Shown here one piece after another: positions 1-64,000 of a DNA stretch of 64,000 nucleotides (position 1 is its first letter; every line of letters begins with the position of its first letter). The position numbers and the translations under genes are program-made. The notes below the pieces were generated by a model. That model saw only the letters and a list, made by a program, of their open reading frames with translations, was not told the DNA's origin and did no database searches. The DNA comes from Aquiflexum lacus (GTDB taxonomy: Bacteria > Bacteroidota > Bacteroidia > Cytophagales > Cyclobacteriaceae), in NCBI RefSeq assembly GCF_015476655.1, contig NZ_JABFHF010000002.1, positions 248,001 to 312,000 on the forward strand, written 5' to 3'.

Positions 1-1227
1 TCAGAAGAAGAGGTAGCCATCAAGCCTGATGAAACAGAACCATTTGCTGGTTTGGCCTTTAAAATTGCTACTGACCCATTCGTAGGTCGTCTTTGTTTTG
101 TAAGAGCTTATTCAGGTATTCTTGATTCAGGTTCTTATGTATTCAATAGCCGATCTGGTAACAAAGAGCGAATTTCCAGGGTGTTTCAAATGCACGCCAA
201 CAAACAAAACCAAATCGAAAGATTGGTAGCGGGAGATATTGGTGCTGTGGTTGGTTTCAAAGACATCAAGACTGGAGATACACTTTGTGATGAGAAAAGA
301 AAGGTTGTATTAGAATCAATGGTATTCCCTGAGCCGGTTATCGGATATGCAATTGAGCCCAAAAAACAGGCAGATGTTGATAAATTGGGAATGGCAATTT
401 CTAAATTGGTTGAAGAAGATCCTACACTACAAGTGCACACTGATCAGGAAACAGGTCAGACCATCTTAAGAGGTATGGGTGAACTTCACCTTGAAATCAT
501 CATTGACCGTCTGAAAAGAGAATTCAAAGTTGAAATCAATCAAGGTGCTCCTCAGGTTGCTTATAAAGAAGCTTTGTTTGGTTCAGTTGAACACAAAGAA
601 GTTTACAAAAAGCAAACCGGTGGTAAAGGTAAATTTGCAGATATCGTATTCGAACTTGGACCTAAGGATCCTGATCCTGAGACAAACGAGATCAAAGCAG
701 GCCTTGACTTTGTCAATGGTATAGTTGGTGGTGTGATTCCAAGGGAATTCATTCCTGCCATCCAGAAAGGTTTTAATGAAGCTATGAAAAATGGCCCATT
801 GGCAGGATATCCTGTTGAAGCCATGAAAGTAAGGTTGTTCCACGGATCATTCCACGATGTCGATTCAGATGCTTTGTCTTTTGAATTGGCTGCAAGGATC
901 GGTTTCAAAGAAGCTGCCAAGAAATGTAGGCCACAACTTTTGGAGCCTATCATGTCTGTGGAAGTTGTGACTCCTGATGAGTATACTGGACCGATCACAG
1001 GAGACTTGAACAGAAGAAGAGGAGTGATGAAGGGAATGGATACCAAAGGTACTTCATCCGTCATCAAAGCAGCAGTACCGTTGTCAGAATTGTTTGGCTA
1101 TGTGACTGACTTAAGAACCAATTCCTCAGGAAGAGCTTCTGCATCCTTGACTTTCTCACATTATGAGCCTGTGCCAAACAATATTGCAGAAACTGTGATT
1201 GCTAAAGTTAAAGGTGAAAAGGCCTAA
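1..1227 (+). CDS. fusA: Elongation factor G, 3' part (5' end outside window)
   Basis: This is the C-terminal 408 residues of the ribosomal translocase EF-G. The reading frame is open from base 1, so the G domain lies upstream of the window. Visible parts are the end of domain II ([13 protein letters not shown]), domain III ([14 protein letters not shown]), domain IV ([16 protein letters not shown], the part that enters the A site) and domain V ([16 protein letters not shown], then the RGVMKGMD loop). rpsJ follows after 12 bases, the usual end of the str operon (rpsL-rpsG-fusA-rpsJ). The ATG/TTG codons inside the window are not the true start. Confidence 0.97.
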
Positions 1228-1239
1228 ATTCTAATTGAA

Positions 1240-1545
1240 ATGAATCAGAAAATCAGAATAAAACTAAAATCATACGATCATAGCCTGGTGGATAAGTCAT
1301 CAGAGAAGATTGTGAAAGCGGTAAAAGCAACCGGAGCTATTGTGGTTGGGCCAATCCCTTTGCCTACTAAGAAGGAGAAATTTACTGTGTTGAAATCACC
1401 ACACGTAAATAAGAAAGCCAGAGATCAATATCAGCTTTGCACTTACAAAAGATTGGTAGATATCTACAGCAATAGTTCCAAGACTGTTGATGCATTGATG
1501 AAGATCGAACTTCCTAGTGGAGTAGATGTAGAAATCAAAGTCTGA
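1240..1545 (+). CDS. rpsJ: 30S ribosomal protein S10
   Basis: The 101-residue product is normal S10 length and shows [10 protein letters not shown] at the start and [27 protein letters not shown] in the middle (split here only by reading). S10 sits in the 30S head and is also NusE in antitermination. It is 12 bases behind fusA, so it is transcribed with the str operon. A terminator-like hairpin follows, separating it from rplC, unlike the classical S10 operon where rpsJ leads. Confidence 0.97.
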
Positions 1546-1568
1546 CGTCCAAATTATATAGAATTTGA

Positions 1569-1602
1569 AAAACCTGTCCGCCCCGGCCGACGGGTTTTTC
1601 TT
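1569..1602 (+). terminator. Rho-independent terminator-like hairpin after rpsJ
   Basis: AAAACCTGTC pairs with GACGGGTTTT over 10 bp (one G-U pair) around a GC-rich loop, and the 3' arm runs straight into a T tract. It lies 24 bases after the rpsJ stop and before the promoter of the rplC operon. Confidence 0.75.
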
Positions 1603-1705
1603 TTGCCTTCAATTGACTTAAAAATATATTTGAGTGCTATTGCCTTAAATGTTGCCTGATTGCCAAATATATTTTTGTAATTAATTGAAAATATTAAAGT
1701 TGGGA

Positions 1706-1736
1706 TTTGTATGCTGGGTATAAATTCCTAACTTTG
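1706..1736 (+). promoter_or_regulatory. Bacteroidota-type promoter for the rplC operon
   Basis: TTTG at 1706-1709 and TAACTTTG at 1729-1736 match the -33 and -7 (TAnnTTTG) elements known for Bacteroidota, with 19 bases between them. The transcript would have a leader of about 55-60 bases before rplC. Confidence 0.75.
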
Positions 1737-1754
1737 CAGTCCTTAAAATCCGCC

Positions 1755-1772
1755 CAAGCACTTAATTGCTTG
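1755..1772 (+). promoter_or_regulatory. Hairpin in the rplC-operon leader
   Basis: CAAGCA, a 6-base loop, then TGCTTG form a perfect 6-bp stem inside the predicted leader, about 28 bases before the rplC start. It could be an autoregulatory ribosomal-protein leader; that role is inference, as I cannot match it to a known family. Confidence 0.4.
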
Positions 1773-1799
1773 AGTGATAAAGTTATTATACAACAGAAG

Positions 1800-2432
1800 A
1801 TGTCTGGAATAATAGGTAAAAAAGTTGGAATGACTAGTATTTTCAGTGCCGATGGGCGAAATGTCGCATGCACGTTAATAGAAGCTGGTCCTTGCGTAGT
1901 GACGCAAGTAAAAAATGTAGAAACAGACGGGTACAACGCTGTGCAGTTGGCATTCGGTGAGCGGAAGGAGAAAAACACTCCCAAGCCATTGATCGGTCAC
2001 TTTAAAAAGGCCGGTACGACGCCAAAACAGAAAGTTGTTGAATTCAGAGACTTTAGGGTCGAATTCGAAGGCCAAGTTGATCTTGGTAAAACCGTAGAAG
2101 CCGGTCAAGTATTTATCGAAGGAGACTTCGTGGATGCCATCGGAACCTCAAAAGGTAAAGGATTCCAAGGCGTTGTCAAAAGACATGGCTTTGGAGGTGT
2201 TGGTGGTCAAACCCACGGTCAGCACAACAGACAGAGACACCCTGGATCAATTGGTGCCTGTTCCTGGCCTTCCAGAGTATTTAAAGGTATGAGAATGGCA
2301 GGTAGAATGGGTGGAGACAGAGTGAAGATTGTCAATCTTCGGGTGCTCAAAATCTACCCTGAAAAGAACCTGTTAGTGGTAAGTGGTTCAGTCCCTGGTC
2401 CAAAAAATTCTTTCGTCATTATAGAGAAGTAG
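1800..2432 (+). CDS. rplC: 50S ribosomal protein L3
   Basis: The 210-residue product starts [15 protein letters not shown], the usual L3 N-terminus. The long loop reaching the peptidyl-transferase centre is visible as [20 protein letters not shown]. An in-frame TTG/ATG region upstream could extend it by 31 codons, but this lies in the promoter and leader, so ATG 1800 is chosen. It is the first gene of the S10/spc block here and is followed by rplD after 4 bases. Confidence 0.96.
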
Positions 2433-2436
2433 GAAA

Positions 2437-3069
2437 ATGGAATTAGCAGTATTTAAACATAACGGTGAAGAGACAGGTAGAACAGTCAGTCTTTCAGACG
2501 ACATTTTCGCGATCGAACCAAATGATCATGCGATCTATCTTGACGTAAAGCAGTATTTGGCTAACCAAAGACAGGGAACTCACAAATCCAAGGAAAGAAA
2601 TGAAATTGCTGGATCTACCAAAAAGATTAAAAAGCAAAAGGGTACCGGTGGTGCTAGAGCTGGCTCTATCAAATCCCCGGTTTTCAGAGGAGGAGGTAGA
2701 GTATTTGGTCCAAGACCCAGAGATTATTCTTTCAAATTGAACAAGAAATTGAAGCAATTGGCTAGAAAATCTGCTTTATCATATAAAGTGAAGGATAACG
2801 GTTTGATGATTTTGGAAAACTTGTCATTTGATAGCCCAAAGACTAAAAACTACATCGCATTGCTGAATGGACTTTCTCTATCAGGTAAGAAGACCTTATT
2901 GGTTCTTCCGGAGGTAAATAAGAATGTTTATTTATCAAGCAGAAATTTGCCCAAGACAAAAGTAACTACAGTTGACAGTGTGAATACCTATGATGTATTG
3001 GACGCTGAAAACCTGGTTTTGTGCGAAGGTTCAGTAAGTAAGTTAGAAACCCTTTTATTGAAACAATAA
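2437..3069 (+). CDS. rplD: 50S ribosomal protein L4
   Basis: A 210-residue L4 with the exit-tunnel loop [23 protein letters not shown]-type region around residues 67-90 and a C-terminal [10 protein letters not shown] segment. In many bacteria L4 represses its own operon by binding the leader. It lies between rplC (4 bases) and rplW (1 base). Confidence 0.97.
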
Positions 3070-3070
3070 G

Positions 3071-3358
3071 ATGCAGATACTTAAGAAACCTTTGATTACG
3101 GAAAAAATCTCTGCGATGAATGAGCAAGGGGTTTATGGATTTGTAGTGGAAAAAACTGCTACGAAGCCAGAAATCAAAAGAGCTATAGAGAAAGTGTATG
3201 GCGTAAAGGTTGAAGATGTGCGTACGATGAGATACGCAGGTAAACCAAAAACAAGATACACCAAGACTAAAATCGTTTCCGGATTTAGCAACGCTTACAA
3301 AAAAGCAATTGTAAAAGTAGCTGAAGGAGAAATTATTGATTTTTACGGAGAAATTTAA
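3071..3358 (+). CDS. rplW: 50S ribosomal protein L23
   Basis: The 95-residue product begins with the L23 motif LKKPLITEKISAM and has the GVKVEDVRTM core. L23 lies at the tunnel exit and docks trigger factor and SRP. It starts one base after the rplD stop, so translational coupling is likely. Confidence 0.96.
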   Translation: MQILKKPLITEKISAMNEQGVYGFVVEKTATKPEIKRAIEKVYGVKVEDVRTMRYAGKPKTRYTKTKIVSGFSNAYKKAIVKVAEGEIIDFYGEI

Positions 3359-3371
3359 TTGAATCATAATC

Positions 3372-4196
3372 ATGGCAGTTAAAAAATTAAAACCTGTAAC
3401 CCCAGGAACCAGATTCAGAGTAGCTCCGGCGTTTGATGAACTTACAGCATCAAAACCAGAGAAGTCTCTATTGGCTCCGTTAAAGAAAACAGGTGGTAGA
3501 AATAGTGCAGGTAAAATGACCAACCGATATATCGGTGGAGGTCACAAGAGAAGACTTAGAGTCATTGATTTTAAGAGAGACAAGTTTGGCGTTCCGGCAG
3601 TAGTGAAAACTATTGAATACGATCCAAACAGAACTGCCCGCATAGCTTTGTTATTCTATGCGGATGGTGCAAAAACCTACATTATTGCCGCGGAAGGTTT
3701 GCAAGTCGGGCAAACGGTGATTTCCGGGGAGAGCGTTGCTCCTGAAGTTGGAAATGCGATGCATTTGATCAATGTACCACTTGGTACAATCGTGCACAAC
3801 ATTGAACTTAAGCCTGGTAAAGGCGGAGCTTTAGCTAGAAGTGCCGGTGGATACGGACAAGTAGTAGCAAGAGAAGGAAAATATGTTACCATCAAGTTGC
3901 CTTCAGGGGAAATGAGATTGGTACTTGGAACTTGTATTGCTACTGTGGGGACTGTTTCTAATGGTGATCACATGAATGTGGTATTGGGAAAAGCTGGTAG
4001 AAAGCGTTGGTTAGGTAGAAGACCGAGAACAAGAGGTGTAGCCATGAACCCTGTCGATCACCCAATGGGTGGTGGTGAAGGACGTTCTTCTGGTGGACAT
4101 CCAAGGTCTAGAAATGGATTGCTTGCAAAAGGTAAGAAAACCAGATCTTCCAAGAAGTATTCGAACAAATTCATCATTAGTAAAAGATCTAAATAA
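3372..4196 (+). CDS. rplB: 50S ribosomal protein L2
   Basis: A 274-residue L2 of normal length, with [14 protein letters not shown] near residue 55 and the C-terminal [18 protein letters not shown] loop that contacts the peptidyl-transferase centre (conserved His in NPVDHP). rpsS follows after 2 bases. Confidence 0.98.
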
Positions 4197-4198
4197 TT

Positions 4199-4477
4199 AT
4201 GGCACGTTCATTAAAAAAAGGCCCTTATATAGAACACCATTTGGCCAAAAAAGTGGATGTTATGAACGAATCAGGCAAGAAGTCTGTCATCAAGACTTGG
4301 TCAAGAAGATCAATGATTTCGCCGGATTTCGTGGGACATACCTTTGCTGTGCATAACGGAAACAAATTTATTCCTGTTTTTGTAACAGACAATATGGTTG
4401 GTCATAAGCTTGGAGAATTTGCACCTACTAGAAACTTTAGAGGTCATATTGCCAAAAAAGATAAAGGAAAGAGATAA
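4199..4477 (+). CDS. rpsS: 30S ribosomal protein S19
   Basis: The 92-residue product starts [15 protein letters not shown] and contains [24 protein letters not shown], both S19 hallmarks. It binds 16S rRNA in the 30S head together with S13. rplV follows after 2 bases. Confidence 0.98.
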
Positions 4478-4479
4478 TC

Positions 4480-4869
4480 ATGGAAGCAATAGCAAGATTA
4501 AACAATGTTCCTACTTCTCCCCGCAAAATGCGATTGGTAGCTGACCTCGTAAGAGGTAAAAGAGTAGGGCAAGCATTAAGTATTTTGAAGTTTACTCCCA
4601 ATCACGGAGCTATTAAGTTAGAAAAACTTCTTCTTTCTGCTGTGGCCAACTGGCAGGCAAAAAACCCTGATGAGAAATTAGAGGATGCTGATCTTTTTGT
4701 GAAAACCATCTTTGTAGATGGCGGACGTATGTTGAAAAGATTGAGACCTGCTCCACAGGGAAGAGCACACAGAATACGTAAAAGATCAAATCATGTAACC
4801 TTGGTTGTAGATTCTTACAGCACAGAAGTTACCGCTGATGAAGTAGAAACAACAGAAAAATCTAATTAA
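4480..4869 (+). CDS. rplV: 50S ribosomal protein L22
   Basis: A 129-residue L22. The N-terminal part reads [21 protein letters not shown] and the tunnel hairpin is [21 protein letters not shown] short acidic tail ([12 protein letters not shown]) extends beyond the globular domain. rpsC follows after 9 bases. Confidence 0.97.
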
Positions 4870-4878
4870 AATCAGACT

Positions 4879-5616
4879 ATGGGACAAAAAGTAAACCCAA
4901 TTGGTTTTAGGCTTGGTGTAATCAAAGGATGGGATTCCAACTGGTACGGAGGCAAAGACTTCGCTGAGAAGTTGTATGAAGATCAACAGATCAGAAAATA
5001 CGTCAATGCCAGGATTCCAAAAGGAGGAATATCCAAAGTAATTATCGAAAGAACTTTGAAAAGAATCACCCTTACTATACATACAGCCCGCCCGGGTGTA
5101 GTAATTGGTAAGGGAGGAGCTGAAGTGGATAAGTTGAAAGAAGAATTGAAAAAATTGACCAGCAAAGATGTTCAGATTAACATTTTTGAAATTAAGCGTC
5201 CAGAAATGGATGCAAAATTGGTCGGAGAATCAATTGCACAACAACTTCAAGCCCGTATTTCTTTCAGGAGAGCTATGAAGCAATCCATTGCTGCTACCAT
5301 GAGGGTTGGTGCCGAAGGTATCAAAGTAAAACTTTCAGGAAGATTGGGTGGTGCTGAAATGGCCAGGTCAGAAATGTATAAAGAAGGAAGAATTCCTCTG
5401 CATACTTTGAGAGCTGACATCGACTATGCTGTTTCCGAAGCAAATACTATTTATGGTATCATTGGTATCAAAGTTTGGATCTTCAAAGGTGAAGTTTACG
5501 GTAAAAGAGATTTATCTCCAAACGTAGGTGCAGCCAATGAGCCAAAATCCAACAATGCTGGTGCAAGAGGAAAGAGAAGAGAAGGTGGTCCAAAGAGAAG
5601 AAAGAGAAACAACTAA
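4879..5616 (+). CDS. rpsC: 30S ribosomal protein S3
   Basis: The 245-residue S3 starts [20 protein letters not shown]. The KH domain GxxG is in [13 protein letters not shown] (about residues 74-86), and the C-terminal domain holds [17 protein letters not shown] basic tail of about 25 residues, rich in Arg, Gly and Asn, closes the protein. S3 is part of the mRNA entry site. Confidence 0.97.
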
Positions 5617-5638
5617 CTTCACCTTTAAGTGAGAAATC

Positions 5639-6058
5639 ATGTTACAGCCTAAGAGAACTAAATATAGAAAAATGCATAAGGGAAGAGTCAAAGGTTTGGC
5701 TCAAAGGGGGCATACGCTTTCCTTTGGCAACTTTGGCATCAAATCCCTTGAAGCTGGATGGATAACCTCCCGTCAGATTGAAGCAGCACGTATTGCGATG
5801 ACGAGAGCAATGAAAAGAGAAGGTCAGGTTTGGATTAGAATTTTCCCTGATAAGCCTATTACCAAAAAACCTGCTGAGGTTCGTATGGGTAAGGGTAAAG
5901 GAGCACCTGAATATTGGGTTGCTGTGATCAAGCCGGGAACAATTCTATTTGAAGCAACCGGTGTAAACCTTGAAACAGCTGAAGAAGCTTTGAGACTTGC
6001 ACAGCAGAAACTTCCGGTAAGCACAAGATTCGTAGTACGTAGAGATTACGTTGGATAA
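5639..6058 (+). CDS. rplP: 50S ribosomal protein L16
   Basis: A 139-residue L16 starting [16 protein letters not shown], with [18 protein letters not shown] in the middle. The Arg that is hydroxylated in some bacteria lies in the loop before this motif. The gap from rpsC is 22 bases and rpmC follows after 8. Confidence 0.97.
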
Positions 6059-6066
6059 TTAGAACT

Positions 6067-6261
6067 ATGAAAAATACAGAAATCAGAGCACTTTCAGAAA
6101 GTGAAATCGCAGAGCGCATAGCCTCTGAACAAGCTAATTTGACAAAATTACGCTTTGCTCATGCTATCTCTCCAATAGAGAATCCGAATAAATTAAAGGA
6201 ATCAAGACGTTTCATCGCGAGATTGAAAACAGCCTTGAGGGCAAAACAACTAGCTAAATAA
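6067..6261 (+). CDS. rpmC: 50S ribosomal protein L29
   Basis: A 64-residue, two-helix L29, with [24 protein letters not shown] as the conserved core. It sits next to L23 at the tunnel exit. It lies between rplP and rpsQ, the standard order. Confidence 0.94.
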
Positions 6262-6269
6262 GAAATAAG

Positions 6270-6533
6270 ATGGCTACTACTGAGAGAAATCTTCGTAAAG
6301 AAAGAATAGGAAAAGTAGTCAGCAACAAAATGGAAAAATCCATTACCGTTGCTATCGAAAGGAGAGTAAAACATCCAATCTATGGCAAATTTGTTGCTAA
6401 GACTACCAAATTTATGGTTCATGACGAGAAAAATGATGCTCATGAGGGCGATGTCGTCCGCATAAGTGAAACTCGTCCGCTGAGTAAGAATAAGCGTTGG
6501 AGATTAGTAGAAATTATAGAAAGGGCTAAGTAA
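6270..6533 (+). CDS. rpsQ: 30S ribosomal protein S17
   Basis: The 87-residue OB-fold protein shows [30 protein letters not shown], the S17 signature, and ends with the strand [12 protein letters not shown]. rplN follows after 2 bases. Confidence 0.97.
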
Positions 6534-6535
6534 TC

Positions 6536-6904
6536 ATGATACAACAAGAATCAAGACTAGGTGTGGCTGACAATTCAGGCGCCAAAGAGGTGCTGGTCAT
6601 CCGTGTTCTGGGAGGTACTAAAAAAAGGTATGCTTCCATCGGTGACAAGGTCGTTGTAACTGTTAAATCGGCTATTTCTTCCAGCAACATGAAAAAAGGT
6701 ACCGTATCTAAGGCGGTTATCGTGAGAACGAAAAAAGAAATAAGGAGAAAAGACGGTTCATATATCAGATTTGAAGATAATGCGGCGGTACTTTTAAACA
6801 ATAACGACGAGCCTAGAGGTACCCGTATTTTCGGTCCCGTGGCAAGAGAGTTGAGAGAAAAGCAGTTTATGAAAATCGTATCCTTGGCCCCAGAAGTATT
6901 GTAA
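6536..6904 (+). CDS. rplN: 50S ribosomal protein L14
   Basis: A 122-residue L14 beginning [19 protein letters not shown] and containing [21 protein letters not shown]14 forms an intersubunit bridge and is the binding site of the silencing factor RsfS. rplX follows after 2 bases. Confidence 0.98.
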
Positions 6905-6906
6905 TC

Positions 6907-7251
6907 ATGGAAAGAAAATTTAATAAACAACCAAAATTGCATATCAAGACCGGTGATACCGTTAAGGTAATTTCGGGAAATGACAAAGGCAAGACTGGCA
7001 AAATCCTTTCTGTTAACCTTCAAAAAAGAAGGGCCATTGTTGAAGGATTAAACATGGTAACAAAACATGTTAAACCTACAGCCTCAAATCCACAAGGTGG
7101 AATTGAAAAGAAAGAAGCTTCTATTCACGTAAGTAACCTGATGTTGGTTGATCCAAAAACCGGAGAAGCAACAAGAATCGGTAGAAAGCTTGGAGAGAAC
7201 GGTAAATTAGTTAGGTATTCTAAAAAAACAGGGGAGGTAATCAATGGCTAA
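6907..7251 (+). CDS. rplX: 50S ribosomal protein L24
   Basis: The 114-residue product has the KOW motif in [21 protein letters not shown] (residues about 15-35), which initiates 23S rRNA assembly. Its last 8 bases overlap the start of rplE, indicating translational coupling. Confidence 0.97.
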
Positions 7252-7804
7252 ACCTAGAGTTAAAGATAGATATAACGCCGAAATCGTTCCTGCATTAAAG
7301 GAAAGATTCCAGTATAGTTCGGTAATGCAAGTTCCTAAGTTGACTAAGATTGTTATCAATAGAGGTATAGGAGCAGCAGTTGCGGACAAGAAGCTTGTTG
7401 ATCAAGGAGTTGATGAACTTTCATTGATTACGGGTCAGAAAGCTGTCGCTACTATTGCCAAAACTTCAGTTTCCAACTTCAAGTTGAGAGAAGGTATGCC
7501 GATAGGTGCAAAGGTGACTTTGAGAGGGGATATAATGTATGAATTTCTTGACAGATTAATGACTGTTGCACTCCCTCGAGTACGTGATTTTAAAGGTATC
7601 AGTGATAAAGGTTTTGATGGAAGAGGTAATTATACACTTGGTGTTACCGAGCAGATTATCTTCCCTGAAATCAGTATTGAAAAAGTGAATAGAATCTCAG
7701 GTATGGATATCACATTTGTGACTTCCGCAGAAACCGATGAAGAGAGCCTTGCGCTTTTAAAATCTTTAGGTATGCCTTTCATTAATAAAAATAACCAAGA
7801 ATAA
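7244..7804 (+). CDS. rplE: 50S ribosomal protein L5
   Basis: A 186-residue L5 (5S rRNA-binding, central protuberance). Visible motifs are [36 protein letters not shown] and [17 protein letters not shown]. The start ATG lies inside rplX (8-base overlap), so the two are translated together. Confidence 0.98.
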
Positions 7805-7806
7805 TT

Positions 7807-8076
7807 ATGGCAAGAGAGTCATTAAAAGCTCGTGAGAGAAAAAGAGAACGCCTTGTAGCAAAGTATGCTAAGAAAAGAGCTGAATTGAAAGCTGCAGGTG
7901 ATTTCGAAGCTTTGGATAAACTTCCTAAGAATTCATCTCCTGTTAGATTGCACAATAGATGCAAACTTACTGGTCGACCTAAGGGCTACATGAGAAAGTT
8001 TGGTATCAATAGGGTAACCTTCCGAGAAATGGCCTCCGCGGGCAAGATCCCAGGTGTAACCAAGTCTAGCTGGTAA
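7807..8076 (+). CDS. rpsN: 30S ribosomal protein S14, zinc-free form
   Basis: The 89-residue S14 ends with the conserved [21 protein letters not shown] and [11 protein letters not shown]. Only one Cys (in HNRCKLTG) remains of the CxxC...CxxC pattern of zinc-binding S14, so this is the C-minus form. It is the last gene before an internal promoter. Confidence 0.97.
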
Positions 8077-8113
8077 AATTTAAGCAAGAGTTTTAATTCT
8101 GAAAATCATTGTG

Positions 8114-8121
8114 TAACTTTG
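8114..8121 (+). promoter_or_regulatory. Internal promoter -7 box before rpsH
   Basis: TAACTTTG fits the Bacteroidota -7 consensus exactly and lies 41 bases before the rpsH start. This 85-base gap between rpsN and rpsH is wide for this block. No clear TTG stands at -33 (a T-run lies there), so strength is uncertain. Confidence 0.6.
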
Positions 8122-8161
8122 CACGCCCATTACGGGACAGTGCAGTTAGACTTATATAAAT

Positions 8162-8557
8162 ATGACTGATCCAATAGCTGATTATCTAACAAGATTGAGA
8201 AATGCCATCAAGGCTACTCATAGAATCGTTGAGATACCTGCTTCTAATATCAAGAGGGAAATGACTAAGGTGCTTCATGATAAAGGATATATCCAAAACT
8301 ATAAATTTGAAGAAGAAGGTCCTCAGGGAACTATCAAAATAGCTTTGAAATATAATCCCGCCACCAAGCAGAACGCCATCGTTAGCCTGAGCAGAATTAG
8401 TAAGCCAGGTTTGAGAAAATATGTAAAACACGAAGATCTCCCAAGAGTCATCAATGGCTTGGGTATCGCTATTCTTTCTACTTCCAAAGGCGTAATGACC
8501 GATAAAGAAGCAAGAACTGAAGGAGTCGGTGGAGAAGTACTTTGTTACGTTTATTAA
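8162..8557 (+). CDS. rpsH: 30S ribosomal protein S8
   Basis: A 131-residue S8 starting [15 protein letters not shown] and ending in [26 protein letters not shown], the 16S helix 21 binding part. In Proteobacteria S8 represses the spc operon. It is the first gene after the internal promoter. Confidence 0.97.
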
Positions 8558-8566
8558 TATACTATT

Positions 8567-9124
8567 ATGTCTAGAATAGGTAAAAAACCAATAAATATAC
8601 CCTCGGGTGTTACTGTAGACGTGACAGCACATAATGTTGTCACTGTTAAAGGTCCCAAAGGTACGCTAAGCCGGGAAATCAATCCCGACATAGCTGTGAA
8701 AGTAGACGGTAATGATATTATTGTCGAAAGACCCACAGAATCAAAGAGACATAAATCACTACACGGCCTTTATCGTTCCTTGATCAATAACATGGTTATT
8801 GGTGTATCTGAAGGATACAAAAAAGAATTGGAATTGGTAGGTGTAGGTTATAAAGCATCAAATCAGGGTCAAGTTCTTGAGCTGGCCCTAGGATATTCAC
8901 ACAATATTTTCTTTGCATTGCCCGAGTCCATCAGTCTCAAAACTGAGACACCTAAAGGTAAAAATCCTTTGGTAACGTTGGAAGGTATAGATAAGGAATT
9001 GGTTGGTCAAATAGCTGCTAAAATCAAGGGCTTGCGTAAAGTTGAACCGTACAAAGGTAAAGGTGTACGTTTTGTCGGTGAAATTGTTAGACGTAAAGCT
9101 GGTAAAACTGCTGGTAAAAAATAA
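8567..9124 (+). CDS. rplF: 50S ribosomal protein L6
   Basis: The 185-residue L6 begins MSRIGKKPINIPSGV and has the second RNA-binding repeat with LRKVEPYKGKGVRFVGEIVRRKAGKT near the C-terminus. It lies near the factor-binding site. rplR follows after 5 bases. Confidence 0.97.
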   Translation: MSRIGKKPINIPSGVTVDVTAHNVVTVKGPKGTLSREINPDIAVKVDGNDIIVERPTESKRHKSLHGLYRSLINNMVIGVSEGYKKELELVGVGYKASNQGQVLELALGYSHNIFFALPESISLKTETPKGKNPLVTLEGIDKELVGQIAAKIKGLRKVEPYKGKGVRFVGEIVRRKAGKTAGKK

Positions 9125-9129
9125 TTAAG

Positions 9130-9480
9130 ATGGCTTTTAACAAGAATTTAAGAAGACTTAGAATCAAGAAAAGTATCCGTAGAAAAATCTCCGGTACTGA
9201 TTCTAGACCTCGTTTGGCAGTATTTAAAAGCAATACTGGTATTTATGCCCAATTAGTGGATGATCTCAAAGGTCATACTTTGGCTACGGCTTCTTCCAAA
9301 GAACTCGGTGTTATTAGTAACACAACCATTTCTGTTTCCAAAGAAGTGGGTAAAAAACTTGCTGAGAAAGCAGTCGCAAATGGATTTACTGAAGTTGTTT
9401 TCGACAGAAGTGGATACCTATATCATGGTAATGTTAAAGCTCTTGCCGATGGTGCAAGAGAAGGAGGCCTTAAATTTTAA
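9130..9480 (+). CDS. rplR: 50S ribosomal protein L18
   Basis: A 116-residue L18 (5S rRNA binding) with RLAVFKSNTGIYAQLVDD and the C-terminal VVFDRSGYLYHGNVKALADGAREGGLKF. The stop is immediately before the rpsE region. Confidence 0.97.
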   Translation: MAFNKNLRRLRIKKSIRRKISGTDSRPRLAVFKSNTGIYAQLVDDLKGHTLATASSKELGVISNTTISVSKEVGKKLAEKAVANGFTEVVFDRSGYLYHGNVKALADGAREGGLKF

Positions 9481-9486
9481 TTGATT

Positions 9487-10005
9487 ATGTCTCAAATAAG
9501 AAGAAAACCCATTAGGGCAACAGATACAGAATTAAAAGAGAAAGTAGTAGCTATCAACCGTGTTGCCAAAGTGGTGAAAGGTGGTAGAAGATTCTCCTTC
9601 TCAGCAATAGTTGTAGTAGGTGACGGACAAGGTGTCGTAGGTTATGGCCTTGGAAAAGCGAACGAAGTTACTGATGCAATTACCAAAGGTATCGAAGATG
9701 CGAAGAAAAATTTGGTAAGAGTTCCGGTTTTGAAAGGTACTATTCCTCACGAACAACTCGGAAAATTTGGCGGTGGTTTCGTATTGATCAAGCCAGCTGC
9801 GGCAGGTACCGGAGTAATTGCCGGTGGTGCGATGCGTGCTGTTTTGGAAAGTGCCGGCGTAACGGACGTTTTGGCTAAATCCAAAGGATCTTCTAATCCA
9901 CACAACGTTGTAAAAGCAACGATTGATGCCTTGGTTCAACTAAGAGATGCGATTGCCGTTTCCCAACAAAGAAGCGTGAAAATGTCAAAAGTTTTTAACG
10001 GTTAA
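9487..10005 (+). CDS. rpsE: 30S ribosomal protein S5
   Basis: The 172-residue S5 starts MSQIRRKPI; a TTG six bases upstream is in frame but ATG 9487 gives the usual family start. The double-stranded-RNA-binding fold is visible in [21 protein letters not shown] and [10 protein letters not shown], followed by [21 protein letters not shown]5 helps decoding fidelity. Confidence 0.96.
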
Positions 10006-10009
10006 GAAG

Positions 10010-10189
10010 ATGGCTAAAATTAAAATTACTCAAGTAAAGAGTACTATAAAAAGACCAAAAGACCAAAAGGCAACTATTATTGCCCTAGGTCTTGGTAAAA
10101 TCAACAGAACTGTAGAGATTGAAAGTAATCCTGCAATTGCTGGTATGGTTAGAAAAGTGAGTCACCTTGTAAAAGTGGAGGAAGTTTAA
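10010..10189 (+). CDS. rpmD: 50S ribosomal protein L30
   Basis: This 59-residue gene fits exactly between rpsE (4 bases) and rplO (2 bases). It reads [16 protein letters not shown], then [16 protein letters not shown] and a final [14 protein letters not shown], the complete L30 pattern. It is a real gene although very short. Confidence 0.95.
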
Positions 10190-10191
10190 TC

Positions 10192-10638
10192 ATGAAATTA
10201 CATACATTAAAACCCGCAGAAGGTTCCATAAAATCCAGAAAGAGAATCGGTAGAGGTACAGGTTCAGGTAGAGGTGGTACTTCTACCAGAGGACATAAAG
10301 GAGCTAAATCAAGGTCCGGTTATAAATCTAAACTAGGTTTTGAAGGTGGTCAAATGCCCCTACAAAGAAGAGTTCCGAAATTTGGTTTTAAAAGCCTTAA
10401 CAAGACAATTTGTAAGCCCATCAACTTGGATGCAATTCAAGCATTAGCGACAGAATTCAATTTAGATACCATTTCATTTGATGCAATGGTAGAGCATGGA
10501 TTAGTTTCTAAGAAAGATGTTGTAAAAGTGTTGGGTAGAGGCGAACTTACAGCCAAATTAAATGTTAGTGCACACTTATTCTCGGCTTCAGCTATTGAAG
10601 CAATCGAAAAAGTTGGCGGAACAGTAAACAAGCTCTAA
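10192..10638 (+). CDS. rplO: 50S ribosomal protein L15
   Basis: A 148-residue L15. The glycine- and arginine-rich N-terminus shows RIGRGTGSGRGGTSTRGHKG and GFEGGQMPLQRRVPKFGF, and the C-terminal domain ends VSAHLFSASAIEAIEKVGG. It assembles late in the 50S. secY follows after 4 bases. Confidence 0.97.
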   Translation: MKLHTLKPAEGSIKSRKRIGRGTGSGRGGTSTRGHKGAKSRSGYKSKLGFEGGQMPLQRRVPKFGFKSLNKTICKPINLDAIQALATEFNLDTISFDAMVEHGLVSKKDVVKVLGRGELTAKLNVSAHLFSASAIEAIEKVGGTVNKL

Positions 10639-10642
10639 TTAA

Positions 10643-11965
10643 ATGAAAAAGTTTATCTCAACAGTTAAGAATATCTTTTCTATTGAAGATTTAAGAATCC
10701 GTATTCTAAATACTATCGGTTTTCTGATAATATTTAGGTTGGGTTCTTTTATCGTATTGCCTGGTGTAGATCCTTCAAAATTGAGTGAAGCACCAGAAGG
10801 TATATTCGGTTTGATTGATACTTTCCTTGGAGGGGCGTTCAGTAATGCCTCTATCTTTGGTTTGGGAATTATGCCTTATATATCTGCATCGATCGTGTTG
10901 CAGCTATTAACTGTTGGTGTACCATATTTTCAGAAATTACAAAAAGAAGGTGAGTCTGGTAGAAAGAGAATAAATCAGATCACTAGAGTTCTGACTATTG
11001 CGATTACTGTTGCTCAGGGTGTCGGTTATATTACTGCTACCATATTGCCTACAGGTGCTGTAATGGTAAGTACTTCCCTTTTCATGTTCAGTTCCCTAGT
11101 TTTGCTTTCAGCAGGAACGATGTTCTGTATGTGGTTAGGTGAAAAAATTACAGAGAAAGGTATTGGTAATGGTATTTCGATGCTGATCATGATCGGGATC
11201 ATTTCAAGATTTCCAGGTGCGATCATCGCTGAAGTCCTGTCCAAAGGTACTTCCGGAATGTTGTTGCTTTTGATAGAAGCAGGATTATTGTTCTTGGTAG
11301 TGCTTTGTGTTGTTGCCTTGACAGAGGCGACGAGAAGAATACCTGTTCAATATGCAAAGCAGGTAGTAGGAGGAAAAGTGTACGGGGGACAAAGACAATA
11401 CATTCCAATTAAAGTAAATGCTTCAGGTGTAATGCCTATTATCTTCGCACAGTCTTTGATGTTCTTACCTGCCTTAATTGCTCAGATATGGTCATCAGAA
11501 AGTGATATTGCGAACTACATAGGAAGTACATTCAGTGATTTCACATCTTGGCAATACAATCTCGTGTTTGCACTTATGATTATCTTATTTACGTTCTTTT
11601 ATACTGCTATTACGGTTAATCCTGAACAGATTGCGGAAGATCTTAAAAGAAATGGTGGATTTGTTCCTGGAATCAAACCCGGTGCTCCTACCTCAGATTT
11701 CATAGACAATATCATTTCCAGAATTACACTTCCAGGCTCCATACTCTTGGCAGTAGTTGCGATCCTTCCTGCATTTGCAATCATAGCGGGTGTTGGTGGA
11801 GAATTTGCTCAGTTTTATGGTGGGACTTCTTTATTGATCATGGTTGGCGTAATCATGGATACCTTGAGACAAATTGAAAGTTATCTATTGATGAGACACT
11901 ATGAAGGAATGATGAAAAGTGGGAATATGAAAAATAATCCTTCTAACTACGCTGCCGCGATATGA
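10643..11965 (+). CDS. secY: Protein translocase subunit SecY
   Basis: The 440-residue channel protein has ten hydrophobic segments. The plug region after the first segment reads FLGGAFSNASIFGLGIMPYISASIV, the cytosolic loop EATRRIPVQYAKQVVGG is the ribosome/SecA docking loop, and the second such loop contains NPEQIAEDLKRNGGFVPGI. It forms the Sec channel with SecE and SecG, encoded elsewhere. Its last bases overlap the start of map (ATGA). Confidence 0.98.
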   Translation: MKKFISTVKNIFSIEDLRIRILNTIGFLIIFRLGSFIVLPGVDPSKLSEAPEGIFGLIDTFLGGAFSNASIFGLGIMPYISASIVLQLLTVGVPYFQKLQKEGESGRKRINQITRVLTIAITVAQGVGYITATILPTGAVMVSTSLFMFSSLVLLSAGTMFCMWLGEKITEKGIGNGISMLIMIGIISRFPGAIIAEVLSKGTSGMLLLLIEAGLLFLVVLCVVALTEATRRIPVQYAKQVVGGKVYGGQRQYIPIKVNASGVMPIIFAQSLMFLPALIAQIWSSESDIANYIGSTFSDFTSWQYNLVFALMIILFTFFYTAITVNPEQIAEDLKRNGGFVPGIKPGAPTSDFIDNIISRITLPGSILLAVVAILPAFAIIAGVGGEFAQFYGGTSLLIMVGVIMDTLRQIESYLLMRHYEGMMKSGNMKNNPSNYAAAI

Positions 11966-12735
11966 TTCATTATAAGACTTCTGAGGAAGTTCAAATAATC
12001 AAGGAAGGTGCACAGATATTAGGAAAAGCTCACGGAGAAGTAGCAAAATATGTTAAAGAAGGGGTAAAGACCTCATTTCTGGATAAGGTTGCAGAAGAAT
12101 ACATCAGGGATTTCAGTGGTGTACCTTCATTTAAAGGTTACAATGGATTTCCTTCGTCACTGTGTATTTCAGTAAATGAGGTCATAGTACATGGTTTTCC
12201 TAGTAATTATGTTTTGAAAGATGGCGATATAATCTCAGTGGATTGTGGAGTCTTTCACCAAGGTTTTCATAGCGATTCCGCTTATACTTACCCTGTCGGT
12301 GAAGTCTCCCCACAAGTTTTGTCATTGCTTAAGACAACCAAAGCATCTCTTTATCTTGGCATTGAAAGTGCCGTATTTGGAAATAGGATAGGTGACATTG
12401 GTTTTGCTATTCAAAAGTTTGTTGAAGCAAAAGGTTATACTGTAGTCCGTGAACTTGTAGGTCATGGTCTTGGTAAAAATTTACACGAAGCCCCTGAAGT
12501 TCCAAATTACGGAAAAAAGGGTAGTGGTCCCTTAATGAAAGATGGATTGGTGATTGCAATTGAACCGATGATCAATTTGGGAACAAGAAATATTGTTCAG
12601 GAAAGAGATGGTTGGACAATCAGAACTGCAGATAGGAAAGCATCTGCTCATTATGAACATACAGTAGCTATCTTTGAGGACAGAACAGAAATCTTGACTA
12701 CGCATCAGTACATAGAAGAAAATTTTAAATTCTAA
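11962..12735 (+). CDS. map: Methionine aminopeptidase, type I
   Basis: A 257-residue enzyme removing the initiator Met from new proteins. The metal ligands are in [16 protein letters not shown] (two Asp), [13 protein letters not shown] (His), AIEPMI (Glu) and EHTVAIFED (Glu), and the His of [11 protein letters not shown] is the conserved substrate-contact residue. It overlaps secY by 4 bases and precedes infA by 2. Confidence 0.97.
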
Positions 12736-12737
12736 AT

Positions 12738-12956
12738 ATGGCTAAACAGACATCTATTGAACAAGATGGAACAATAATAGAAGCATTGTCCAACGCAATG
12801 TTTAAAGTGGAATTGGAAAACGGTCACCAGTTGATTGCACACATTTCCGGTAAAATGAGAATGAATTACATAAAGATCCTTCCAGGGGACAAAGTCAAAT
12901 TGGAGTTGTCACCTTATGATCTTTCAAAAGGTAGAATCGTTTACAGATACAAATAA
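12738..12956 (+). CDS. infA: Translation initiation factor IF-1
   Basis: A 72-residue OB-fold (S1-like) protein. [47 protein letters not shown] is the IF-1 pattern with the A-site-contacting loop KMRMNYI. It follows map after 2 bases in the order secY-map-infA-rpmJ. Confidence 0.98.
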
Positions 12957-13050
12957 AATGTCATTTAATGGACTTTGAGAAAATCAGAGATTTATCAATG
13001 GTTTTTCTAAAGATTATTACATGTGGCGGTTTATTATAAATTTAAAACAC

Positions 13051-13167
13051 ATGAAAGTAAAGGCATCAATTAAGAAAAGAAGTGTTGATTGCAAAGTGAT
13101 CCGTAGAAACGGAAAGCTTTACGTCATCAACAAGAAGAATCCTAAGTTTAAACAAAGACAAGGTTAA
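13051..13167 (+). CDS. rpmJ: 50S ribosomal protein L36, zinc-free form
   Basis: A 38-residue product starting [17 protein letters not shown] and ending NPKFKQRQG. It fits L36 in sequence and position between infA and rpsM. Only one of the four zinc ligands (Cys14) is left, so it is the C-minus paralog type. It starts 94 bases after infA, the widest gap in this part. Confidence 0.95.
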
Positions 13168-13172
13168 TCATT

Positions 13173-13550
13173 ATGGCAAGAATTGCAGGTGTTGACATAC
13201 CAGACAACAAACGTGGTGAAATCGGCTTGACCTACATATTCGGTATAGGTAGGAGTTCAGCCAGAGCGATCCTGGAAAAAGCGGGAATTTCTTATGACAA
13301 GAAAGCCGGGGAGTGGGATGATGATGAATCAACCGCTATCAGAACCATCATTACTGAAGAGTTCCGTACTGAAGGAGCTCTCAAGTCAGAGATTCAGTTG
13401 AATATCAAGAGATTGATGGATATCGGTTGTTATAGAGGTTTGAGACACAGAAAAGGTCTTCCTGTTAGAGGTCAAAAAACCAAGAATAACGCTAGAACTA
13501 GAAAAGGTAAGAGAAAAACTGTTGCTAACAAGAAGAAAGCAACTAAATAA
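13173..13550 (+). CDS. rpsM: 30S ribosomal protein S13
   Basis: The 125-residue S13 begins [17 protein letters not shown] and has the H2TH core around [14 protein letters not shown] and the basic tail [24 protein letters not shown]. It contacts the P-site tRNA and the A-site finger. It is 5 bases behind rpmJ. Confidence 0.98.
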
Positions 13551-13566
13551 AATCTTGAATTAGATT

Positions 13567-13965
13567 ATGGCTCAGAAAAGAAACGATAAAGCTAAGAGTA
13601 AAAAGAGAGTTGTTAAAATTGAAGCAGTAGGCCAAGCGCATATTAAAGCTTCTTTCAACAACATAATCATCTCTATTACCAATAATTCGGGTCAGGTGAT
13701 TTCTTGGGCTTCTGCCGGTAAAATGGGATTCAGAGGATCAAAGAAAAACACTCCTTACGCTGCACAAATGGCCGCACAAAATTGTGGTCAAGTAGCTTAT
13801 GACTTGGGATTGAGAAAAATTGAGGTTTTTGTAAAAGGACCTGGTGCAGGACGTGAGTCTGCTATCAGAACTTTGCAAAATGTAGGTTTAGATGTCACTA
13901 CAATTGTTGATGTGACTCCGCTTCCACATAATGGATGCCGTCCTCCAAAACGTAGAAGAGTTTAA
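13567..13965 (+). CDS. rpsK: 30S ribosomal protein S11
   Basis: A 132-residue S11. [37 protein letters not shown]-type platform region and the C-terminal [18 protein letters not shown] are diagnostic. It forms part of the E-site platform. rpsD follows after 20 bases. Confidence 0.98.
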
Positions 13966-13985
13966 TTTCTTAAAGAAGATATAGA

Positions 13986-14588
13986 ATGGCAAGATATACA
14001 GGTCCAAAGGCAAAAATCGCCAGAAGATTCGGTGAGCCTATCGAAGGATACAGCAAAGCTCTCCAGAAAAAAAATTACCCTCCAGGACAACACGGAAGGG
14101 GTAGAAGAAAAAAACAATCCGAATATGCTATTCAGCTTGCTGAAAAGCAAAAAGCAAAATACATCTATGGTGTATTGGAAAGACAATTCGCTAAAATGTT
14201 CGGTATTGCTTCCAGAAAACAAGGTATCACTGGAGAAAATCTCCTTCAGTTACTAGAGTCCAGATTGGACAATGTAGTGTACAGATTGGGAATAGCTCCA
14301 ACAAGAAGAGGTGCAAGGCAACTTGTTTCTCACAAACATATTCTTGTTAATGGTGAGTTGGTAAATATACCTTCATATACTTTGAAGCCGGGTGATGTAG
14401 TGGCAGTTAGAGAACGTTCTAAATCTCTTGAAGCTATCACTAACAGTTTGGCAGGCAAAAGCAACCGTTATCCTTGGTTAGAGTGGGATAATACCTCTTT
14501 AGTAGGTAAGTTCGTTTCAATACCAACCAGAGATGATATTCCTGAGAATATCAAGGAACAGTTGATTGTCGAACTTTACTCTAAATAA
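13986..14588 (+). CDS. rpsD: 30S ribosomal protein S4
   Basis: A 200-residue S4, a primary 16S binder. It starts [18 protein letters not shown], and the S4 RNA-binding domain is [34 protein letters not shown] (residues about 91-125). The last bases overlap an upstream extension of rpoA, but not its likely start. Confidence 0.98.
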
Positions 14589-14619
14589 TAAACTTTCAGA
14601 CTTAAATAGAACTATTGAT

Positions 14620-15609
14620 ATGTCCATATTAGCATTTCAAATGCCCGAGAAAGTGGTGATGGAAAAAGCCGATGATTTTCACGGTTTGTTCACCTTCAAG
14701 CCACTTGAAAAGGGCTATGGGGTCACCATAGGTAATGCCTTGAGAAGGATTTTGTTATCTTCTCTAGAAGGCTATGCCATCACATCAGTGAAGCTTCCAG
14801 GTGTAGTACATGAATTTTCCACTGTCGAGGGCGTTGTTGAAGATGTGACAGATATCATTCTTAATCTTAAGCAGGTTAGATTTAAAAAAGTCCATGATGC
14901 CATAGACGGAAAAATCACTGTTGAAATAAAGAATCAATCTGTTTTCACTGCTGGAGATATCGCCAAGTTCACTTCTTCTTTCGAAGTTTTGAATCCTGAG
15001 TTGGTAATTTGCCACTTGGATGATTCAAAGGGTTTTGAAATTGAATTGACAGTTGAAAAAGGAAGAGGATACCTTCCCGCTGAAGAATCCAAACCAAAAG
15101 AGCAAGTATTTGGAGTAATTCCAATTGACGCTGTTTTCACTCCAATTAAGAATGTGAAATACAGTGTTGAAAATACAAGGGTTGAACAAAAGACAGATTT
15201 TGAAAAGTTGATCTTGGAAGTATCCACAGATGGATCTATCCACCCTGAAAAAGCTTTACAGGAATCTGCGAAAATCCTTATTCAACACTTTATGCTGTTC
15301 TCTGATCAGACAATGGTACTTGATTCCACTGGCATTTCAGAACCGGAACCTATTGATGAGGAATTTTTGCACATGAGAAAGTTATTGAAAACTCCTTTGA
15401 GTGATCTTGACCTTTCTGTTCGTGCTTTCAATTGCCTAAAAGCAGCAGATGTGAAAACGCTCGGAGATCTTGCCAAACTTGAAATTTCTGACATGATGAA
15501 ATTCAGGAATTTTGGAAAGAAATCTTTGGCTGAACTTGAGCAACTTATCCAAGAGAAAGGTTTGACCTTCGGGATGGATCTGTCTAAGTATAAACTTGAT
15601 GAAGAATAA
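14620..15609 (+). CDS. rpoA: RNA polymerase alpha subunit
   Basis: The 329-residue product has the N-terminal assembly domain ([26 protein letters not shown]) and the C-terminal DNA-binding domain ([23 protein letters not shown] and [13 protein letters not shown]). ATG 14620 gives the usual Bacteroidota start [12 protein letters not shown]; the in-frame GTG-like codon at 14566 would run into rpsD. alpha nucleates core polymerase and contacts regulators. Confidence 0.97.
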
Positions 15610-15614
15610 TTAAA

Positions 15615-16139
15615 ATGAGACACGGTAAGAAATTCAATCACCTTGGCAGGACTGCCAGCCACAGGAAGGCAATGCTTTCTAACATGGCTACTTCCCTGAT
15701 TCTTCACAAGCGTATTTCTACTACGCTTGCCAAGGCTAAGGAACTAAGAAAATATGTAGAGCCTCTGATTACCAGAGCAAAAGAGGATATTACCCACAAT
15801 AGAAGAATTGCCTTTTCCTACCTTCAAAGCAAAGAAGGGATAAAAGAGCTTTTCGGTGAAGTAGTAGTTAAAGTCGGAGACAGAACAGGTGGATACACCA
15901 GGATTATCAAAACCGGATTCCGTTTGGGAGATAATGCTGAAATGTGTATCATTGAATTGGTTGATTTCAACGAATTGATGTTGAAAGATGCCAAGCCAGC
16001 CAAGAAAACAACCCGAAGAAGCAGAAGAAGTTCAGGTAAAACTGAAGGTGCTGTAGCTGAGACCGCTCCTACTGCAAAAGCAGAAGAGGCAGCTGATCAA
16101 GCTGATGACAACAATGAAGAAGAAAAATCTGCCGAATAA
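15615..16139 (+). CDS. rplQ: 50S ribosomal protein L17 with C-terminal extension
   Basis: Residues 1-125 are standard L17 ([48 protein letters not shown]). About 45 further residues form a low-complexity tail, basic first ([13 protein letters not shown]) and then acidic and alanine-rich ([18 protein letters not shown]). Such tails occur in Bacteroidota. It closes the ribosomal block. Confidence 0.96.
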
Positions 16140-16165
16140 TTGATGTTGGTTAGATTTTAAATATG

Positions 16166-16199
16166 AAAGGGATTGGACTTAGGTTCGATCCCTTTTTTT
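16166..16199 (+). terminator. Rho-independent terminator after rplQ
   Basis: AAAGGGAT (16166-16173) pairs perfectly with ATCCCTTT (16188-16195), and the 3' arm runs into seven T. It ends the ribosomal-protein transcript 26 bases after rplQ. Confidence 0.85.
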
Positions 16200-16241
16200 A
16201 TATCCAAACCATTTTCCCGTGTCTTATACTTTAAAAATCAC

Positions 16242-16249
16242 TAACTTTG
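16242..16249 (+). promoter_or_regulatory. Promoter -7 box before carA
   Basis: TAACTTTG matches TAnnTTTG exactly, 19 bases before the carA ATG and after the rplQ terminator. No clear -33 TTG is visible at the right distance. Confidence 0.6.
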
Positions 16250-16268
16250 GCAAGTCCAAAATATAAAG

Positions 16269-17366
16269 ATGAACAAACAAAAAGCAACCCTTCTTTTAGC
16301 CGATGGAACATTATTTAATGGGACTTTAATAGGCAGCCCAGGTACCAACGGCGGTGAAATTTGTTTCAATACAGGAATGACCGGATATCAGGAAATCTAT
16401 ACTGATCCATCCTATACAGGTCAGATTATTGTCACCACAACCTCGCATATCGGTAATTATGGTGTTATCAACACAGAAATAGAATCTGATCATCCAACCA
16501 TAGCTGGAATTGTAGTAAACTCATTTTCAGAGATTTTCAGTAGGATTGATGCCAGTGGTTCATTGCAGGATTATCTCGTCAAATATGGTATCACCGGTAT
16601 TGCCGACCTCGATACCAGAAAGCTGGTAAGACATATACGGGCTAAAGGCGCGATGAATGCCATCATCAGCTCTGAGTTTGAAGATGACCTTGCGGGTCTA
16701 AAAGCTGAACTCAATAAGATTCCGGATATGAACGGCCTTGAACTTTCTTCAAAAGTTTGTACAAAAGAACCTTTCTTTTTCGGGGATGAAAATTCAAATT
16801 ATAAAGTAGCCTGCCTGGATTTTGGGATAAAATATAATATTCTTAGAAGCCTTTCAGAAAGAGGAGTCTATTGTAAGGTTTTTCCAGCTAAGACTTCTTT
16901 GGCTGAAATGGAAAAATGGAATCCAGATGGTTATTTCCTTTCCAATGGTCCCGGGGACCCTGCGGTTATGGAATACGCTGTGAAAACTACAAAAGATATT
17001 TTGGACACAAATAAGCCTGTGTTTGGAATCTGCTTAGGACATCAGATTTTAGCAGAAGCATGTGGTATTTCTACCTTTAAGATGCATCATGGCCACAGAG
17101 GCTTGAATCACCCGATCAAAAACCTGCTTTCAGGAAAGAGTGAAATCACTTCTCAAAACCATGGCTTCGTGGTAAAAAAAGAAGATGTGGAAAACAGTGA
17201 CACTGTGGAAATGACACATATTCATTTGAATGACCAAACTGTTGCGGGAATAAAATTGAAAAACAAACCTGCATTTTCAGTACAGTATCATCCTGAATCC
17301 TCTCCAGGCCCACATGACTCGAGGTATTTATTTGATGACTTTATATCTTTAATGAACAATAATTAA
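16269..17366 (+). CDS. carA: Carbamoyl-phosphate synthase small (glutaminase) subunit
   Basis: A 365-residue CarA. The N-terminal CPSase domain shows GEICFNTGMTGYQEIYTDPSYTGQ, and the C-terminal class-I amidotransferase domain has GPGDP, the nucleophile Cys255 in FGICLGHQ, and the His-Glu pair in VQYHPESSPGPHDS. It supplies ammonia for carbamoyl phosphate (pyrimidine and arginine synthesis). carB is not in the window, so the partner lies elsewhere. eno follows after 22 bases. Confidence 0.97.
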   Translation: MNKQKATLLLADGTLFNGTLIGSPGTNGGEICFNTGMTGYQEIYTDPSYTGQIIVTTTSHIGNYGVINTEIESDHPTIAGIVVNSFSEIFSRIDASGSLQDYLVKYGITGIADLDTRKLVRHIRAKGAMNAIISSEFEDDLAGLKAELNKIPDMNGLELSSKVCTKEPFFFGDENSNYKVACLDFGIKYNILRSLSERGVYCKVFPAKTSLAEMEKWNPDGYFLSNGPGDPAVMEYAVKTTKDILDTNKPVFGICLGHQILAEACGISTFKMHHGHRGLNHPIKNLLSGKSEITSQNHGFVVKKEDVENSDTVEMTHIHLNDQTVAGIKLKNKPAFSVQYHPESSPGPHDSRYLFDDFISLMNNN

Positions 17367-17385
17367 ACAACCTTAAACCTTTTAA

Positions 17386-18666
<1,281 letters not shown>

Positions 18667-18693
18667 TGAAATGATCAAATGAAATTATGATTT

Positions 18694-18722
18694 AAAAGGC
18701 AGTCTTCGGGCTGTCTTTTTTT
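18694..18722 (+). terminator. Rho-independent terminator after eno
   Basis: AAGGCAGTC and GGCTGTCTT form a 9-bp stem (two G-U pairs) closed by a TTCG tetraloop and followed by a run of T. Confidence 0.9.
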
Positions 18723-18824
18723 ATTTTAACACCAAACCTTTATTCATCAATCCATCGGTAACTGTTTTCTTTAAAAATGCGGGTTTTTCCGTAAATTGAT
18801 ACCGAAACTAAATCAACTACCTAT

Positions 18825-21800
18825 ATGAAAATTATATATACCTTTTTGGTTTTTTTGGGATTAACCTTACCGGTTTTATCCCAAAATAACCCTCTTTGGC
18901 TAAGATACCCAGCCATTTCTCCTGATGGAAATGAAATTGTGTTTGGATATAAAGGAGACTTGTTCAAAGTCAGTACGGATGGAGGTACAGCCCTGCCACT
19001 TACGCTTCACGAAGCCCATGATCAAATGCCCGTATGGAGTCCTGATGGCAAGCAGATAGCCTTTGCCAGTGACAGATATGGGAATTTTGATGTGTATGTC
19101 ATTCCTTCATATGGCGGAGAAGCCAGAAGATTGACTTTCCATTCAGGAAATGATATCCCTTGGGATTTCAGTCCTGATGGCAAACATATCATATTCAGTT
19201 CTCCAAGAAATGATTTACAATCCTCTGTACGTTTTCCTAATAAAGGGTTATTTGGAAAACTCTACCAAGTTCCCGTAGCAGGAGGGCGCAGCACATTGCT
19301 TTCTACTGCAGGTTTTCAGTCTGCGAACTATGATCTAGATGGAAGCAAAATTATTTTTCAGGATAGAAAGGGATATGAAGATGAATGGAGAAAACGGCAT
19401 ACCTCATCAGTAACCAGGGATATCTGGATTTATGATTTGAATACCAAGAAATTTACGCAAATCAGTGATTTTGAAGGGGAGGACAGAGAACCAATTTTTT
19501 CATCTGATGGAAAATCTGCATTTTATCTAAGTGAGAAAAATGGTGCTCAGAATATTTTTAAACGTGAAATTGCTTCCGGTCAAGAAGAGCAATTGACCAA
19601 CTTTAAAGACCATCCCGTAAGACATCTGAGCAGATCAGATAAGGATCTGTTGAGTTTTTCTTGGAACGGAGAGATTTATACGCTCAAAGAAGGAGGAGAA
19701 CCCCAAAAAGTAAACATTTCAATTTTTGCTGATTTCAGAGGAAATGAAGAGAAAATAGTGTCCGTCAATGGTGGCGCCACCGAAATGGCGCTTTCTCCAA
19801 ATGGAAAAGAAATAGCCTTTGTATTCAGAGGTGAGATTTTTGTTACCTCAGCAGATAACAACCTTACCAAACGGATTACCAATACTGCTGCACAGGAAAG
19901 AATGCTCAGTTGGTCAGAAGATGGAAGAACTCTTTTTTATTCCACAGAAAGGGGAGACAGTTGGGATATCTACAAAGCCAGTATTGTGAGAAGTGAAGAG
20001 CCATATTTCTATACAGCTACACTGATCAAAGAGGAGCCTGTGATAGCTTCTGATAAGGATGAATTTCAACCTTTGGTGTCCCCTGACGGGAAGGAAATAG
20101 CTTATTTGGAAGAAAGAAATACTTTAAAAATTTTCAACTTAGGAACAAAGACCTCTAGAACGATAATTCCTGAAGGACAGAATTTTTCATACAGTGATGG
20201 TGACCAGGACTTTACCTGGAGCCCGGACAGCAAATGGATTATTGCAAAAAATGCTTTGGGTTATTTCGGAGGAAGTCATATGGTGTTATATGATGCTTTG
20301 GGTACTCAAGAAGGTGTTAATTTGACCAATAGCGGATTTTCTGATGGAGGCGGAAAGTTTGCCATGAAAGGAAAGGCCTTTATCTGGGCAAATGATAAGG
20401 ATGGGAAAAAGCCATTGGCATTTCAAGGCTCCAGAGAATTGGATATTTATGCCATGTTCTTCGATAAAGAAGCGTATGATAGATTCCGCTTGAGCAAAGA
20501 TGAGTATGAATTGACCAAAGAAATAGAAGATAAAGAAAAAGGTAAAAACAAAGAGAAAGATAAAAGTCAAGAAAATGATAAGGACAAAGTGATGGAGCCT
20601 TTGGTTCTTGATGTTGAAAATATAGAAGACAGAAAACTTAGACTGACGACTGGTTCAGTCAATTTATCTTCTTTTGAATTGTCACCTGACGGCGACAAAC
20701 TTTTTTTCATGGCCAGTTTCGAAGATAAGTATGATGTTTGGTCACTGGATACCAGAACCAAGGAATTAAAATCATTGGCCAAAACCAATTCAGGTCCGGG
20801 TACGATAAAATTGGATAAAGAAGGCAAAAACCTTTTTGTATTGGCCAATGGAAAAATTTCCAAAGTAGAGACAGCAACCGGAAAAATCTCAAATGTGGGG
20901 ATCAATGCTGAAATGGTTTTAAATTCTTCCGGTGAAAGGGAATATATTTTCCATCACGCATGGAGGCAGGTGAAAAAGAAATTCTACGATCCCAAACTGC
21001 ATGGCATTGATTGGGATATGTATAGGGCAAATTATGCCAGATTTTTACCCCATATCAACAATAATTATGATTTTCAGGAATTGTTGAGCGAAATCCTGGG
21101 AGAACTCAACGGATCGCATACAGGTGGGAGATATTCCCATAGACCTGAAAATGGAGACGCTACCGCTTCCTTAGGGCTATTTTATGATGAAACAGCTTTA
21201 GGCGCAGGGTTAAAAATAGAAGAAGTAATTCCCGGCGGTCCAATGGATAAAGCACAGAGCAAAGTCAAAGCCGGTCATGTGCTAGAAAAAATTGACGGCA
21301 TTGAAATCAATGATGCCATGGATTGGAATTTGTTGCTCAATAGGAAAGCTGATAAAAACGTGCTGTTAAGTCTTTATGACCCGGGCACTAAATCCAGATA
21401 TGACGAGACCGTTAAACCCATTGCAATCGGTGCTGAAAATGCCCTGGTATATAAAAGATGGGTTAAGTCTATGAGGGAAATGGTAGATGAGCTCAGTGAT
21501 GGTAAAATCGGGTATGTACATGTTCAAGGCATGAATGATGGCAGTTACAGGGTGGTTTTTGATGAGGTTTTGGGAAGAAATGCTGACAAAGAAGCACTGA
21601 TTGTAGATACCCGCTTTAATGGTGGTGGATGGCTGCATGAGGATCTTTCCACGTTTTTAGACGGAAAGCCCTATGCTACTTTTAGGCCTTACGGATTAGT
21701 ATCCAAAGGAGGAGAACCAAGAGACAAGTGGTCCAAACCCAGCGTGGTGTTGATGAGCGAAAGTAACTATTCTGATGCCCATGCTTTTCCTTACGCATAT

Positions 21801-22061
21801 CGAGCCAAGGGAATTGGAAAGTTGATTGGTATGCCTGTACCGGGTACCAGTACAGCTGTTTGGTGGGAAGCCCAGATTGACCCTACCATTGTATTTGGGA
21901 TTCCGATGATAGCCTTTTACGGTGTTGAAGAAGATAGGCCTTTGGAAAACCTTCAATTAGAACCGGATATCAAGGTGGCGACACCATTTGAAGAAATACT
22001 TTACGGGAAAGATGCACAGATTGAGGCAGCTGTAAAAGCGCTATTGAAGGAGATCAAGTAA
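18825..22061 (+). CDS. Tricorn-type S41 peptidase with PD40 propeller, exported
   Basis: The 1078-residue protein starts with a Sec signal peptide (MKIIYTFLVFLGLTLPVLSQ). Residues about 25-500 are PD40/WD40-like propeller repeats (SPDGNEIVFGY, SPDGKQIAFASD, SPDGKHIIFSS). A Lys/Glu/Asp-rich linker follows at about 560-590, then a second propeller part, the tricorn core with Ser764-His765 in GSHTGG, a PDZ domain near 785-865 and the S41 nucleophile Ser983 in NYSDAHAFPY. The length matches archaeal tricorn and its Bacteroidota homologs. It probably degrades oligopeptides in the periplasm. It stands alone after the eno terminator and converges on the next gene. Confidence 0.93.
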   Translation: MKIIYTFLVFLGLTLPVLSQNNPLWLRYPAISPDGNEIVFGYKGDLFKVSTDGGTALPLTLHEAHDQMPVWSPDGKQIAFASDRYGNFDVYVIPSYGGEARRLTFHSGNDIPWDFSPDGKHIIFSSPRNDLQSSVRFPNKGLFGKLYQVPVAGGRSTLLSTAGFQSANYDLDGSKIIFQDRKGYEDEWRKRHTSSVTRDIWIYDLNTKKFTQISDFEGEDREPIFSSDGKSAFYLSEKNGAQNIFKREIASGQEEQLTNFKDHPVRHLSRSDKDLLSFSWNGEIYTLKEGGEPQKVNISIFADFRGNEEKIVSVNGGATEMALSPNGKEIAFVFRGEIFVTSADNNLTKRITNTAAQERMLSWSEDGRTLFYSTERGDSWDIYKASIVRSEEPYFYTATLIKEEPVIASDKDEFQPLVSPDGKEIAYLEERNTLKIFNLGTKTSRTIIPEGQNFSYSDGDQDFTWSPDSKWIIAKNALGYFGGSHMVLYDALGTQEGVNLTNSGFSDGGGKFAMKGKAFIWANDKDGKKPLAFQGSRELDIYAMFFDKEAYDRFRLSKDEYELTKEIEDKEKGKNKEKDKSQENDKDKVMEPLVLDVENIEDRKLRLTTGSVNLSSFELSPDGDKLFFMASFEDKYDVWSLDTRTKELKSLAKTNSGPGTIKLDKEGKNLFVLANGKISKVETATGKISNVGINAEMVLNSSGEREYIFHHAWRQVKKKFYDPKLHGIDWDMYRANYARFLPHINNNYDFQELLSEILGELNGSHTGGRYSHRPENGDATASLGLFYDETALGAGLKIEEVIPGGPMDKAQSKVKAGHVLEKIDGIEINDAMDWNLLLNRKADKNVLLSLYDPGTKSRYDETVKPIAIGAENALVYKRWVKSMREMVDELSDGKIGYVHVQGMNDGSYRVVFDEVLGRNADKEALIVDTRFNGGGWLHEDLSTFLDGKPYATFRPYGLVSKGGEPRDKWSKPSVVLMSESNYSDAHAFPYAYRAKGIGKLIGMPVPGTSTAVWWEAQIDPTIVFGIPMIAFYGVEEDRPLENLQLEPDIKVATPFEEILYGKDAQIEAAVKALLKEIK

Positions 22062-22079
22062 AGTCAGTAGATTCTAGTT

Positions 22080-22122
22080 TCAATGAAAAAGCTATCCAGA
22101 TTTTGGATCGCTTTTTCATTGA
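22080..22122. terminator. Bidirectional terminator between convergent genes
   Basis: TCAATGAAAAAGC (22080-22092) and GCTTTTTCATTGA (22110-22122) are perfect 13-bp inverted arms, with a second ATCC/GGAT stem inside. It fills the gap between the tricorn gene and the convergent gene at 22123. Confidence 0.8.
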
Positions 22123-22781
22123 TCATTTTAAAGCCTCCAGACTGATCAAACTCATCTTTTTGCCTGGAATATCTTCTTTAAAAAGTAAAATTTGCGAATC
22201 AGAATAAGTGGTGACTATATATTTAACAAGTTGGTTTTTACTACCTAAGAATTCATTTATCTCCAAAATTATTTCCCCGTTTTTTTCATAGGGTTGGTTC
22301 CATTGATCCTTTTGAAGTGGTTGATTGAGTAATTTGTCTTTATGGTTGAATTTGTTCCTGTTGTAGGTGCGTTCAAAGCGGTAAGAAAATTCTTTGGATT
22401 CCAATAGTTCTGTGATTTCATTGACATCAGACTGATTGGATCTATAGATAATTGCGGAATAGGCAGATGTTTTTGAAAGTATAGTATTCTCCTGAGTCTC
22501 ATGGGTTACTAATATATGGCTTCCTCCCCGCATTGAAGCTTCTGTTCTCAATTTCCTCAAAGCCCGGTTATTAACGTTATTGATTGCGGCAATTATTGTA
22601 ACCCCTTTTGCCTTTGCAAAAATAGTCCCGACTTTTTTCATGTCTTCAGTAATCTCAGAATCAGTTATGACCTCAATTTCATCAGGATTTGTATAATTCT
22701 CAATTTTTATATACCTGTCTATTTGAGCAAATGATACGTTCCAAACTAATGTCAAAGCAAGCAACAGTATTGTTTTTTCAT
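22123..22781 (-). pseudogene. Exported protein of unknown function, frameshifted at its start
   Basis: About 213 residues are open from a weak TTG at 22764. Only one base separates this frame from ATG 22781-22779. Inserting one A in the six-A run at 22773-22778 would give MKKTILLLALTLVW...SFAQ, a complete signal peptide joined to IDRYIKIENY. As sequenced, the ATG frame ends after nine codons (MKKQYCCLL then TGA). The mature part (EVITDSEITEDMKKVG..., SMRGGSHILVTHETQ) resembles no family I can name. Either a homopolymer miscount, a phase-variable switch or a true frameshift mutation explains it. Confidence 0.7.
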
Positions 22782-22973
22782 AGGTAATTTTTTTTGAAAA
22801 AAGATTAATAACTTAGTCTAGTAACGAGGTCAACTAGTCAAAGTTCCATGATGCTGCATGAATTTTAGTTGAAAAAATTCATTGACAAATTTTTATAAAC
22901 TTAACTTGTTTACTACTTGGCTGATAAAAAAATTAGGGTTTATGGGCTCCTCTTTTCAGATATAAACCCGTCA

Positions 22974-24035
22974 TTAATCATTATCCCTTATCAATTGTTC
23001 CCTGACAATATCCTCCTGTATCATTCTTCTGGATAATTCTTGGGCATAGGTCCTGCCTTTCTTGTAACCATAATCCGTAAAAGCTTTTCCTGCCCAAATA
23101 CTCGCCTCTTGCAAATCTCCCATGACCTCATTGCCCAGAGCGATGTTATAGGCTAGCCTACCTCCGGTTTTGCGATCATTAATTAAGGTCAAACCTTATT
23201 GCCAGGTTTCAATTGCTTCCTCCCATTGACCTACCTGAGCCAATCGTGATCCTCTTGCAAGGGCTGGATTGGACTTTGGTTTTTCGTACATGGTACGGCT
23301 AATGGATACATTCATGGGGGCAATCCTTTTTGCATAACTTGCGCCTGCCATTCTTCCGACATACTGCGTTGCCCGGACTTTATCTATCAGCATGGCTGCG
23401 GCCTGAGTACGTGTTTCAGCTTCTGCTGACCATAGGTTGGTCCTGTCATAATTTACCTGATCAAAAATATTTCTGGTTTTAGGTTCATATAGTCTGAAGC
23501 CAGCACTGACAGAAGCCATGCCTTCCAAGTAGATTCCCTCTACTTCAATCTCTTTGGAATCCTTTCCGGTCCCCACGGTTTTTTTGACCATTTTCCTTTT
23601 GTCTGTAATCACAAAGTCAGAGGAGAATTTTTCCAATACCAAGACGGCATCGACTTCATATTGTCTGCAAAAACCTTTGATCTGTTCCCAGGTCAAAGGT
23701 GTCGGGAAAGTCTGTGCAAAAAGTCCACCTCGTAATCTCTCCCTTGCCCGGATGACTTCATACCTCGGGGAAGTATTCAATTCTTGTTGGACAGTGGTAA
23801 GGGTTGCTTCGGCCGCATTCTTTACTTCAAAGGGTGCCTCTCCGGTAAGTATTCCCTCGATAATGGCCAGTCCTTCACTTTGTGGTGCTGTTCTATCCAC
23901 CAATAATAGGCGTTGAACATAAGTGGGAACACTTATTTCTGCGGGAACCATTCTATTAAGGGTTACAGTCTTGCTGCAAGAGCCAAATAGCATGGACCCA
24001 AAAATGATCAAAAGAATTGGGATTTTTAGTTTCAT
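22974..24035 (-). pseudogene. DUF6340-like lipoprotein gene with in-frame TAA
   Basis: The frame encodes a lipoprotein (MKLKIPILLIIFGSMLFGSC lipobox, Cys20) of 353 codons. Codon 280 is TAA (23198-23196), right after WEEAIETWQ, and the same frame then continues GLTLINDRKTGGRLAYNIALG to the stop at 22974. Protein similarity clearly runs across the stop, including a TPR-like segment, so a single change such as AAA to TAA is the simplest cause. The family assignment (DUF6340, Bacteroidota) is from memory of its pattern and moderately sure. Neighbour at 22123 is also broken. Confidence 0.75.
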
Positions 24036-24050
24036 AAAATCATTTCAACT

Positions 24051-24067
24051 ATTGTAATGATTACAAT
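24051..24067. promoter_or_regulatory. 17-bp perfect palindrome upstream of the DUF6340-like gene
   Basis: ATTGTAAT, one central G, ATTACAAT. It lies 16 bases before the start of the gene ending at 22974 and 38 bases after the stop of the gene at 24106. It may be an operator; the lack of GC and of a T-run argues against a terminator. Confidence 0.4.
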
Positions 24068-24105
24068 CAGATATTAAAGGTTGCATTAAAGAGGGAAATT
24101 GACAA

Positions 24106-25266
24106 CTACTTTAACTTTGTTTTAAACAGCACTTCATAATCTCTTTCGACTTCATTTTTATTGGGTGAAAACCAAAGATGTCCCTCTTGATCCACAAATT
24201 CCAGTCGACCCAAAAAATCAGGAACATCTATGTTTATCGGAAGGCCTTCTTCATTAAAAACCGCCAGAACAGACTTGTTATTTTGTCCTACTACTCTAAA
24301 GGATTCTTGAAAATCAGTGATACCTTCTGTGATATTTTGGTATTCCTCATCGGATAAACCTTGATTATAGGATAGCACTATTTGATCACCCGATATAAAA
24401 ATATTGTTAATAGAACCGTATGCAAAATCCCTTACATCGAAACGGATAACCTCCTTATCGACTGCTTTGGGGTCTTTTCCATCCATCAAGTGAAAAGGTT
24501 CAATTTTTAATTTGATTTCATTTTTGGGGATTTCAAGGTTTTCCCAATCATAATGATAAACCTTTGGATCATTTTTGAAGGCAAGGTAAATCCCCTTTTT
24601 ATTTGCCCTAAACACAGGTATAGAATTGGCGATAGGGAAGGTTTCTTTTGTATTAAACCTCGATGTGGTTGGGTAAGGCAAGATACCCGTAAAGGTTCTT
24701 TGGCCAACATCAATTGCTTCCAATTTAGTACCTGTTGCTTCAGTGAAAAAACCTGCACCTTCAGGATTTCTTGTGCCATATACTGCTACAGCATTGTTTT
24801 CATCTATAAATTGAAACTGATCAGCATTTTGGATGATTAAGTTAGATATGGGGTCAAATTCAGGTTTGATGCTTTTTATTAAATTCCCATCAAATCCAAA
24901 AACAAACATCCCCTTGCTTCCCAACAAAGCAATTTCCTCATTATTTCTGAACTGAGGACGGCCTGATAGGTTTGGTCCTATAGACTCAGGTTGGTCACCG
25001 GTTTTATTGATCACAATCTTAATTTCTCCCTTCCGGTCTATAAGAAGCATATCGGTTTTTTGTTGGTCCAAAGCCAGAAAGTGCTGACCATCTGGACTGA
25101 TATGAGACCATGCCATGGCACCAATATAGTCTACAACAAGAGAGTCAAGGATTTCAACAGAAAAAATAGTATTGGTTCCGCTCGTTTTTTGGTCTTGTTC
25201 CTTATTGCAGCTTGCCAAAACTGTCAGGAAAAGAATGGAAAGTGTAATTTTAAATCTATTATTCAT
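24106..25266 (-). CDS. Lipoprotein, probable six-bladed beta-propeller
   Basis: ATG 25266 gives MNNRFKITLSILFLTVLASC, a signal peptide with lipobox and Cys20; the longer TTG start at 25287 would spoil it. The 386-residue product has repeated strand patterns such as WSHISPDGQHFLALDQQKTDMLLIDRKGEI and LLGSKGMFVFGFDGNLIKS, fitting a beta-propeller like the DUF4221 or 6-bladed-propeller lipoproteins of Bacteroidota. Function unknown. It is upstream of the DUF6340-like gene on the same strand with a 70-base gap. Confidence 0.75.
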   Translation of the reverse strand: MNNRFKITLSILFLTVLASCNKEQDQKTSGTNTIFSVEILDSLVVDYIGAMAWSHISPDGQHFLALDQQKTDMLLIDRKGEIKIVINKTGDQPESIGPNLSGRPQFRNNEEIALLGSKGMFVFGFDGNLIKSIKPEFDPISNLIIQNADQFQFIDENNAVAVYGTRNPEGAGFFTEATGTKLEAIDVGQRTFTGILPYPTTSRFNTKETFPIANSIPVFRANKKGIYLAFKNDPKVYHYDWENLEIPKNEIKLKIEPFHLMDGKDPKAVDKEVIRFDVRDFAYGSINNIFISGDQIVLSYNQGLSDEEYQNITEGITDFQESFRVVGQNNKSVLAVFNEEGLPINIDVPDFLGRLEFVDQEGHLWFSPNKNEVERDYEVLFKTKLK

Positions 25267-25356
25267 ATAGTTACAAGAATTCCACAAAGTAAAACTATTT
25301 CCTTATCAGGTTAATGTATTTTATGAAAATTTAAGAATTGAGGTAGATCAAATGGA

Positions 25357-26679
25357 CTATGTATACTTTTTCTTCAGAATATATTTTTTCAGCCGTCCCA
25401 TTGCCACATGCAAGGCCTGATGTCCAATACTGGAAATAACCATCCTAAACAACCCTTTCTTTTCGTGGCCAAATCCATTCCCTGGAGTCAATAATATTCC
25501 TGTTTTTTCAAAAATTTCCAACCATAATGCATCTTGGCCGGGATCAGAATTTTCTGGCAAGAACTCCGACATATCCATCCATACAAACAGACTACCGTAG
25601 GAGGGGTTAAAGGGAATACGAAGTTCCTTCAAGCAACTCACTACAATCACATAGGATTCAGCCAAAGCCTTTTGGTTGGCAGCTATATACTTTCCCATAA
25701 AATCAAGGTCTTCCAACAACTCCTGTAAAACCCATTGGGTGTAATTGGAAACAGCGTGGGAAAGTCCTGCATTTCGATAGCCATTGATCAATTCTTCATT
25801 ATAAGAATGCAGTAATCCAACCCGAAAGCCTGAAATACCCAAGTCTTTGGAAAAAGAATACCAAAAGTGAAGATATGGGTTTTTCTTTTTAGCCATCAAT
25901 TGCCCAAAGGATACAAACTCAATGGGGTTTGGATAATCAGATTTGATTTCAGGATGATGGATATCGATGGGGGACAATCCATAAATTTCATTAACAATCA
26001 GGTGGATTTCATTTTCGATGCACCAGGAAGCTAATAGGCTTAGCTGTGATGCCGAATAAATGCCTCCCGTGGGATTATCAGGAGAAGTTAAAATCAACAT
26101 CCTGAACCGACTTCCCAAGGCTTGAATCTCTTTTTTGGCCTTTTCCAATTGATCAATGGAAAGTGGTATTCCATCTTTCAGTTCGTTAATTTCAGTATGG
26201 GTTTGTAAATCAAAACGCTTTATTCCTGGAACCACCCCTATATCGGCTGTATAGACCGGATAACTAGGTGCGGGTATCACAGCAGTATCCCCATGGTCAG
26301 CCAATAAAAATGATGTCATCTCAATCACAGAAGTGGCACCTGCCGAAAATGCGAGCGAGTCCCCCGGGATTTCTTTTTTGATTAAAAATTCAGATAGGAA
26401 CTTGGCCGCGGCTTCCCTAAATGACAATACCCCCGCAGGGTCCCCATAACTGGAAACCCAATCAGGGATATCTTTTGCTTTGGTAATGGACTGTATTTTT
26501 TCACGAAGCATTTCCCAGCAGAGATGATTTTCTGCTACATTCATTGGGAAAGTACCTTTTGGATTTTCTATTTCATCATATTTGTTTTCTAGCGCTTGGT
26601 TATAAATTTCCAGGTCAACCCTCATGGGTTTATCTGCTGCCTGAGATCCTCTGTGAGAAAGACTATTTTGACTTTGCAT
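25357..26679 (-). CDS. PLP-dependent class I/II aminotransferase
   Basis: A 440-residue fold-type I enzyme. The PLP Lys is in WYSFSKDLGISGFRVG, the Asn of SPDNPTGG and the Asp/Asn-Tyr motif NEIYGLS surround the cofactor, and a C-terminal Arg (LFRMVISS) would bind the substrate carboxylate. The motif SKDLGxxGFRVG resembles the ACC-synthase/alanine-type branch. Substrate cannot be told from sequence. It has no cytosolic partner in the neighbourhood. Confidence 0.9.
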   Translation of the reverse strand: MQSQNSLSHRGSQAADKPMRVDLEIYNQALENKYDEIENPKGTFPMNVAENHLCWEMLREKIQSITKAKDIPDWVSSYGDPAGVLSFREAAAKFLSEFLIKKEIPGDSLAFSAGATSVIEMTSFLLADHGDTAVIPAPSYPVYTADIGVVPGIKRFDLQTHTEINELKDGIPLSIDQLEKAKKEIQALGSRFRMLILTSPDNPTGGIYSASQLSLLASWCIENEIHLIVNEIYGLSPIDIHHPEIKSDYPNPIEFVSFGQLMAKKKNPYLHFWYSFSKDLGISGFRVGLLHSYNEELINGYRNAGLSHAVSNYTQWVLQELLEDLDFMGKYIAANQKALAESYVIVVSCLKELRIPFNPSYGSLFVWMDMSEFLPENSDPGQDALWLEIFEKTGILLTPGNGFGHEKKGLFRMVISSIGHQALHVAMGRLKKYILKKKYT

Positions 26680-26985
26680 GATATGTTCAATTATTAATAT
26701 CTTAATTTAAAGAAAGTTTCATTAACCAAAAGATTAAATTGAATATAGGATTTCAAAGTCATTCTAACGGTATTTTTCTTTTCTAAAAAAATATTTGTTT
26801 CAAATGATTGAAATCCATCATCAAAACTTTTTAATAGATTCTATTTTTGACTTTATTCTTTTGGGGGAATTTATTTTTTGCAGTTAGGATCACAGTCTGG
26901 ATTATTTCCGTTCCTGTAATTCTTTAAAGGAATTCCACTCATTGTTTTTATCTTTTTCATACGAATTAATTCCTTTTAAACTCCT
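26680..26985. other. 306-base divergent intergenic region
   Basis: This AT-rich gap separates the aminotransferase (-) from the esterase (+). It holds a 17-bp near-palindrome AATTCTTTAAAGGAATT at 26918-26934, 52 bases before the esterase start, that could be an operator. I see no further gene in it. Confidence 0.5.
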
Positions 26986-28308
26986 ATGAAAAAGATAAAC
27001 CTATTCACCTTATTGGTTATATTTCTCAGCCTTATTGGCCATAGCGGATATAATGTAAATGCTTCAGAAACCGATAAATACCTCCCTGATGATCAAGGTG
27101 ACTACTACTGGGTGGTGGAAGGCTTTGATTGGGGACCTGCTGTCAATAAAGTAATCTTGTCATTAGAGGAAAGTGTCAAGGAAGCCCAAGCCAACCAATA
27201 CCAAGTCTATGCAACGCGAAGCTTGGAAGGAGTGCAGATTGCAGAGGAAAGTGCCTCGGGAAGTCGTTCAGTAGTCTATGCCTATGTGTCTGATGAAATG
27301 GGCAACAGAATTGAAGAGGGGAAGCACATTGCTTTAGTGCTCGGAGTTAGTCCAGAATTACCATTAGGGTCTCCTTTTCAATATACCAGAATCAACAACC
27401 GTGGAGGGAATTATTGGGTGGACTACAAACTGACTGTGATTGATACCAAGTCAGGTCAAGTATGGAATAATCCGGTCGGTAAAATCATGCCCCTCGTGGA
27501 TCAGTTTGACCTCAGCCAACAATATAAATATGGAAATAATCACAGTATGTCCTATGCGGTTTATAACCCACCAGCCAATAATACAAAAGTTCCCCTGATT
27601 ATCTGGCTCCATGGAGGGGGAGAAGGTGGCTATGACCCGACTGTGGCATTACTGGGCAATAAGGCTGTCAACTATGCTTCCCCAGAAATCCAAGTCCTGT
27701 TTGGAGATGCCCATGTTTTGGTACCCCAAGCCCCCACTTTCTGGATGCAGGCCTCTGAGGGGGGAATGACAAGGGGACAGGAAAATGACATTTATAACGA
27801 AGCTCTTTTTGCTTTGATACAGGAATATGTATCCAAAAATCCGAATATCGATCCAAAAAGAATATATGTGGGTGGATGTTCGAATGGAGGCTATATGTCC
27901 CTCAAATTGATCATTGAGCATCCGGATTACTTTGCCGCAGGCTTTATCAGTGCATTGGCCTACCACAATGAATTTATCAGTGATGAACAAATCAAAAAGA
28001 TAAAAAATGTACCGATGTGGTTTGTACACTCCAAAGATGATACGACTACCGAAGCGGCCCTGACCGCTATTCCACTTCACAATAGATTAAAAGCTGCAGG
28101 TGCAAAAAATGTTGTATTTACCTTGTACGATCATGTGACGGATATCACGGGTTTTTTCGGAGGGGAAAATTACCATTACAATGGCCATTGGTCTTGGATA
28201 TACAGCCATGCCAATGTAGCCAAGACCGACTACGACGGTTCTCCTGTATTACTCAATGGCCGCCCGGTTACCATTATGGAGTGGTTAGCAGCCCAAAAGA
28301 AAAAATGA
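26986..28308 (+). CDS. Exported alpha/beta-hydrolase esterase (PHB-depolymerase/CE1-like)
   Basis: The 440-residue protein has a Sec signal (MKKINLFTLLVIFLSLIG), an N-terminal beta-rich domain of about 150 residues resembling an Ig-like module, then a hydrolase domain. The oxyanion-side motif is LIIWLHGGGEGGYD, the nucleophile Ser299 is in GGCSNGGYMS, and later Asp (VHSKDDTTTE) and His (HWSWIY) can complete the triad. It likely removes acyl or ester groups from polysaccharide or polymer. Substrate is unknown. Confidence 0.88.
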   Translation: MKKINLFTLLVIFLSLIGHSGYNVNASETDKYLPDDQGDYYWVVEGFDWGPAVNKVILSLEESVKEAQANQYQVYATRSLEGVQIAEESASGSRSVVYAYVSDEMGNRIEEGKHIALVLGVSPELPLGSPFQYTRINNRGGNYWVDYKLTVIDTKSGQVWNNPVGKIMPLVDQFDLSQQYKYGNNHSMSYAVYNPPANNTKVPLIIWLHGGGEGGYDPTVALLGNKAVNYASPEIQVLFGDAHVLVPQAPTFWMQASEGGMTRGQENDIYNEALFALIQEYVSKNPNIDPKRIYVGGCSNGGYMSLKLIIEHPDYFAAGFISALAYHNEFISDEQIKKIKNVPMWFVHSKDDTTTEAALTAIPLHNRLKAAGAKNVVFTLYDHVTDITGFFGGENYHYNGHWSWIYSHANVAKTDYDGSPVLLNGRPVTIMEWLAAQKKK

Positions 28309-28700
28309 GGGAATGAATTTGAAATAAATTCTAATTTGCAGAGAGGTTAAAAGAGGGGAAAAGATGTGTGATTTTTTGGAATTTTTTTTGGAACTTTAAA
28401 TTACGGATATCATTTGACAAAGGGAAATGATAGAAATATCTGAACAGTTTTCGAATGTTGGCAAACCAACGAATCCTGTAAAAAGATGTTGACAGTAAAA
28501 ATCAAAAAAGAGCCGGCCATTTTGGACCGGCTCTCTATATTTTCAATTGATTTTCCGAAAATTCCGAAAAAATAAAACTTTTCTTAAAATAGCCGAATGA
28601 TGCTCATCTTATCAATCTACATCTACCATCATCTCGATTTTTCGAAATTCAATAAATTTATTTTTAGCTTACCTGTTTGTAACATTTAAGACAAGCGATC
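28309..28700. other. 392-base gap between esterase and katG
   Basis: Apart from the terminator at 28502-28534, this AT-rich stretch holds no gene that I can support. It lies between convergent genes. Confidence 0.6.
28502..28534 (-). terminator. Rho-independent terminator, minus strand (katG side)
   Basis: AGAGCCGG (28509-28516) pairs with CCGGCTCT (28527-28534). Read on the minus strand the stem is followed by six T, so it ends transcription coming from katG, about 170 bases after its stop. Confidence 0.85.
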
Positions 28701-30953
<2,253 letters not shown>

Positions 30954-30996
30954 TTATTTCTGATTTAGTAATTTTTTGGGGAATTAACTTCGAAAT

Positions 30997-31004
30997 CAAA
31001 GATA
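30997..31004 (-). promoter_or_regulatory. Promoter -7 box before katG
   Basis: On the minus strand this reads TATCTTTG, an exact TAnnTTTG, 43 bases before the katG ATG. A -33 TTG is not evident. Confidence 0.5.
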
Positions 31005-31154
31005 CTCTCTATGACGTTGTAAATTAAATTGATATTATCTATTAGGCATTGAGAGATTGAATATTTGATCGGTAAAAAGGGAAAAGCATATGCAATATCT
31101 TTAGGATAGCTATTTAGATTGGGTGGTTTATGACTCTGGTTTTTAGAAAAATTT

Positions 31155-31766
31155 CTATTTAGACACTTCAAACCAATCATTATAAAAAACTGCAATTTCC
31201 TTGGGGCTACGAAGTTTACCATTTTGAATATGCTCTATCAACTCCGGGCAGTCTTCAAAGTATTTTTCTAATGTCTTCATTTTTAAGCCAAAGATACCTT
31301 GGGTAACACGGATAAAGAAATCCTCATCCTCGCGTTTGAAAAGGTCTATTGCTTCAATTATAGAAGACTCCTGATCAATGAATTCCCATTGTTAATAAGT
31401 CAAATAACCATTTTCTTTGACTTTCAAAAAATATTTCTTCCCGAGGTTCTCCTGACTTAAATATTCTGTCCTGAATAAAATAGAATTCACCTGAATCCAA
31501 TGGCTTTCAAAAATATTTTCTCCCATCGCATACCCCTTAATCTTACGTGGCCCATATTTTTTCACAAAGACTCCATTTCTTTTAAATCGAATTTTCTTGT
31601 ACAACCTAGCAAAGGGGTCCCCCCTCCGGTCTTTGACCTTACCTGTAAGAGTATCAAAATCATGCTTGATCAAGTATCCTGAGCCGTATCCATTTTGCGC
31701 TTTGACTTCTGGAAAACTAATTACGGAGAGTATGAGGAAAGAAATAATTTTTACAAATCTATGCAT
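31155..31766 (-). pseudogene. Exported protein of unknown function with in-frame TAA
   Basis: The gene starts ATG 31766 with a signal peptide (MHRFVKIISFLILSVISF...KAQ) and runs 203 codons to TAG at 31157-31155. Codon 125 is TAA (31394-31392). Before it stands LKVKENGYLTY, and after it the same frame reads QWEFIDQESSIIEAIDLF, FFIRVTQGIFGLKMKTLEKYF and DCPELIEHIQNGKLRSPKEI. Coherent protein on both sides means a nonsense change, probably Tyr TAT/TAC to TAA. The family is unnamed to me. It is the third broken gene within 10 kb. Confidence 0.75.
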
Positions 31767-31961
31767 GAAATTTTTTACCGTGCATTTCTAAAAGGCATGA
31801 CTCATTCTTAGAAATTCGCATTCAAGAATTGAGCCGTACAGCCAAAGATATGTTTTTTGATCAAAGGATAATTTTTTTTATAGCTTAGGTATCTTTTCCA
31901 GTAGAACAATGGAGGCAAATCAAATGCTTGTAGTTCCAGCTAATAAATAAATTAAAAAGGG

Positions 31962-32011
31962 GGTAAGCCGAACTATTCGGGCTAATGATTAAATCATTGG
32001 ATGGACTTACC
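31962..32011. repeat. Nested inverted repeats able to form a three-way junction
   Basis: Outer arms GGTAAG (31962-31967) and CTTACC (32006-32011) enclose CCGAA/TTCGG and AATGAT/ATCATT hairpins. It lies upstream of the predicted promoter at 32036, so it would not be in that transcript; it may be a cruciform, an operator or a relic. Confidence 0.4.
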
Positions 32012-32035
32012 TCACCATAGAATGAAACTTCCCCT

Positions 32036-32043
32036 TATCTTTG
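32036..32043 (+). promoter_or_regulatory. Promoter -7 box before the gene at 32069
   Basis: TATCTTTG, an exact TAnnTTTG, 25 bases before the ATG at 32069. Confidence 0.5.
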
Positions 32044-32068
32044 ACCATCACACAAAACGAAGCAAAAC

Positions 32069-32320
32069 ATGTTCGAAGGCCCCAACTATCCCAAAACCTT
32101 AGATGAATCTCTTTTTGACGATTGGCTGGAAAAGGGCCGTTCAAGCAAAATTCCCTATGCTTACCTGATTGTCATTTGGGATGAATTGGATGGATTATAC
32201 ACGCCCGTATATGTTGAGGAGAGAAGTGAATTGCATAATTATGCCCGCTATGGTCAGGCGCCGGACCATCAGCTTTTGGTGGCTGCTTATGACCTATATT
32301 CTGAGACGAGGGTGATATAG
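32069..32320 (+). CDS. Small acidic protein of unknown function
   Basis: An 83-residue product, MFEGPNYPKTLDESLFDDWL then YAYLIVIWDELDGLYTPVYV. It has no signal peptide or membrane segment, is acidic and looks like a single mixed alpha/beta domain. I do not recognise a family. A good promoter box stands 25 bases upstream, which supports a real gene. It converges on the SRPBCC gene with a 32-base gap. Confidence 0.6.
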   Translation: MFEGPNYPKTLDESLFDDWLEKGRSSKIPYAYLIVIWDELDGLYTPVYVEERSELHNYARYGQAPDHQLLVAAYDLYSETRVI

Positions 32321-32352
32321 GTTGCTTTTCAGAATTTTTACATATTTTTTTC

Positions 32353-32949
32353 TCATCGGATTTTTGACAGATTACTGTTATCATTTCCTACAGCAATCAA
32401 CTCCGCCTCCTGTTTCAGCAAAATCAGCCATTTGTCATGTTGCTTTCTCAACTTATTGGGCAAGAAAATCTTTTGAAGTTTTGCCAAGGAGCCTGTTTGG
32501 GACTCATCGGTGATGACTTTGCATCCTGTTGCAGTGCGAAAAATTACCCAAGCATGAATGCCTTGTATTTTCTTTTCCTTGAATTGCCAGGAAAGTGCTT
32601 GGTACGGTTCAAAATCCATAATTTCATTGTTCAGTGATTGTCCCATCGAATTCCAGAACACCTTGGTATTTGGCGATAATGCTGATTGGGTTTCATCCTC
32701 AAACCGTATACTTTGGATACCATCATACCATTCAGGCCAATCCTTGGCATTGATCAATAAGACCCAGACTATTTCAGGAGAAGCATAGATTTCGATCTCA
32801 TTATGTACATAGAAGTCACTAATTTTGGGATCAAATTCAGCAGGCCAATTGATCAGGTTTTCTGCCTCATTGTATTTCTTTGAACTGCTTTGGCCCAATA
32901 CAAAATGTGCCAAAAGGCTGAGGATAAGTGTGGGGATAATTGTTTTCAT
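32353..32949 (-). CDS. Exported SRPBCC (START-like) family protein
   Basis: The 198-residue protein has a signal peptide (MKTIIPTLILSLLAHFVLGQ) and then the SRPBCC pattern: VHNEIEIYASPEIVWVLLINAKDWPEWY at the N-terminal helix-grip strand and ALSWQFKEKKIQGIHAWVIF later. These proteins bind hydrophobic ligands in a cavity. It is the third gene of the SDR/membrane-protein operon (12-base gap) controlled by the TetR gene next door, which suggests a role in handling a hydrophobic compound. Confidence 0.8.
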   Translation of the reverse strand: MKTIIPTLILSLLAHFVLGQSSSKKYNEAENLINWPAEFDPKISDFYVHNEIEIYASPEIVWVLLINAKDWPEWYDGIQSIRFEDETQSALSPNTKVFWNSMGQSLNNEIMDFEPYQALSWQFKEKKIQGIHAWVIFRTATGCKVITDESQTGSLAKLQKIFLPNKLRKQHDKWLILLKQEAELIAVGNDNSNLSKIR

Positions 32950-32961
32950 TTTCTGCTTTCT

Positions 32962-33762
32962 TTATTGATGAGGAATTTCTTTAATTTCTTTTTCAATTCG
33001 TTCGGGCCAGAATGGCTTTCCTTTGACTGCCTGAAGCAAGGTAAATGTGGCCAATGCCCCATAGAGTACTCCTGTCAGTAAAACCGCTTTGGAACTTCTA
33101 AGGACATAAAAAGATAAAACAGGCAGCACCTGTAATGCATGCATGCCTATAAAATGAGACACCCTTAAGTCTCCCACTTTTCTGCTCCATCCCACAATAA
33201 GGAGATGGGAATTGTCATTTTCAAGTCCCACAGAATGGCTCATTCTACTTCCCATCAAAAAGCCCTCAAAGGCAAAAATCACAAAGATGACAATTCCCAG
33301 TCTGATGCCCCAAAGGTAGTTGGTGGGCAAGTCAGGAATATCCTGAATAAAAAATAGGATTCCGATATAGGCAGTGTATATGGTGACAACTGTGGCTGCG
33401 AACGCCATCATGGAAAACATCATTGAATGAAACGGACTACTGATATTAAAATGGGATGGCTGTCCCTGACTTGCCTTCCACGTGATATACACAATCTCAA
33501 AACCTAACAAAATGATGACCACCCAATTGAATACTTGCACATTGAATGAGGGTAAATAATGGCAGTACCAAGCCATGGCCCAAGCAAACAAAAAGGTTGA
33601 AAATGCAAATTTGAAAGGCTTGTACCAGGCATTTACCTGATAAAGTTGAGTTTGTGAGATTCGTGTCATCAATAAAAAGACCAGGGCAAAAACAAGACAG
33701 ACCAATCCAAAACTGAACAAAGTTTCATTTCTGAATTTCAATTCCAAGAGAAAGGCTTTCAT
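32962..33762 (-). CDS. Multi-spanning membrane protein of unknown function
   Basis: The 266-residue protein has about seven hydrophobic helices, for example SFGLVCLVFALVFLLMT, VFNWVVIILLGFEIVYI and MHALQVLPVLSFYVL. Between them are short polar loops (QVNAWYKPFKF, GSRMSHSVG). I do not recognise the family. It begins 4 bases after the SDR gene and is followed by the SRPBCC gene, so it is co-transcribed with both. Confidence 0.8.
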   Translation of the reverse strand: MKAFLLELKFRNETLFSFGLVCLVFALVFLLMTRISQTQLYQVNAWYKPFKFAFSTFLFAWAMAWYCHYLPSFNVQVFNWVVIILLGFEIVYITWKASQGQPSHFNISSPFHSMMFSMMAFAATVVTIYTAYIGILFFIQDIPDLPTNYLWGIRLGIVIFVIFAFEGFLMGSRMSHSVGLENDNSHLLIVGWSRKVGDLRVSHFIGMHALQVLPVLSFYVLRSSKAVLLTGVLYGALATFTLLQAVKGKPFWPERIEKEIKEIPHQ

Positions 33763-33766
33763 AAGA

Positions 33767-34546
33767 TTAGGAGGGTATACTTGCCAAGTTCTTTTTAATT
33801 CGCATCATGATTACCCCTGGGGTAATTCTGGGGAGATTGGTCAAAAACCAGTTCATTTTCCCTACCACTTTCTTACCCTTTCCATGCAATAAAAGTTGGA
33901 CCCCTTCCTTGGCCACTTCTTCCGGCGGAAACGGCTTATTGGCACTCATGGCGTTGGTTTTTCTCATTTCCGGTGTATGAAAAGGTGTCTCCACCGTTCC
34001 GGGACAAAGGGTGGTCACGATGACACCGCTGTCTTCCAATTCCGCAGCTACTGTTTGAGAAAATGCCAACACAAAGGATTTGGTGGCAGAGTACACGGAA
34101 TAATAAGGAAACGGCAAAAAGGATAGAATGGAGGCTACATTCATGATTCTGCCTGATTTTCGCTTTGACATATCCCTACCAAACAACTTGTTCAGAACCA
34201 TCAGGCTACTGATATTCAGGTTTACCATATCCAATTCATGGTCCAAAGAGGTTTCCACAAAATCCCCATATCCTCCAAAACCGGCATTATTGACCAAGTG
34301 GGTTACTATAAGATTTTTAAATTTGATTTCATCATATAGTTCCATGGCATTTTGGGGATTTGACAGGTCCTTTGGTATAAATTGAACTTCAACTTGATCC
34401 CGTTCAACCAGGTATTTTTGAAGCTGTTCCAATTTTTGGATGCTTCTTGCCACCAAAATCAGATTGTATTTCTTTTGTGCCAAGATTTTGGCCATTTCAT
34501 AACCGATGCCTGATGAAGCGCCTGTAATTAGGATGTATTCTTTCAT
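33767..34546 (-). CDS. Short-chain dehydrogenase/reductase
   Basis: A 259-residue classical SDR. The cofactor motif is TGASSGIG (residues 8-15), the NNAG motif is in HLVNNAGFGGYGDF, and the active site is the Ser before and Tyr-Lys in YSVYSATKSF. An Arg in VARSIQ after the second strand favours NADPH. The substrate is unknown. It is the first gene of a three-gene operon facing a TetR gene on the same strand, with two TetR-like operators in its promoter region. Confidence 0.92.
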   Translation of the reverse strand: MKEYILITGASSGIGYEMAKILAQKKYNLILVARSIQKLEQLQKYLVERDQVEVQFIPKDLSNPQNAMELYDEIKFKNLIVTHLVNNAGFGGYGDFVETSLDHELDMVNLNISSLMVLNKLFGRDMSKRKSGRIMNVASILSFLPFPYYSVYSATKSFVLAFSQTVAAELEDSGVIVTTLCPGTVETPFHTPEMRKTNAMSANKPFPPEEVAKEGVQLLLHGKGKKVVGKMNWFLTNLPRITPGVIMMRIKKNLASIPS

Positions 34547-34621
34547 GATATTTTATAGTTTGATTATTTGATTCTTGTCCAAGTTTCTGATCTCCCAAAA
34601 ATTAAAGTTGATTTTAAAATA

Positions 34622-34634
34622 TGAATATTGTTTA
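34622..34634. promoter_or_regulatory. TetR-like operator copy 3 (SDR promoter)
   Basis: TGAATATTGTTTA keeps 8 of 10 half-site bases of the palindrome TGAAC-N3-GTTCA found upstream of tetR. It is 18 bp from the next copy, centre to centre. Confidence 0.4.
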
Positions 34635-34639
34635 AATTA

Positions 34640-34652
34640 TGGACGTTGTTCA
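34640..34652. promoter_or_regulatory. TetR-like operator copy 2 (SDR promoter)
   Basis: TGGACGTTGTTCA keeps 9 of 10 half-site bases of the TGAAC-N3-GTTCA palindrome. It lies between the end of tetR and the start of the SDR gene, where a repressor would control the operon. Confidence 0.55.
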
Positions 34653-34668
34653 TTAATGAATAAAAAAA

Positions 34669-35286
34669 TTATTTCTTATCGATTAATGTCACAAACTCTT
34701 CGTAGGCTTTTCCCATCATACTATCAGGGTTTTCTAGATTTACGCCTTTTACTCTTTGGCTAATATGTAAGGAACACATGCCGTGAACCGTGCTCCAGAT
34801 GACAAAGGATAGCGGTTCCAATTGATGCCCTTCAAAATGACCCTTTTGAATACACTGAGCCACGTTTTTCAGCAAGACATCAAAGGTAGCCTTTCCCTCA
34901 TTCCATTCTTCTTTGTGCATAGACTCCAGAAAATCCATAGGTGCCTTCATGTTGAACATCAGGTCATACATATCGGGATTGTCCATTGCAAACTGTAAGT
35001 AAACTCTCCCAAGTGCCTTAAGCCTTTCCATTGGATCGGATACGTTGTTCAAGATCCTCATGGCGCCTCCCAAATGACCGAATCCCTGTGTGTGCAGTTC
35101 ATGGAGTATGTCATTTTTGTCCCTAAAATATACATACACCGTTCCAACGCTATATTCGATTTCTTCAGCAATTTTCCTGATCGTAACTTGATCTATACCC
35201 TTTTTGACAAATAATTTTTTGGCCGCATTCAGAATCAAAGTTTTGATCTCCTCTTTTTCTTTGGCTTTGCGTTCGGAAGTACCCAT
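34669..35286 (-). CDS. TetR/AcrR-family transcriptional regulator
   Basis: ATG 35286 gives a 205-residue protein starting MGTSERKAKEKEEIK; a longer TTG start (35328) would run through the operator. The HTH is LILNAAKKLFVKKGIDQVTIRKIAEEIEYSVGTVYVYFRDKNDIL, with a ligand-binding alpha domain after it (WSTVHGMCSLHI). An operator-like palindrome lies 29 bases upstream and two more lie before the SDR operon, so it probably represses itself and the operon until a ligand binds. Confidence 0.9.
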   Translation of the reverse strand: MGTSERKAKEKEEIKTLILNAAKKLFVKKGIDQVTIRKIAEEIEYSVGTVYVYFRDKNDILHELHTQGFGHLGGAMRILNNVSDPMERLKALGRVYLQFAMDNPDMYDLMFNMKAPMDFLESMHKEEWNEGKATFDVLLKNVAQCIQKGHFEGHQLEPLSFVIWSTVHGMCSLHISQRVKGVNLENPDSMMGKAYEEFVTLIDKK

Positions 35287-35314
35287 TGATTTTAAAATAT
35301 TATTTAAATATAAA

Positions 35315-35327
35315 TGAACAGTGTTCA
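35315..35327. promoter_or_regulatory. TetR-like operator copy 1 (tetR promoter)
   Basis: TGAACAGTGTTCA, a perfect palindrome except for the central base, 29 bases upstream of the tetR start. This type of short inverted repeat is the normal TetR binding site. Confidence 0.55.
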
Positions 35328-35496
35328 ATAATCCAAATTTTTGATGAAATATTTTAAATCAAAAGGGATGATTCGCTCTTCACGTCAATTTCTTTTATAG
35401 TTCGATAAGCTATATGGAAAAAAAATGGAGATAAATCATAAACATTGCTGTAATTTATGTGAAATGTAGGTTCAGATATTTCAAATTAGAGTTCAC

Positions 35497-36015
35497 ATGA
35501 AAAAGCACATTAATCTTCTCATTCTTTTGGCAATAATTTCCTGCAATAGAATAGTTCCTGATCAAAAAGAAATTGAAAATAAGATACACAGCCTTTACGC
35601 CATGAAGGAAAGTATCTATGAAGTGGTCGTGGATACAAGCCTGTTTTCCAAGGATCTTGTTGAGGAGCTCAATAACTTGAAAAGGGTCCGAAAAATGGAT
35701 GAAGAAAGAATCCGCAGAAGTGAACACCCCGGTGATAAACCTATCATGATTGAAGGGAGTTTTTTTTCAAGTCTTATGGATGGTTACACTGAGTATGCTA
35801 TAAAAGGAATTTCTATAGAAGATTCCTCTGCTGAAGTTATGGTGGAATTTATATATCCTTCTGATCCTGTAGAAAAGTGGCAGGACAAAGTTGTTTTGGT
35901 AAATGAAAAAGGATGGAAAATAAATGACGTTATTTTTTCTTCGCCAATGACGAAAGACAAAAACCTAAAAGAAAGGTTGATTGCCGTCAAAAGTCAACTC
36001 AAAGGTGGTCATTGA
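35497..36015 (+). CDS. Lipoprotein of unknown function
   Basis: The 172-residue protein has a lipoprotein signal (MKKHINLLILLAIISC, Cys16). The rest (DTSLFSKDLVEELNNLKRVRK, VEFIYPSDPVEKWQDKVVLVNEKGWKINDV) has the alpha+beta pattern of DUF3828-like periplasmic proteins, with the closing strand KGWKINDVIF. The family link is weak. It stands alone, converging on the kinase gene. Confidence 0.75.
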   Translation: MKKHINLLILLAIISCNRIVPDQKEIENKIHSLYAMKESIYEVVVDTSLFSKDLVEELNNLKRVRKMDEERIRRSEHPGDKPIMIEGSFFSSLMDGYTEYAIKGISIEDSSAEVMVEFIYPSDPVEKWQDKVVLVNEKGWKINDVIFSSPMTKDKNLKERLIAVKSQLKGGH

Positions 36016-36046
36016 CAAATCTGGACCTTATCTGAATGGAATTTAT

Positions 36047-36934
36047 TTATTGACTTACTATTTCAAAATTGGTGTAAAACACGATTTTCTTCTTATCCAT
36101 AATGATTTCCACGGTTCCATGATCTTCCCTAATTTCACCGTCTATATGAAATTCGGCTTTATCCAGATTTTCAATAATGACTTTTTCTCCGCTTAATGTC
36201 TGCACAAAATTCAACTTTGAAAAGTCCTCCCGAATAAACCCAACTGTCAATGCCATCCATTCCTTAAGGCTGCTTGGATTGAGAACAATTATCTCAAATT
36301 TGCCGTCATTCATTATTCCTGTCGGGTTTATTTTTGCACCGGTACCATATCTATCACCGTTGGCTATGACGAGCATTTTTGCATTGACAAGTATTTTTTC
36401 ACCATTCAGATCCAAGGTAAAGCTGTATTTGTTGTCTTCAAATATCTGAGCAACTGAACTTCTAAAATAACTGCCCATGCCTCTTTCATCACTTTCCTCA
36501 AATTTCTTAATCAGACCCGCATTGAATCCGAAATCACATATATGCAAACAAATATCTCCATTGACATCCAAAACATCCATCTGAATGGTTTTTCCAGCAT
36601 TTAATGCCTTGATACTGTCCTCCCAAGTCTGAATGCCGAGACAGGAAGACAGGCCGTTTGCAGATCCGAAAGGTATGGGAAGCAGGGGGATTTGTAAGTC
36701 ACCGAGTTGAGAAGCCACCAGCTTGATGGTTCCATCTCCACCGCCTACCAAGATGAGGTCGTAGGTATTCTCTTTTAATAATTGCGTTATCTTTTGTTCA
36801 TCCCCATGTCCGGTAGTATTCCAAACTTTTATATCATATGCTGTTATGCTCCGATAAATATTGTCAACCAGTTCAGGTTGATTGTCCAAATTTCCGGCAT
36901 TTGGATTTACGATCAATAAGGCACGTTTACCCAT
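36047..36934 (-). CDS. Diacylglycerol kinase family lipid kinase (YegS-like)
   Basis: A 295-residue enzyme. The N-terminal domain reads RALLIVNPNAGN and holds the catalytic GGGDGT motif in LILVGGGDGTIKLVASQL, then IPFGSANGLSSCLGI. The C-terminal beta domain includes ANGDRYGTGAKINP and VIIENLDKAEFHIDGE. It should phosphorylate diacylglycerol or a sphingoid lipid with ATP. It lies 77 bases downstream of an APP1 phosphatase on the same strand, which catalyses the opposite step. Confidence 0.9.
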   Translation of the reverse strand: MGKRALLIVNPNAGNLDNQPELVDNIYRSITAYDIKVWNTTGHGDEQKITQLLKENTYDLILVGGGDGTIKLVASQLGDLQIPLLPIPFGSANGLSSCLGIQTWEDSIKALNAGKTIQMDVLDVNGDICLHICDFGFNAGLIKKFEESDERGMGSYFRSSVAQIFEDNKYSFTLDLNGEKILVNAKMLVIANGDRYGTGAKINPTGIMNDGKFEIIVLNPSSLKEWMALTVGFIREDFSKLNFVQTLSGEKVIIENLDKAEFHIDGEIREDHGTVEIIMDKKKIVFYTNFEIVSQ

Positions 36935-37011
36935 ATATAACTTTTGAGGCTAAATTTTAAAAATGAATTATCAAATGCCGTTCCTAATATTCAAGTCAGG
37001 AGACAAAAGGT

Positions 37012-38037
37012 TCATAGGAAATTTTTTGCATGCGCTATTGCTTCGGAGGAATGCTGTACCCATGCAATAGGGATTTCAGGGTTGTATTGATTCAATAGAT
37101 TTTCCCTTTCTTCATCTTCTTTTTTAATCCTCCGGATGTATACTGCTTTTACCCTATCCGGAAACTTTTCAATTATTTCAGTATAAAGTTCTGGATCATG
37201 CTGACCGCTATCTCCAGTCAGGATGAATTTCATCTGAGGAAACAGGGACATAATCAATGATATCTTCTCCAGTTTATGGTCATGGTTACCTCCACCGGAT
37301 TTCCAGATATTTCTAAGGTTGACATGGGGGTCTTTTAACAATAGGGGACCTTCAGGAATATTTCTATATTTTAAAAAATCCTGAATAAGGTCGAAAAGAT
37401 TCCAATCACTGCTGGAAACATAAAATACCGGATGTTGCCCCTGTTGCGTTAAATGTTCATAAAACTCACTTACTCCGGGAAATGGCCTGCGGGTATATGC
37501 GTTTTTTGATACCGATAGCCACAGCTTTTTGCCCAATGATGTGGCGTGAGAAATTATGATTGTATCATCAATATCTGAAATAATGCCAGTTGTATGATGA
37601 GCTGATATGCGGGATATTTCCGCAAAAGCGGTTTTTTCCTCCGCCTTAAGACCTTCATCTTCCAAAAGCGTAAGGTAGGCAATGTCTGATTGGCCCTTTT
37701 TGGGAGCATCTTTGATCAATCGCTTTTCAAACAGCCCCTCTTCGTTGCTGACCAAAATTTCCTCCATCCCCTGATATACCAACTTAATCCGCGCTCCCGA
37801 GATGCTGCTTCCCGCATACCTTCTTATGGATGCTAGTATATTTTGCAAAGCATTTTTTTTATCTGAGGGCTTACTTTGCTTATAGGCTTCGATGACCCTG
37901 CCTTTAATAAATATTTCCCTCTCATTGCCAAAAGCAAGAAAGAGTTCCATTCGGGCTTGGCCCAGTTTACCTATCTTCCTTTTGAATTTTGAAAAAGAAT
38001 AGCGAAACGGGAATGTTAACCATCGAATGATGTTCAT
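37012..38037 (-). CDS. APP1-family phosphatidate phosphatase (DUF2183)
   Basis: A 341-residue protein. The catalytic motif is DIDDT in TTGIISDIDDTIIISHA, followed by RPFPGVSEFYEHL, VFYVSSSDWNLFDLI and the second half FILTGDSGQHDPELY, the HAD-like pattern of APP1 (yeast Mg-dependent phosphatidate phosphatase). The first 150 residues are a separate beta-rich domain. Released diacylglycerol could be rephosphorylated by the kinase encoded next. Confidence 0.85.
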   Translation of the reverse strand: MNIIRWLTFPFRYSFSKFKRKIGKLGQARMELFLAFGNEREIFIKGRVIEAYKQSKPSDKKNALQNILASIRRYAGSSISGARIKLVYQGMEEILVSNEEGLFEKRLIKDAPKKGQSDIAYLTLLEDEGLKAEEKTAFAEISRISAHHTTGIISDIDDTIIISHATSLGKKLWLSVSKNAYTRRPFPGVSEFYEHLTQQGQHPVFYVSSSDWNLFDLIQDFLKYRNIPEGPLLLKDPHVNLRNIWKSGGGNHDHKLEKISLIMSLFPQMKFILTGDSGQHDPELYTEIIEKFPDRVKAVYIRRIKKEDEERENLLNQYNPEIPIAWVQHSSEAIAHAKNFL

Positions 38038-38200
38038 CTGACATATTTGTTTTGCATGGTTTCAAATCCTTTTTGAAGGATATTGCACATGAAAGAGAAA
38101 TCTAATTTATGGATTATTTTTATCACTTAATTTGAAAGCCTTTGATTGTGACTATTTCGCCCCACTTGAGTAGAAAAGACAACTCTTTACCCATCGTTTT

Positions 38201-39139
38201 TCACACATCATATTCCACATACTTGAATCTATGGGTACCATCCTCAAAAAGTTCAAATAGTGCATAGCCTTTTTTGGTCAACTCATAGGGTTCCTCATTC
38301 CACCAATTGCCACAGACGGCACCGCTGCAATGGTAATGAACATCATGGTAAACCAAAGTTTCTACCAAATGAATATGTCCACTGATACAGACTTTTACAT
38401 TCTTGTGGTTATAAAACAAATTGACCAATGATTTGGCATCCGTGTGCATCCATGCCCCGGGAACAACCCAGTTGCCTGTTTTGGCATTGTCCCCATCCAA
38501 GAATGGCGTCGCTCCCAAAATGGGTATATGTGAAATGATCATAATGGGTTTCTCAGAAGGGATGTCTTTAAGGGTTTGCTCCAACCATTCCCGCTGAAGG
38601 GTGTCGAGTTTGGCGGTATACCAAGTACCATCCTCTTTCAGGTGGGTACTGTCCAAAACTATAAAATACCAGCCATTTGACTCAAAAGAATAATAAGGAC
38701 TATCTATACCATGTTCTTTCAATACCCAGGCCTTTCCGGGATATTTTTCTTCATGAGGAGTTTTGCCCCAGACATCATGATTGCCAATACAATGATGAAA
38801 TTTCAGATCAGGATAGGTTGCTCTGATTTTCCGCCATACTGCCCATTGTGCTTCGGTTTCCGCTTCAGTTTTATCCAAAGCATCCATAATCAGGTCTCCG
38901 CCATTCACAAAAAAATCGATGGATTCTTCCTTATCAAGGATATAGTCTATGCATTTCTTTACCCCTTCCTCTGCCGAAACTTCCGGCAAAAGATGCATAT
39001 CTGTCACATGTGCAAACCTTAGAACCGGCTTTCGTTTTGTTTCATCTGTGGCATTGGGCACTGCACAGCTTATTGGAAGCATTCCGGCACCAACAGTGCC
39101 CATGCCGAATAGTTTTAAGAGTTTTCTTCTGGATATCAT
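38201..39139 (-). CDS. Tat-exported metallophosphoesterase, predicted lipoprotein
   Basis: A 312-residue calcineurin-like phosphoesterase. The Tat motif is in MISRRKLLKLFGMGTVG and a lipobox-like LPISC follows. The two-metal site shows DMHLL (D-x-H), GGDLIMDAL, GNHDVWG, SHIPIL and SGHIHLVET in the right order. Substrate is unknown. The gene downstream of it on the same strand, with a 31-base gap, is a second phosphoesterase with a Sec signal. Confidence 0.88.
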   Translation of the reverse strand: MISRRKLLKLFGMGTVGAGMLPISCAVPNATDETKRKPVLRFAHVTDMHLLPEVSAEEGVKKCIDYILDKEESIDFFVNGGDLIMDALDKTEAETEAQWAVWRKIRATYPDLKFHHCIGNHDVWGKTPHEEKYPGKAWVLKEHGIDSPYYSFESNGWYFIVLDSTHLKEDGTWYTAKLDTLQREWLEQTLKDIPSEKPIMIISHIPILGATPFLDGDNAKTGNWVVPGAWMHTDAKSLVNLFYNHKNVKVCISGHIHLVETLVYHDVHYHCSGAVCGNWWNEEPYELTKKGYALFELFEDGTHRFKYVEYDV

Positions 39140-39170
39140 CTCTGGAGTTGAGTTTATTTTGCTGGGAAAA

Positions 39171-40244
39171 TTAATCTAAGTCAAAGGTAAAGGGCTGATA
39201 AGCTTCGGTTCCCCAAGCAAGATGCCTTGTACTGGGAGAGATGGCAAATAAGGGTGAAAAAGTTCGGACTGAAACCCGGTTTCCCTGAAATTCCAACATC
39301 CTCAACCAGCCATCTCCGCCGTTTCCATGCCACCCACCTCCCATTGCTTGAGCATTGAAAGTCATCTGATGAACTTTTTTTCCTCCTGCATTGGTGTCTG
39401 TTCTGAATCCGACATGGCCACTTTTTTGATCCGGAACTCCGATATGTCCTGAAAAAACCATTTGAATATTTCTGGAGGGCTTTACCAATTTTTCCCAAAT
39501 AGCTTTGCCATAGTTTCTATCTGTTATGGGATAATTTTCTGTTTCAATATGATTACTATTGCTGTCCAGATAGGAATGTGCCAGCAAAATCACGGTATGG
39601 TCCAGATATTTTTCCTGATTGACCATTCGAATGGCCCATTGCAAATTGGACTCTCTTGGAGCAAATTCCAGTACAAGAATCAAAAACTTTCTTTCATCTG
39701 GTGCAATAAATTCATATAAAGCATTTGTTAAGCTGGGCATGCCATCGTCATCAATAGCAACATCCCTTATCATCTCTTTATTATGGTGATTTTTTTCAAT
39801 GGGGAAATACTTGTTATAGAAAGTCTGGCGGTTTTCGATATTGGCAATGCCAAAATCATGATTTCCTGTCGTGGCGATTACTGGTACTTTTGTGTCCAAA
39901 GTTGATAATGAACGGGAAATGGCCTCCCATTGCTGCGTTCCCGTCTGATTCCCCACGATTCCATCAGGGTTCACCAGCCCATTATGCTCCACCAAATCAC
40001 CCACATGCAAAACCAACTTGATATTCAAGGATGAAATGTGTTCATCAACCCAATTTACCATTAGGTCCACAATAGGTTGGTTTCTCTTGAACTTCACATA
40101 AGTCTGGGTGTCCGGAAACAAGACCAAAGTCCAAGCGTTCTCACTTTCGAGGTTCGGGGCAACATAGGTTTTGTCTTGGGCTGAGACAGTTAATCCCAGC
40201 CACAGGAAAGACAGACATAAGCTTAATATTATTCTTCTTTTCAC
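39171..40244 (-). CDS. Exported metallophosphoesterase
   Basis: A 357-residue protein with a Sec signal peptide (MKRRIILSLCLSFLWLGLTVSAQ). The metal ligands are in FPDTQTY, HVGDLVEHNG, TTGNHDFG, LLAHSYLDSN and SGHIGVPDQKSGHVGFR, the order of calcineurin-like phosphoesterases. The first motif is D-x-Q instead of D-x-H, as in a known subgroup. It is transcribed ahead of the gene at 38201, 31 bases apart. Confidence 0.88.
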   Translation of the reverse strand: MKRRIILSLCLSFLWLGLTVSAQDKTYVAPNLESENAWTLVLFPDTQTYVKFKRNQPIVDLMVNWVDEHISSLNIKLVLHVGDLVEHNGLVNPDGIVGNQTGTQQWEAISRSLSTLDTKVPVIATTGNHDFGIANIENRQTFYNKYFPIEKNHHNKEMIRDVAIDDDGMPSLTNALYEFIAPDERKFLILVLEFAPRESNLQWAIRMVNQEKYLDHTVILLAHSYLDSNSNHIETENYPITDRNYGKAIWEKLVKPSRNIQMVFSGHIGVPDQKSGHVGFRTDTNAGGKKVHQMTFNAQAMGGGWHGNGGDGWLRMLEFQGNRVSVRTFSPLFAISPSTRHLAWGTEAYQPFTFDLD

Positions 40245-40515
40245 ATTATATTTTATTTAGATGCTTAAATATAATCTTTGATGAAAATAAATCCTTGTCT
40301 TCATGTAAAATGAGTGTTTCTGCTTTAAGAATCTAAGTGAATTTTATTTATGCAAACCTTTCCGTTGATTTTCCAAGCTTCTTTCCGATATTTTGGATAA
40401 GAAAGTTACATTAATAGAATAATTTCAAAAGCCAGATCCTTGAAGGTTAAAATGACTTCAGATTAAAGCATTTGGATAGTCAAAACCCATCATAAAACAC
40501 CTTAATAACCAAAAT

Positions 40516-41940
40516 ATGTCCACCAATCGTAGAGACTTTCTGAAAACCGGAGCCACTGCTGCTTTAGGCCTATCCGGATTCACCTTGATTTCCCCCAATG
40601 TCTTAGGCAAATCCATGGGCTATGTCGCACCCTCTGACAAGGTCAACCTGGCCTGTGTAGGAATCGGCAACCGGGGAAAAGAAATCATCAAGGCACTGAA
40701 TAATACCGGCCTCTGTAATATTGTGGCTCTTTGTGATGTTGATATGGGGGCAGAACAGACATTGGAAATCATGAATATGTTTCCAAATGCAAAGAAGTAT
40801 CAGGACTTTCGAAAAATGTTTGGTGAAATAGGTGGAAGTTTTGATGCGGTAAGCATTGCCACGCCGGACTTTTCCCACTTTCCTGTGACCATGATGGCAT
40901 TGGCGGAAGGAAAGCATGTGTATGTGGAAAAACCCATGGCACGCACATTCCAGGAGGTGGATCTGATGATCGCCGCTGCGAGTAAATACCCAAAAATTGC
41001 GACCCAAATGGGCAACCAAGGACATTCAGAGGCCAACTATTTTCAATTTAAAACCTGGAAAGAAGCTGGCATAATCAAGGATGTCACGGCCATTACGGCA
41101 CACATGAACAGCAGACGTCGCTGGCATGGATGGGACCCCAATATTTCCCGTTATCCTGCAAGCCAACCTGTTCCTTCCACTATGGATTGGGATGTTTGGT
41201 TGAGTCAGGCACAGCCTCAGGGATACCACAAAGACTTGCACAATGGACAGTGGCGCTGCTGGTATGATTTCGGCATGGGCGCTTTAGGAGATTGGGGGGC
41301 ACATATCATCGACACTGCCCATGAATTTTTGGATCTTGGCTTACCCTATGAAGTCAATCCCGTGAAATTAAGCGGTCATAACCCCTTCTTTTTCCCCATG
41401 TCCACCACACTGGAATTTAAATTCCCCGAACGTGGGGCAATGCCTCCGCTGACCATCACCTGGTATGATGGCCTGGATAATATCCCGGCTGTGCCGGAAG
41501 GTTATGGTGTCTCCGAACTTGACCCCAACATCCCTCCACCAAGTACGGGTCAGATTCAACCTGCCAAACTCAACCCGGGAAAAATCATTTATAGCAAGGA
41601 TTTGACCTTCAAAGGCGGGTCACATGGAAGCACGCTGTCCATTATCCCCGAGGAGAAGGCGAAGGAATGGGAGTCCAAACTTCCTGAGGTGCCCCAAAGC
41701 CCTTCCAACCACTTTGCCAATTTCCTCAAAGCTTGCAAAGGTGAGGAAAAAACAAGATCTCCAATTGAAATTGCAGGACCACTGAGTCAGGTATTCTGCC
41801 TGGGTGTAATGGCCCAACAAATGGGAGTAAAATTGGAATTTGACAGGGAAACAAGACAGATTATCAACAACCCGCTTGCCAATCAGGTCTTGGCAGGTAT
41901 GCCGCCGAGGAAAGGTTGGGAGGAGTTTTATAGGGTTTAG
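40516..41940 (+). CDS. Tat-exported Gfo/Idh/MocA-family oxidoreductase
   Basis: A 474-residue protein with Tat signal (STNRRDFLKTGATAALG). The Rossmann domain reads KVNLACVGIGNRGKEII and has GxGxxG as GIGNRG, then VEKPMARTFQEVD, the EKP motif for nicotinamide binding. The C-terminal beta-sheet domain has WYDFGMGALGDWGAHIID, where the His acts on substrate. Members act on sugars or polyols, often in glycan breakdown. It is transcribed alone and ends at a terminator. Confidence 0.9.
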   Translation: MSTNRRDFLKTGATAALGLSGFTLISPNVLGKSMGYVAPSDKVNLACVGIGNRGKEIIKALNNTGLCNIVALCDVDMGAEQTLEIMNMFPNAKKYQDFRKMFGEIGGSFDAVSIATPDFSHFPVTMMALAEGKHVYVEKPMARTFQEVDLMIAAASKYPKIATQMGNQGHSEANYFQFKTWKEAGIIKDVTAITAHMNSRRRWHGWDPNISRYPASQPVPSTMDWDVWLSQAQPQGYHKDLHNGQWRCWYDFGMGALGDWGAHIIDTAHEFLDLGLPYEVNPVKLSGHNPFFFPMSTTLEFKFPERGAMPPLTITWYDGLDNIPAVPEGYGVSELDPNIPPPSTGQIQPAKLNPGKIIYSKDLTFKGGSHGSTLSIIPEEKAKEWESKLPEVPQSPSNHFANFLKACKGEEKTRSPIEIAGPLSQVFCLGVMAQQMGVKLEFDRETRQIINNPLANQVLAGMPPRKGWEEFYRV

Positions 41941-41961
41941 TACTTGAACTTAAATAATTAG

Positions 41962-41994
41962 AGCCACTGGGGGGATTCCGGTGGCTTTTTTGTT
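41962..41994 (+). terminator. Rho-independent terminator after the oxidoreductase gene
   Basis: AGCCACTGG (41962-41970) and CCGGTGGCT (41978-41986) form a 9-bp stem (one G-U), followed by TTTTTTGTTT. Confidence 0.85.
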
Positions 41995-42041
41995 TCCCGC
42001 TATTGATCTAAAAAATAAATATTTCACCTATTAGATCAGGC

Positions 42042-42953
42042 TTAAATAAAATTCTTCCACAAAGCTTCCTCTTGCCACGATTGCCTCATTCCTAGTGCAT
42101 TTGGATCCACGTTGGGATATTTTTCAAAAAGTGAATTTAGCTTTTGTGTCATGTGATTTCCCGGAGCAACGATATTAAGTAAATACTTCATGATGCATAG
42201 ATGAACATAAAGTTTTTGAAATTCATGTGGTTTTGGAACTTCTTCAATCCAGTCATGAGGAGGTTTTGACAATAGCTTCACTGTACCAGGAAGGTTTCTG
42301 TTCCAAAGCCTTGCATGGTGGGCACAATAATTTCTGATTTGTGCTATAGACTGAAGCCAACTTGGCAAATAAGTATGGTTAACCGCCCCATATTCAAAAG
42401 CGATCAAATCCTTGGATTTAACGGTGTGTTTCAAATTGCCATAAAGTTTTGAAAGAGATCCAAAACTTGTATGTTCCAAGGTTTTCCAAGCAGGCGGAAA
42501 CCTGGTGTCATCTTTGTGTTTGTTGAAGTGGTTTTTCAAAACTGGATCCTTACTCCTACTTAGTTCTTCCTCTATACTTGCTAAAGTTTTGACCAAAGCA
42601 CGACTATCTGTAAAATGTTCAAAATTCTGAAACCACCAAGGATCGTACTCGTGAGAGAGGTGGTATGTCAGTTTAGTTCTAAGGCTGATTTCTATTTTTT
42701 CGATCGTGTCGAAGATCAGAAGTCTAAGCTCTCTATCAAAACTGTAAAGTGCTATCACATCTTCGAAATTGCTGTTGGGTTTAAATACATGGTTTTCTTT
42801 GTCAGACTGCATAGAGTGCCAATATTCCCCAAGACGGTAGTAGCTGATGTGGGCTAGAAAGTGGGTGGCTTCCGAATCTGAAGAAATCTCAAGCCCTCGG
42901 CTTTTGAGTAAAGCGATTTGTTCTTCTATGGTGGTGGGTTTCTTTTCAAACAT
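42042..42953 (-). CDS. Abi_2/AbiF-type abortive-infection protein (HEPN)
   Basis: The 303-residue protein begins at ATG 42953, MFEKKPTTIEEQIALLKSRGL; the longer start would reach into the upstream RNA. The Abi_2 core shows LAHISYYRLGEYW, FDRELRLLIFDTIEKIEISLRTK, and the HEPN R-x4-H motif in RNYCAHHARLWNR (Arg207, His212). HEPN proteins are RNases, so it is likely to block growth upon phage infection by cutting RNA. The structured RNA at 42970-43036 lies directly upstream and may restrain it. Function as a defence protein follows from the family, not from evidence here. Confidence 0.85.
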   Translation of the reverse strand: MFEKKPTTIEEQIALLKSRGLEISSDSEATHFLAHISYYRLGEYWHSMQSDKENHVFKPNSNFEDVIALYSFDRELRLLIFDTIEKIEISLRTKLTYHLSHEYDPWWFQNFEHFTDSRALVKTLASIEEELSRSKDPVLKNHFNKHKDDTRFPPAWKTLEHTSFGSLSKLYGNLKHTVKSKDLIAFEYGAVNHTYLPSWLQSIAQIRNYCAHHARLWNRNLPGTVKLLSKPPHDWIEEVPKPHEFQKLYVHLCIMKYLLNIVAPGNHMTQKLNSLFEKYPNVDPNALGMRQSWQEEALWKNFI

Positions 42954-42969
42954 ATGATCACACAAAATA

Positions 42970-43036
42970 CTGTGAAAGCCCCTAAAAAGCAAAAGACACG
43001 CCCTGGGACGCTGTTCAAGTGGGTAGCGTGGCGTGT
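42970..43036 (-). ncRNA. Structured RNA upstream of the Abi gene (abiF-motif-like)
   Basis: On the minus strand ACACGCC (43036-43030) pairs with GGCGTGT (43002-42996) over 7 bp, and inside it ACGCT pairs with AGCGT (43029-43025 and 43012-43008). The loop reads ACCCACTTGAAC and a GTCCCAGG internal segment follows. A purine-rich tail with AGGGGCTTT could pair with the ACCC loop. It ends about 17 bases before the Abi start. I recall a described RNA motif named abiF in this position, but family membership needs a covariance search. Confidence 0.7.
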
Positions 43037-43149
43037 ACTGTTAGTGCGAATTTACGTAAATAATTACGAAAAGTATAACAAATAATTATATTTTCTTTAG
43101 CGGAAGTTCATCACCAGTTCAGGATTTCTCACCTTACTTAACTTTCTGA

Positions 43150-43593
43150 TTAATAACCCAAGCCCATTTCCTGCGCTTCCCTAACAAGTTTATCCAATGC
43201 ACTATTCCTTGTTTCCCGGAGTAATGAGTCATATTTTTTGACATCTTCAAGAAGAACCCTACGGCGTGGTCCAACCTTTTTATAGGGGATCTTTCCAGTT
43301 TCCAAAAGTTTGACTAAATGCGGGCGGGAAACTTTCAGCAAATCAGCCGCTTCCTGAGTACTTAGTTCCTTGGAATAGGAAGCAATTTCCACGCTTCTTC
43401 CATCTGCCATTTCATCCAAAACTTTTTCCAGAAGCAATACAGCTTTTCTTGGGACTGAAATGGATGTCCCTTCTACCTGAAAAACAACAGCATCTTGAGG
43501 CTTTGCACCCCCAGTGATTCTTTTTAATACTTCCACCGATTGTCTGGCATCTTTCTGATCTTTTGCCATTGTTTTTTTGATGGTTGTGGCCAT
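43150..43593 (-). CDS. Excisionase-like HTH antitoxin, toxin partner missing
   Basis: ATG 43593 gives a 147-residue protein starting MATTIKKTMAKDQ. Residues about 40-70 (VEGTSISVPRKAVLLLEKVLDEM) are the usual N-terminal part and 78-120 are a DNA-binding MerR/excisionase HTH, STQEAADLLKVSRPHLVKLLE then IPYKKVGPRRRVLLEDV. Its relatives are antitoxins of PIN-domain toxins, whose gene should start directly after this one. Here no toxin follows; only a 4-codon MNFR then stop (43111-43097) could be its relic. The upstream region has two direct CGAAACAAA repeats (43633-43650), possible operator sites. Confidence 0.7.
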   Translation of the reverse strand: MATTIKKTMAKDQKDARQSVEVLKRITGGAKPQDAVVFQVEGTSISVPRKAVLLLEKVLDEMADGRSVEIASYSKELSTQEAADLLKVSRPHLVKLLETGKIPYKKVGPRRRVLLEDVKKYDSLLRETRNSALDKLVREAQEMGLGY

Positions 43594-43632
43594 GATAACG
43601 GATATTTGATTTTGTTCTGTGAAGATACTGAA

Positions 43633-43650
43633 CGAAACAAACGAAACAAA
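43633..43650. repeat. Two tandem 9-bp repeats upstream of the antitoxin gene
   Basis: CGAAACAAA occurs twice in direct tandem, 40 bases before the antitoxin start. HTH antitoxins commonly bind such repeats in their own promoter. Confidence 0.45.
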
Positions 43651-43801
43651 GTTTTGGGTAAAAAGTTGGCGCAAGTCGTTCAATATTCGATGGCTGGATG
43701 GAATGGTAGAAGGAAAAGACCCCAAGTAGGAAATATGTACAGCTATATGATATGGACATATTGCTCTGTTCTCAAATCTTTCTTGGATTTACCCTTCCTT
43801 T

Positions 43802-44416
43802 TTATAAAATCTCATCGTTCCAAAGCTGTTCCAGAAATCGCTTCCAGGGAATAACTGAAATTTCACCGATTTTTCGCTCTAAAGGATCATCACTCACAAC
43901 GATCAGCCTTTTTACCGCGTATTCTTCTGCAAAGCTTTTTAAACCTTTTAGGTGCCGCAACTGAACATTAGATGTTCCTTTGACCTCAACGGCTACTTCA
44001 TGATCCCCTAAAATAAAATCCACTTCTAATTGGGAAGTTGTTCTCCAATATGAAATAGCATAGTCTTTTTCCGAATATTTACTGTGTGCATATAGTTCAT
44101 GGTAAATGAAATGCTCAAATGCATGTCCAAAAGACTCGCTTCCTGCTTCAATTCTCCCTCTTTTCATTAATTTATTGGCAATCCCAATATCAAAATAATA
44201 AAACTTGGGTGACAGAATAACCCTGCGTTTTGGTTTTTTCTGGAAGGAAGGAACAAAGCGACCGATTAATGTATCTTGTAAGATTTGAAAGTATTCCTTA
44301 ACAGTGTTATTGCTTACACCACACTCAGAAGAGATATTGGAATAATTCACCATTTCACCATTTGAAAATGCGGCAGCCTCCAAAAATTGCGAAAAAGCAT
44401 TGATATTTCTAATCTT
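43802..44416 (-). pseudogene. AAA_14/DUF4143 ATPase remnant, N-terminal half deleted
   Basis: About 204 codons are left. The DUF4143 C-terminal part is clear: INAFSQFLEAAAFSNGEMVNYSN, SNNTVKEYFQILQDTLIGRF, PKFYYFDIGIANKLMKRG and the PD-D/ExK-like EVDFILGDHEVAVEVKG. No Walker A or B motif precedes it; a TAG stands at 44419-44417 just upstream of KIRNIN. The promoter-side palindrome at 44464-44500 survives, so the ATPase domain was removed between them. A full-length relative is at 60406. Confidence 0.8.
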
Positions 44417-44463
44417 CTAAAACTTGCTTTCTAAGGAACCACCATACAATTTACTTACAATTA

Positions 44464-44500
44464 TCATGATATTTTGAAGTAATACTTCAAAATATCATGA
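44464..44500. repeat. 37-bp perfect palindrome upstream of the ATPase remnant
   Basis: TCATGATATTTTGAAGTA (44464-44481), one central A, and TACTTCAAAATATCATGA (44483-44500) are exact inverted arms. It is AT-rich and has no T-run suited to termination on either side, so an operator or cruciform is more likely. It lies where the promoter of the deleted ATPase gene would be. Confidence 0.65.
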
Positions 44501-44863
44501 AAAATAAAAGTAACAATTAATAGACATTCAGTTTTATAAACAAATCACAAGCTTGAATGACACCCTGCTCCGCCGAATTTGCAATTCCTTTTTTGTTAAC
44601 CTCGGATGCAAACAAGTGCAAAAAAATCTAAGAGCCCTTTTCAGTATACTTGATATCAGTGGCAGTTCTCGCACCCCTCGACCCTTAGCTGCCTCCGAAA
44701 TCACATTAATAAAGGTCTCAACAAAACCGAGGATTTTGGATTTGTCGTGTTTATTAATCGATAGAACTTTAGTTCAAGAAAAGGCAGAGGCTTTTTGCGG
44801 TTCAGAATCATGGACACATAACTTTTGCTCCCTACTTTGCCGATGAGGTCTTTATTTTTCAAT
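44501..44863. other. 363-base stretch with possible gene debris
   Basis: No intact gene is supported. On the minus strand two coherent but frame-shifted pieces appear: DKSKILGFVETFINVISEAAK (about 44690-44752) and NKKGIANSAEQGVIQACDLF (about 44540-44600). They look like the remains of a protein, but I cannot name it. Confidence 0.35.
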
Positions 44864-46033
44864 TTAAGGTTTATTGAACAAATCAATGTAGGCTTGAAAG
44901 GCGAAGATTCTGTTCCTCTTGAATCCTGTGAGTTCTTCTAGGATACCCAATTCAATGAGGTCCTTGATCAAGCGGTTCGCTGTCGAGGCGTGTACGTCAA
45001 GGATTTCCGCAACCTTTGCACTGTCTATGATCGGGTTTCCATAGAGGAATTTTAAGATTTTCTTTGCATCCTGTTGACGCTTGCCAAGTTCAAGAATTTG
45101 TGTGAACTCGATTTTTTCCCTCAGTTTCAAGATTTGCTGGAATGTGCTTATACTGGCCTCTGCGGTTTCGATCACACCGATCAGGAAGAAGCTGAGCCAA
45201 GAGTTGATGTCGTCTTTTTCACGGACACGCATCAGGTTGTCATAATAATCCCTCCTGTTTTTTTCAAAGAAATCTGACAGATACAAAACAGGGCGCTTTA
45301 AAAGCCCTTTGTCAAGTAGGTACAAAGTGATCAGTAATCTCCCTATTCTTCCGTTCCCATCAAGAAATGGATGGATAGTTTCAAACTGATAATGAATCAA
45401 TGCAATCTTCACTAAGTGGGGTACATGGGTAGGGCTTTCACTGATATCTGCATGGATAAACTGCTCTAAATCACCCATTAGTTCAGAAATTTCAGTGTGT
45501 GTAGGAGGAACAAATATGGCATTTTTCAGACTTGGTCCAATCCAATTCTGACTGGTTCTAAGCTCTCCCGGTAGTTTTTCTTTCCCGCGAGTACCTTTTA
45601 ATAGTGTTGAATGGGTCTGTTTGATCAATCGTGTTGAGATGGGGAGTTTTTCCATTTCCCCAATGGCTTGGTTCATGGCTTCAATATAGCTCCGCACCTC
45701 TTTCCAGTCCTCTCTACGCTCTGGATCAAGGTCTTGCTCCTTGATCAAAGCCTCTTGAAAAGATGTTTGGGTACCTTCAATTTTGCTGGAAACAGTAGCC
45801 TCCTTAGTGATGTGCATCATGATGAAGAAGTCAATATCAGGAATCAGCTCAGAAAATGCATCAAGTTTGCCCAAGCTTCTATCAGCCTGACTAAGTAAAT
45901 TTGCCAGCTTTGGATCTGAAATTACCCATTCGTAATTGATTTTTTCTGGACTGAAGCTTTGGTATTCCGTTCGCTTGATCCAGGTACCAGCTTTGAAGTC
46001 TTTGAAGTCTTTGGTTTTCATGTCCCCCTGCAT
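44864..46033 (-). CDS. Fic-domain protein with C-terminal winged helix (Fic 1)
   Basis: A 389-residue class II Fic enzyme. The inhibitory helix motif is SSKIEGT near residue 80, and the catalytic loop starts at His221 in HPFLDGNGRIGR. The N-terminal part has the Fic_N pattern. The C-terminal 80 residues form a winged helix (AKVAEILDVHASTANRLIKDLIELGILEEL), so the protein may bind DNA. Fic enzymes usually transfer AMP to a target protein hydroxyl. A half-site array fills the region right upstream, which suggests autoregulation. Confidence 0.92.
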   Translation of the reverse strand: MQGDMKTKDFKDFKAGTWIKRTEYQSFSPEKINYEWVISDPKLANLLSQADRSLGKLDAFSELIPDIDFFIMMHITKEATVSSKIEGTQTSFQEALIKEQDLDPERREDWKEVRSYIEAMNQAIGEMEKLPISTRLIKQTHSTLLKGTRGKEKLPGELRTSQNWIGPSLKNAIFVPPTHTEISELMGDLEQFIHADISESPTHVPHLVKIALIHYQFETIHPFLDGNGRIGRLLITLYLLDKGLLKRPVLYLSDFFEKNRRDYYDNLMRVREKDDINSWLSFFLIGVIETAEASISTFQQILKLREKIEFTQILELGKRQQDAKKILKFLYGNPIIDSAKVAEILDVHASTANRLIKDLIELGILEELTGFKRNRIFAFQAYIDLFNKP

Positions 46034-46044
46034 TTATAGATTTT

Positions 46045-46134
46045 TATATTTGCGAAAAACTAATGTTTCTGCAAATATATAATTTTATAATTGCATTTTT
46101 TTATATTTTCGCAATTATAGGTTTGTGTATTTGC
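46045..46134. repeat. Array of five 9-bp half-sites upstream of Fic 1
   Basis: TATATTTGC (46045-46053), its exact inverse GCAAATATA (46071-46079), TATAATTGC (46086-46094), its exact inverse GCAATTATA (46111-46119), and TGTATTTGC (46126-46134). Like half-sites recur every 40-41 bp, about four helical turns. The second copy, read on the minus strand, contains TATATTTG, an exact -7 box, so the promoter of Fic 1 lies inside the array. Confidence 0.6.
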
Positions 46135-46392
46135 ACTTGTGAATATGTCCAAGAATTAAAAATATCTGATGGCTGTTGTTTATGGCCAGGTTGTCATTGA
46201 TCTCACCGACACGGATTAGCTCATTTTTTCCCAGCATTGATCCTGAAGTAATTGTATTTGTGGGGAAAGAAATGAATACAAAATTAATCAAGCAAGCCTT
46301 TTTTCTCCCCTTGAGACCAGACAAACAACAGTTTTTTTTGTTTAGAATAAAAACGCATTTTGCAATCAATTCTTACCACCGATTAACACCCT

Positions 46393-48486
46393 ATGAAAAT
46401 CATCCGAACCGGGCTTTTCCTGCTCTTTTCTTTTCTTATTTTTTCTTGTGACTCCACCTATAACCATTCTGGTTGGGATACTTCAAAAGTCCAAATAGCA
46501 CGTGACGAATTTGGAGTGCCGCATATTTTTGGACAAACAGATCCAGATGTCGCTTATGGTTTGGCTTGGGCGCATGCTGAAGATGATTTTGAAACCATCC
46601 AAAAAGCATTGCTTGCCGGGAAGCGAATGCTGGGACGGAAATATGGACAAGATGGAGCTGCCGTGGATTTCTTTGGACATTTACTGCAGACCGTTGAAAT
46701 CGCAGATGCCAAATATGAATCGGCCTATTCAGAGGAATTCAAAGCAATTTTGGAAGCCTATGCGGCAGGAATGAATGACTTTGCATTGGCACATCCGGAA
46801 GAAGTTTTACTGGAAAAGGCCTTTCCTGTCAATACCAAAGAAATAACGGCGGCATATATTCTCTCCCTTGCCCAGATGTCCGGAGCAGATCGTGCGGTCC
46901 AACAAATTGTCTCCGGAAAAGTAGAAACCGTACCATTTGATGCCGATCCCAAAGGCTCTAATGCAATTGCCATTCACCCTTCCCGAACAGACTCCGGTGA
47001 GGCATTTCTAGCCATCAATTCCCACCAACCCCTAGACGGACCTGTAGCTTGGTATGAGGCACACCTCCATTCAGAGGAAGGATGGAATATTCTTGGGGGA
47101 CTTTTCCCCGGCGCAGCGATGATTTTTCACGGAGTAAATGAAAACCTTGGATGGGCACACACGGTCAATTTCCCTGATCTTTTGGATCTGTACCAATTGG
47201 ACATGAATCCTGAAAATGAAGATCAATACCAAGTAGATGGAGAATGGTTGGAATTGGAGGAAGAAACAGTTTGGCTTCGGGTGAAACTTTGGGATTTGGT
47301 CACTATTCCCTTTCCAAAGAAAATCTGGAAGAGCATCTATGGCCCTACCTTGGTTACTGAACAAGGAACATTTTCAATCCGCTTGGGTGCCTTGGAGCGG
47401 ATCGCTGCACCTGAGCAATGGTGGCGAATGAACAAATCCAGGAATTTTAAAGAATTCAGTGAAGCCATGTCGCGGATGGAATTGACCAGTTTCAACACGG
47501 TGTATGCAGACAAGTATGATACGATTTTTTATGTGAGCAATGGCCTGATCCCCATCAGAGAACCATCCATTGATTTCACCGGGACGGTAGCCGGAAATAC
47601 CAAAAAAGCCCTGTGGACAAGCTACCATGACTTTGAGGATCTGCCACAACAATACAATCCTGCTTCGGGATTTTTATTCAACACCAATCATTCCCCTTTT
47701 AAGGCAAGTGGATTGGCGGACAATCTACATCCGGACAATTACCCAAAATCCATGGATTACCTGTTGCGGGACAATAACAGATCGGCCCGATTCCGCGAAT
47801 TGATGCCCGACTCGGGGACGATTTCTTATGAGCGTTTCAAAGAAATCAAGTACGATGGACAGTTACCCGAAAAATTAGCTTTCCGCACCAATATGGAATC
47901 CCTTTTTGGACTAAACCCAAGCAAATACCCAGAAATCACCAAGCAGATCGAAGCCATCAACTACTGGGACAAACGCTCAGGAACTGAGAGTGAAGGTGCG
48001 GCAGTTTTTGCCTTTGTCTACTATTATTGGTGGGACAAATTTGCTGAAAATGGGAGGAGTTGGGAAACCACACTTACTGAAGAAGAATCTGTAGAAAGTC
48101 TCCTAGCTGCCAAAAATCATTTTACAGCCCATTTTGGAAAGGAATTGGTGACATTGGGAGAATATCAAAAACTGGTAAGGGGCGACAAAGCGCTGCCTTT
48201 GCAGGGAATTGATGATGTGATTACAGCCATGCGTTCATTACCTTGGGAAAACGGGATGCGGAAAGGGACACAGGGAGAGTCCTATATCATGATGGTCCGC
48301 TTTGGGGAAGGCCTCCCAAAGATCGAAACGATCAATGTCTTCGGAGCAAGCAATGACCCTGACAGCCCCCACTTTGATGATCAAATTGAACTCTTCCTCG
48401 ATCAAAAATTGAAACCAATGAGTTTGGATAAGGCTGAGGTGTTGAAAACAGCAGCAGAGATTTATAATCCGGGAGGTAAGAAGTGA
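46393..48486 (+). CDS. Penicillin-acylase family Ntn hydrolase, lipoprotein
   Basis: A 697-residue protein with a lipoprotein signal ([19 protein letters not shown]). The alpha part is [30 protein letters not shown], and the chain would be cut before Ser189 in PKGSNAIAI, which becomes the N-terminal nucleophile. The beta part includes [23 protein letters not shown] and [10 protein letters not shown]. Family members hydrolyse amides of penicillin, acyl-homoserine lactones or similar. It lies divergently between two Fic genes in a defence-like stretch. Substrate is unknown; quorum-signal acylase is one option. Confidence 0.9.
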
Positions 48487-48633
48487 TTTGATTTTTAGCC
48501 TTCAGGTGAAGACCCTAATCTAAACAAATGAAACAAAGTTTTCAGTGAAATAGTGGTGGAGAGTCAGGTAATTTATAATTGCTAATAGCTGAGCGATTTC
48601 TTTTCTATTGACCCTATTACTTTTAACTTTTAT

Positions 48634-49674
48634 CTATTTTATCGTGTAACTCACACTTCGGCCCCTACCTTGTTTTTCTATCAATCCTTTATTGATTAAC
48701 CCTGAAAGCATACGTTTTACGGTAGGTAATGGTATCGCCAATTTTTCGGAAATTCCGCCCGACTTTATGTTTGGGCGATTTTGGATAATCGTAAAGATTG
48801 ATTTTTCCTTGGGTGAAAGTTGGGTTTCCACTCCGCTTTTATTCAATTTAATCAAAAGTTGAGATTGAATATTTGACAGGCAACTCAAAAAGAACTGCAT
48901 CCAAACGGAAACATTTTCTTTAGGGCGTTGTGCCTGACAACTTCTTAGGGCCTGATAGTATTCGTTTTTCCGGTTTTCAATTTCGTGTTCAAAACTTACG
49001 TATTGTATCCATTTATATCCGTTTTTGAGTAATAATAGCGTTGAAATTAAACGACTTAACCTTCCATTACCGTCTTGGAAAGGGTGGACACTCAAAAAAT
49101 CATAAACGAAAGCTGCTATTCTAATTAAGGGGTGAATTTCCGTTTCTGAATTATACCAATTGAGCAACTCTCTTATGGCATAATCGGTAGCAATTCCCGG
49201 CTCGGTTGTTTGAAAGATCATTTGCCGTGTCCCGACAGGAAATGAAACTTCAACTGCGTTGCTATGTTTATTATAATTCCCTTTATGCCATTGGTCTTTG
49301 GCACTATATTTCATCAAACTATTGTGTAAACTTTTGATGTGGCTTTCTGTAAGATCGATGTTTTCGAAAGATTCCGAAATCAAATCCAAGACTTCAAAAT
49401 AACCGACTACTTCCTGTGAATCTCTGTCGGTAAGTTTTGTTATGTCAATTTTTTGGAGTAAAACGTCTACCTCTTCATCGCTCATTTTGTTGCCTTCAAT
49501 CCGGTTTGAAGCTCCAACGCTTCGCACCGTAGCAATACTTTTCAACTCTTTGAGGCTTTGTCCTTCTTTTCGTTCAATTGCTGTCCAATTTGCATCAAAG
49601 CGGTCTATTTCACTGATTAAGTTGATCAGCTTCCAATCAATATTCAGTTTAAAATTATATACTTCGTTATCCAT
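48634..49674 (-). CDS. Fic-domain protein with C-terminal HTH (Fic 2)
   Basis: A 346-residue class II Fic enzyme. The inhibitory motif is SNRIEGN near residue 56 and the catalytic loop starts at His197 in HPFQDGNGRLSR. The last 65 residues are a winged helix (SPKEKSIFTIIQNRPNIKSGGISEKLAIPLPTVKRMLSGLINKGLIEK). ATG 49674 is the first base of the first 10-bp repeat of the array upstream. The HTH and array together suggest that the protein controls its own expression. Confidence 0.92.
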   Translation of the reverse strand: MDNEVYNFKLNIDWKLINLISEIDRFDANWTAIERKEGQSLKELKSIATVRSVGASNRIEGNKMSDEEVDVLLQKIDITKLTDRDSQEVVGYFEVLDLISESFENIDLTESHIKSLHNSLMKYSAKDQWHKGNYNKHSNAVEVSFPVGTRQMIFQTTEPGIATDYAIRELLNWYNSETEIHPLIRIAAFVYDFLSVHPFQDGNGRLSRLISTLLLLKNGYKWIQYVSFEHEIENRKNEYYQALRSCQAQRPKENVSVWMQFFLSCLSNIQSQLLIKLNKSGVETQLSPKEKSIFTIIQNRPNIKSGGISEKLAIPLPTVKRMLSGLINKGLIEKQGRGRSVSYTIK

Positions 49675-49769
49675 TTTGATACGTTTTGATACGCAAAGAT
49701 ACGATTATGATTTGAAATCGTAAGTATATTTTGATACGATTTGATACGTTTAGATTTAATAATGATACG
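49674..49769. repeat. Helically phased 10-bp repeats upstream of Fic 2
   Basis: TTTTGATACG occurs at 49674-49683 and 49684-49693, CAAAGATACG at 49694-49703, then TTTTGATACG at 49729-49738, ATTTGATACG at 49739-49748, and TAATGATACG at 49760-49769. The first three are in exact 10-bp phase. Read on the minus strand the third unit gives TATCTTTG, an exact -7 box. A 6-bp inverted repeat ACGATT/AATCGT fills the gap between the two groups. Confidence 0.65.
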
Positions 49770-50201
49770 AAAAGTGTAATTGTTTTACAAATGTTAAATT
49801 ATTTTGCGGTCGAGTTCGTTAGATCTTGTTACTAACGGTTGAACCAGCAATACTAATTGAATATCAATCAGTTAGAATTATCAGCTGCAGCTCGGTCCTT
49901 TTTCGTGATACTCGTGTTTAAAATAGCTGCAACTGTTCAAAAACTTTGTTTAAACGAAACTGGAGGGGTATAAAAATAAAAAAGAGGTCGTTTCTGACCT
50001 CTTTTTTGAATTGGCTCCCCCTATCAACGATAGTTGCAACCGGAGTAGGGTTTATTTGATTTTGAAGAGAGTTTTCAATGAAATTATTTAGAGTTCTCCT
50101 TCAATTGACTTCATTAAAATAAATGATAGTTTTAAATGGATAATACTGTATTTCTACTTGAAAATATTTTCTTAGCCAATTGTCGAAGAACTCCTGTTTT
50201 T
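49770..50201. other. 432-base gap between Fic 2 and Fic 3
   Basis: It holds a bidirectional terminator and, next to it, a sequence like the 3' end of the tRNA-Asn gene (50013-50025). I see no gene in it. Confidence 0.5.
49981..50004. terminator. Bidirectional terminator
   Basis: AAAGAGGTC and GACCTCTTT form a perfect 9-bp stem with a 6-base loop; T-runs follow on both strands. On the minus strand it would end transcription from Fic 3. Confidence 0.85.
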
Positions 50202-50987
50202 CTATCCATTTAAAACAGAAGATGGAAGCATCAGTAAAAAAGGAAGCGCTTTATTATAATCCAAGGTAGGGTATTCTAAGCCTAAAAGTCTGATGTTTGA
50301 GTAGTAGGTTTGATGTTGGTTGTAATACATTTTTTCACTTTGTACAAACCAGGCCTTATCGCCTAATTTTTCTGCTAAAAACCATTTTTCATATAATCTG
50401 GCACTTCTGCCGTTTCCATCATTCCAAGGGTGTATTTTAACAAAAACCAAATGAATCATTGAGGCATAAAAAAAAACTTCCTCAATAGACATTTCTGTTT
50501 TGAGTAGTAGCGTCAAATCGGTATAAAACTTTTCCATTTCTGCCTCTAATTCAAAAGGTGAGGCCGCTACATATTCAATACGGCCATCAGGAGTGGAGAC
50601 ATACATGTTTTGTGTGCGGTACTTTCCCTGCCTGTTTTTAGTAAGGATATTTTTGCTGAGCAAGGAATGGGCTTGGGCAACGGTTTCCTTATTGAGCTCA
50701 TTGACCTTTGCAAAGCTGTAGGCGTCATAAAGGTCATCTATTTTTTTGGTATAATCGGGCGAAAATTCAATTCCAAATTTTTTATGCTTAATGTAGCTGT
50801 CCAACTCAATGGCTTCTCCTTCTATTTTGCTACTGTAAACAGAGGAAACAGAAGTGTAAAAACTGAAACTGTCTGTGGAGATTTCCGCGTCTTGCAAGGC
50901 TTCAAAAGCAAAATTTAAACCTTTCGGTGCTTTTTCCAAGTACTCTGAAAGTAAATCATTGCTTAGAATTAGTAATTTTTCGTTCAT
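50202..50987 (-). CDS. Fic-domain protein without HTH (Fic 3)
   Basis: A 261-residue class II Fic enzyme. ATG 50987 (MNEKLLILSN) is preferred to GTG 50990. The inhibitory motif is SSKIEGEAI near residue 53, and the catalytic loop begins at His186 in HPWNDGNGRSAR, where Trp replaces the usual Phe. The protein stops about 60 residues after the Fic core, so it lacks the winged helix of the other two. It is bounded by tRNA-Asn on one side and a tRNA-3'-end-like site on the other. Confidence 0.9.
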   Translation of the reverse strand: MNEKLLILSNDLLSEYLEKAPKGLNFAFEALQDAEISTDSFSFYTSVSSVYSSKIEGEAIELDSYIKHKKFGIEFSPDYTKKIDDLYDAYSFAKVNELNKETVAQAHSLLSKNILTKNRQGKYRTQNMYVSTPDGRIEYVAASPFELEAEMEKFYTDLTLLLKTEMSIEEVFFYASMIHLVFVKIHPWNDGNGRSARLYEKWFLAEKLGDKAWFVQSEKMYYNQHQTYYSNIRLLGLEYPTLDYNKALPFLLMLPSSVLNG

Positions 50988-50996
50988 CACTTTTAC

Positions 50997-51006
50997 AGCT
51001 TAAGCT
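50997..51006. repeat. Palindrome upstream of Fic 3
   Basis: AGCTTAAGCT, a perfect 10-bp palindrome 10 bases upstream of the start, and CAACA-TATG-TGTTG at 51027-51040 a little further. They may be operators. Confidence 0.3.
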
Positions 51007-51071
51007 TAATAAAAGTTCAAGTTAGTCAACATATGTGTTGAAAAAAATAAATGGTTTGTAGAGTTGCCTAA

Positions 51072-51099
51072 AACAAAAAAACCTTGCATTTCTGCAAGG
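51072..51099 (-). terminator. Terminator of the tRNA-Asn gene
   Basis: On the minus strand CCTTGCA, GAAA and TGCAAGG form a perfect 7-bp stem with a tetraloop, then a T-run. It lies right after the tRNA 3' end. Confidence 0.85.
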
Positions 51100-51105
51100 C
51101 TTTCG

Positions 51106-51179
51106 CTCCCCCTCTAGGGCTTGAACCTAGGACCCCATGATTAACAGTCATGTGCTCTAACCAACTGAGCTAAGGAGGA
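51106..51179 (-). tRNA. tRNA-Asn (anticodon GTT)
   Basis: 74 bases on the minus strand. Acceptor TCCTCCT pairs with AGGGGGA (one G-U), the D stem is GCTC/GAGC, the anticodon arm is CATGA-CTGTTAA-TCATG with GTT at its centre, and the T arm is CTAGG-TTCAAGC-CCTAG. The 3' CCA is not encoded. Its 3' end flanks a region with Fic genes, a typical landing site for integrating elements. Confidence 0.95.
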
Positions 51180-51204
51180 ATATTATTTTAATTTATTTTT
51201 ATCT

Positions 51205-51249
51205 CTGTACTCTAACCTCCCGATAGCTATCGGGATGAGCTAAGGAGGA
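51205..51249 (-). pseudogene. Broken tRNA-Asn copy with palindromic insert
   Basis: On the minus strand TCCTCCTTAGCTCA (51249-51236) copies the first 14 bases of the intact tRNA-Asn, then an 18-bp palindrome replaces three D-loop bases, then GGTTAGAG (51217-51210) continues the tRNA before similarity ends. It lies 56 bases upstream of the intact gene, so a tandem duplicate has been disrupted. Confidence 0.75.
51218..51235. repeat. 18-bp perfect palindrome (REP-like)
   Basis: TCCCGATAGCTATCGGGA is self-complementary over its whole length. GC-rich ends and its position inside a tRNA D-loop look like a small dispersed palindromic element. Copies elsewhere in the genome would confirm this. Confidence 0.6.
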
Positions 51250-51405
51250 ATTTTAATTGTTTTGCCAACCCCTTTTGGTTAACGTGTCGCAAACTTAGTA
51301 GGTTGTGCCATTTTTTCCAAATGCATTTCTAAAAAATATAGGATTTCATCCAGTAACATCAATATCAACTCTATAAATCAGGAAGTTATTTTTTTAAATT
51401 TTCTT

Positions 51406-52275
51406 TTAAACCTCTGCTTGGACTTCCAAAGGTTTGGCCTGCTTGGACAACAGCTTATTGTAAATGTAAGTTACCCCAAGCACCATCAATCCGGCAATAA
51501 CCGCCAATAACACGTTATAATAGGGCGGAGCACTCAATGTTAGCCTAAGAAATATGGTTGCCAGTGCAAATGATGAATATCGAAACAAGTTGTAATATTT
51601 GGATGTGTACCGCAGTGAAAACAACAAAATAAATACATCAGTAAAAATCAGGAGGGTGTAAAACAATTTGATGCTATAAATAAACTCATGGGTCTGATAA
51701 GCTGAAATGATATCAAAAATTCCCAAGCCTATAAATGAAACAGTAAGGTAAATGGAAATCAGTTTTTTGATGGCAACAAAGCCCTTTTGCTCTTCATAAC
51801 TTTGGGTAATCCGGATATGTCTCTGTGCACGGTAAAACAACCCTGTAATCAAGAAAATCAAAATCGCTCCAAATGCATCGGATACTATCGGCAAGAGCTC
51901 ATATAAAAACCCCACATCCCAAGTCAGATCACCCAAATAATGCCCAAATTCCTTAAATGCATCTCGCAGCAACAAAAGTGATATAATCTCAAACTGCTTA
52001 CCCACAGAATCCGCAACAGATTTGGGGATCAGGAAAATCAATCCCAAAACCTCAAATATAAGCAACACATTAAAAGCCAGTTCGATAGCAAAAAATGCCG
52101 TAAAACTCTCTCCTAAATCAAGGATATTCAAATAAGAGAACAACCCGAAAAGAAGCCCGACCACAAAAAAACCTACCACAATATTGCTGATCACTTTGGT
52201 CACCGGAGGACTTTCCCAATGTTCATCCAAAATATCAAATATGTTGATTTGCCACTTAAAAAATTTCCTGATCAT
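51406..52275 (-). CDS. Multi-spanning membrane protein of unknown function
   Basis: The 289-residue protein has about seven hydrophobic segments, for example VISNIVVGFFVVGLLFGLFSYL, AFNVLLIFEVLGLIFLI and YNVLLAVIAGLMVLGVTYI. The stretch GKQFEIISLLLLRDAFKEF between segments resembles the turn before a voltage-sensor-like bundle, but I cannot assign a family. It is monocistronic, and a 243-base gap without visible features separates it from the divergent IorA gene. Confidence 0.7.
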   Translation of the reverse strand: MIRKFFKWQINIFDILDEHWESPPVTKVISNIVVGFFVVGLLFGLFSYLNILDLGESFTAFFAIELAFNVLLIFEVLGLIFLIPKSVADSVGKQFEIISLLLLRDAFKEFGHYLGDLTWDVGFLYELLPIVSDAFGAILIFLITGLFYRAQRHIRITQSYEEQKGFVAIKKLISIYLTVSFIGLGIFDIISAYQTHEFIYSIKLFYTLLIFTDVFILLFSLRYTSKYYNLFRYSSFALATIFLRLTLSAPPYYNVLLAVIAGLMVLGVTYIYNKLLSKQAKPLEVQAEV

Positions 52276-52518
52276 ATGTTTGTCGGTTTTTTGAAATTAG
52301 ATAATTAAAGACTATTGTTTTATGAAATTTAATCAATGGTATTTTCAAACCATACTTTTTAAAATATTTAAACACCAATCATAGGCTTTCTTAACCTTAT
52401 GTATTTCAATAAGTTTCTGCTTACGATGATTTTCATAAAATTTTCTAAATTTAGGAAATCGGTAAATGATCCCCTGCAACAAAAATCACATCACTGAACA
52501 AAAGGTTAAAACTGAATT

Positions 52519-52974
52519 ATGGAAAAATACACAATAACCGTCAACGGAAAGAAACAGGAAGTTACAGCCTCCGAAGATATGCCACTACTATGGGTGCTGA
52601 GAGACCTGCTCTCCATGAAAGGTACAAAATTCGGTTGCGGACAGGCTTTATGTGGCGCTTGTACAGTTTTGGTCGGTGATGAAGCCACTCGATCCTGTAG
52701 CCTGCCCATCTCTGCTGTCGGAAACCAAAATATCACCACCATAGAAGGCTTGTCCCAAAATGGGGATCACCCGTTGCAGAAAGCATGGGTGGAGCATATT
52801 GTGCCCCAATGCGGTTATTGTCAAACGGGGCAGATTATGAATGCCGCTGCGCTGCTCAAAAGCAACCCGAGTCCCTCTGAAGCTGAAATTGAAAGCGCTA
52901 TGGCCGGAAATCTTTGTCGGTGCGGTACCTATAACCGGATCAAAGATGCCATTCTTACCGCTTCCAAATCTTAA
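52519..52974 (+). CDS. [2Fe-2S] subunit of a molybdenum hydroxylase (IorA-like)
   Basis: A 151-residue protein with two [2Fe-2S] clusters: [14 protein letters not shown] (plant-ferredoxin type) and CGYCQTGQ with NLCRCGTY (four-helix type). It carries electrons for the catalytic subunit encoded 29 bases downstream. Family members are isoquinoline 1-oxidoreductase, aldehyde and xanthine dehydrogenases. No signal peptide: the pair would be exported on the Tat signal of the large subunit. Confidence 0.93.
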
Positions 52975-53003
52975 TTTTCCTGTGACCTAGACATCCAAAA
53001 GCT

Positions 53004-55283
53004 ATGATGCCCAAATTTCCATTCCTCAAAAACAAAGAAACTGAAAATAAAAGCAAGGTTTTTATCCCTTCCAGAAGAGATTTCCTGAAGATCAGCACAT
53101 TGGCATCAGGAGGTTTTCTCTTGGGAGTCAATTTCCAATGCAGCGGCCCCAAAGGGGAGTTGGTAACATTTGCCCCTAACGTATTTATCAGCATTGATTC
53201 CGATAATCAGGTGACCATCATCGCCCATAGGTCTGAAATGGGAACAGGTATCCGGACTTCACTTCCCATGATTGTGGCAGATGAGTTGGGTGCTGACTGG
53301 GAAAAAGTGAAAATAGTACAGGCAGAAGGCAATGAGGAAAAATACGGTGACCAAAACACTGATGGTTCCTATTCTGTCCGGATGTTCTACGAACCCATGC
53401 GCAAAGCCGGCGCAACAGCTAGATACATGCTTATTGCTGCAGCGGCAGAAAAATGGGGAATAGATGCCTCAGATTGCCATACTGAAAAGGGACAGGTTCT
53501 TTCTTCAGGAGGGAAGAAAATCAATTTTGGAGACTTGGTCGAAGGTTTGAAAGATAAAGAAATGCCTGATGAGGCCAGTATTACCTTAAAAGAATTCTCC
53601 AGCTACAAACTTATCGGAAAGGATATCGCCATCTATGACAACAAAGATATCGCTACCGGAAAAGCCATTTTCGGAGCCGATGTGGACCTACCCAATATGC
53701 AAGTTGCGGTAGTAAGAAGAAGTCCTGTTGTCGGTGCCAAAGTCATTTCTTATAATGATGAAAAAGCATTGGCAATCCCTGGAGTCAACAGTGTCCACAA
53801 GATTGAAGGAGCAGGCATTCCTCCAGGGTTGGATAAGCCTTTGGAAGGTGTTGCGGTCATTGCGGACAACACCTGGGCAGCGATGAAAGGCCGTGATGCC
53901 TTGGAAATAGAATGGGATCTGGGAGAAAATCAGCAGTACAGTTCTGCAAAGCAGTTGGATGAAATGCTGAAAAGTACTACCGGAAATGGTCAGGTCAGGA
54001 GGGAAAGAGGAAATTTCAATTCGGCAAGACAAGGAGCAGGTCAAGTACTTGAAAGAACATATTTGGCTCCCTTTTATGCCCATGCCACTTTGGAGCCTCC
54101 TGCTGCAATAGCAGATTTTAGGGAAGATGGCACCTGTGAAATATGGGCCCCTACACAGCACCCACAGTGGGCCAGGCAGGCTGTAGCAGATGCCATGCAG
54201 ATGGATTTGGACAATATCAAGATGAACGTCACCCTATTGGGCGGAGGTTTTGGTAGAAAATCAAAACCGGATTTTGTGGTGGAAGCAGCCATCCTATCCA
54301 AAGCAGCCAAATCTCCTGTAAGGGTTCAATGGACGCGGGAAGATGACCTGCACCATGATTTTTTCCATGCCCAAAGCGCCCAAAGAATCAGAGCCACCTT
54401 GGATAAAAACGGAAATTTTTCCGGTTGGAATCACCATACTGTCTTCCCTGCCATCGGAGCCACCGCAAGTGCCACAGAACTTCATCCTTCTAGCGGGGAA
54501 TTGGAATTGGGCTGTATCGATTTCCCTTTTGAAGTGCCCAATATCCGTATCGAAACGCATGAGTCCAAAGCACATACCCGAATTGGTTGGCTCAGGTCTG
54601 TCAGCAATATCCATCATGCATTTGCCATCAGTTGTATGCTCGATGAAATAGCAGAAGCTAAAAAAATGGATCCTGTGGATTTTATTTTAAGCATTTTGGC
54701 TGAAAACAAAGACCTTGATCTTTCCGATGAAATCAAGAGTGATTTCGGGAATTACGGGGAACCTTTGGAAAAATTTCCGTGGAATACCAAAAGACTGAGA
54801 GGTGTGATAGAAAAAGTTGCCCTGGAAGCTGATTGGAAAAAAATGGTTTCTGAAGGAAAAGCTGTTGGATTTGCAGTCCATAAAAGTTTCCTCACCTATG
54901 TTGCCTGCATCGTCGAAGTGACCAAAGGCAACAATGGGCAGATCATTATCCCTAGTGTGCACTACGCTGTGGATTGCGGCATTGGGGTTAATACTGACCG
55001 TATCAAATCCCAGTTTGAGGGCGGAGCCCAATTTGCAACAAGTTTGGCTATGACTTCTGCGATCACCCTCGAAAATGGCAAAGTGCAGCAAAACAATTTT
55101 GATGGGTACCAGATCATCCGGATGCCCCAATCCCCAAAAAAGATTCATGTGCATATCATGGAGAGTATGGAAAAACCAACAGGGGTAGGCGAACCTCCTG
55201 TGCCTCCATACATTCCCGCTTTGTGTAATGCTATTTATAAACTCACAGGTGAGAGGATTTATCAGCTGCCTTTTAAGGCGTAG
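53004..55283 (+). CDS. Molybdopterin-binding subunit, Tat-exported (IorB-like)
   Basis: A 759-residue protein. The Tat motif is PSRRDFLKISTLASGG and a Cys follows at NFQC. The body holds HRSEMGTGIRTSLPMIVADEL, TYLAPFYAHATLEPPAA, the glycine loop LLGGGFGRKSKPDF and the C-terminal PTGVGEPPVPPYIPALCNA with the catalytic Glu. Substrate is an aldehyde or N-heterocycle, not resolvable. XdhC-like insertase and cofactor genes are not nearby. Confidence 0.92.
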   Translation: MMPKFPFLKNKETENKSKVFIPSRRDFLKISTLASGGFLLGVNFQCSGPKGELVTFAPNVFISIDSDNQVTIIAHRSEMGTGIRTSLPMIVADELGADWEKVKIVQAEGNEEKYGDQNTDGSYSVRMFYEPMRKAGATARYMLIAAAAEKWGIDASDCHTEKGQVLSSGGKKINFGDLVEGLKDKEMPDEASITLKEFSSYKLIGKDIAIYDNKDIATGKAIFGADVDLPNMQVAVVRRSPVVGAKVISYNDEKALAIPGVNSVHKIEGAGIPPGLDKPLEGVAVIADNTWAAMKGRDALEIEWDLGENQQYSSAKQLDEMLKSTTGNGQVRRERGNFNSARQGAGQVLERTYLAPFYAHATLEPPAAIADFREDGTCEIWAPTQHPQWARQAVADAMQMDLDNIKMNVTLLGGGFGRKSKPDFVVEAAILSKAAKSPVRVQWTREDDLHHDFFHAQSAQRIRATLDKNGNFSGWNHHTVFPAIGATASATELHPSSGELELGCIDFPFEVPNIRIETHESKAHTRIGWLRSVSNIHHAFAISCMLDEIAEAKKMDPVDFILSILAENKDLDLSDEIKSDFGNYGEPLEKFPWNTKRLRGVIEKVALEADWKKMVSEGKAVGFAVHKSFLTYVACIVEVTKGNNGQIIIPSVHYAVDCGIGVNTDRIKSQFEGGAQFATSLAMTSAITLENGKVQQNNFDGYQIIRMPQSPKKIHVHIMESMEKPTGVGEPPVPPYIPALCNAIYKLTGERIYQLPFKA

Positions 55284-55371
55284 ACCCGACCTTTGGTGTG
55301 CCGTGGCGTATCCAAGGTCTTGAGGATACAAGTACGCTCTAAAGAGAACTTTGATCCTTTTTTTTGAATTA

Positions 55372-55407
55372 AAACCTTCGAGGTCTGGAAAAAGACCTCA
55401 AAGGTTT
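55372..55407. repeat. 15-bp arm inverted repeat at the convergent gene end
   Basis: AAACCTTCGAGGTCT (55372-55386) and AGACCTCAAAGGTTT (55393-55407) match at 14 of 15 positions around a 6-base loop. The second arm covers the stop codon of the ThuA gene. It works as a terminator between convergent genes and resembles dispersed hairpins of this group. Confidence 0.65.
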
Positions 55408-56348
55408 ATCGGACTATCATCACAATCCACATCCCCTACCACATACTGAAGACCATTTAGAAAAAAGGTCAGGAGATCAGGGTTTTCAAAACTTTGGGCG
55501 TTGTGTGAAGGGGAACAGTACATGACCTTACCTTTTCCTTGGGAGCGGATCCATGCCAGATAAGTTTTACCTTCTGATCTCTGTTCATTTTTTCTCTGAT
55601 CTTTAATCTCTGCATTGTCAAAATAAAGCAATGGTCTAAAATCCATGTCTCCATAAGCATTGTTATAAAAATAGGGTTCATCGACATGGTTGAATCCTTC
55701 TTTGGGAAATGATTGAACGAGCGGATGGGCCGGGTCCACCAATCTGACCTGAATGGGTTGTTGAGGTGGGTGATAGTCAAAACTGGCACCGACCAAGCGA
55801 CTGAAGGCCCTGGATTTGTTTAGGGTAGTGACTGCTCCATGGACCACCATCAGTCCACCACCCTTTTCCACATATTGAATAAGGTTGTTTTCCATTTCCA
55901 ATGCCTGCTTCATCAATTGGACACTGTCCGCATCTGAATCAGCCCTTAACTTGTCCCAAAACAGGTTTCTATGATCAGATTCCGAACAGGTATTGTTCAA
56001 TATCACCGCATCAAATTGAAGGAGGTTTTTGGGTTCAAACATGCTGATATCCTTACTTCCAGTGACCTGAAAGGCCCCGCTTTTTTCTGAAATAATTTTC
56101 AGCATTTCTTCAGTATGGGGGATTACCCAATGTTCAAAGCCGGTGTGAAGGGAAAAAACAAGGATACTTTTCTTTTTGTTGGCAGGAAAAGAAGTGCTTT
56201 CCGGGGCAAGTGCATGGATTTTCTCAATCCATGAATTATCCATTTTTACTTCAGGAAGATCTTGGGATCTGAGTGTAAGGCTATAAAAGAAAAGAGCCGT
56301 TATAAGCAAAATTTTATTTCCCGACGGTATAAAAGCGGTGGCAATCAT
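55398..56348 (-). CDS. Exported ThuA-domain protein
   Basis: A 316-residue protein with signal peptide (MIATAFIPSGNKILLITALFFYSLTLRSQ). The ThuA fold (class-I amidotransferase-like) shows KSILVFSLHTGFEHWVIPHT, LLQFDAVILNNTCSESDH, GGGLMVVHGAVTT and HPPQQPIQVRLVDPAHPLVQ. ThuA proteins are tied to trehalose/sugar use, often as 3-keto-glycoside-related enzymes. It is divergent from the DUF6807 gene with only 60 bases between starts, so one shared regulatory region is likely. Confidence 0.88.
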   Translation of the reverse strand: MIATAFIPSGNKILLITALFFYSLTLRSQDLPEVKMDNSWIEKIHALAPESTSFPANKKKSILVFSLHTGFEHWVIPHTEEMLKIISEKSGAFQVTGSKDISMFEPKNLLQFDAVILNNTCSESDHRNLFWDKLRADSDADSVQLMKQALEMENNLIQYVEKGGGLMVVHGAVTTLNKSRAFSRLVGASFDYHPPQQPIQVRLVDPAHPLVQSFPKEGFNHVDEPYFYNNAYGDMDFRPLLYFDNAEIKDQRKNEQRSEGKTYLAWIRSQGKGKVMYCSPSHNAQSFENPDLLTFFLNGLQYVVGDVDCDDSPINL

Positions 56349-56408
56349 GCGAGTTTAATTAGATTTTTATAAATTGTTGAAACCTATTTCCCAATAACCT
56401 AAAAACCT

Positions 56409-57380
56409 ATGAGATTCAAAAGACTTTTCTATCAAACCTTAATTCTGCTGATTCTCCCGGTGATGGCTTTTTCCCAGAAAATTTCTTTGAAAGAAACAGC
56501 CACAGGCTTTGATTTCAAATCAGGAAATCAACTTCTGTTAACCTATCAAACAGCTATGGCAAGTGTCCCTGAGGGTGTTAAAGCTGAATTCAGTAAATCC
56601 GGATTTATCCATCCTCTGAATTCTCCTTCAGGTCTAACACTGACCAGAATTCAGCCACCGGATCATTATCATCATTATGGAATTTGGGGGCCTTGGACCA
56701 AAACGACCATTGAAGGTCGGGAAGTGGATTTTTGGAATTTGGGAGACGGTAAAGGCAGGGTGGATTTTGGAAAGCTCATCTCCAAGAAAGCCAATAAGGA
56801 TTTTGCCGAGATAGTGGTCAGACAAAATCACATGGATCTTTTGGCTCCTTCGGGACCACAGCTGGCATTGGAGGAAGATTTGAGTATTCGGATTTGGACC
56901 AAAAAAGATGACCATTACTTGGTGGATTATATTACCACCATCTCGACACCACTGACCTCTAGCGTCATGTTAGAGGCCTACAGATATGGCGGTGGAATTG
57001 GCTTCAGAGCAACTGAAATTTGGGACCCTTCAAACAGTACCATTTTGACATCAAAAGGCTTTGACCGGAAGGAGGCAGACGGAAGTTTTGCCAAATGGGT
57101 GATTGTTGAAGGTGTGAGCGATGCGGCATCAGGAAGAAGCGGTATTTTATTTCTCAGCCATCCTGATAACAGGTCCCATCCCGAACCCATGCGGGTTTGG
57201 CCGGAAGACTCCAACCAAGGAAAAGAAAATGTTTTTATAGAATTCTGCCCGATCAGACATGAATCATGGGAGATTCTTCCAAAAAGAAAATATACCCTGA
57301 AATACAGAATGGTAGTTTTTGATGGAGAATTGTCCTCAAATGAAGCCGAAAATTATTGGAAGGAATTTTCCAAAAAATAA
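56409..57380 (+). CDS. Exported DUF6807/PmoA-family protein
   Basis: A 323-residue protein with a signal peptide (MRFKRLFYQTLILLILPVMAFSQ). The family core shows FIHPLNSPSGLTLTRIQPPDHYHHYGIWGPWTKT, with three His near the motif HYHHYG, then FLSHPDNRSHPEPMRVWP. Molecular function is unclear, but genes of this family sit with Gfo/Idh/MocA oxidoreductases, as here. It is the first gene of a three-gene + strand operon. Confidence 0.85.
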   Translation: MRFKRLFYQTLILLILPVMAFSQKISLKETATGFDFKSGNQLLLTYQTAMASVPEGVKAEFSKSGFIHPLNSPSGLTLTRIQPPDHYHHYGIWGPWTKTTIEGREVDFWNLGDGKGRVDFGKLISKKANKDFAEIVVRQNHMDLLAPSGPQLALEEDLSIRIWTKKDDHYLVDYITTISTPLTSSVMLEAYRYGGGIGFRATEIWDPSNSTILTSKGFDRKEADGSFAKWVIVEGVSDAASGRSGILFLSHPDNRSHPEPMRVWPEDSNQGKENVFIEFCPIRHESWEILPKRKYTLKYRMVVFDGELSSNEAENYWKEFSKK

Positions 57381-57404
57381 CCGTAAACCAAACCTTAAAA
57401 CCTC

Positions 57405-58775
57405 ATGAAAAGAAGAAATTTTATAAAAAACACCACCATGGCAACAACTTTCTTAGGGTTCCCTACTATTGTCCCGGCTTCTGTTTTTGGGAAAAATGCC
57501 CCAAGTAATAAAATCAATATTGGTCAGATTGGCTGTGGAAGGATCGCTCGGGAACACGACCTTCCCGGGACTTGGCAACATGATGTAGCCCGTATCGTAG
57601 CTGTTTCCGATGTAGATAGCAAGAGAATGGGAGAAGGGAAGGAATTGGTTGAAAAATATTACACTAAAAAAATGGGCACACCATATCTGAATGTCAAACA
57701 ATATGCTGATTACCATGAGATGCTTGCCGATAAAGACATTGATGCTGTCATCATCAGTACACCTGACCATTGGCATTCACAGCCAGCCATGGAAGCTGCT
57801 TTGGCAGGAAAACATATTTATCTTCAAAAACCTACCTCACTGACCATTAAAGAAGGAAGACAATTGGTAGAAGTAGTCAACAAAACTGGGGTAATTCTCC
57901 AATTGGGAACCCAGCAGCGATCCAGTGAGCAATTTAGAATTGCAGCTGAATTGGTCAGAAATGGAAGAATTGGAAAATTACACACCGTTCGCATAGGACT
58001 TCCCGGAGACCCTTCCGGTCCTGATGCCCCGGCAATGGAAGTTCCATCAAACCTTAATTATGATATGTGGCTGGGGTCTACCCCAGAAGTCCCATACACT
58101 GAGATTGGTGTTCATCCCCAAAATGGATATGGACGTCCTGGTTGGTTGAGGCTTGAAAACTATGGGGCAGGCATGATTACTGGTTGGGGACAGCACCATT
58201 TTGACTCCGCTGCATGGGGAATGGATACTGACCTGTCCGGGCCGAGATATATCGAAGCAGTTGCAGAATTCCCAAGATCAGGCCTTTGGAACGTCCACGG
58301 CGACTTCATGGTAAAAGCAGAATATGACAATGGCATCGTTATGCTCACCAGCGGTAGTTATCCTAATGGAATCCGATACGAAGGATCAGACGGATGGATT
58401 TGGGTTTCAAGAGGAAGCTATGTTGCCTCAGCCAGTGACCCGGTAGCCCAGGGAAAAAATGCCAAAGCATTGGATGCCTCCGATCCAAAAATCCTCCAAT
58501 CCAAAATCGGTGCAGACGAAATCCATCTTTATAAAAGTGAAGAACAACATGGAAATTGGCTGGAGTGCATACAATCAGGAAAGGAACCCATCTCAGCAGT
58601 GGAAGTAGGGCATAGAAGCTGCTCAGTTTGTTTGATCAGTCATATTGCCATGAAGCTGGGCAGGAAATTGGAATGGGATCCGATCCAAGAGCAATTTGTA
58701 AATGACCCTGAAGCCAATACCCATCTCAGCAGATCTCAAAGAGCACCTTATGGTACAGATTATGTCAAAATCTAA
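57405..58775 (+). CDS. Tat-exported Gfo/Idh/MocA oxidoreductase
   Basis: A 456-residue protein with Tat-like signal (MKRRNFIKNTTMATTFLG). The Rossmann domain reads KINIGQIGCGRIAREHDL, the nicotinamide side has STPDHWHSQPAME and LQKPTSLTIKEG, and GAGMITGWGQHHFDSAAWG carries the substrate His. It differs from the one at 40516 in the EKP-like motif (QKP). It follows the DUF6807 gene after 24 bases and overlaps the next gene by 14 bases, so they are one operon. Confidence 0.9.
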   Translation: MKRRNFIKNTTMATTFLGFPTIVPASVFGKNAPSNKINIGQIGCGRIAREHDLPGTWQHDVARIVAVSDVDSKRMGEGKELVEKYYTKKMGTPYLNVKQYADYHEMLADKDIDAVIISTPDHWHSQPAMEAALAGKHIYLQKPTSLTIKEGRQLVEVVNKTGVILQLGTQQRSSEQFRIAAELVRNGRIGKLHTVRIGLPGDPSGPDAPAMEVPSNLNYDMWLGSTPEVPYTEIGVHPQNGYGRPGWLRLENYGAGMITGWGQHHFDSAAWGMDTDLSGPRYIEAVAEFPRSGLWNVHGDFMVKAEYDNGIVMLTSGSYPNGIRYEGSDGWIWVSRGSYVASASDPVAQGKNAKALDASDPKILQSKIGADEIHLYKSEEQHGNWLECIQSGKEPISAVEVGHRSCSVCLISHIAMKLGRKLEWDPIQEQFVNDPEANTHLSRSQRAPYGTDYVKI

Positions 58776-60156
58776 ACTCACCAAGTTTCAAAATAGGGTT
58801 TCGGTAGTGTTGGTCTTAATGTTGATTTTTCAGTTTTGTACCAGCCCTAAATCAAACAATATGTCAGAGAGACCACAAGAGCAAGTCACCATTATGAGTC
58901 TGGATCCCGGACACTTTCATGCCGGATTGATACACAAAACCATGTATCCACAAGTAGATTCGACTGTTTGGGTATTCGCTCCAGAAGGACCCGAATTGGA
59001 TGATTACCTTAAAAGAATCAATGGCTATAATATGCGGGATGAATCCTCTACAGCCTGGAAGTTGGAATTGATGAAGGGTGATGATTTTTTGGAGAAAATG
59101 ATTTCCAAGAAGCCTGGTAATGTGATGGTAGTAGCTGGAAAAAATGACCGAAAAATTGATTACATCACTGCTGCTATTTCCAATGGCATCCACGTCTATG
59201 CCGATAAACCTCTGGTGATCAATCAGGGAGGTTTTAGGAAATTACAGCATGCATTTGAAGAGGCTTCGCAAAAGGACTTGTTGCTATATGATATCATGAC
59301 AGAGCGTTTTGAAATCTCTTCCATATTGCAAAAGGAACTTTCCATGATCAAGGAGGTCTTTGGTGAGTTGCAAGATGGTTCCCCCGAGAATCCTGCCATC
59401 ACCAAAGAAAGTGTCCACCATTTCTTCAAATATGTTTCCGGACAACCATTGGTCAGGCCTGACTGGTTTTTTGATGTGGAAGTAGAAGGAGAAGGCATCG
59501 TGGATGTGACTACCCATTTGGTGGATTTGATCCAATGGGAGGCTTTTCCTGAAATGGAGCTTGACACCACAGACATCAAAATGATTGCAGCGAAAAGGTG
59601 GGCAACACCTTTGTCTTTGGAAGAATTCAAAACAGTCACCGGAAAAACCGAATTCCCTGAATTCCTAAAAAAGGATCTGAAGGATGAAGCGCTGCAGGTG
59701 TTTTGCAACGGTGAAATGAATTATACCTTGAAAGGTAAACATGCCAAAGTAAGTGTCATCTGGAATTTCCAAGCTCCCGAAGGCGCAGGGGACACCCATT
59801 ATAGCATGATGCGGGGAACTAAAGCAAACCTGATTATCAAGCAGGGAAAAGATGAAAATTATATTCCCACGTTGCATGTGCAACTTCTGGGTGATCAGCA
59901 TGAAGCATTAAAAAAGGCTTTAACCATTACACTTCAAGAAAAATACCCCGGTCTTGGCCTTGAAAAACTGCCTCTTGGAGAATACAAAGTTCAAATTCCT
60001 GATGGTTACCATGTCGGACATGAAGCGCACTTTGCGCAGGTTACAGAGAAATTTTTGGAATATTATGAAACCGGAAAAATGCCTGAATGGGAAGTTCCAA
60101 ATATGATTGTGAAGTACTATACTACCACAAAAGCCTTGGAAATGGCCAAGAAGTAA
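58762..60156 (+). CDS. Gfo/Idh/MocA-like oxidoreductase, C-terminal-domain subgroup
   Basis: A 464-residue protein; ATG 58762 gives MSKSKLTKFQNRVSVVLVLMLIFQFC, a signal anchor or lipoprotein-like N-terminus. The Rossmann part starts VTIMSLDPGHFHAGLIHKT and has SNGIHVYADKPLVINQGGF, and the rest fits the putative oxidoreductase C-terminal family (HHFFKYVSGQPLVRPDWFFDVEVEGEGIVDVTTHLVDL-type region). It probably acts on a sugar acid or polyol with its neighbour at 57405, which it overlaps. Confidence 0.82.
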   Translation: MSKSKLTKFQNRVSVVLVLMLIFQFCTSPKSNNMSERPQEQVTIMSLDPGHFHAGLIHKTMYPQVDSTVWVFAPEGPELDDYLKRINGYNMRDESSTAWKLELMKGDDFLEKMISKKPGNVMVVAGKNDRKIDYITAAISNGIHVYADKPLVINQGGFRKLQHAFEEASQKDLLLYDIMTERFEISSILQKELSMIKEVFGELQDGSPENPAITKESVHHFFKYVSGQPLVRPDWFFDVEVEGEGIVDVTTHLVDLIQWEAFPEMELDTTDIKMIAAKRWATPLSLEEFKTVTGKTEFPEFLKKDLKDEALQVFCNGEMNYTLKGKHAKVSVIWNFQAPEGAGDTHYSMMRGTKANLIIKQGKDENYIPTLHVQLLGDQHEALKKALTITLQEKYPGLGLEKLPLGEYKVQIPDGYHVGHEAHFAQVTEKFLEYYETGKMPEWEVPNMIVKYYTTTKALEMAKK

Positions 60157-60207
60157 CCATTGATATTGGCTTCATTTAAATCCTAATTCAATCTTAAGAA
60201 ACCTATA

Positions 60208-60389
60208 ATCGAGAAATTACATGTAATATTTCGATCATAATCGAGAAATAGCATAAAATATCTCGATTGTAATCGAAGAATAATATGTAATATCTCGATC
60301 GTAGTCGAAAAATTACATAATTTTTATCGATCATAATCGAAAATAAACATAATTTTTATCGATCGTAATCGAGAAATTGCATATTTTTG
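60208..60389. repeat. 32-bp-period array of 28-bp palindromic units upstream of the ATPase
   Basis: Five complete 28-bp units begin at 60208, 60240, 60272, 60304 and 60336, each bounded by (A/G)TCGA at the left and TCGAT at the right and separated by 4 bases (cata, tgta, cgta, cata, cgta). A sixth unit at 60368 has a normal left half, but its right half is changed to TATTTTTG (60382-60389), an exact -7 box. The units are AT-rich and nearly self-complementary. Period 32 bp is three helical turns. The array ends 16 bases before the ATPase start. Confidence 0.8.
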
Positions 60390-60405
60390 TAAAAAGCAAA
60401 AAGAT

Positions 60406-61539
60406 ATGATTGTTCGTGAGGCAGAAAAATTAATAACAAAAAAGCTATATCAAGGCAAAATTCTGCTTATCTCAGGACCGAGGCAGGTTGGCAAAACCAC
60501 ACTGATGAGACAATTAGCAGCTTCTTTGAATAAAGAACCATTATGGCTTAACTGTGACAATCCCGATGACAGAATTGATCTTGAAAATGCAACATTAAGT
60601 TCATTAAAAGCGCTAGTGGGTTCATATACCTTAGTGATGATAGATGAAGCCCAACGGGTTAAAAACATTGGGCTGACCTTGAAATTATTGGCAGATAATT
60701 TTCCCCAAGTCCAGATAATCGCATCGGGTTCTTCTTCACTTGAATTGGCAAATACAATCAATGAACCTTTGACGGGCAGAAAAAGAGAGTTGAGGTTATT
60801 TCCCCTTTCTACCGGGGAATTGGGTCATCACACATCTTTACGGGAAGAAAAAAGATTATTGGAAAATCGTTTGGTATATGGATTTTATCCCGAAGTCATA
60901 AACAACCCCTCAGATGCGGAGGAAATTTTAAGGGAACTTACCAGCAGTTATCTTTACAAGGATATTTTGACATTAGACCAAGTAAGAAAACCTGTAATAC
61001 TTCAAAAATTACTGATGGCTTTAGCCCTTCAGGTTGGGTCTGAGGTGACATTCAATGAACTTGGAAATACCATAGGGATAGACAAAGAAACTGCCGAAAA
61101 ATATATAGACCTTTTGGAAAAGAGTTATGTGATTTTCAAATTGAATTCCTTTAGCAGGAATTTGAGGAGGGAGATCAAAAGGGGCCGAAAAATCTATTTC
61201 TGGGACAATGGTGTACGCAATGCATTGATCAATAATTTCAATGGGGTTTCATTAAGAAGTGATGTGGGGGCTTTGTGGGAGAATTTTATCATCAGCGAAA
61301 GGATGAAGTATTTACATTACAGTGGAATTAATGCTAACGTGTTTTTTTGGAGGACAACTACAGGTAAGGAATTGGATTGGTTGGAAGAACGAGGCGGTAT
61401 AATTCATACCTATGAAGCAAAATGGAACCCAAAGAGAAGGAGTAATTTTCCATTGGGATTTCAGGATGCTTATCCCAATTCCACCTTCACTTTGGTCAAT
61501 CCTGAAAACTACCTTTCGATATTGTCTGAAGAAAGTTGA
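60406..61539 (+). CDS. AAA_14/DUF4143 ATPase, full length
   Basis: A 377-residue protein. The P-loop is GPRQVGKTT (residues 24-32), Walker B is LVMIDEAQ (Asp80, Glu81), and the sensor region is IASGSSSLELAN. After about residue 190 follow a winged helix (TFNELGNTIGIDKETAEKYIDLLEKSYVIFKL) and the DUF4143 nuclease-like part (KIYFWDNGVRNALI, FFWRTTTGKELDWLEERGG, EAKW). The E/D-xK arrangement (ELDWLE...EAKW) suggests a PD-(D/E)xK fold. Function is unknown in general; roles in DNA handling are suspected. Its own promoter lies in the 32-bp repeat array, so it probably regulates itself. Confidence 0.9.
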   Translation: MIVREAEKLITKKLYQGKILLISGPRQVGKTTLMRQLAASLNKEPLWLNCDNPDDRIDLENATLSSLKALVGSYTLVMIDEAQRVKNIGLTLKLLADNFPQVQIIASGSSSLELANTINEPLTGRKRELRLFPLSTGELGHHTSLREEKRLLENRLVYGFYPEVINNPSDAEEILRELTSSYLYKDILTLDQVRKPVILQKLLMALALQVGSEVTFNELGNTIGIDKETAEKYIDLLEKSYVIFKLNSFSRNLRREIKRGRKIYFWDNGVRNALINNFNGVSLRSDVGALWENFIISERMKYLHYSGINANVFFWRTTTGKELDWLEERGGIIHTYEAKWNPKRRSNFPLGFQDAYPNSTFTLVNPENYLSILSEES

Positions 61540-62177
61540 ATCTCAATCATCTCCAACACGGGTTCCAAAGACATCCCACCGGGATTCAATCCCAATTCTC
61601 CTTCAGGTACAGGAATTCCTAACTCCATGAAATAACTTTCCCAAACCGGAAATAGGACTCCGGTATCCGGATCATTGTAAGTCATAGGTTTTGGTGTAAA
61701 AAAGTATCTTCCATTATTAGCCGATTTAAAAGCAAAATGTATCAATTCTGAACAATAGAAAGCATCGTTGTCGAAATCAAAAGCATAGTCGTAAGGTTTT
61801 CCCAGGTGTTTTTCTGCCTCCTGTATAGCAGCGGGAATCATTGACCTGAATTCCGGCTTTAACCTTCCGACCATTACTTTTGGATTTCCCTGTTCATTCA
61901 AATGCCGATATAAAAAGTCTTCTATCGGTGTTTTGCTCACACCTTTTCCGATTGCTTCAAGTACAAACCAATCGCCGTTTTCCTGCATCAGTAACCCATT
62001 ATGAGAAAAATCCATTCCCTCATATCCTTCTGTAACCTTTCTGATTGCATCACAAAAATCCCCGCAATCCCCATCCTGAAAAAGGATATCACCTTCATGA
62101 AAGAATTCTTTTTCTTGGGTACAAGAAGAAAAAAGCATCCATAAAAAGAGAAGCCCTAAACTTTTTTTGATGTACAT
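61509..62177 (-). CDS. YiiX/YebB-like papain-fold hydrolase, lipoprotein
   Basis: A 222-residue protein. ATG 62177 gives MYIKKSLGLLFLWMLFSSC, a lipoprotein signal; a longer start is less likely. The Peptidase_C92-type NlpC/P60-like site has His in DFSHNGLLMQ and Cys in AFYCSELIHFAF, with the reversed order known for this family (His before Cys). It probably hydrolyses an amide in the envelope or acts on lipids. Its 3' end overlaps that of the convergent ATPase gene by 31 bases. Confidence 0.85.
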   Translation of the reverse strand: MYIKKSLGLLFLWMLFSSCTQEKEFFHEGDILFQDGDCGDFCDAIRKVTEGYEGMDFSHNGLLMQENGDWFVLEAIGKGVSKTPIEDFLYRHLNEQGNPKVMVGRLKPEFRSMIPAAIQEAEKHLGKPYDYAFDFDNDAFYCSELIHFAFKSANNGRYFFTPKPMTYNDPDTGVLFPVWESYFMELGIPVPEGELGLNPGGMSLEPVLEMIEIQLSSDNIER

Positions 62178-62262
62178 ATTTGAACCCATTTCTGTCATTA
62201 TTAGAACTTGTCGCAAAAAATCAAAACTTTTAGGTTTTGATCAACGCTCCCTTTCCTTTTCA

Positions 62263-62314
62263 TTGTCTTGATTCTTGGCTCTAAAATCTCACTTCTTGTG
62301 TCTCACGTCTCTCC
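62263..62314. repeat. Degenerate GTGAGA/CAAGA-type short repeats
   Basis: On the minus strand this intergenic stretch reads as imperfect repeats of GAGAC, GTGAGA and CAAGA (GACGTGAGACACAAGAAGTG is the core). It is purine-rich and codes for nothing; it resembles repetitive intergenic text seen in this group. Confidence 0.4.
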
Positions 62315-62315
62315 C

Positions 62316-62603
62316 TCAAATCACCATAAAAAAGAATATCAATGCTACGGCCAAAACCAGGATCATTTTCTTTGCCTTGTCCTTTAATTCCTCTTCCACT
62401 TTCCTTTTTCTTAGCACCATCACTGCAATGCTCAATCCGAAAAACTGAAGCAAAATGCCAATGCCATTGATGGGACCCATGGGGATATTCAAAAACTGAA
62501 AATAATTGTTAAAAAGTGGAATCAGGCAAATCACTATTCCTGTCGCTCCAAACAAAAAAGAGCGCTGTAGTAATAAGTTGGTATCTTTATCAATCCACTT
62601 CAT
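62316..62603 (-). CDS. Small membrane protein of unknown function
   Basis: The 95-residue protein has three hydrophobic helices: LLQRSFLFGATGIVICLIPL, NGIGILLQFFGLSIAVMVL and MILVLAVALIFFFMVI, with a basic loop (RKRKVEEELKDKAKK) between the last two. No family recognised. It starts one base after the polX stop on the same strand, so the two are likely co-transcribed. Confidence 0.65.
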   Translation of the reverse strand: MKWIDKDTNLLLQRSFLFGATGIVICLIPLFNNYFQFLNIPMGPINGIGILLQFFGLSIAVMVLRKRKVEEELKDKAKKMILVLAVALIFFFMVI

Positions 62604-62604
62604 C

Positions 62605-64000
62605 TTAGCTGATTTTATTTTTCCTGTTCATTAAATAATCTTCCATTTCGGCAAGGGTTAGGGTATTGAAAGTCATGTCTTTTGTCAAACCTCCTTTTCT
62701 TCCAACTAAAACCCCATACCGCATGTCAGCATAGCCTTCCATTTCATGGGCATCAGGATTGATGGACAACCTGACTCCTTTTTCCATAGCATATTGTATC
62801 CATCTCCAGTCGAGGTCCAGTCGCCAGGGGTTGGCATTGATTTCAATGATTACATTGAATTTGGCGCAGGCATCAATGATGGCTTTATGGTCAATCGGAT
62901 AGCCCTCTCTTCTCAGCAACAGTCTTCCTGTCGGGTGTCCAAGTATCGTGGTATAGGGATTTTCAATGGCTTTCAACAATCTTGCCGTTGCTTTTTTTCT
63001 GTCCATCCCCAAACTGGAATGGATGGATGAAACAATAAAATCAAAGCTTTTCAAAACATCATCAGGATAATCCAGACTCCCATCCAATAAAATATCACTT
63101 TCAATCCCTTTAAAAATTTTGAACGGTGCCAGTTCTTTATTCAGTTCATCAATCTCTTTTTGCTGTAGCTGAACTTTTTCAATTTCGAGTCCTCCTGCGT
63201 AAAAAGCCGATCTGCTGTGGTCAGAAATGCCCAGATATTCATAGCCGAGTTCTTTACAGTATTCCGCCATTTGTCTCAGGCTATGCTTTCCATCACTGTA
63301 TGTGGAGTGGTTGTGCAAAATGCCTTTGAGATCCTTCTCTTCCAATAGCGTCGGTATCTTGTTTTCCTTTGCCCAATCAAACTCGAAGAACCCTTCTCTC
63401 AATTCTTCCGGTATCCAAGGAAGTCCTGCTTTGTCATAAGCCTCCTCCTCATTGTAAAAATCATCATCTTCCCTCAACAATTCAATAAATGGTTTGCTAT
63501 CATCGCCTATTGGGTGGAGCAAATGGGCTTTACTTCCCGTACGGATAATTTTTTCTTTGATGTAATCTGTTGGTTCGGTAAAATGTATGAATAGAGCAAT
63601 CTCAGGATCCAGCATTTTACCCCGCCACTTAAATGGACTTGAGGATTTTTTGTTTTGCTCCAAATTTTCAAGTGCAGATAAAGCTGCCATCAGATTCGAA
63701 TGGTCAGTCGTTGCGATTAACCATTCAACAGACTCTATGATTTCTAATTTACGGGCAAATTCACCCACAGTAGTAACTGCTTCCACGCCTTCGATGGACT
63801 TGATTTTTTCTTGGAACAGACTCATGGAATCCTCAATATCTGCATAAAGCCATTTCCCTTGGTTAGAGGCCATGAATTCCAAAGACTGAATGATACTTTC
63901 CTGTGTCTTTTCACCAAAACCTTTGGTTTTTGCCACTTGACCGGATTGGCAGGCTTCCATCAGTTCATGGATTGAGGTAATATTCAATTCCTCCCAGAGC
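62605..64000 (-). CDS. polX: PolX-type DNA polymerase/PHP exonuclease, 3' part (5' end outside window)
   Basis: About 464 residues are present; the frame is still open at base 64000 (LWEE precedes LNITSIHELMEAC), so the N-terminal part lies outside. Visible are the end of the HhH region (KGFGEKTQESII), the middle polymerase part (LIATTDHSNL, FIHFTEP), and the complete PHP domain with GILHNHSTYSDGKHSL, YLGISDHSRSAFYAG, FKGIESDIL, VSSIHS, TILGHPTGRLLLRREGYP and INPDAHEM. The PHP domain supplies 3'-5' exonuclease activity in bacterial PolX. Bacterial PolX proteins are about 570 residues. Confidence 0.94.
   Translation of the reverse strand, partial: LWEELNITSIHELMEACQSGQVAKTKGFGEKTQESIIQSLEFMASNQGKWLYADIEDSMSLFQEKIKSIEGVEAVTTVGEFARKLEIIESVEWLIATTDHSNLMAALSALENLEQNKKSSSPFKWRGKMLDPEIALFIHFTEPTDYIKEKIIRTGSKAHLLHPIGDDSKPFIELLREDDDFYNEEEAYDKAGLPWIPEELREGFFEFDWAKENKIPTLLEEKDLKGILHNHSTYSDGKHSLRQMAEYCKELGYEYLGISDHSRSAFYAGGLEIEKVQLQQKEIDELNKELAPFKIFKGIESDILLDGSLDYPDDVLKSFDFIVSSIHSSLGMDRKKATARLLKAIENPYTTILGHPTGRLLLRREGYPIDHKAIIDACAKFNVIIEINANPWRLDLDWRWIQYAMEKGVRLSINPDAHEMEGYADMRYGVLVGRKGGLTKDMTFNTLTLAEMEDYLMNRKNKIS

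Follow-up and report, generated by a model that had tools for sequence, protein, structure and literature searches.

What reads an array of palindromic repeats that runs straight into the promoter of a gene in Aquiflexum lacus, and could the reader be the product of that very gene? The array lies in a stretch of 64,000 nucleotides (contig NZ_JABFHF010000002.1, positions 248,001 to 312,000), hereafter the window, to which coordinates refer unless stated otherwise. It comprises five complete repeats (60206-60365, strand not assigned) and a sixth half unit that continues into the promoter (60366-60389, forward strand). The units start at 60206, 60238, 60270, 60302, 60334 and 60366, a spacing of exactly 32 bp. 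At this lag 108 of 140 bases are identical, against a maximum of 73 at any lag between 20 and 59 in 300 Markov shuffles, and the array is also detected by TRF. Five complete units at an exact 32-bp period had been noted in a preliminary description of this DNA, and the count and the period are both borne out. As also described there, the sixth unit retains its left half but terminates in TATTTTTG (60382-60389, forward strand), which fits TAnnTTTG, the motif that we take to be the Bacteroidota -7 box; 16 bp separate its end from the ATG of an ATPase gene at 60406.

The 28-bp units had been called palindromes. When each was compared with its own reverse complement, 12, 10, 9, 8 and 10 of 14 pairs matched in units 1 to 5, a good to modest symmetry, and 4 of 14 in unit 6. 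Since the palindromes stand in tandem, every period contains two dyads 16 bp apart, dyad B at the centre of the 28-bp unit and dyad A at the centre of the 4-bp 'spacer'. The first dyad A, a predicted winged-helix site, consists of TTTCGATCA followed by TAATCGAGA (60229-60246, strand not assigned, centre 60237/60238). Further dyads A recur every 32 bp at about 60269/70, 60301/02, 60333/34 and 60365/66, the five centres lying at -168, -136, -104, -72 and -40 relative to the ATG. The spacers had been described as almost alternating between CATA and CGTA, which was taken to point to recent amplification; in order they are CATA, TGTA, CGTA, CATA and CGTA, and strict alternation fails. Recent amplification likewise lacks support because, among four 76-bp stretches of the array, the other three are 75-79% identical to the first, although units 4 and 5 share their right halves.

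The open reading frame directly after the array (60406-61539, forward strand, 377 aa) is intact and, as previously stated, encodes both an AAA_14 domain (104.7 bits, cut-off 27) and a DUF4143 domain (136.4 bits, cut-off 28.1). Its product belongs to PDC-S01, a single-gene phage-defence candidate of the AAA_14/DUF4143 type in PADLOC, by a profile match over the whole protein (model PDLC04789, residues 1-373, 1e-161). Walker A (GPRQVGKTT) occupies residues 24-32 (60475-60501, forward strand). In an AlphaFold2 model made with 48 sequences (mean pLDDT 89.7), the AAA+ domain is accompanied by helices 216-223 and 227-239 and a strand at 243-248, which we read as a winged helix (residues 216-248; 61051-61149, forward strand). 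Its putative recognition helix, assigned from the model and from the covariation reported below, spans residues 227-239, with D226 and E228. The C-terminal domain contains strands 311-317, 322-329 and 332-338, and the core of the predicted DUF4143 nuclease fold (residues 287-340; 61264-61425, forward strand) includes E292, E322, D324, E337 and K339. In the model, residues 318-321 make the turn that links the strand up to 317 with the one bearing E322 and D324. Residues 318 and 319 thereby sit in a hairpin adjoining the DUF4143 active site, and the hairpin turn (residues 317-320; 61354-61365, forward strand) covaries with bases at dyad B.

Fold searches gave the best structural likeness to two archaeal AAA+ ATPases, PABY2304 (2qen, Z 16.0) and SSO1545 (2fna, Z 15.8), over about 250 residues, but at 19-20% identity and in an alignment that stops near residue 276, leaving the nuclease-fold domain uncovered. 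As regards the STAND/MNS-type ATPases, a clade marked by its AAA+ plus winged-helix fold, the Z of about 16 for 2qen and 2fna expresses similarity of fold and not placement in that clade. Among the matches listed after these two are CED-4/NLR assemblies and the filament-forming Avs5. The matches listed were mostly AAA+ ATPases, which barely cover residues 290-377; another was Cdn1 (8z4i, TM 0.25), a CRISPR nuclease of PD-(D/E)XK type. Across 174 genes, the Walker residues K30 and D80 are kept in all 174, E322 in 174, E292, D324 and K339 in 173 each and E337 in 172, so the residues that would make up a PD-(D/E)XK active site (D...E-x-K) are present and kept in 172-174 of the 174. The PD-(D/E)XK nuclease superfamily is named in one earlier report (PMC12988326).

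At the place of the array a sister species has 361 bp, compared with 2117 bp in the window that hold the array, the ATPase gene and a gene for a C92 peptidase. A search of 169 other loci (flanks of 1.5 kb for 29 and of 3 kb for 140, shorter at contig ends) detected neither the upstream oxidoreductase gene nor the C92 gene in the neighbourhood of the ATPase; two of these loci contained a match to other genes of the window. Together, gene and array resemble a self-contained unit, placed among different neighbours in different genomes. The empty site in the sister species, the changing neighbours of the relatives and the retained nuclease residues would all suit an array that is a recombination or insertion site, or the end of a mobile element, and thus a target of the nuclease. 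However, the exact core TCGATNNTAATCGA occurs at six sites in the genome, four within the array and two as scattered singles, which leaves none at the 3' end of the gene, and the phase between array and promoter also speaks against such a site, which we regard as very unlikely. Core sites with one mismatch exist elsewhere in the genome, one of them in the array of a paralog (L003). A single perfect TTTCGATTATAATCGAAA, like dyad A of the window, stands upstream of an unrelated ORF in the same genome (L294, C110:102583-102596), possibly as a second target or by chance.

Comparable arrays stand before many related genes. The A. lacus genome holds 17 DUF4143 matches, 15 of them above the cut-off. 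By reading, repeats or paired palindromes were recognised shortly before the ATG in 13 of the 17 (L001-L007, L010-L014 and L016), in letters that differ from gene to gene. Among the remaining four, only a remnant is left of L008, with one palindrome; L009 is cut short by an early in-frame stop and has a stretch repeated twice upstream; L015 is a fragment; and the upstream region of L017, when read, showed no repeats. A search with the ATPase protein against 148 genomes of the family found a match at 1e-60 in 54. From 106 loci (17 own, 89 others), five having dropped out for want of a tblastn match and one for want of a start codon, we obtained 100 genes with a start. In the 150 bp before the ATG, the best lag was 32 in 87 of these 100 genes and in 8 of 226 control genes, which were neighbours from the same loci plus genes of the window. 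Self-similarity reached at least 30 of 45 bases before 67 of the 100 ATPase genes, at lag 32 in 63 of them, a level that was attained by 4 of the 226 controls and by one shuffle in 1000. The letters of the arrays differ from gene to gene despite the common period. The upstream comparison that the preliminary description had proposed thus came out with 32-bp arrays before most relatives, and not with arrays absent upstream of all close orthologs.

The period is not confined to the family. In 80 named loci from Bacteroidota, KSB1, Caldiserica, Treponema, Chlorobiota and others, the best lag was 32 in 63 and 33 in 5; 38 loci scored at least 30, 33 of them at lag 32, three at lag 33 and two at other lags, one of the latter two being an artefact of masked bases. 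Wider DUF4143 subfamilies were sampled at 81 loci of ten other genomes and the own genome, five without a usable gene, giving 76 genes, about fifteen of which also belong to the earlier sets. Here z was at least 3 in 37 of 76 genes versus 12 of 226 controls, about half lacking a tandem signal by this measure, and the periods were 32/33, 22/23 and 40. Some members of about 450 aa have 33-bp direct repeats, seen before the ATG of L012, L241 (434 aa) and L249 as non-palindromic copies, which hints at a different alignment along the DNA.

This sampling of array occurrence covered bacterial loci. Matches were present in 513 plasmid and 12 phage records, and seven plasmid loci and one phage-labelled locus were read for upstream arrays. 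The phage-labelled locus has palindromes at lag 32, a Novosphingobium plasmid locus a weak 22-bp period and a Lactobacillus plasmid locus short palindromes and a lag of 39; no clear array was seen in the Thermus, Acinetobacter and Dinoroseobacter loci. The plasmid relatives L280 and L281 (Runella, Moraxella) each possess a single 39-bp palindrome, touching the ATG or 8 bp before it. Among viral contigs, 78 stretches matched a pattern, but the one relative encoded there was only partial, which made them useless as a test set.

Array-like signals also occur before other genes. The strongest among the controls was at L078, position 4317 (forward strand), with a score of 35 at lag 32. One of the four controls that reached a score of 30 is a gene of the window with a SoFic match (44864-46033, reverse strand, 1.6e-121), preceded, up to about 46130, by AT-rich imperfect repeats and palindromes with GCGAAAAT and TTTTTCGC. 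A second SoFic match, a Fic-domain gene (48634-49674, reverse strand, 4.9e-42), scored 29; several direct copies resembling CGTATCAAA extend upstream of it to about 49780 and reach its ATG; this may be another single-gene defence candidate that follows a similar own-operator logic. The window further contains a DUF4143 gene remnant with one in-frame stop (43802-44425, reverse strand), whose first remaining ATG has a perfect 29-bp palindrome right ahead of it.

The arrays also hold a regular position relative to the promoter. An exact TAnnTTTG was found within 110 bp of the ATG in 51 of the 100 ATPase genes and in 36 of 226 controls, and a relaxed form in 79 of 100 and 71 of 226, respectively. 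In a sample of 154 genes, the distance between box and dyad A could be expressed as a phase for the 92 with a box, defined by motif match only. This phase is 18-23 of 32 for 82 of the 92, and the box in the window has the usual value. The phase and the operator are not fully independent, because the T-rich edge of the half-site can supply part of the box. Across the 154 genes two full dyads are the rule (99 genes), with three in 32, one in 15, four in 6 and five in 2, and the last full dyad A precedes the ATG by a median of 41 bp. The predicted operator overlaps or adjoins its own core promoter, and the fixed phase between array and -7 box suggests autorepression, a sign of regulation that we infer from geometry alone. 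The same arrangement bears on whether the repeats, being palindromic, might act as hairpins in the leader of the transcript. We reject such an RNA element as having a negligible chance of being correct, because the array is upstream of the -7 box and a transcript from that promoter would exclude it; the residue-base code described next also fits DNA.

Residues of the ATPase covary with the letters of its array. We compared operator similarity with protein similarity in segments of 15 residues, corrected for overall similarity. In set 2 (49 non-redundant genes), segment 225-239, the recognition helix, ranked first of 363 with a corrected p of 0.0033, the floor of 300 permutations. In set 1 alone (62 genes) it came 28th of 363 (p 0.013; 0.21 after correction); with the sets combined, segments around 222-240 lead the scan. 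In an earlier scan, two patches of the ATPase domain, 37-75 and 133-153, were strong candidate readers in set 1 and were dropped when set 2 did not replicate them; the whole profiles of the two sets were uncorrelated (rho -0.10).

For single residues, half-sites were extracted without protein information. Among 2763 residue-base pairs in 90 genes of less than 75% identity, residue 228 and base 6, counted from dyad A, stood at the top with an excess mutual information of 0.99 bit, and the pair was first in each of two sets (48 and 42 genes). Residue 228 sits in the predicted recognition helix of the winged helix, and its identity goes with that of the base: E with C in 23 of 24 genes, Q with C in 11 of 14, K with G in 16 of 16, H with G in 4 of 4 and N with T in 14 of 16. 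Aspartate at 226 goes with G at base 5 in 66 of 66. Extension of the half-site to 16 bases pointed to a second reader: the next pairs replicated in both sets joined residue 318 to base 13 and residue 319 to base 16, bases that lie at dyad B. For residue 318 the correspondence is H to A (22/24), Y to A (10/14), K to C (11/12), Q to G (5/5) and T to T (15/22); for 319 it is Q to T (25/28), A to A (10/13), R to G (5/5) and E to C (4/4), D being mixed (C in 7/15) and T split (6 T, 6 A).

Contrasts between nearest neighbours (87 disjoint pairs) ranked 228 highest among the 377 residues for base 6 (p 2e-8, against 1.6e-4 for the runner-up); residue 318 led for base 13, as did 319 for base 16, where residue 177 was nearly as strong. 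For base 5, residues 126, 150, 32 and 181 outrank 226, so residue 226 may partly mark clades. The gene in the window obeys the correspondence at 226 (G5) and 228 (C6); its T318 predicts T13, where the actual base is A and the rule fails, and for its T319 there is no rule. Statistically, then, residues 228, 319, 318 and probably 226 of an ATPase predict bases of its own array, and dyad B appears to be read by the nuclease-fold domain. Paralogs of one genome differ in the 5-bp core in 56 of 57 pairs. Active divergence of their operators was considered and found no support, as such differences are no commoner than in comparisons across genomes at matched identity (p 0.23).

The residue-to-base rule was fixed beforehand and then applied to new genes. 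A search of 296 genomes of the phylum gave 57 rows, and further loci were fetched; 47 rows were used, five own, two in set 1 and three not fetched being left out, and the removal of eight of the 47 loci as redundant left 39 genes. In these the rule was right for 81 of 101 bases, whereas with operators permuted among the genes 5000 times it scored 42.6 on average and never more than 60. Residue 226 succeeded in 16 of 18 cases, 228 in 29 of 32, 319 in 15 of 18 and 318, the weakest, in 21 of 33 (p 0.0014, a score equalled by about six of 5000 permutations); several divergent loci of this blind set have half-sites of doubtful register. The preliminary description had surmised that the ATPase itself, by means of its winged helix, reads the same-face repeats at the core promoter, and both the covariation and the blind test support this, the evidence that the gene product reads its own operator being statistical only. 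A separate transcription factor is often what recognises tandem palindromic operators at promoters, and the array might have been the operator of another host regulator, with the ATPase only the regulated gene. Against this, the array letters differ between ATPase genes within a genome, the array accompanies the gene amid other neighbours, and residues of the downstream ATPase predict the letters, also in the blind set. Because the blind test succeeded, we consider a host regulator very unlikely.

Very probably, the ATPase recognises its own promoter through two of its parts, the winged helix and the nuclease-fold domain, with each subunit covering 16 bp. A pair of winged helices would come together at dyad A and a pair of DUF4143 nuclease-fold domains at dyad B, and with these alternating contacts the protein could form a chain along the array. 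The bound ATPase would block RNA polymerase and keep its own level low, autorepression being deduced from the fixed phase of array and -7 box. On the strength of these sequence comparisons we regard it as highly likely that the array is the private operator of the downstream ATPase, the chain and autorepression being proposals built on this. The ATPase might instead bind the array chiefly for self-activation, storage or sensing, the chain serving as a signalling platform and not for repression. The likeness to CED-4/NLR assemblies and filament-forming Avs5 points that way, as do up to five full dyads, more than simple repression needs; the fixed phase of the -7 box and the last dyad A at its median distance from the ATG fit repression, and the chain that a platform presupposes is itself only inferred. 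We consider this alternative rather improbable, and continue to favour a private, autorepressive operator. An invasion event, such as a change of ATP state, DNA damage or a phage protein, could conceivably release the chain, upon which expression would rise and the ATPase-nuclease be freed to act. It is a tentative and rather improbable extension that PDC-S01 members in general polymerise on their own arrays through such contacts, the array being both operator and safety catch, a DNA 'antitoxin' for the nuclease, whose disruption by an invader would raise expression and arm the nuclease, with a short amino-acid-to-base code and two readers in one polypeptide.

Parts of this arrangement have precedents. 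Orc1/Cdc6 initiators bind repeated sites with two protein parts. The archaeal Orc1/Cdc6 on origin DNA (2qby; Z 12.3, rmsd 9.2) likewise combines AAA+ with a winged helix, but in the window ATPase the predicted second reader is a nuclease-fold domain and the site its own promoter. Autoregulated antitoxins and the controller proteins of restriction systems are small modules that repress their own promoters via palindromes; unlike them, the window ATPase unites ATPase, winged helix and nuclease fold and is predicted to read a phased array. The mycobacterial regulator IniR similarly joins an SSO1545-like ATPase domain to a DNA-binding domain and binds a promoter, but it has 818 aa and other domains and acts on iniBAC; the available text describes no array at its own promoter, and the terms 'palindrom' and 'inverted repeat' do not occur in its main text (PMC5760070). 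In the accessible part of a Thermus thermophilus study, the DUF4143 ATPase gene TT_P0211 was 6.6-fold up with plasmid DNA in an Argonaute-bearing strain, a rise that its authors linked to Argonaute (PMC4406477); it fits an inducible gene and says nothing on mechanism.

PDC-S01 is described as the most frequent individual locus in the rumen genomes of one study (PMC13356809) and as among the most frequent uncharacterised defence candidates (PMC12988326), and the available portions of both reports make no mention of a promoter array, DNA recognition or autoregulation. Such arrays are also undescribed in the titles and abstract openings of the openly accessible journal literature, subscription papers and preprints aside, on DUF4143, COG1373, PDC-S01, PF13635 and PF13173. 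It would be unusual for a nuclease-fold domain to take part in reading its own promoter, which raises the question of why it does not cut there. For this family, the array would provide each ATPase with a cognate DNA ligand and testable predictions of specificity, a promoter read-out of what releases the ATPase, and a simple sequence sign by which intact units may be found.
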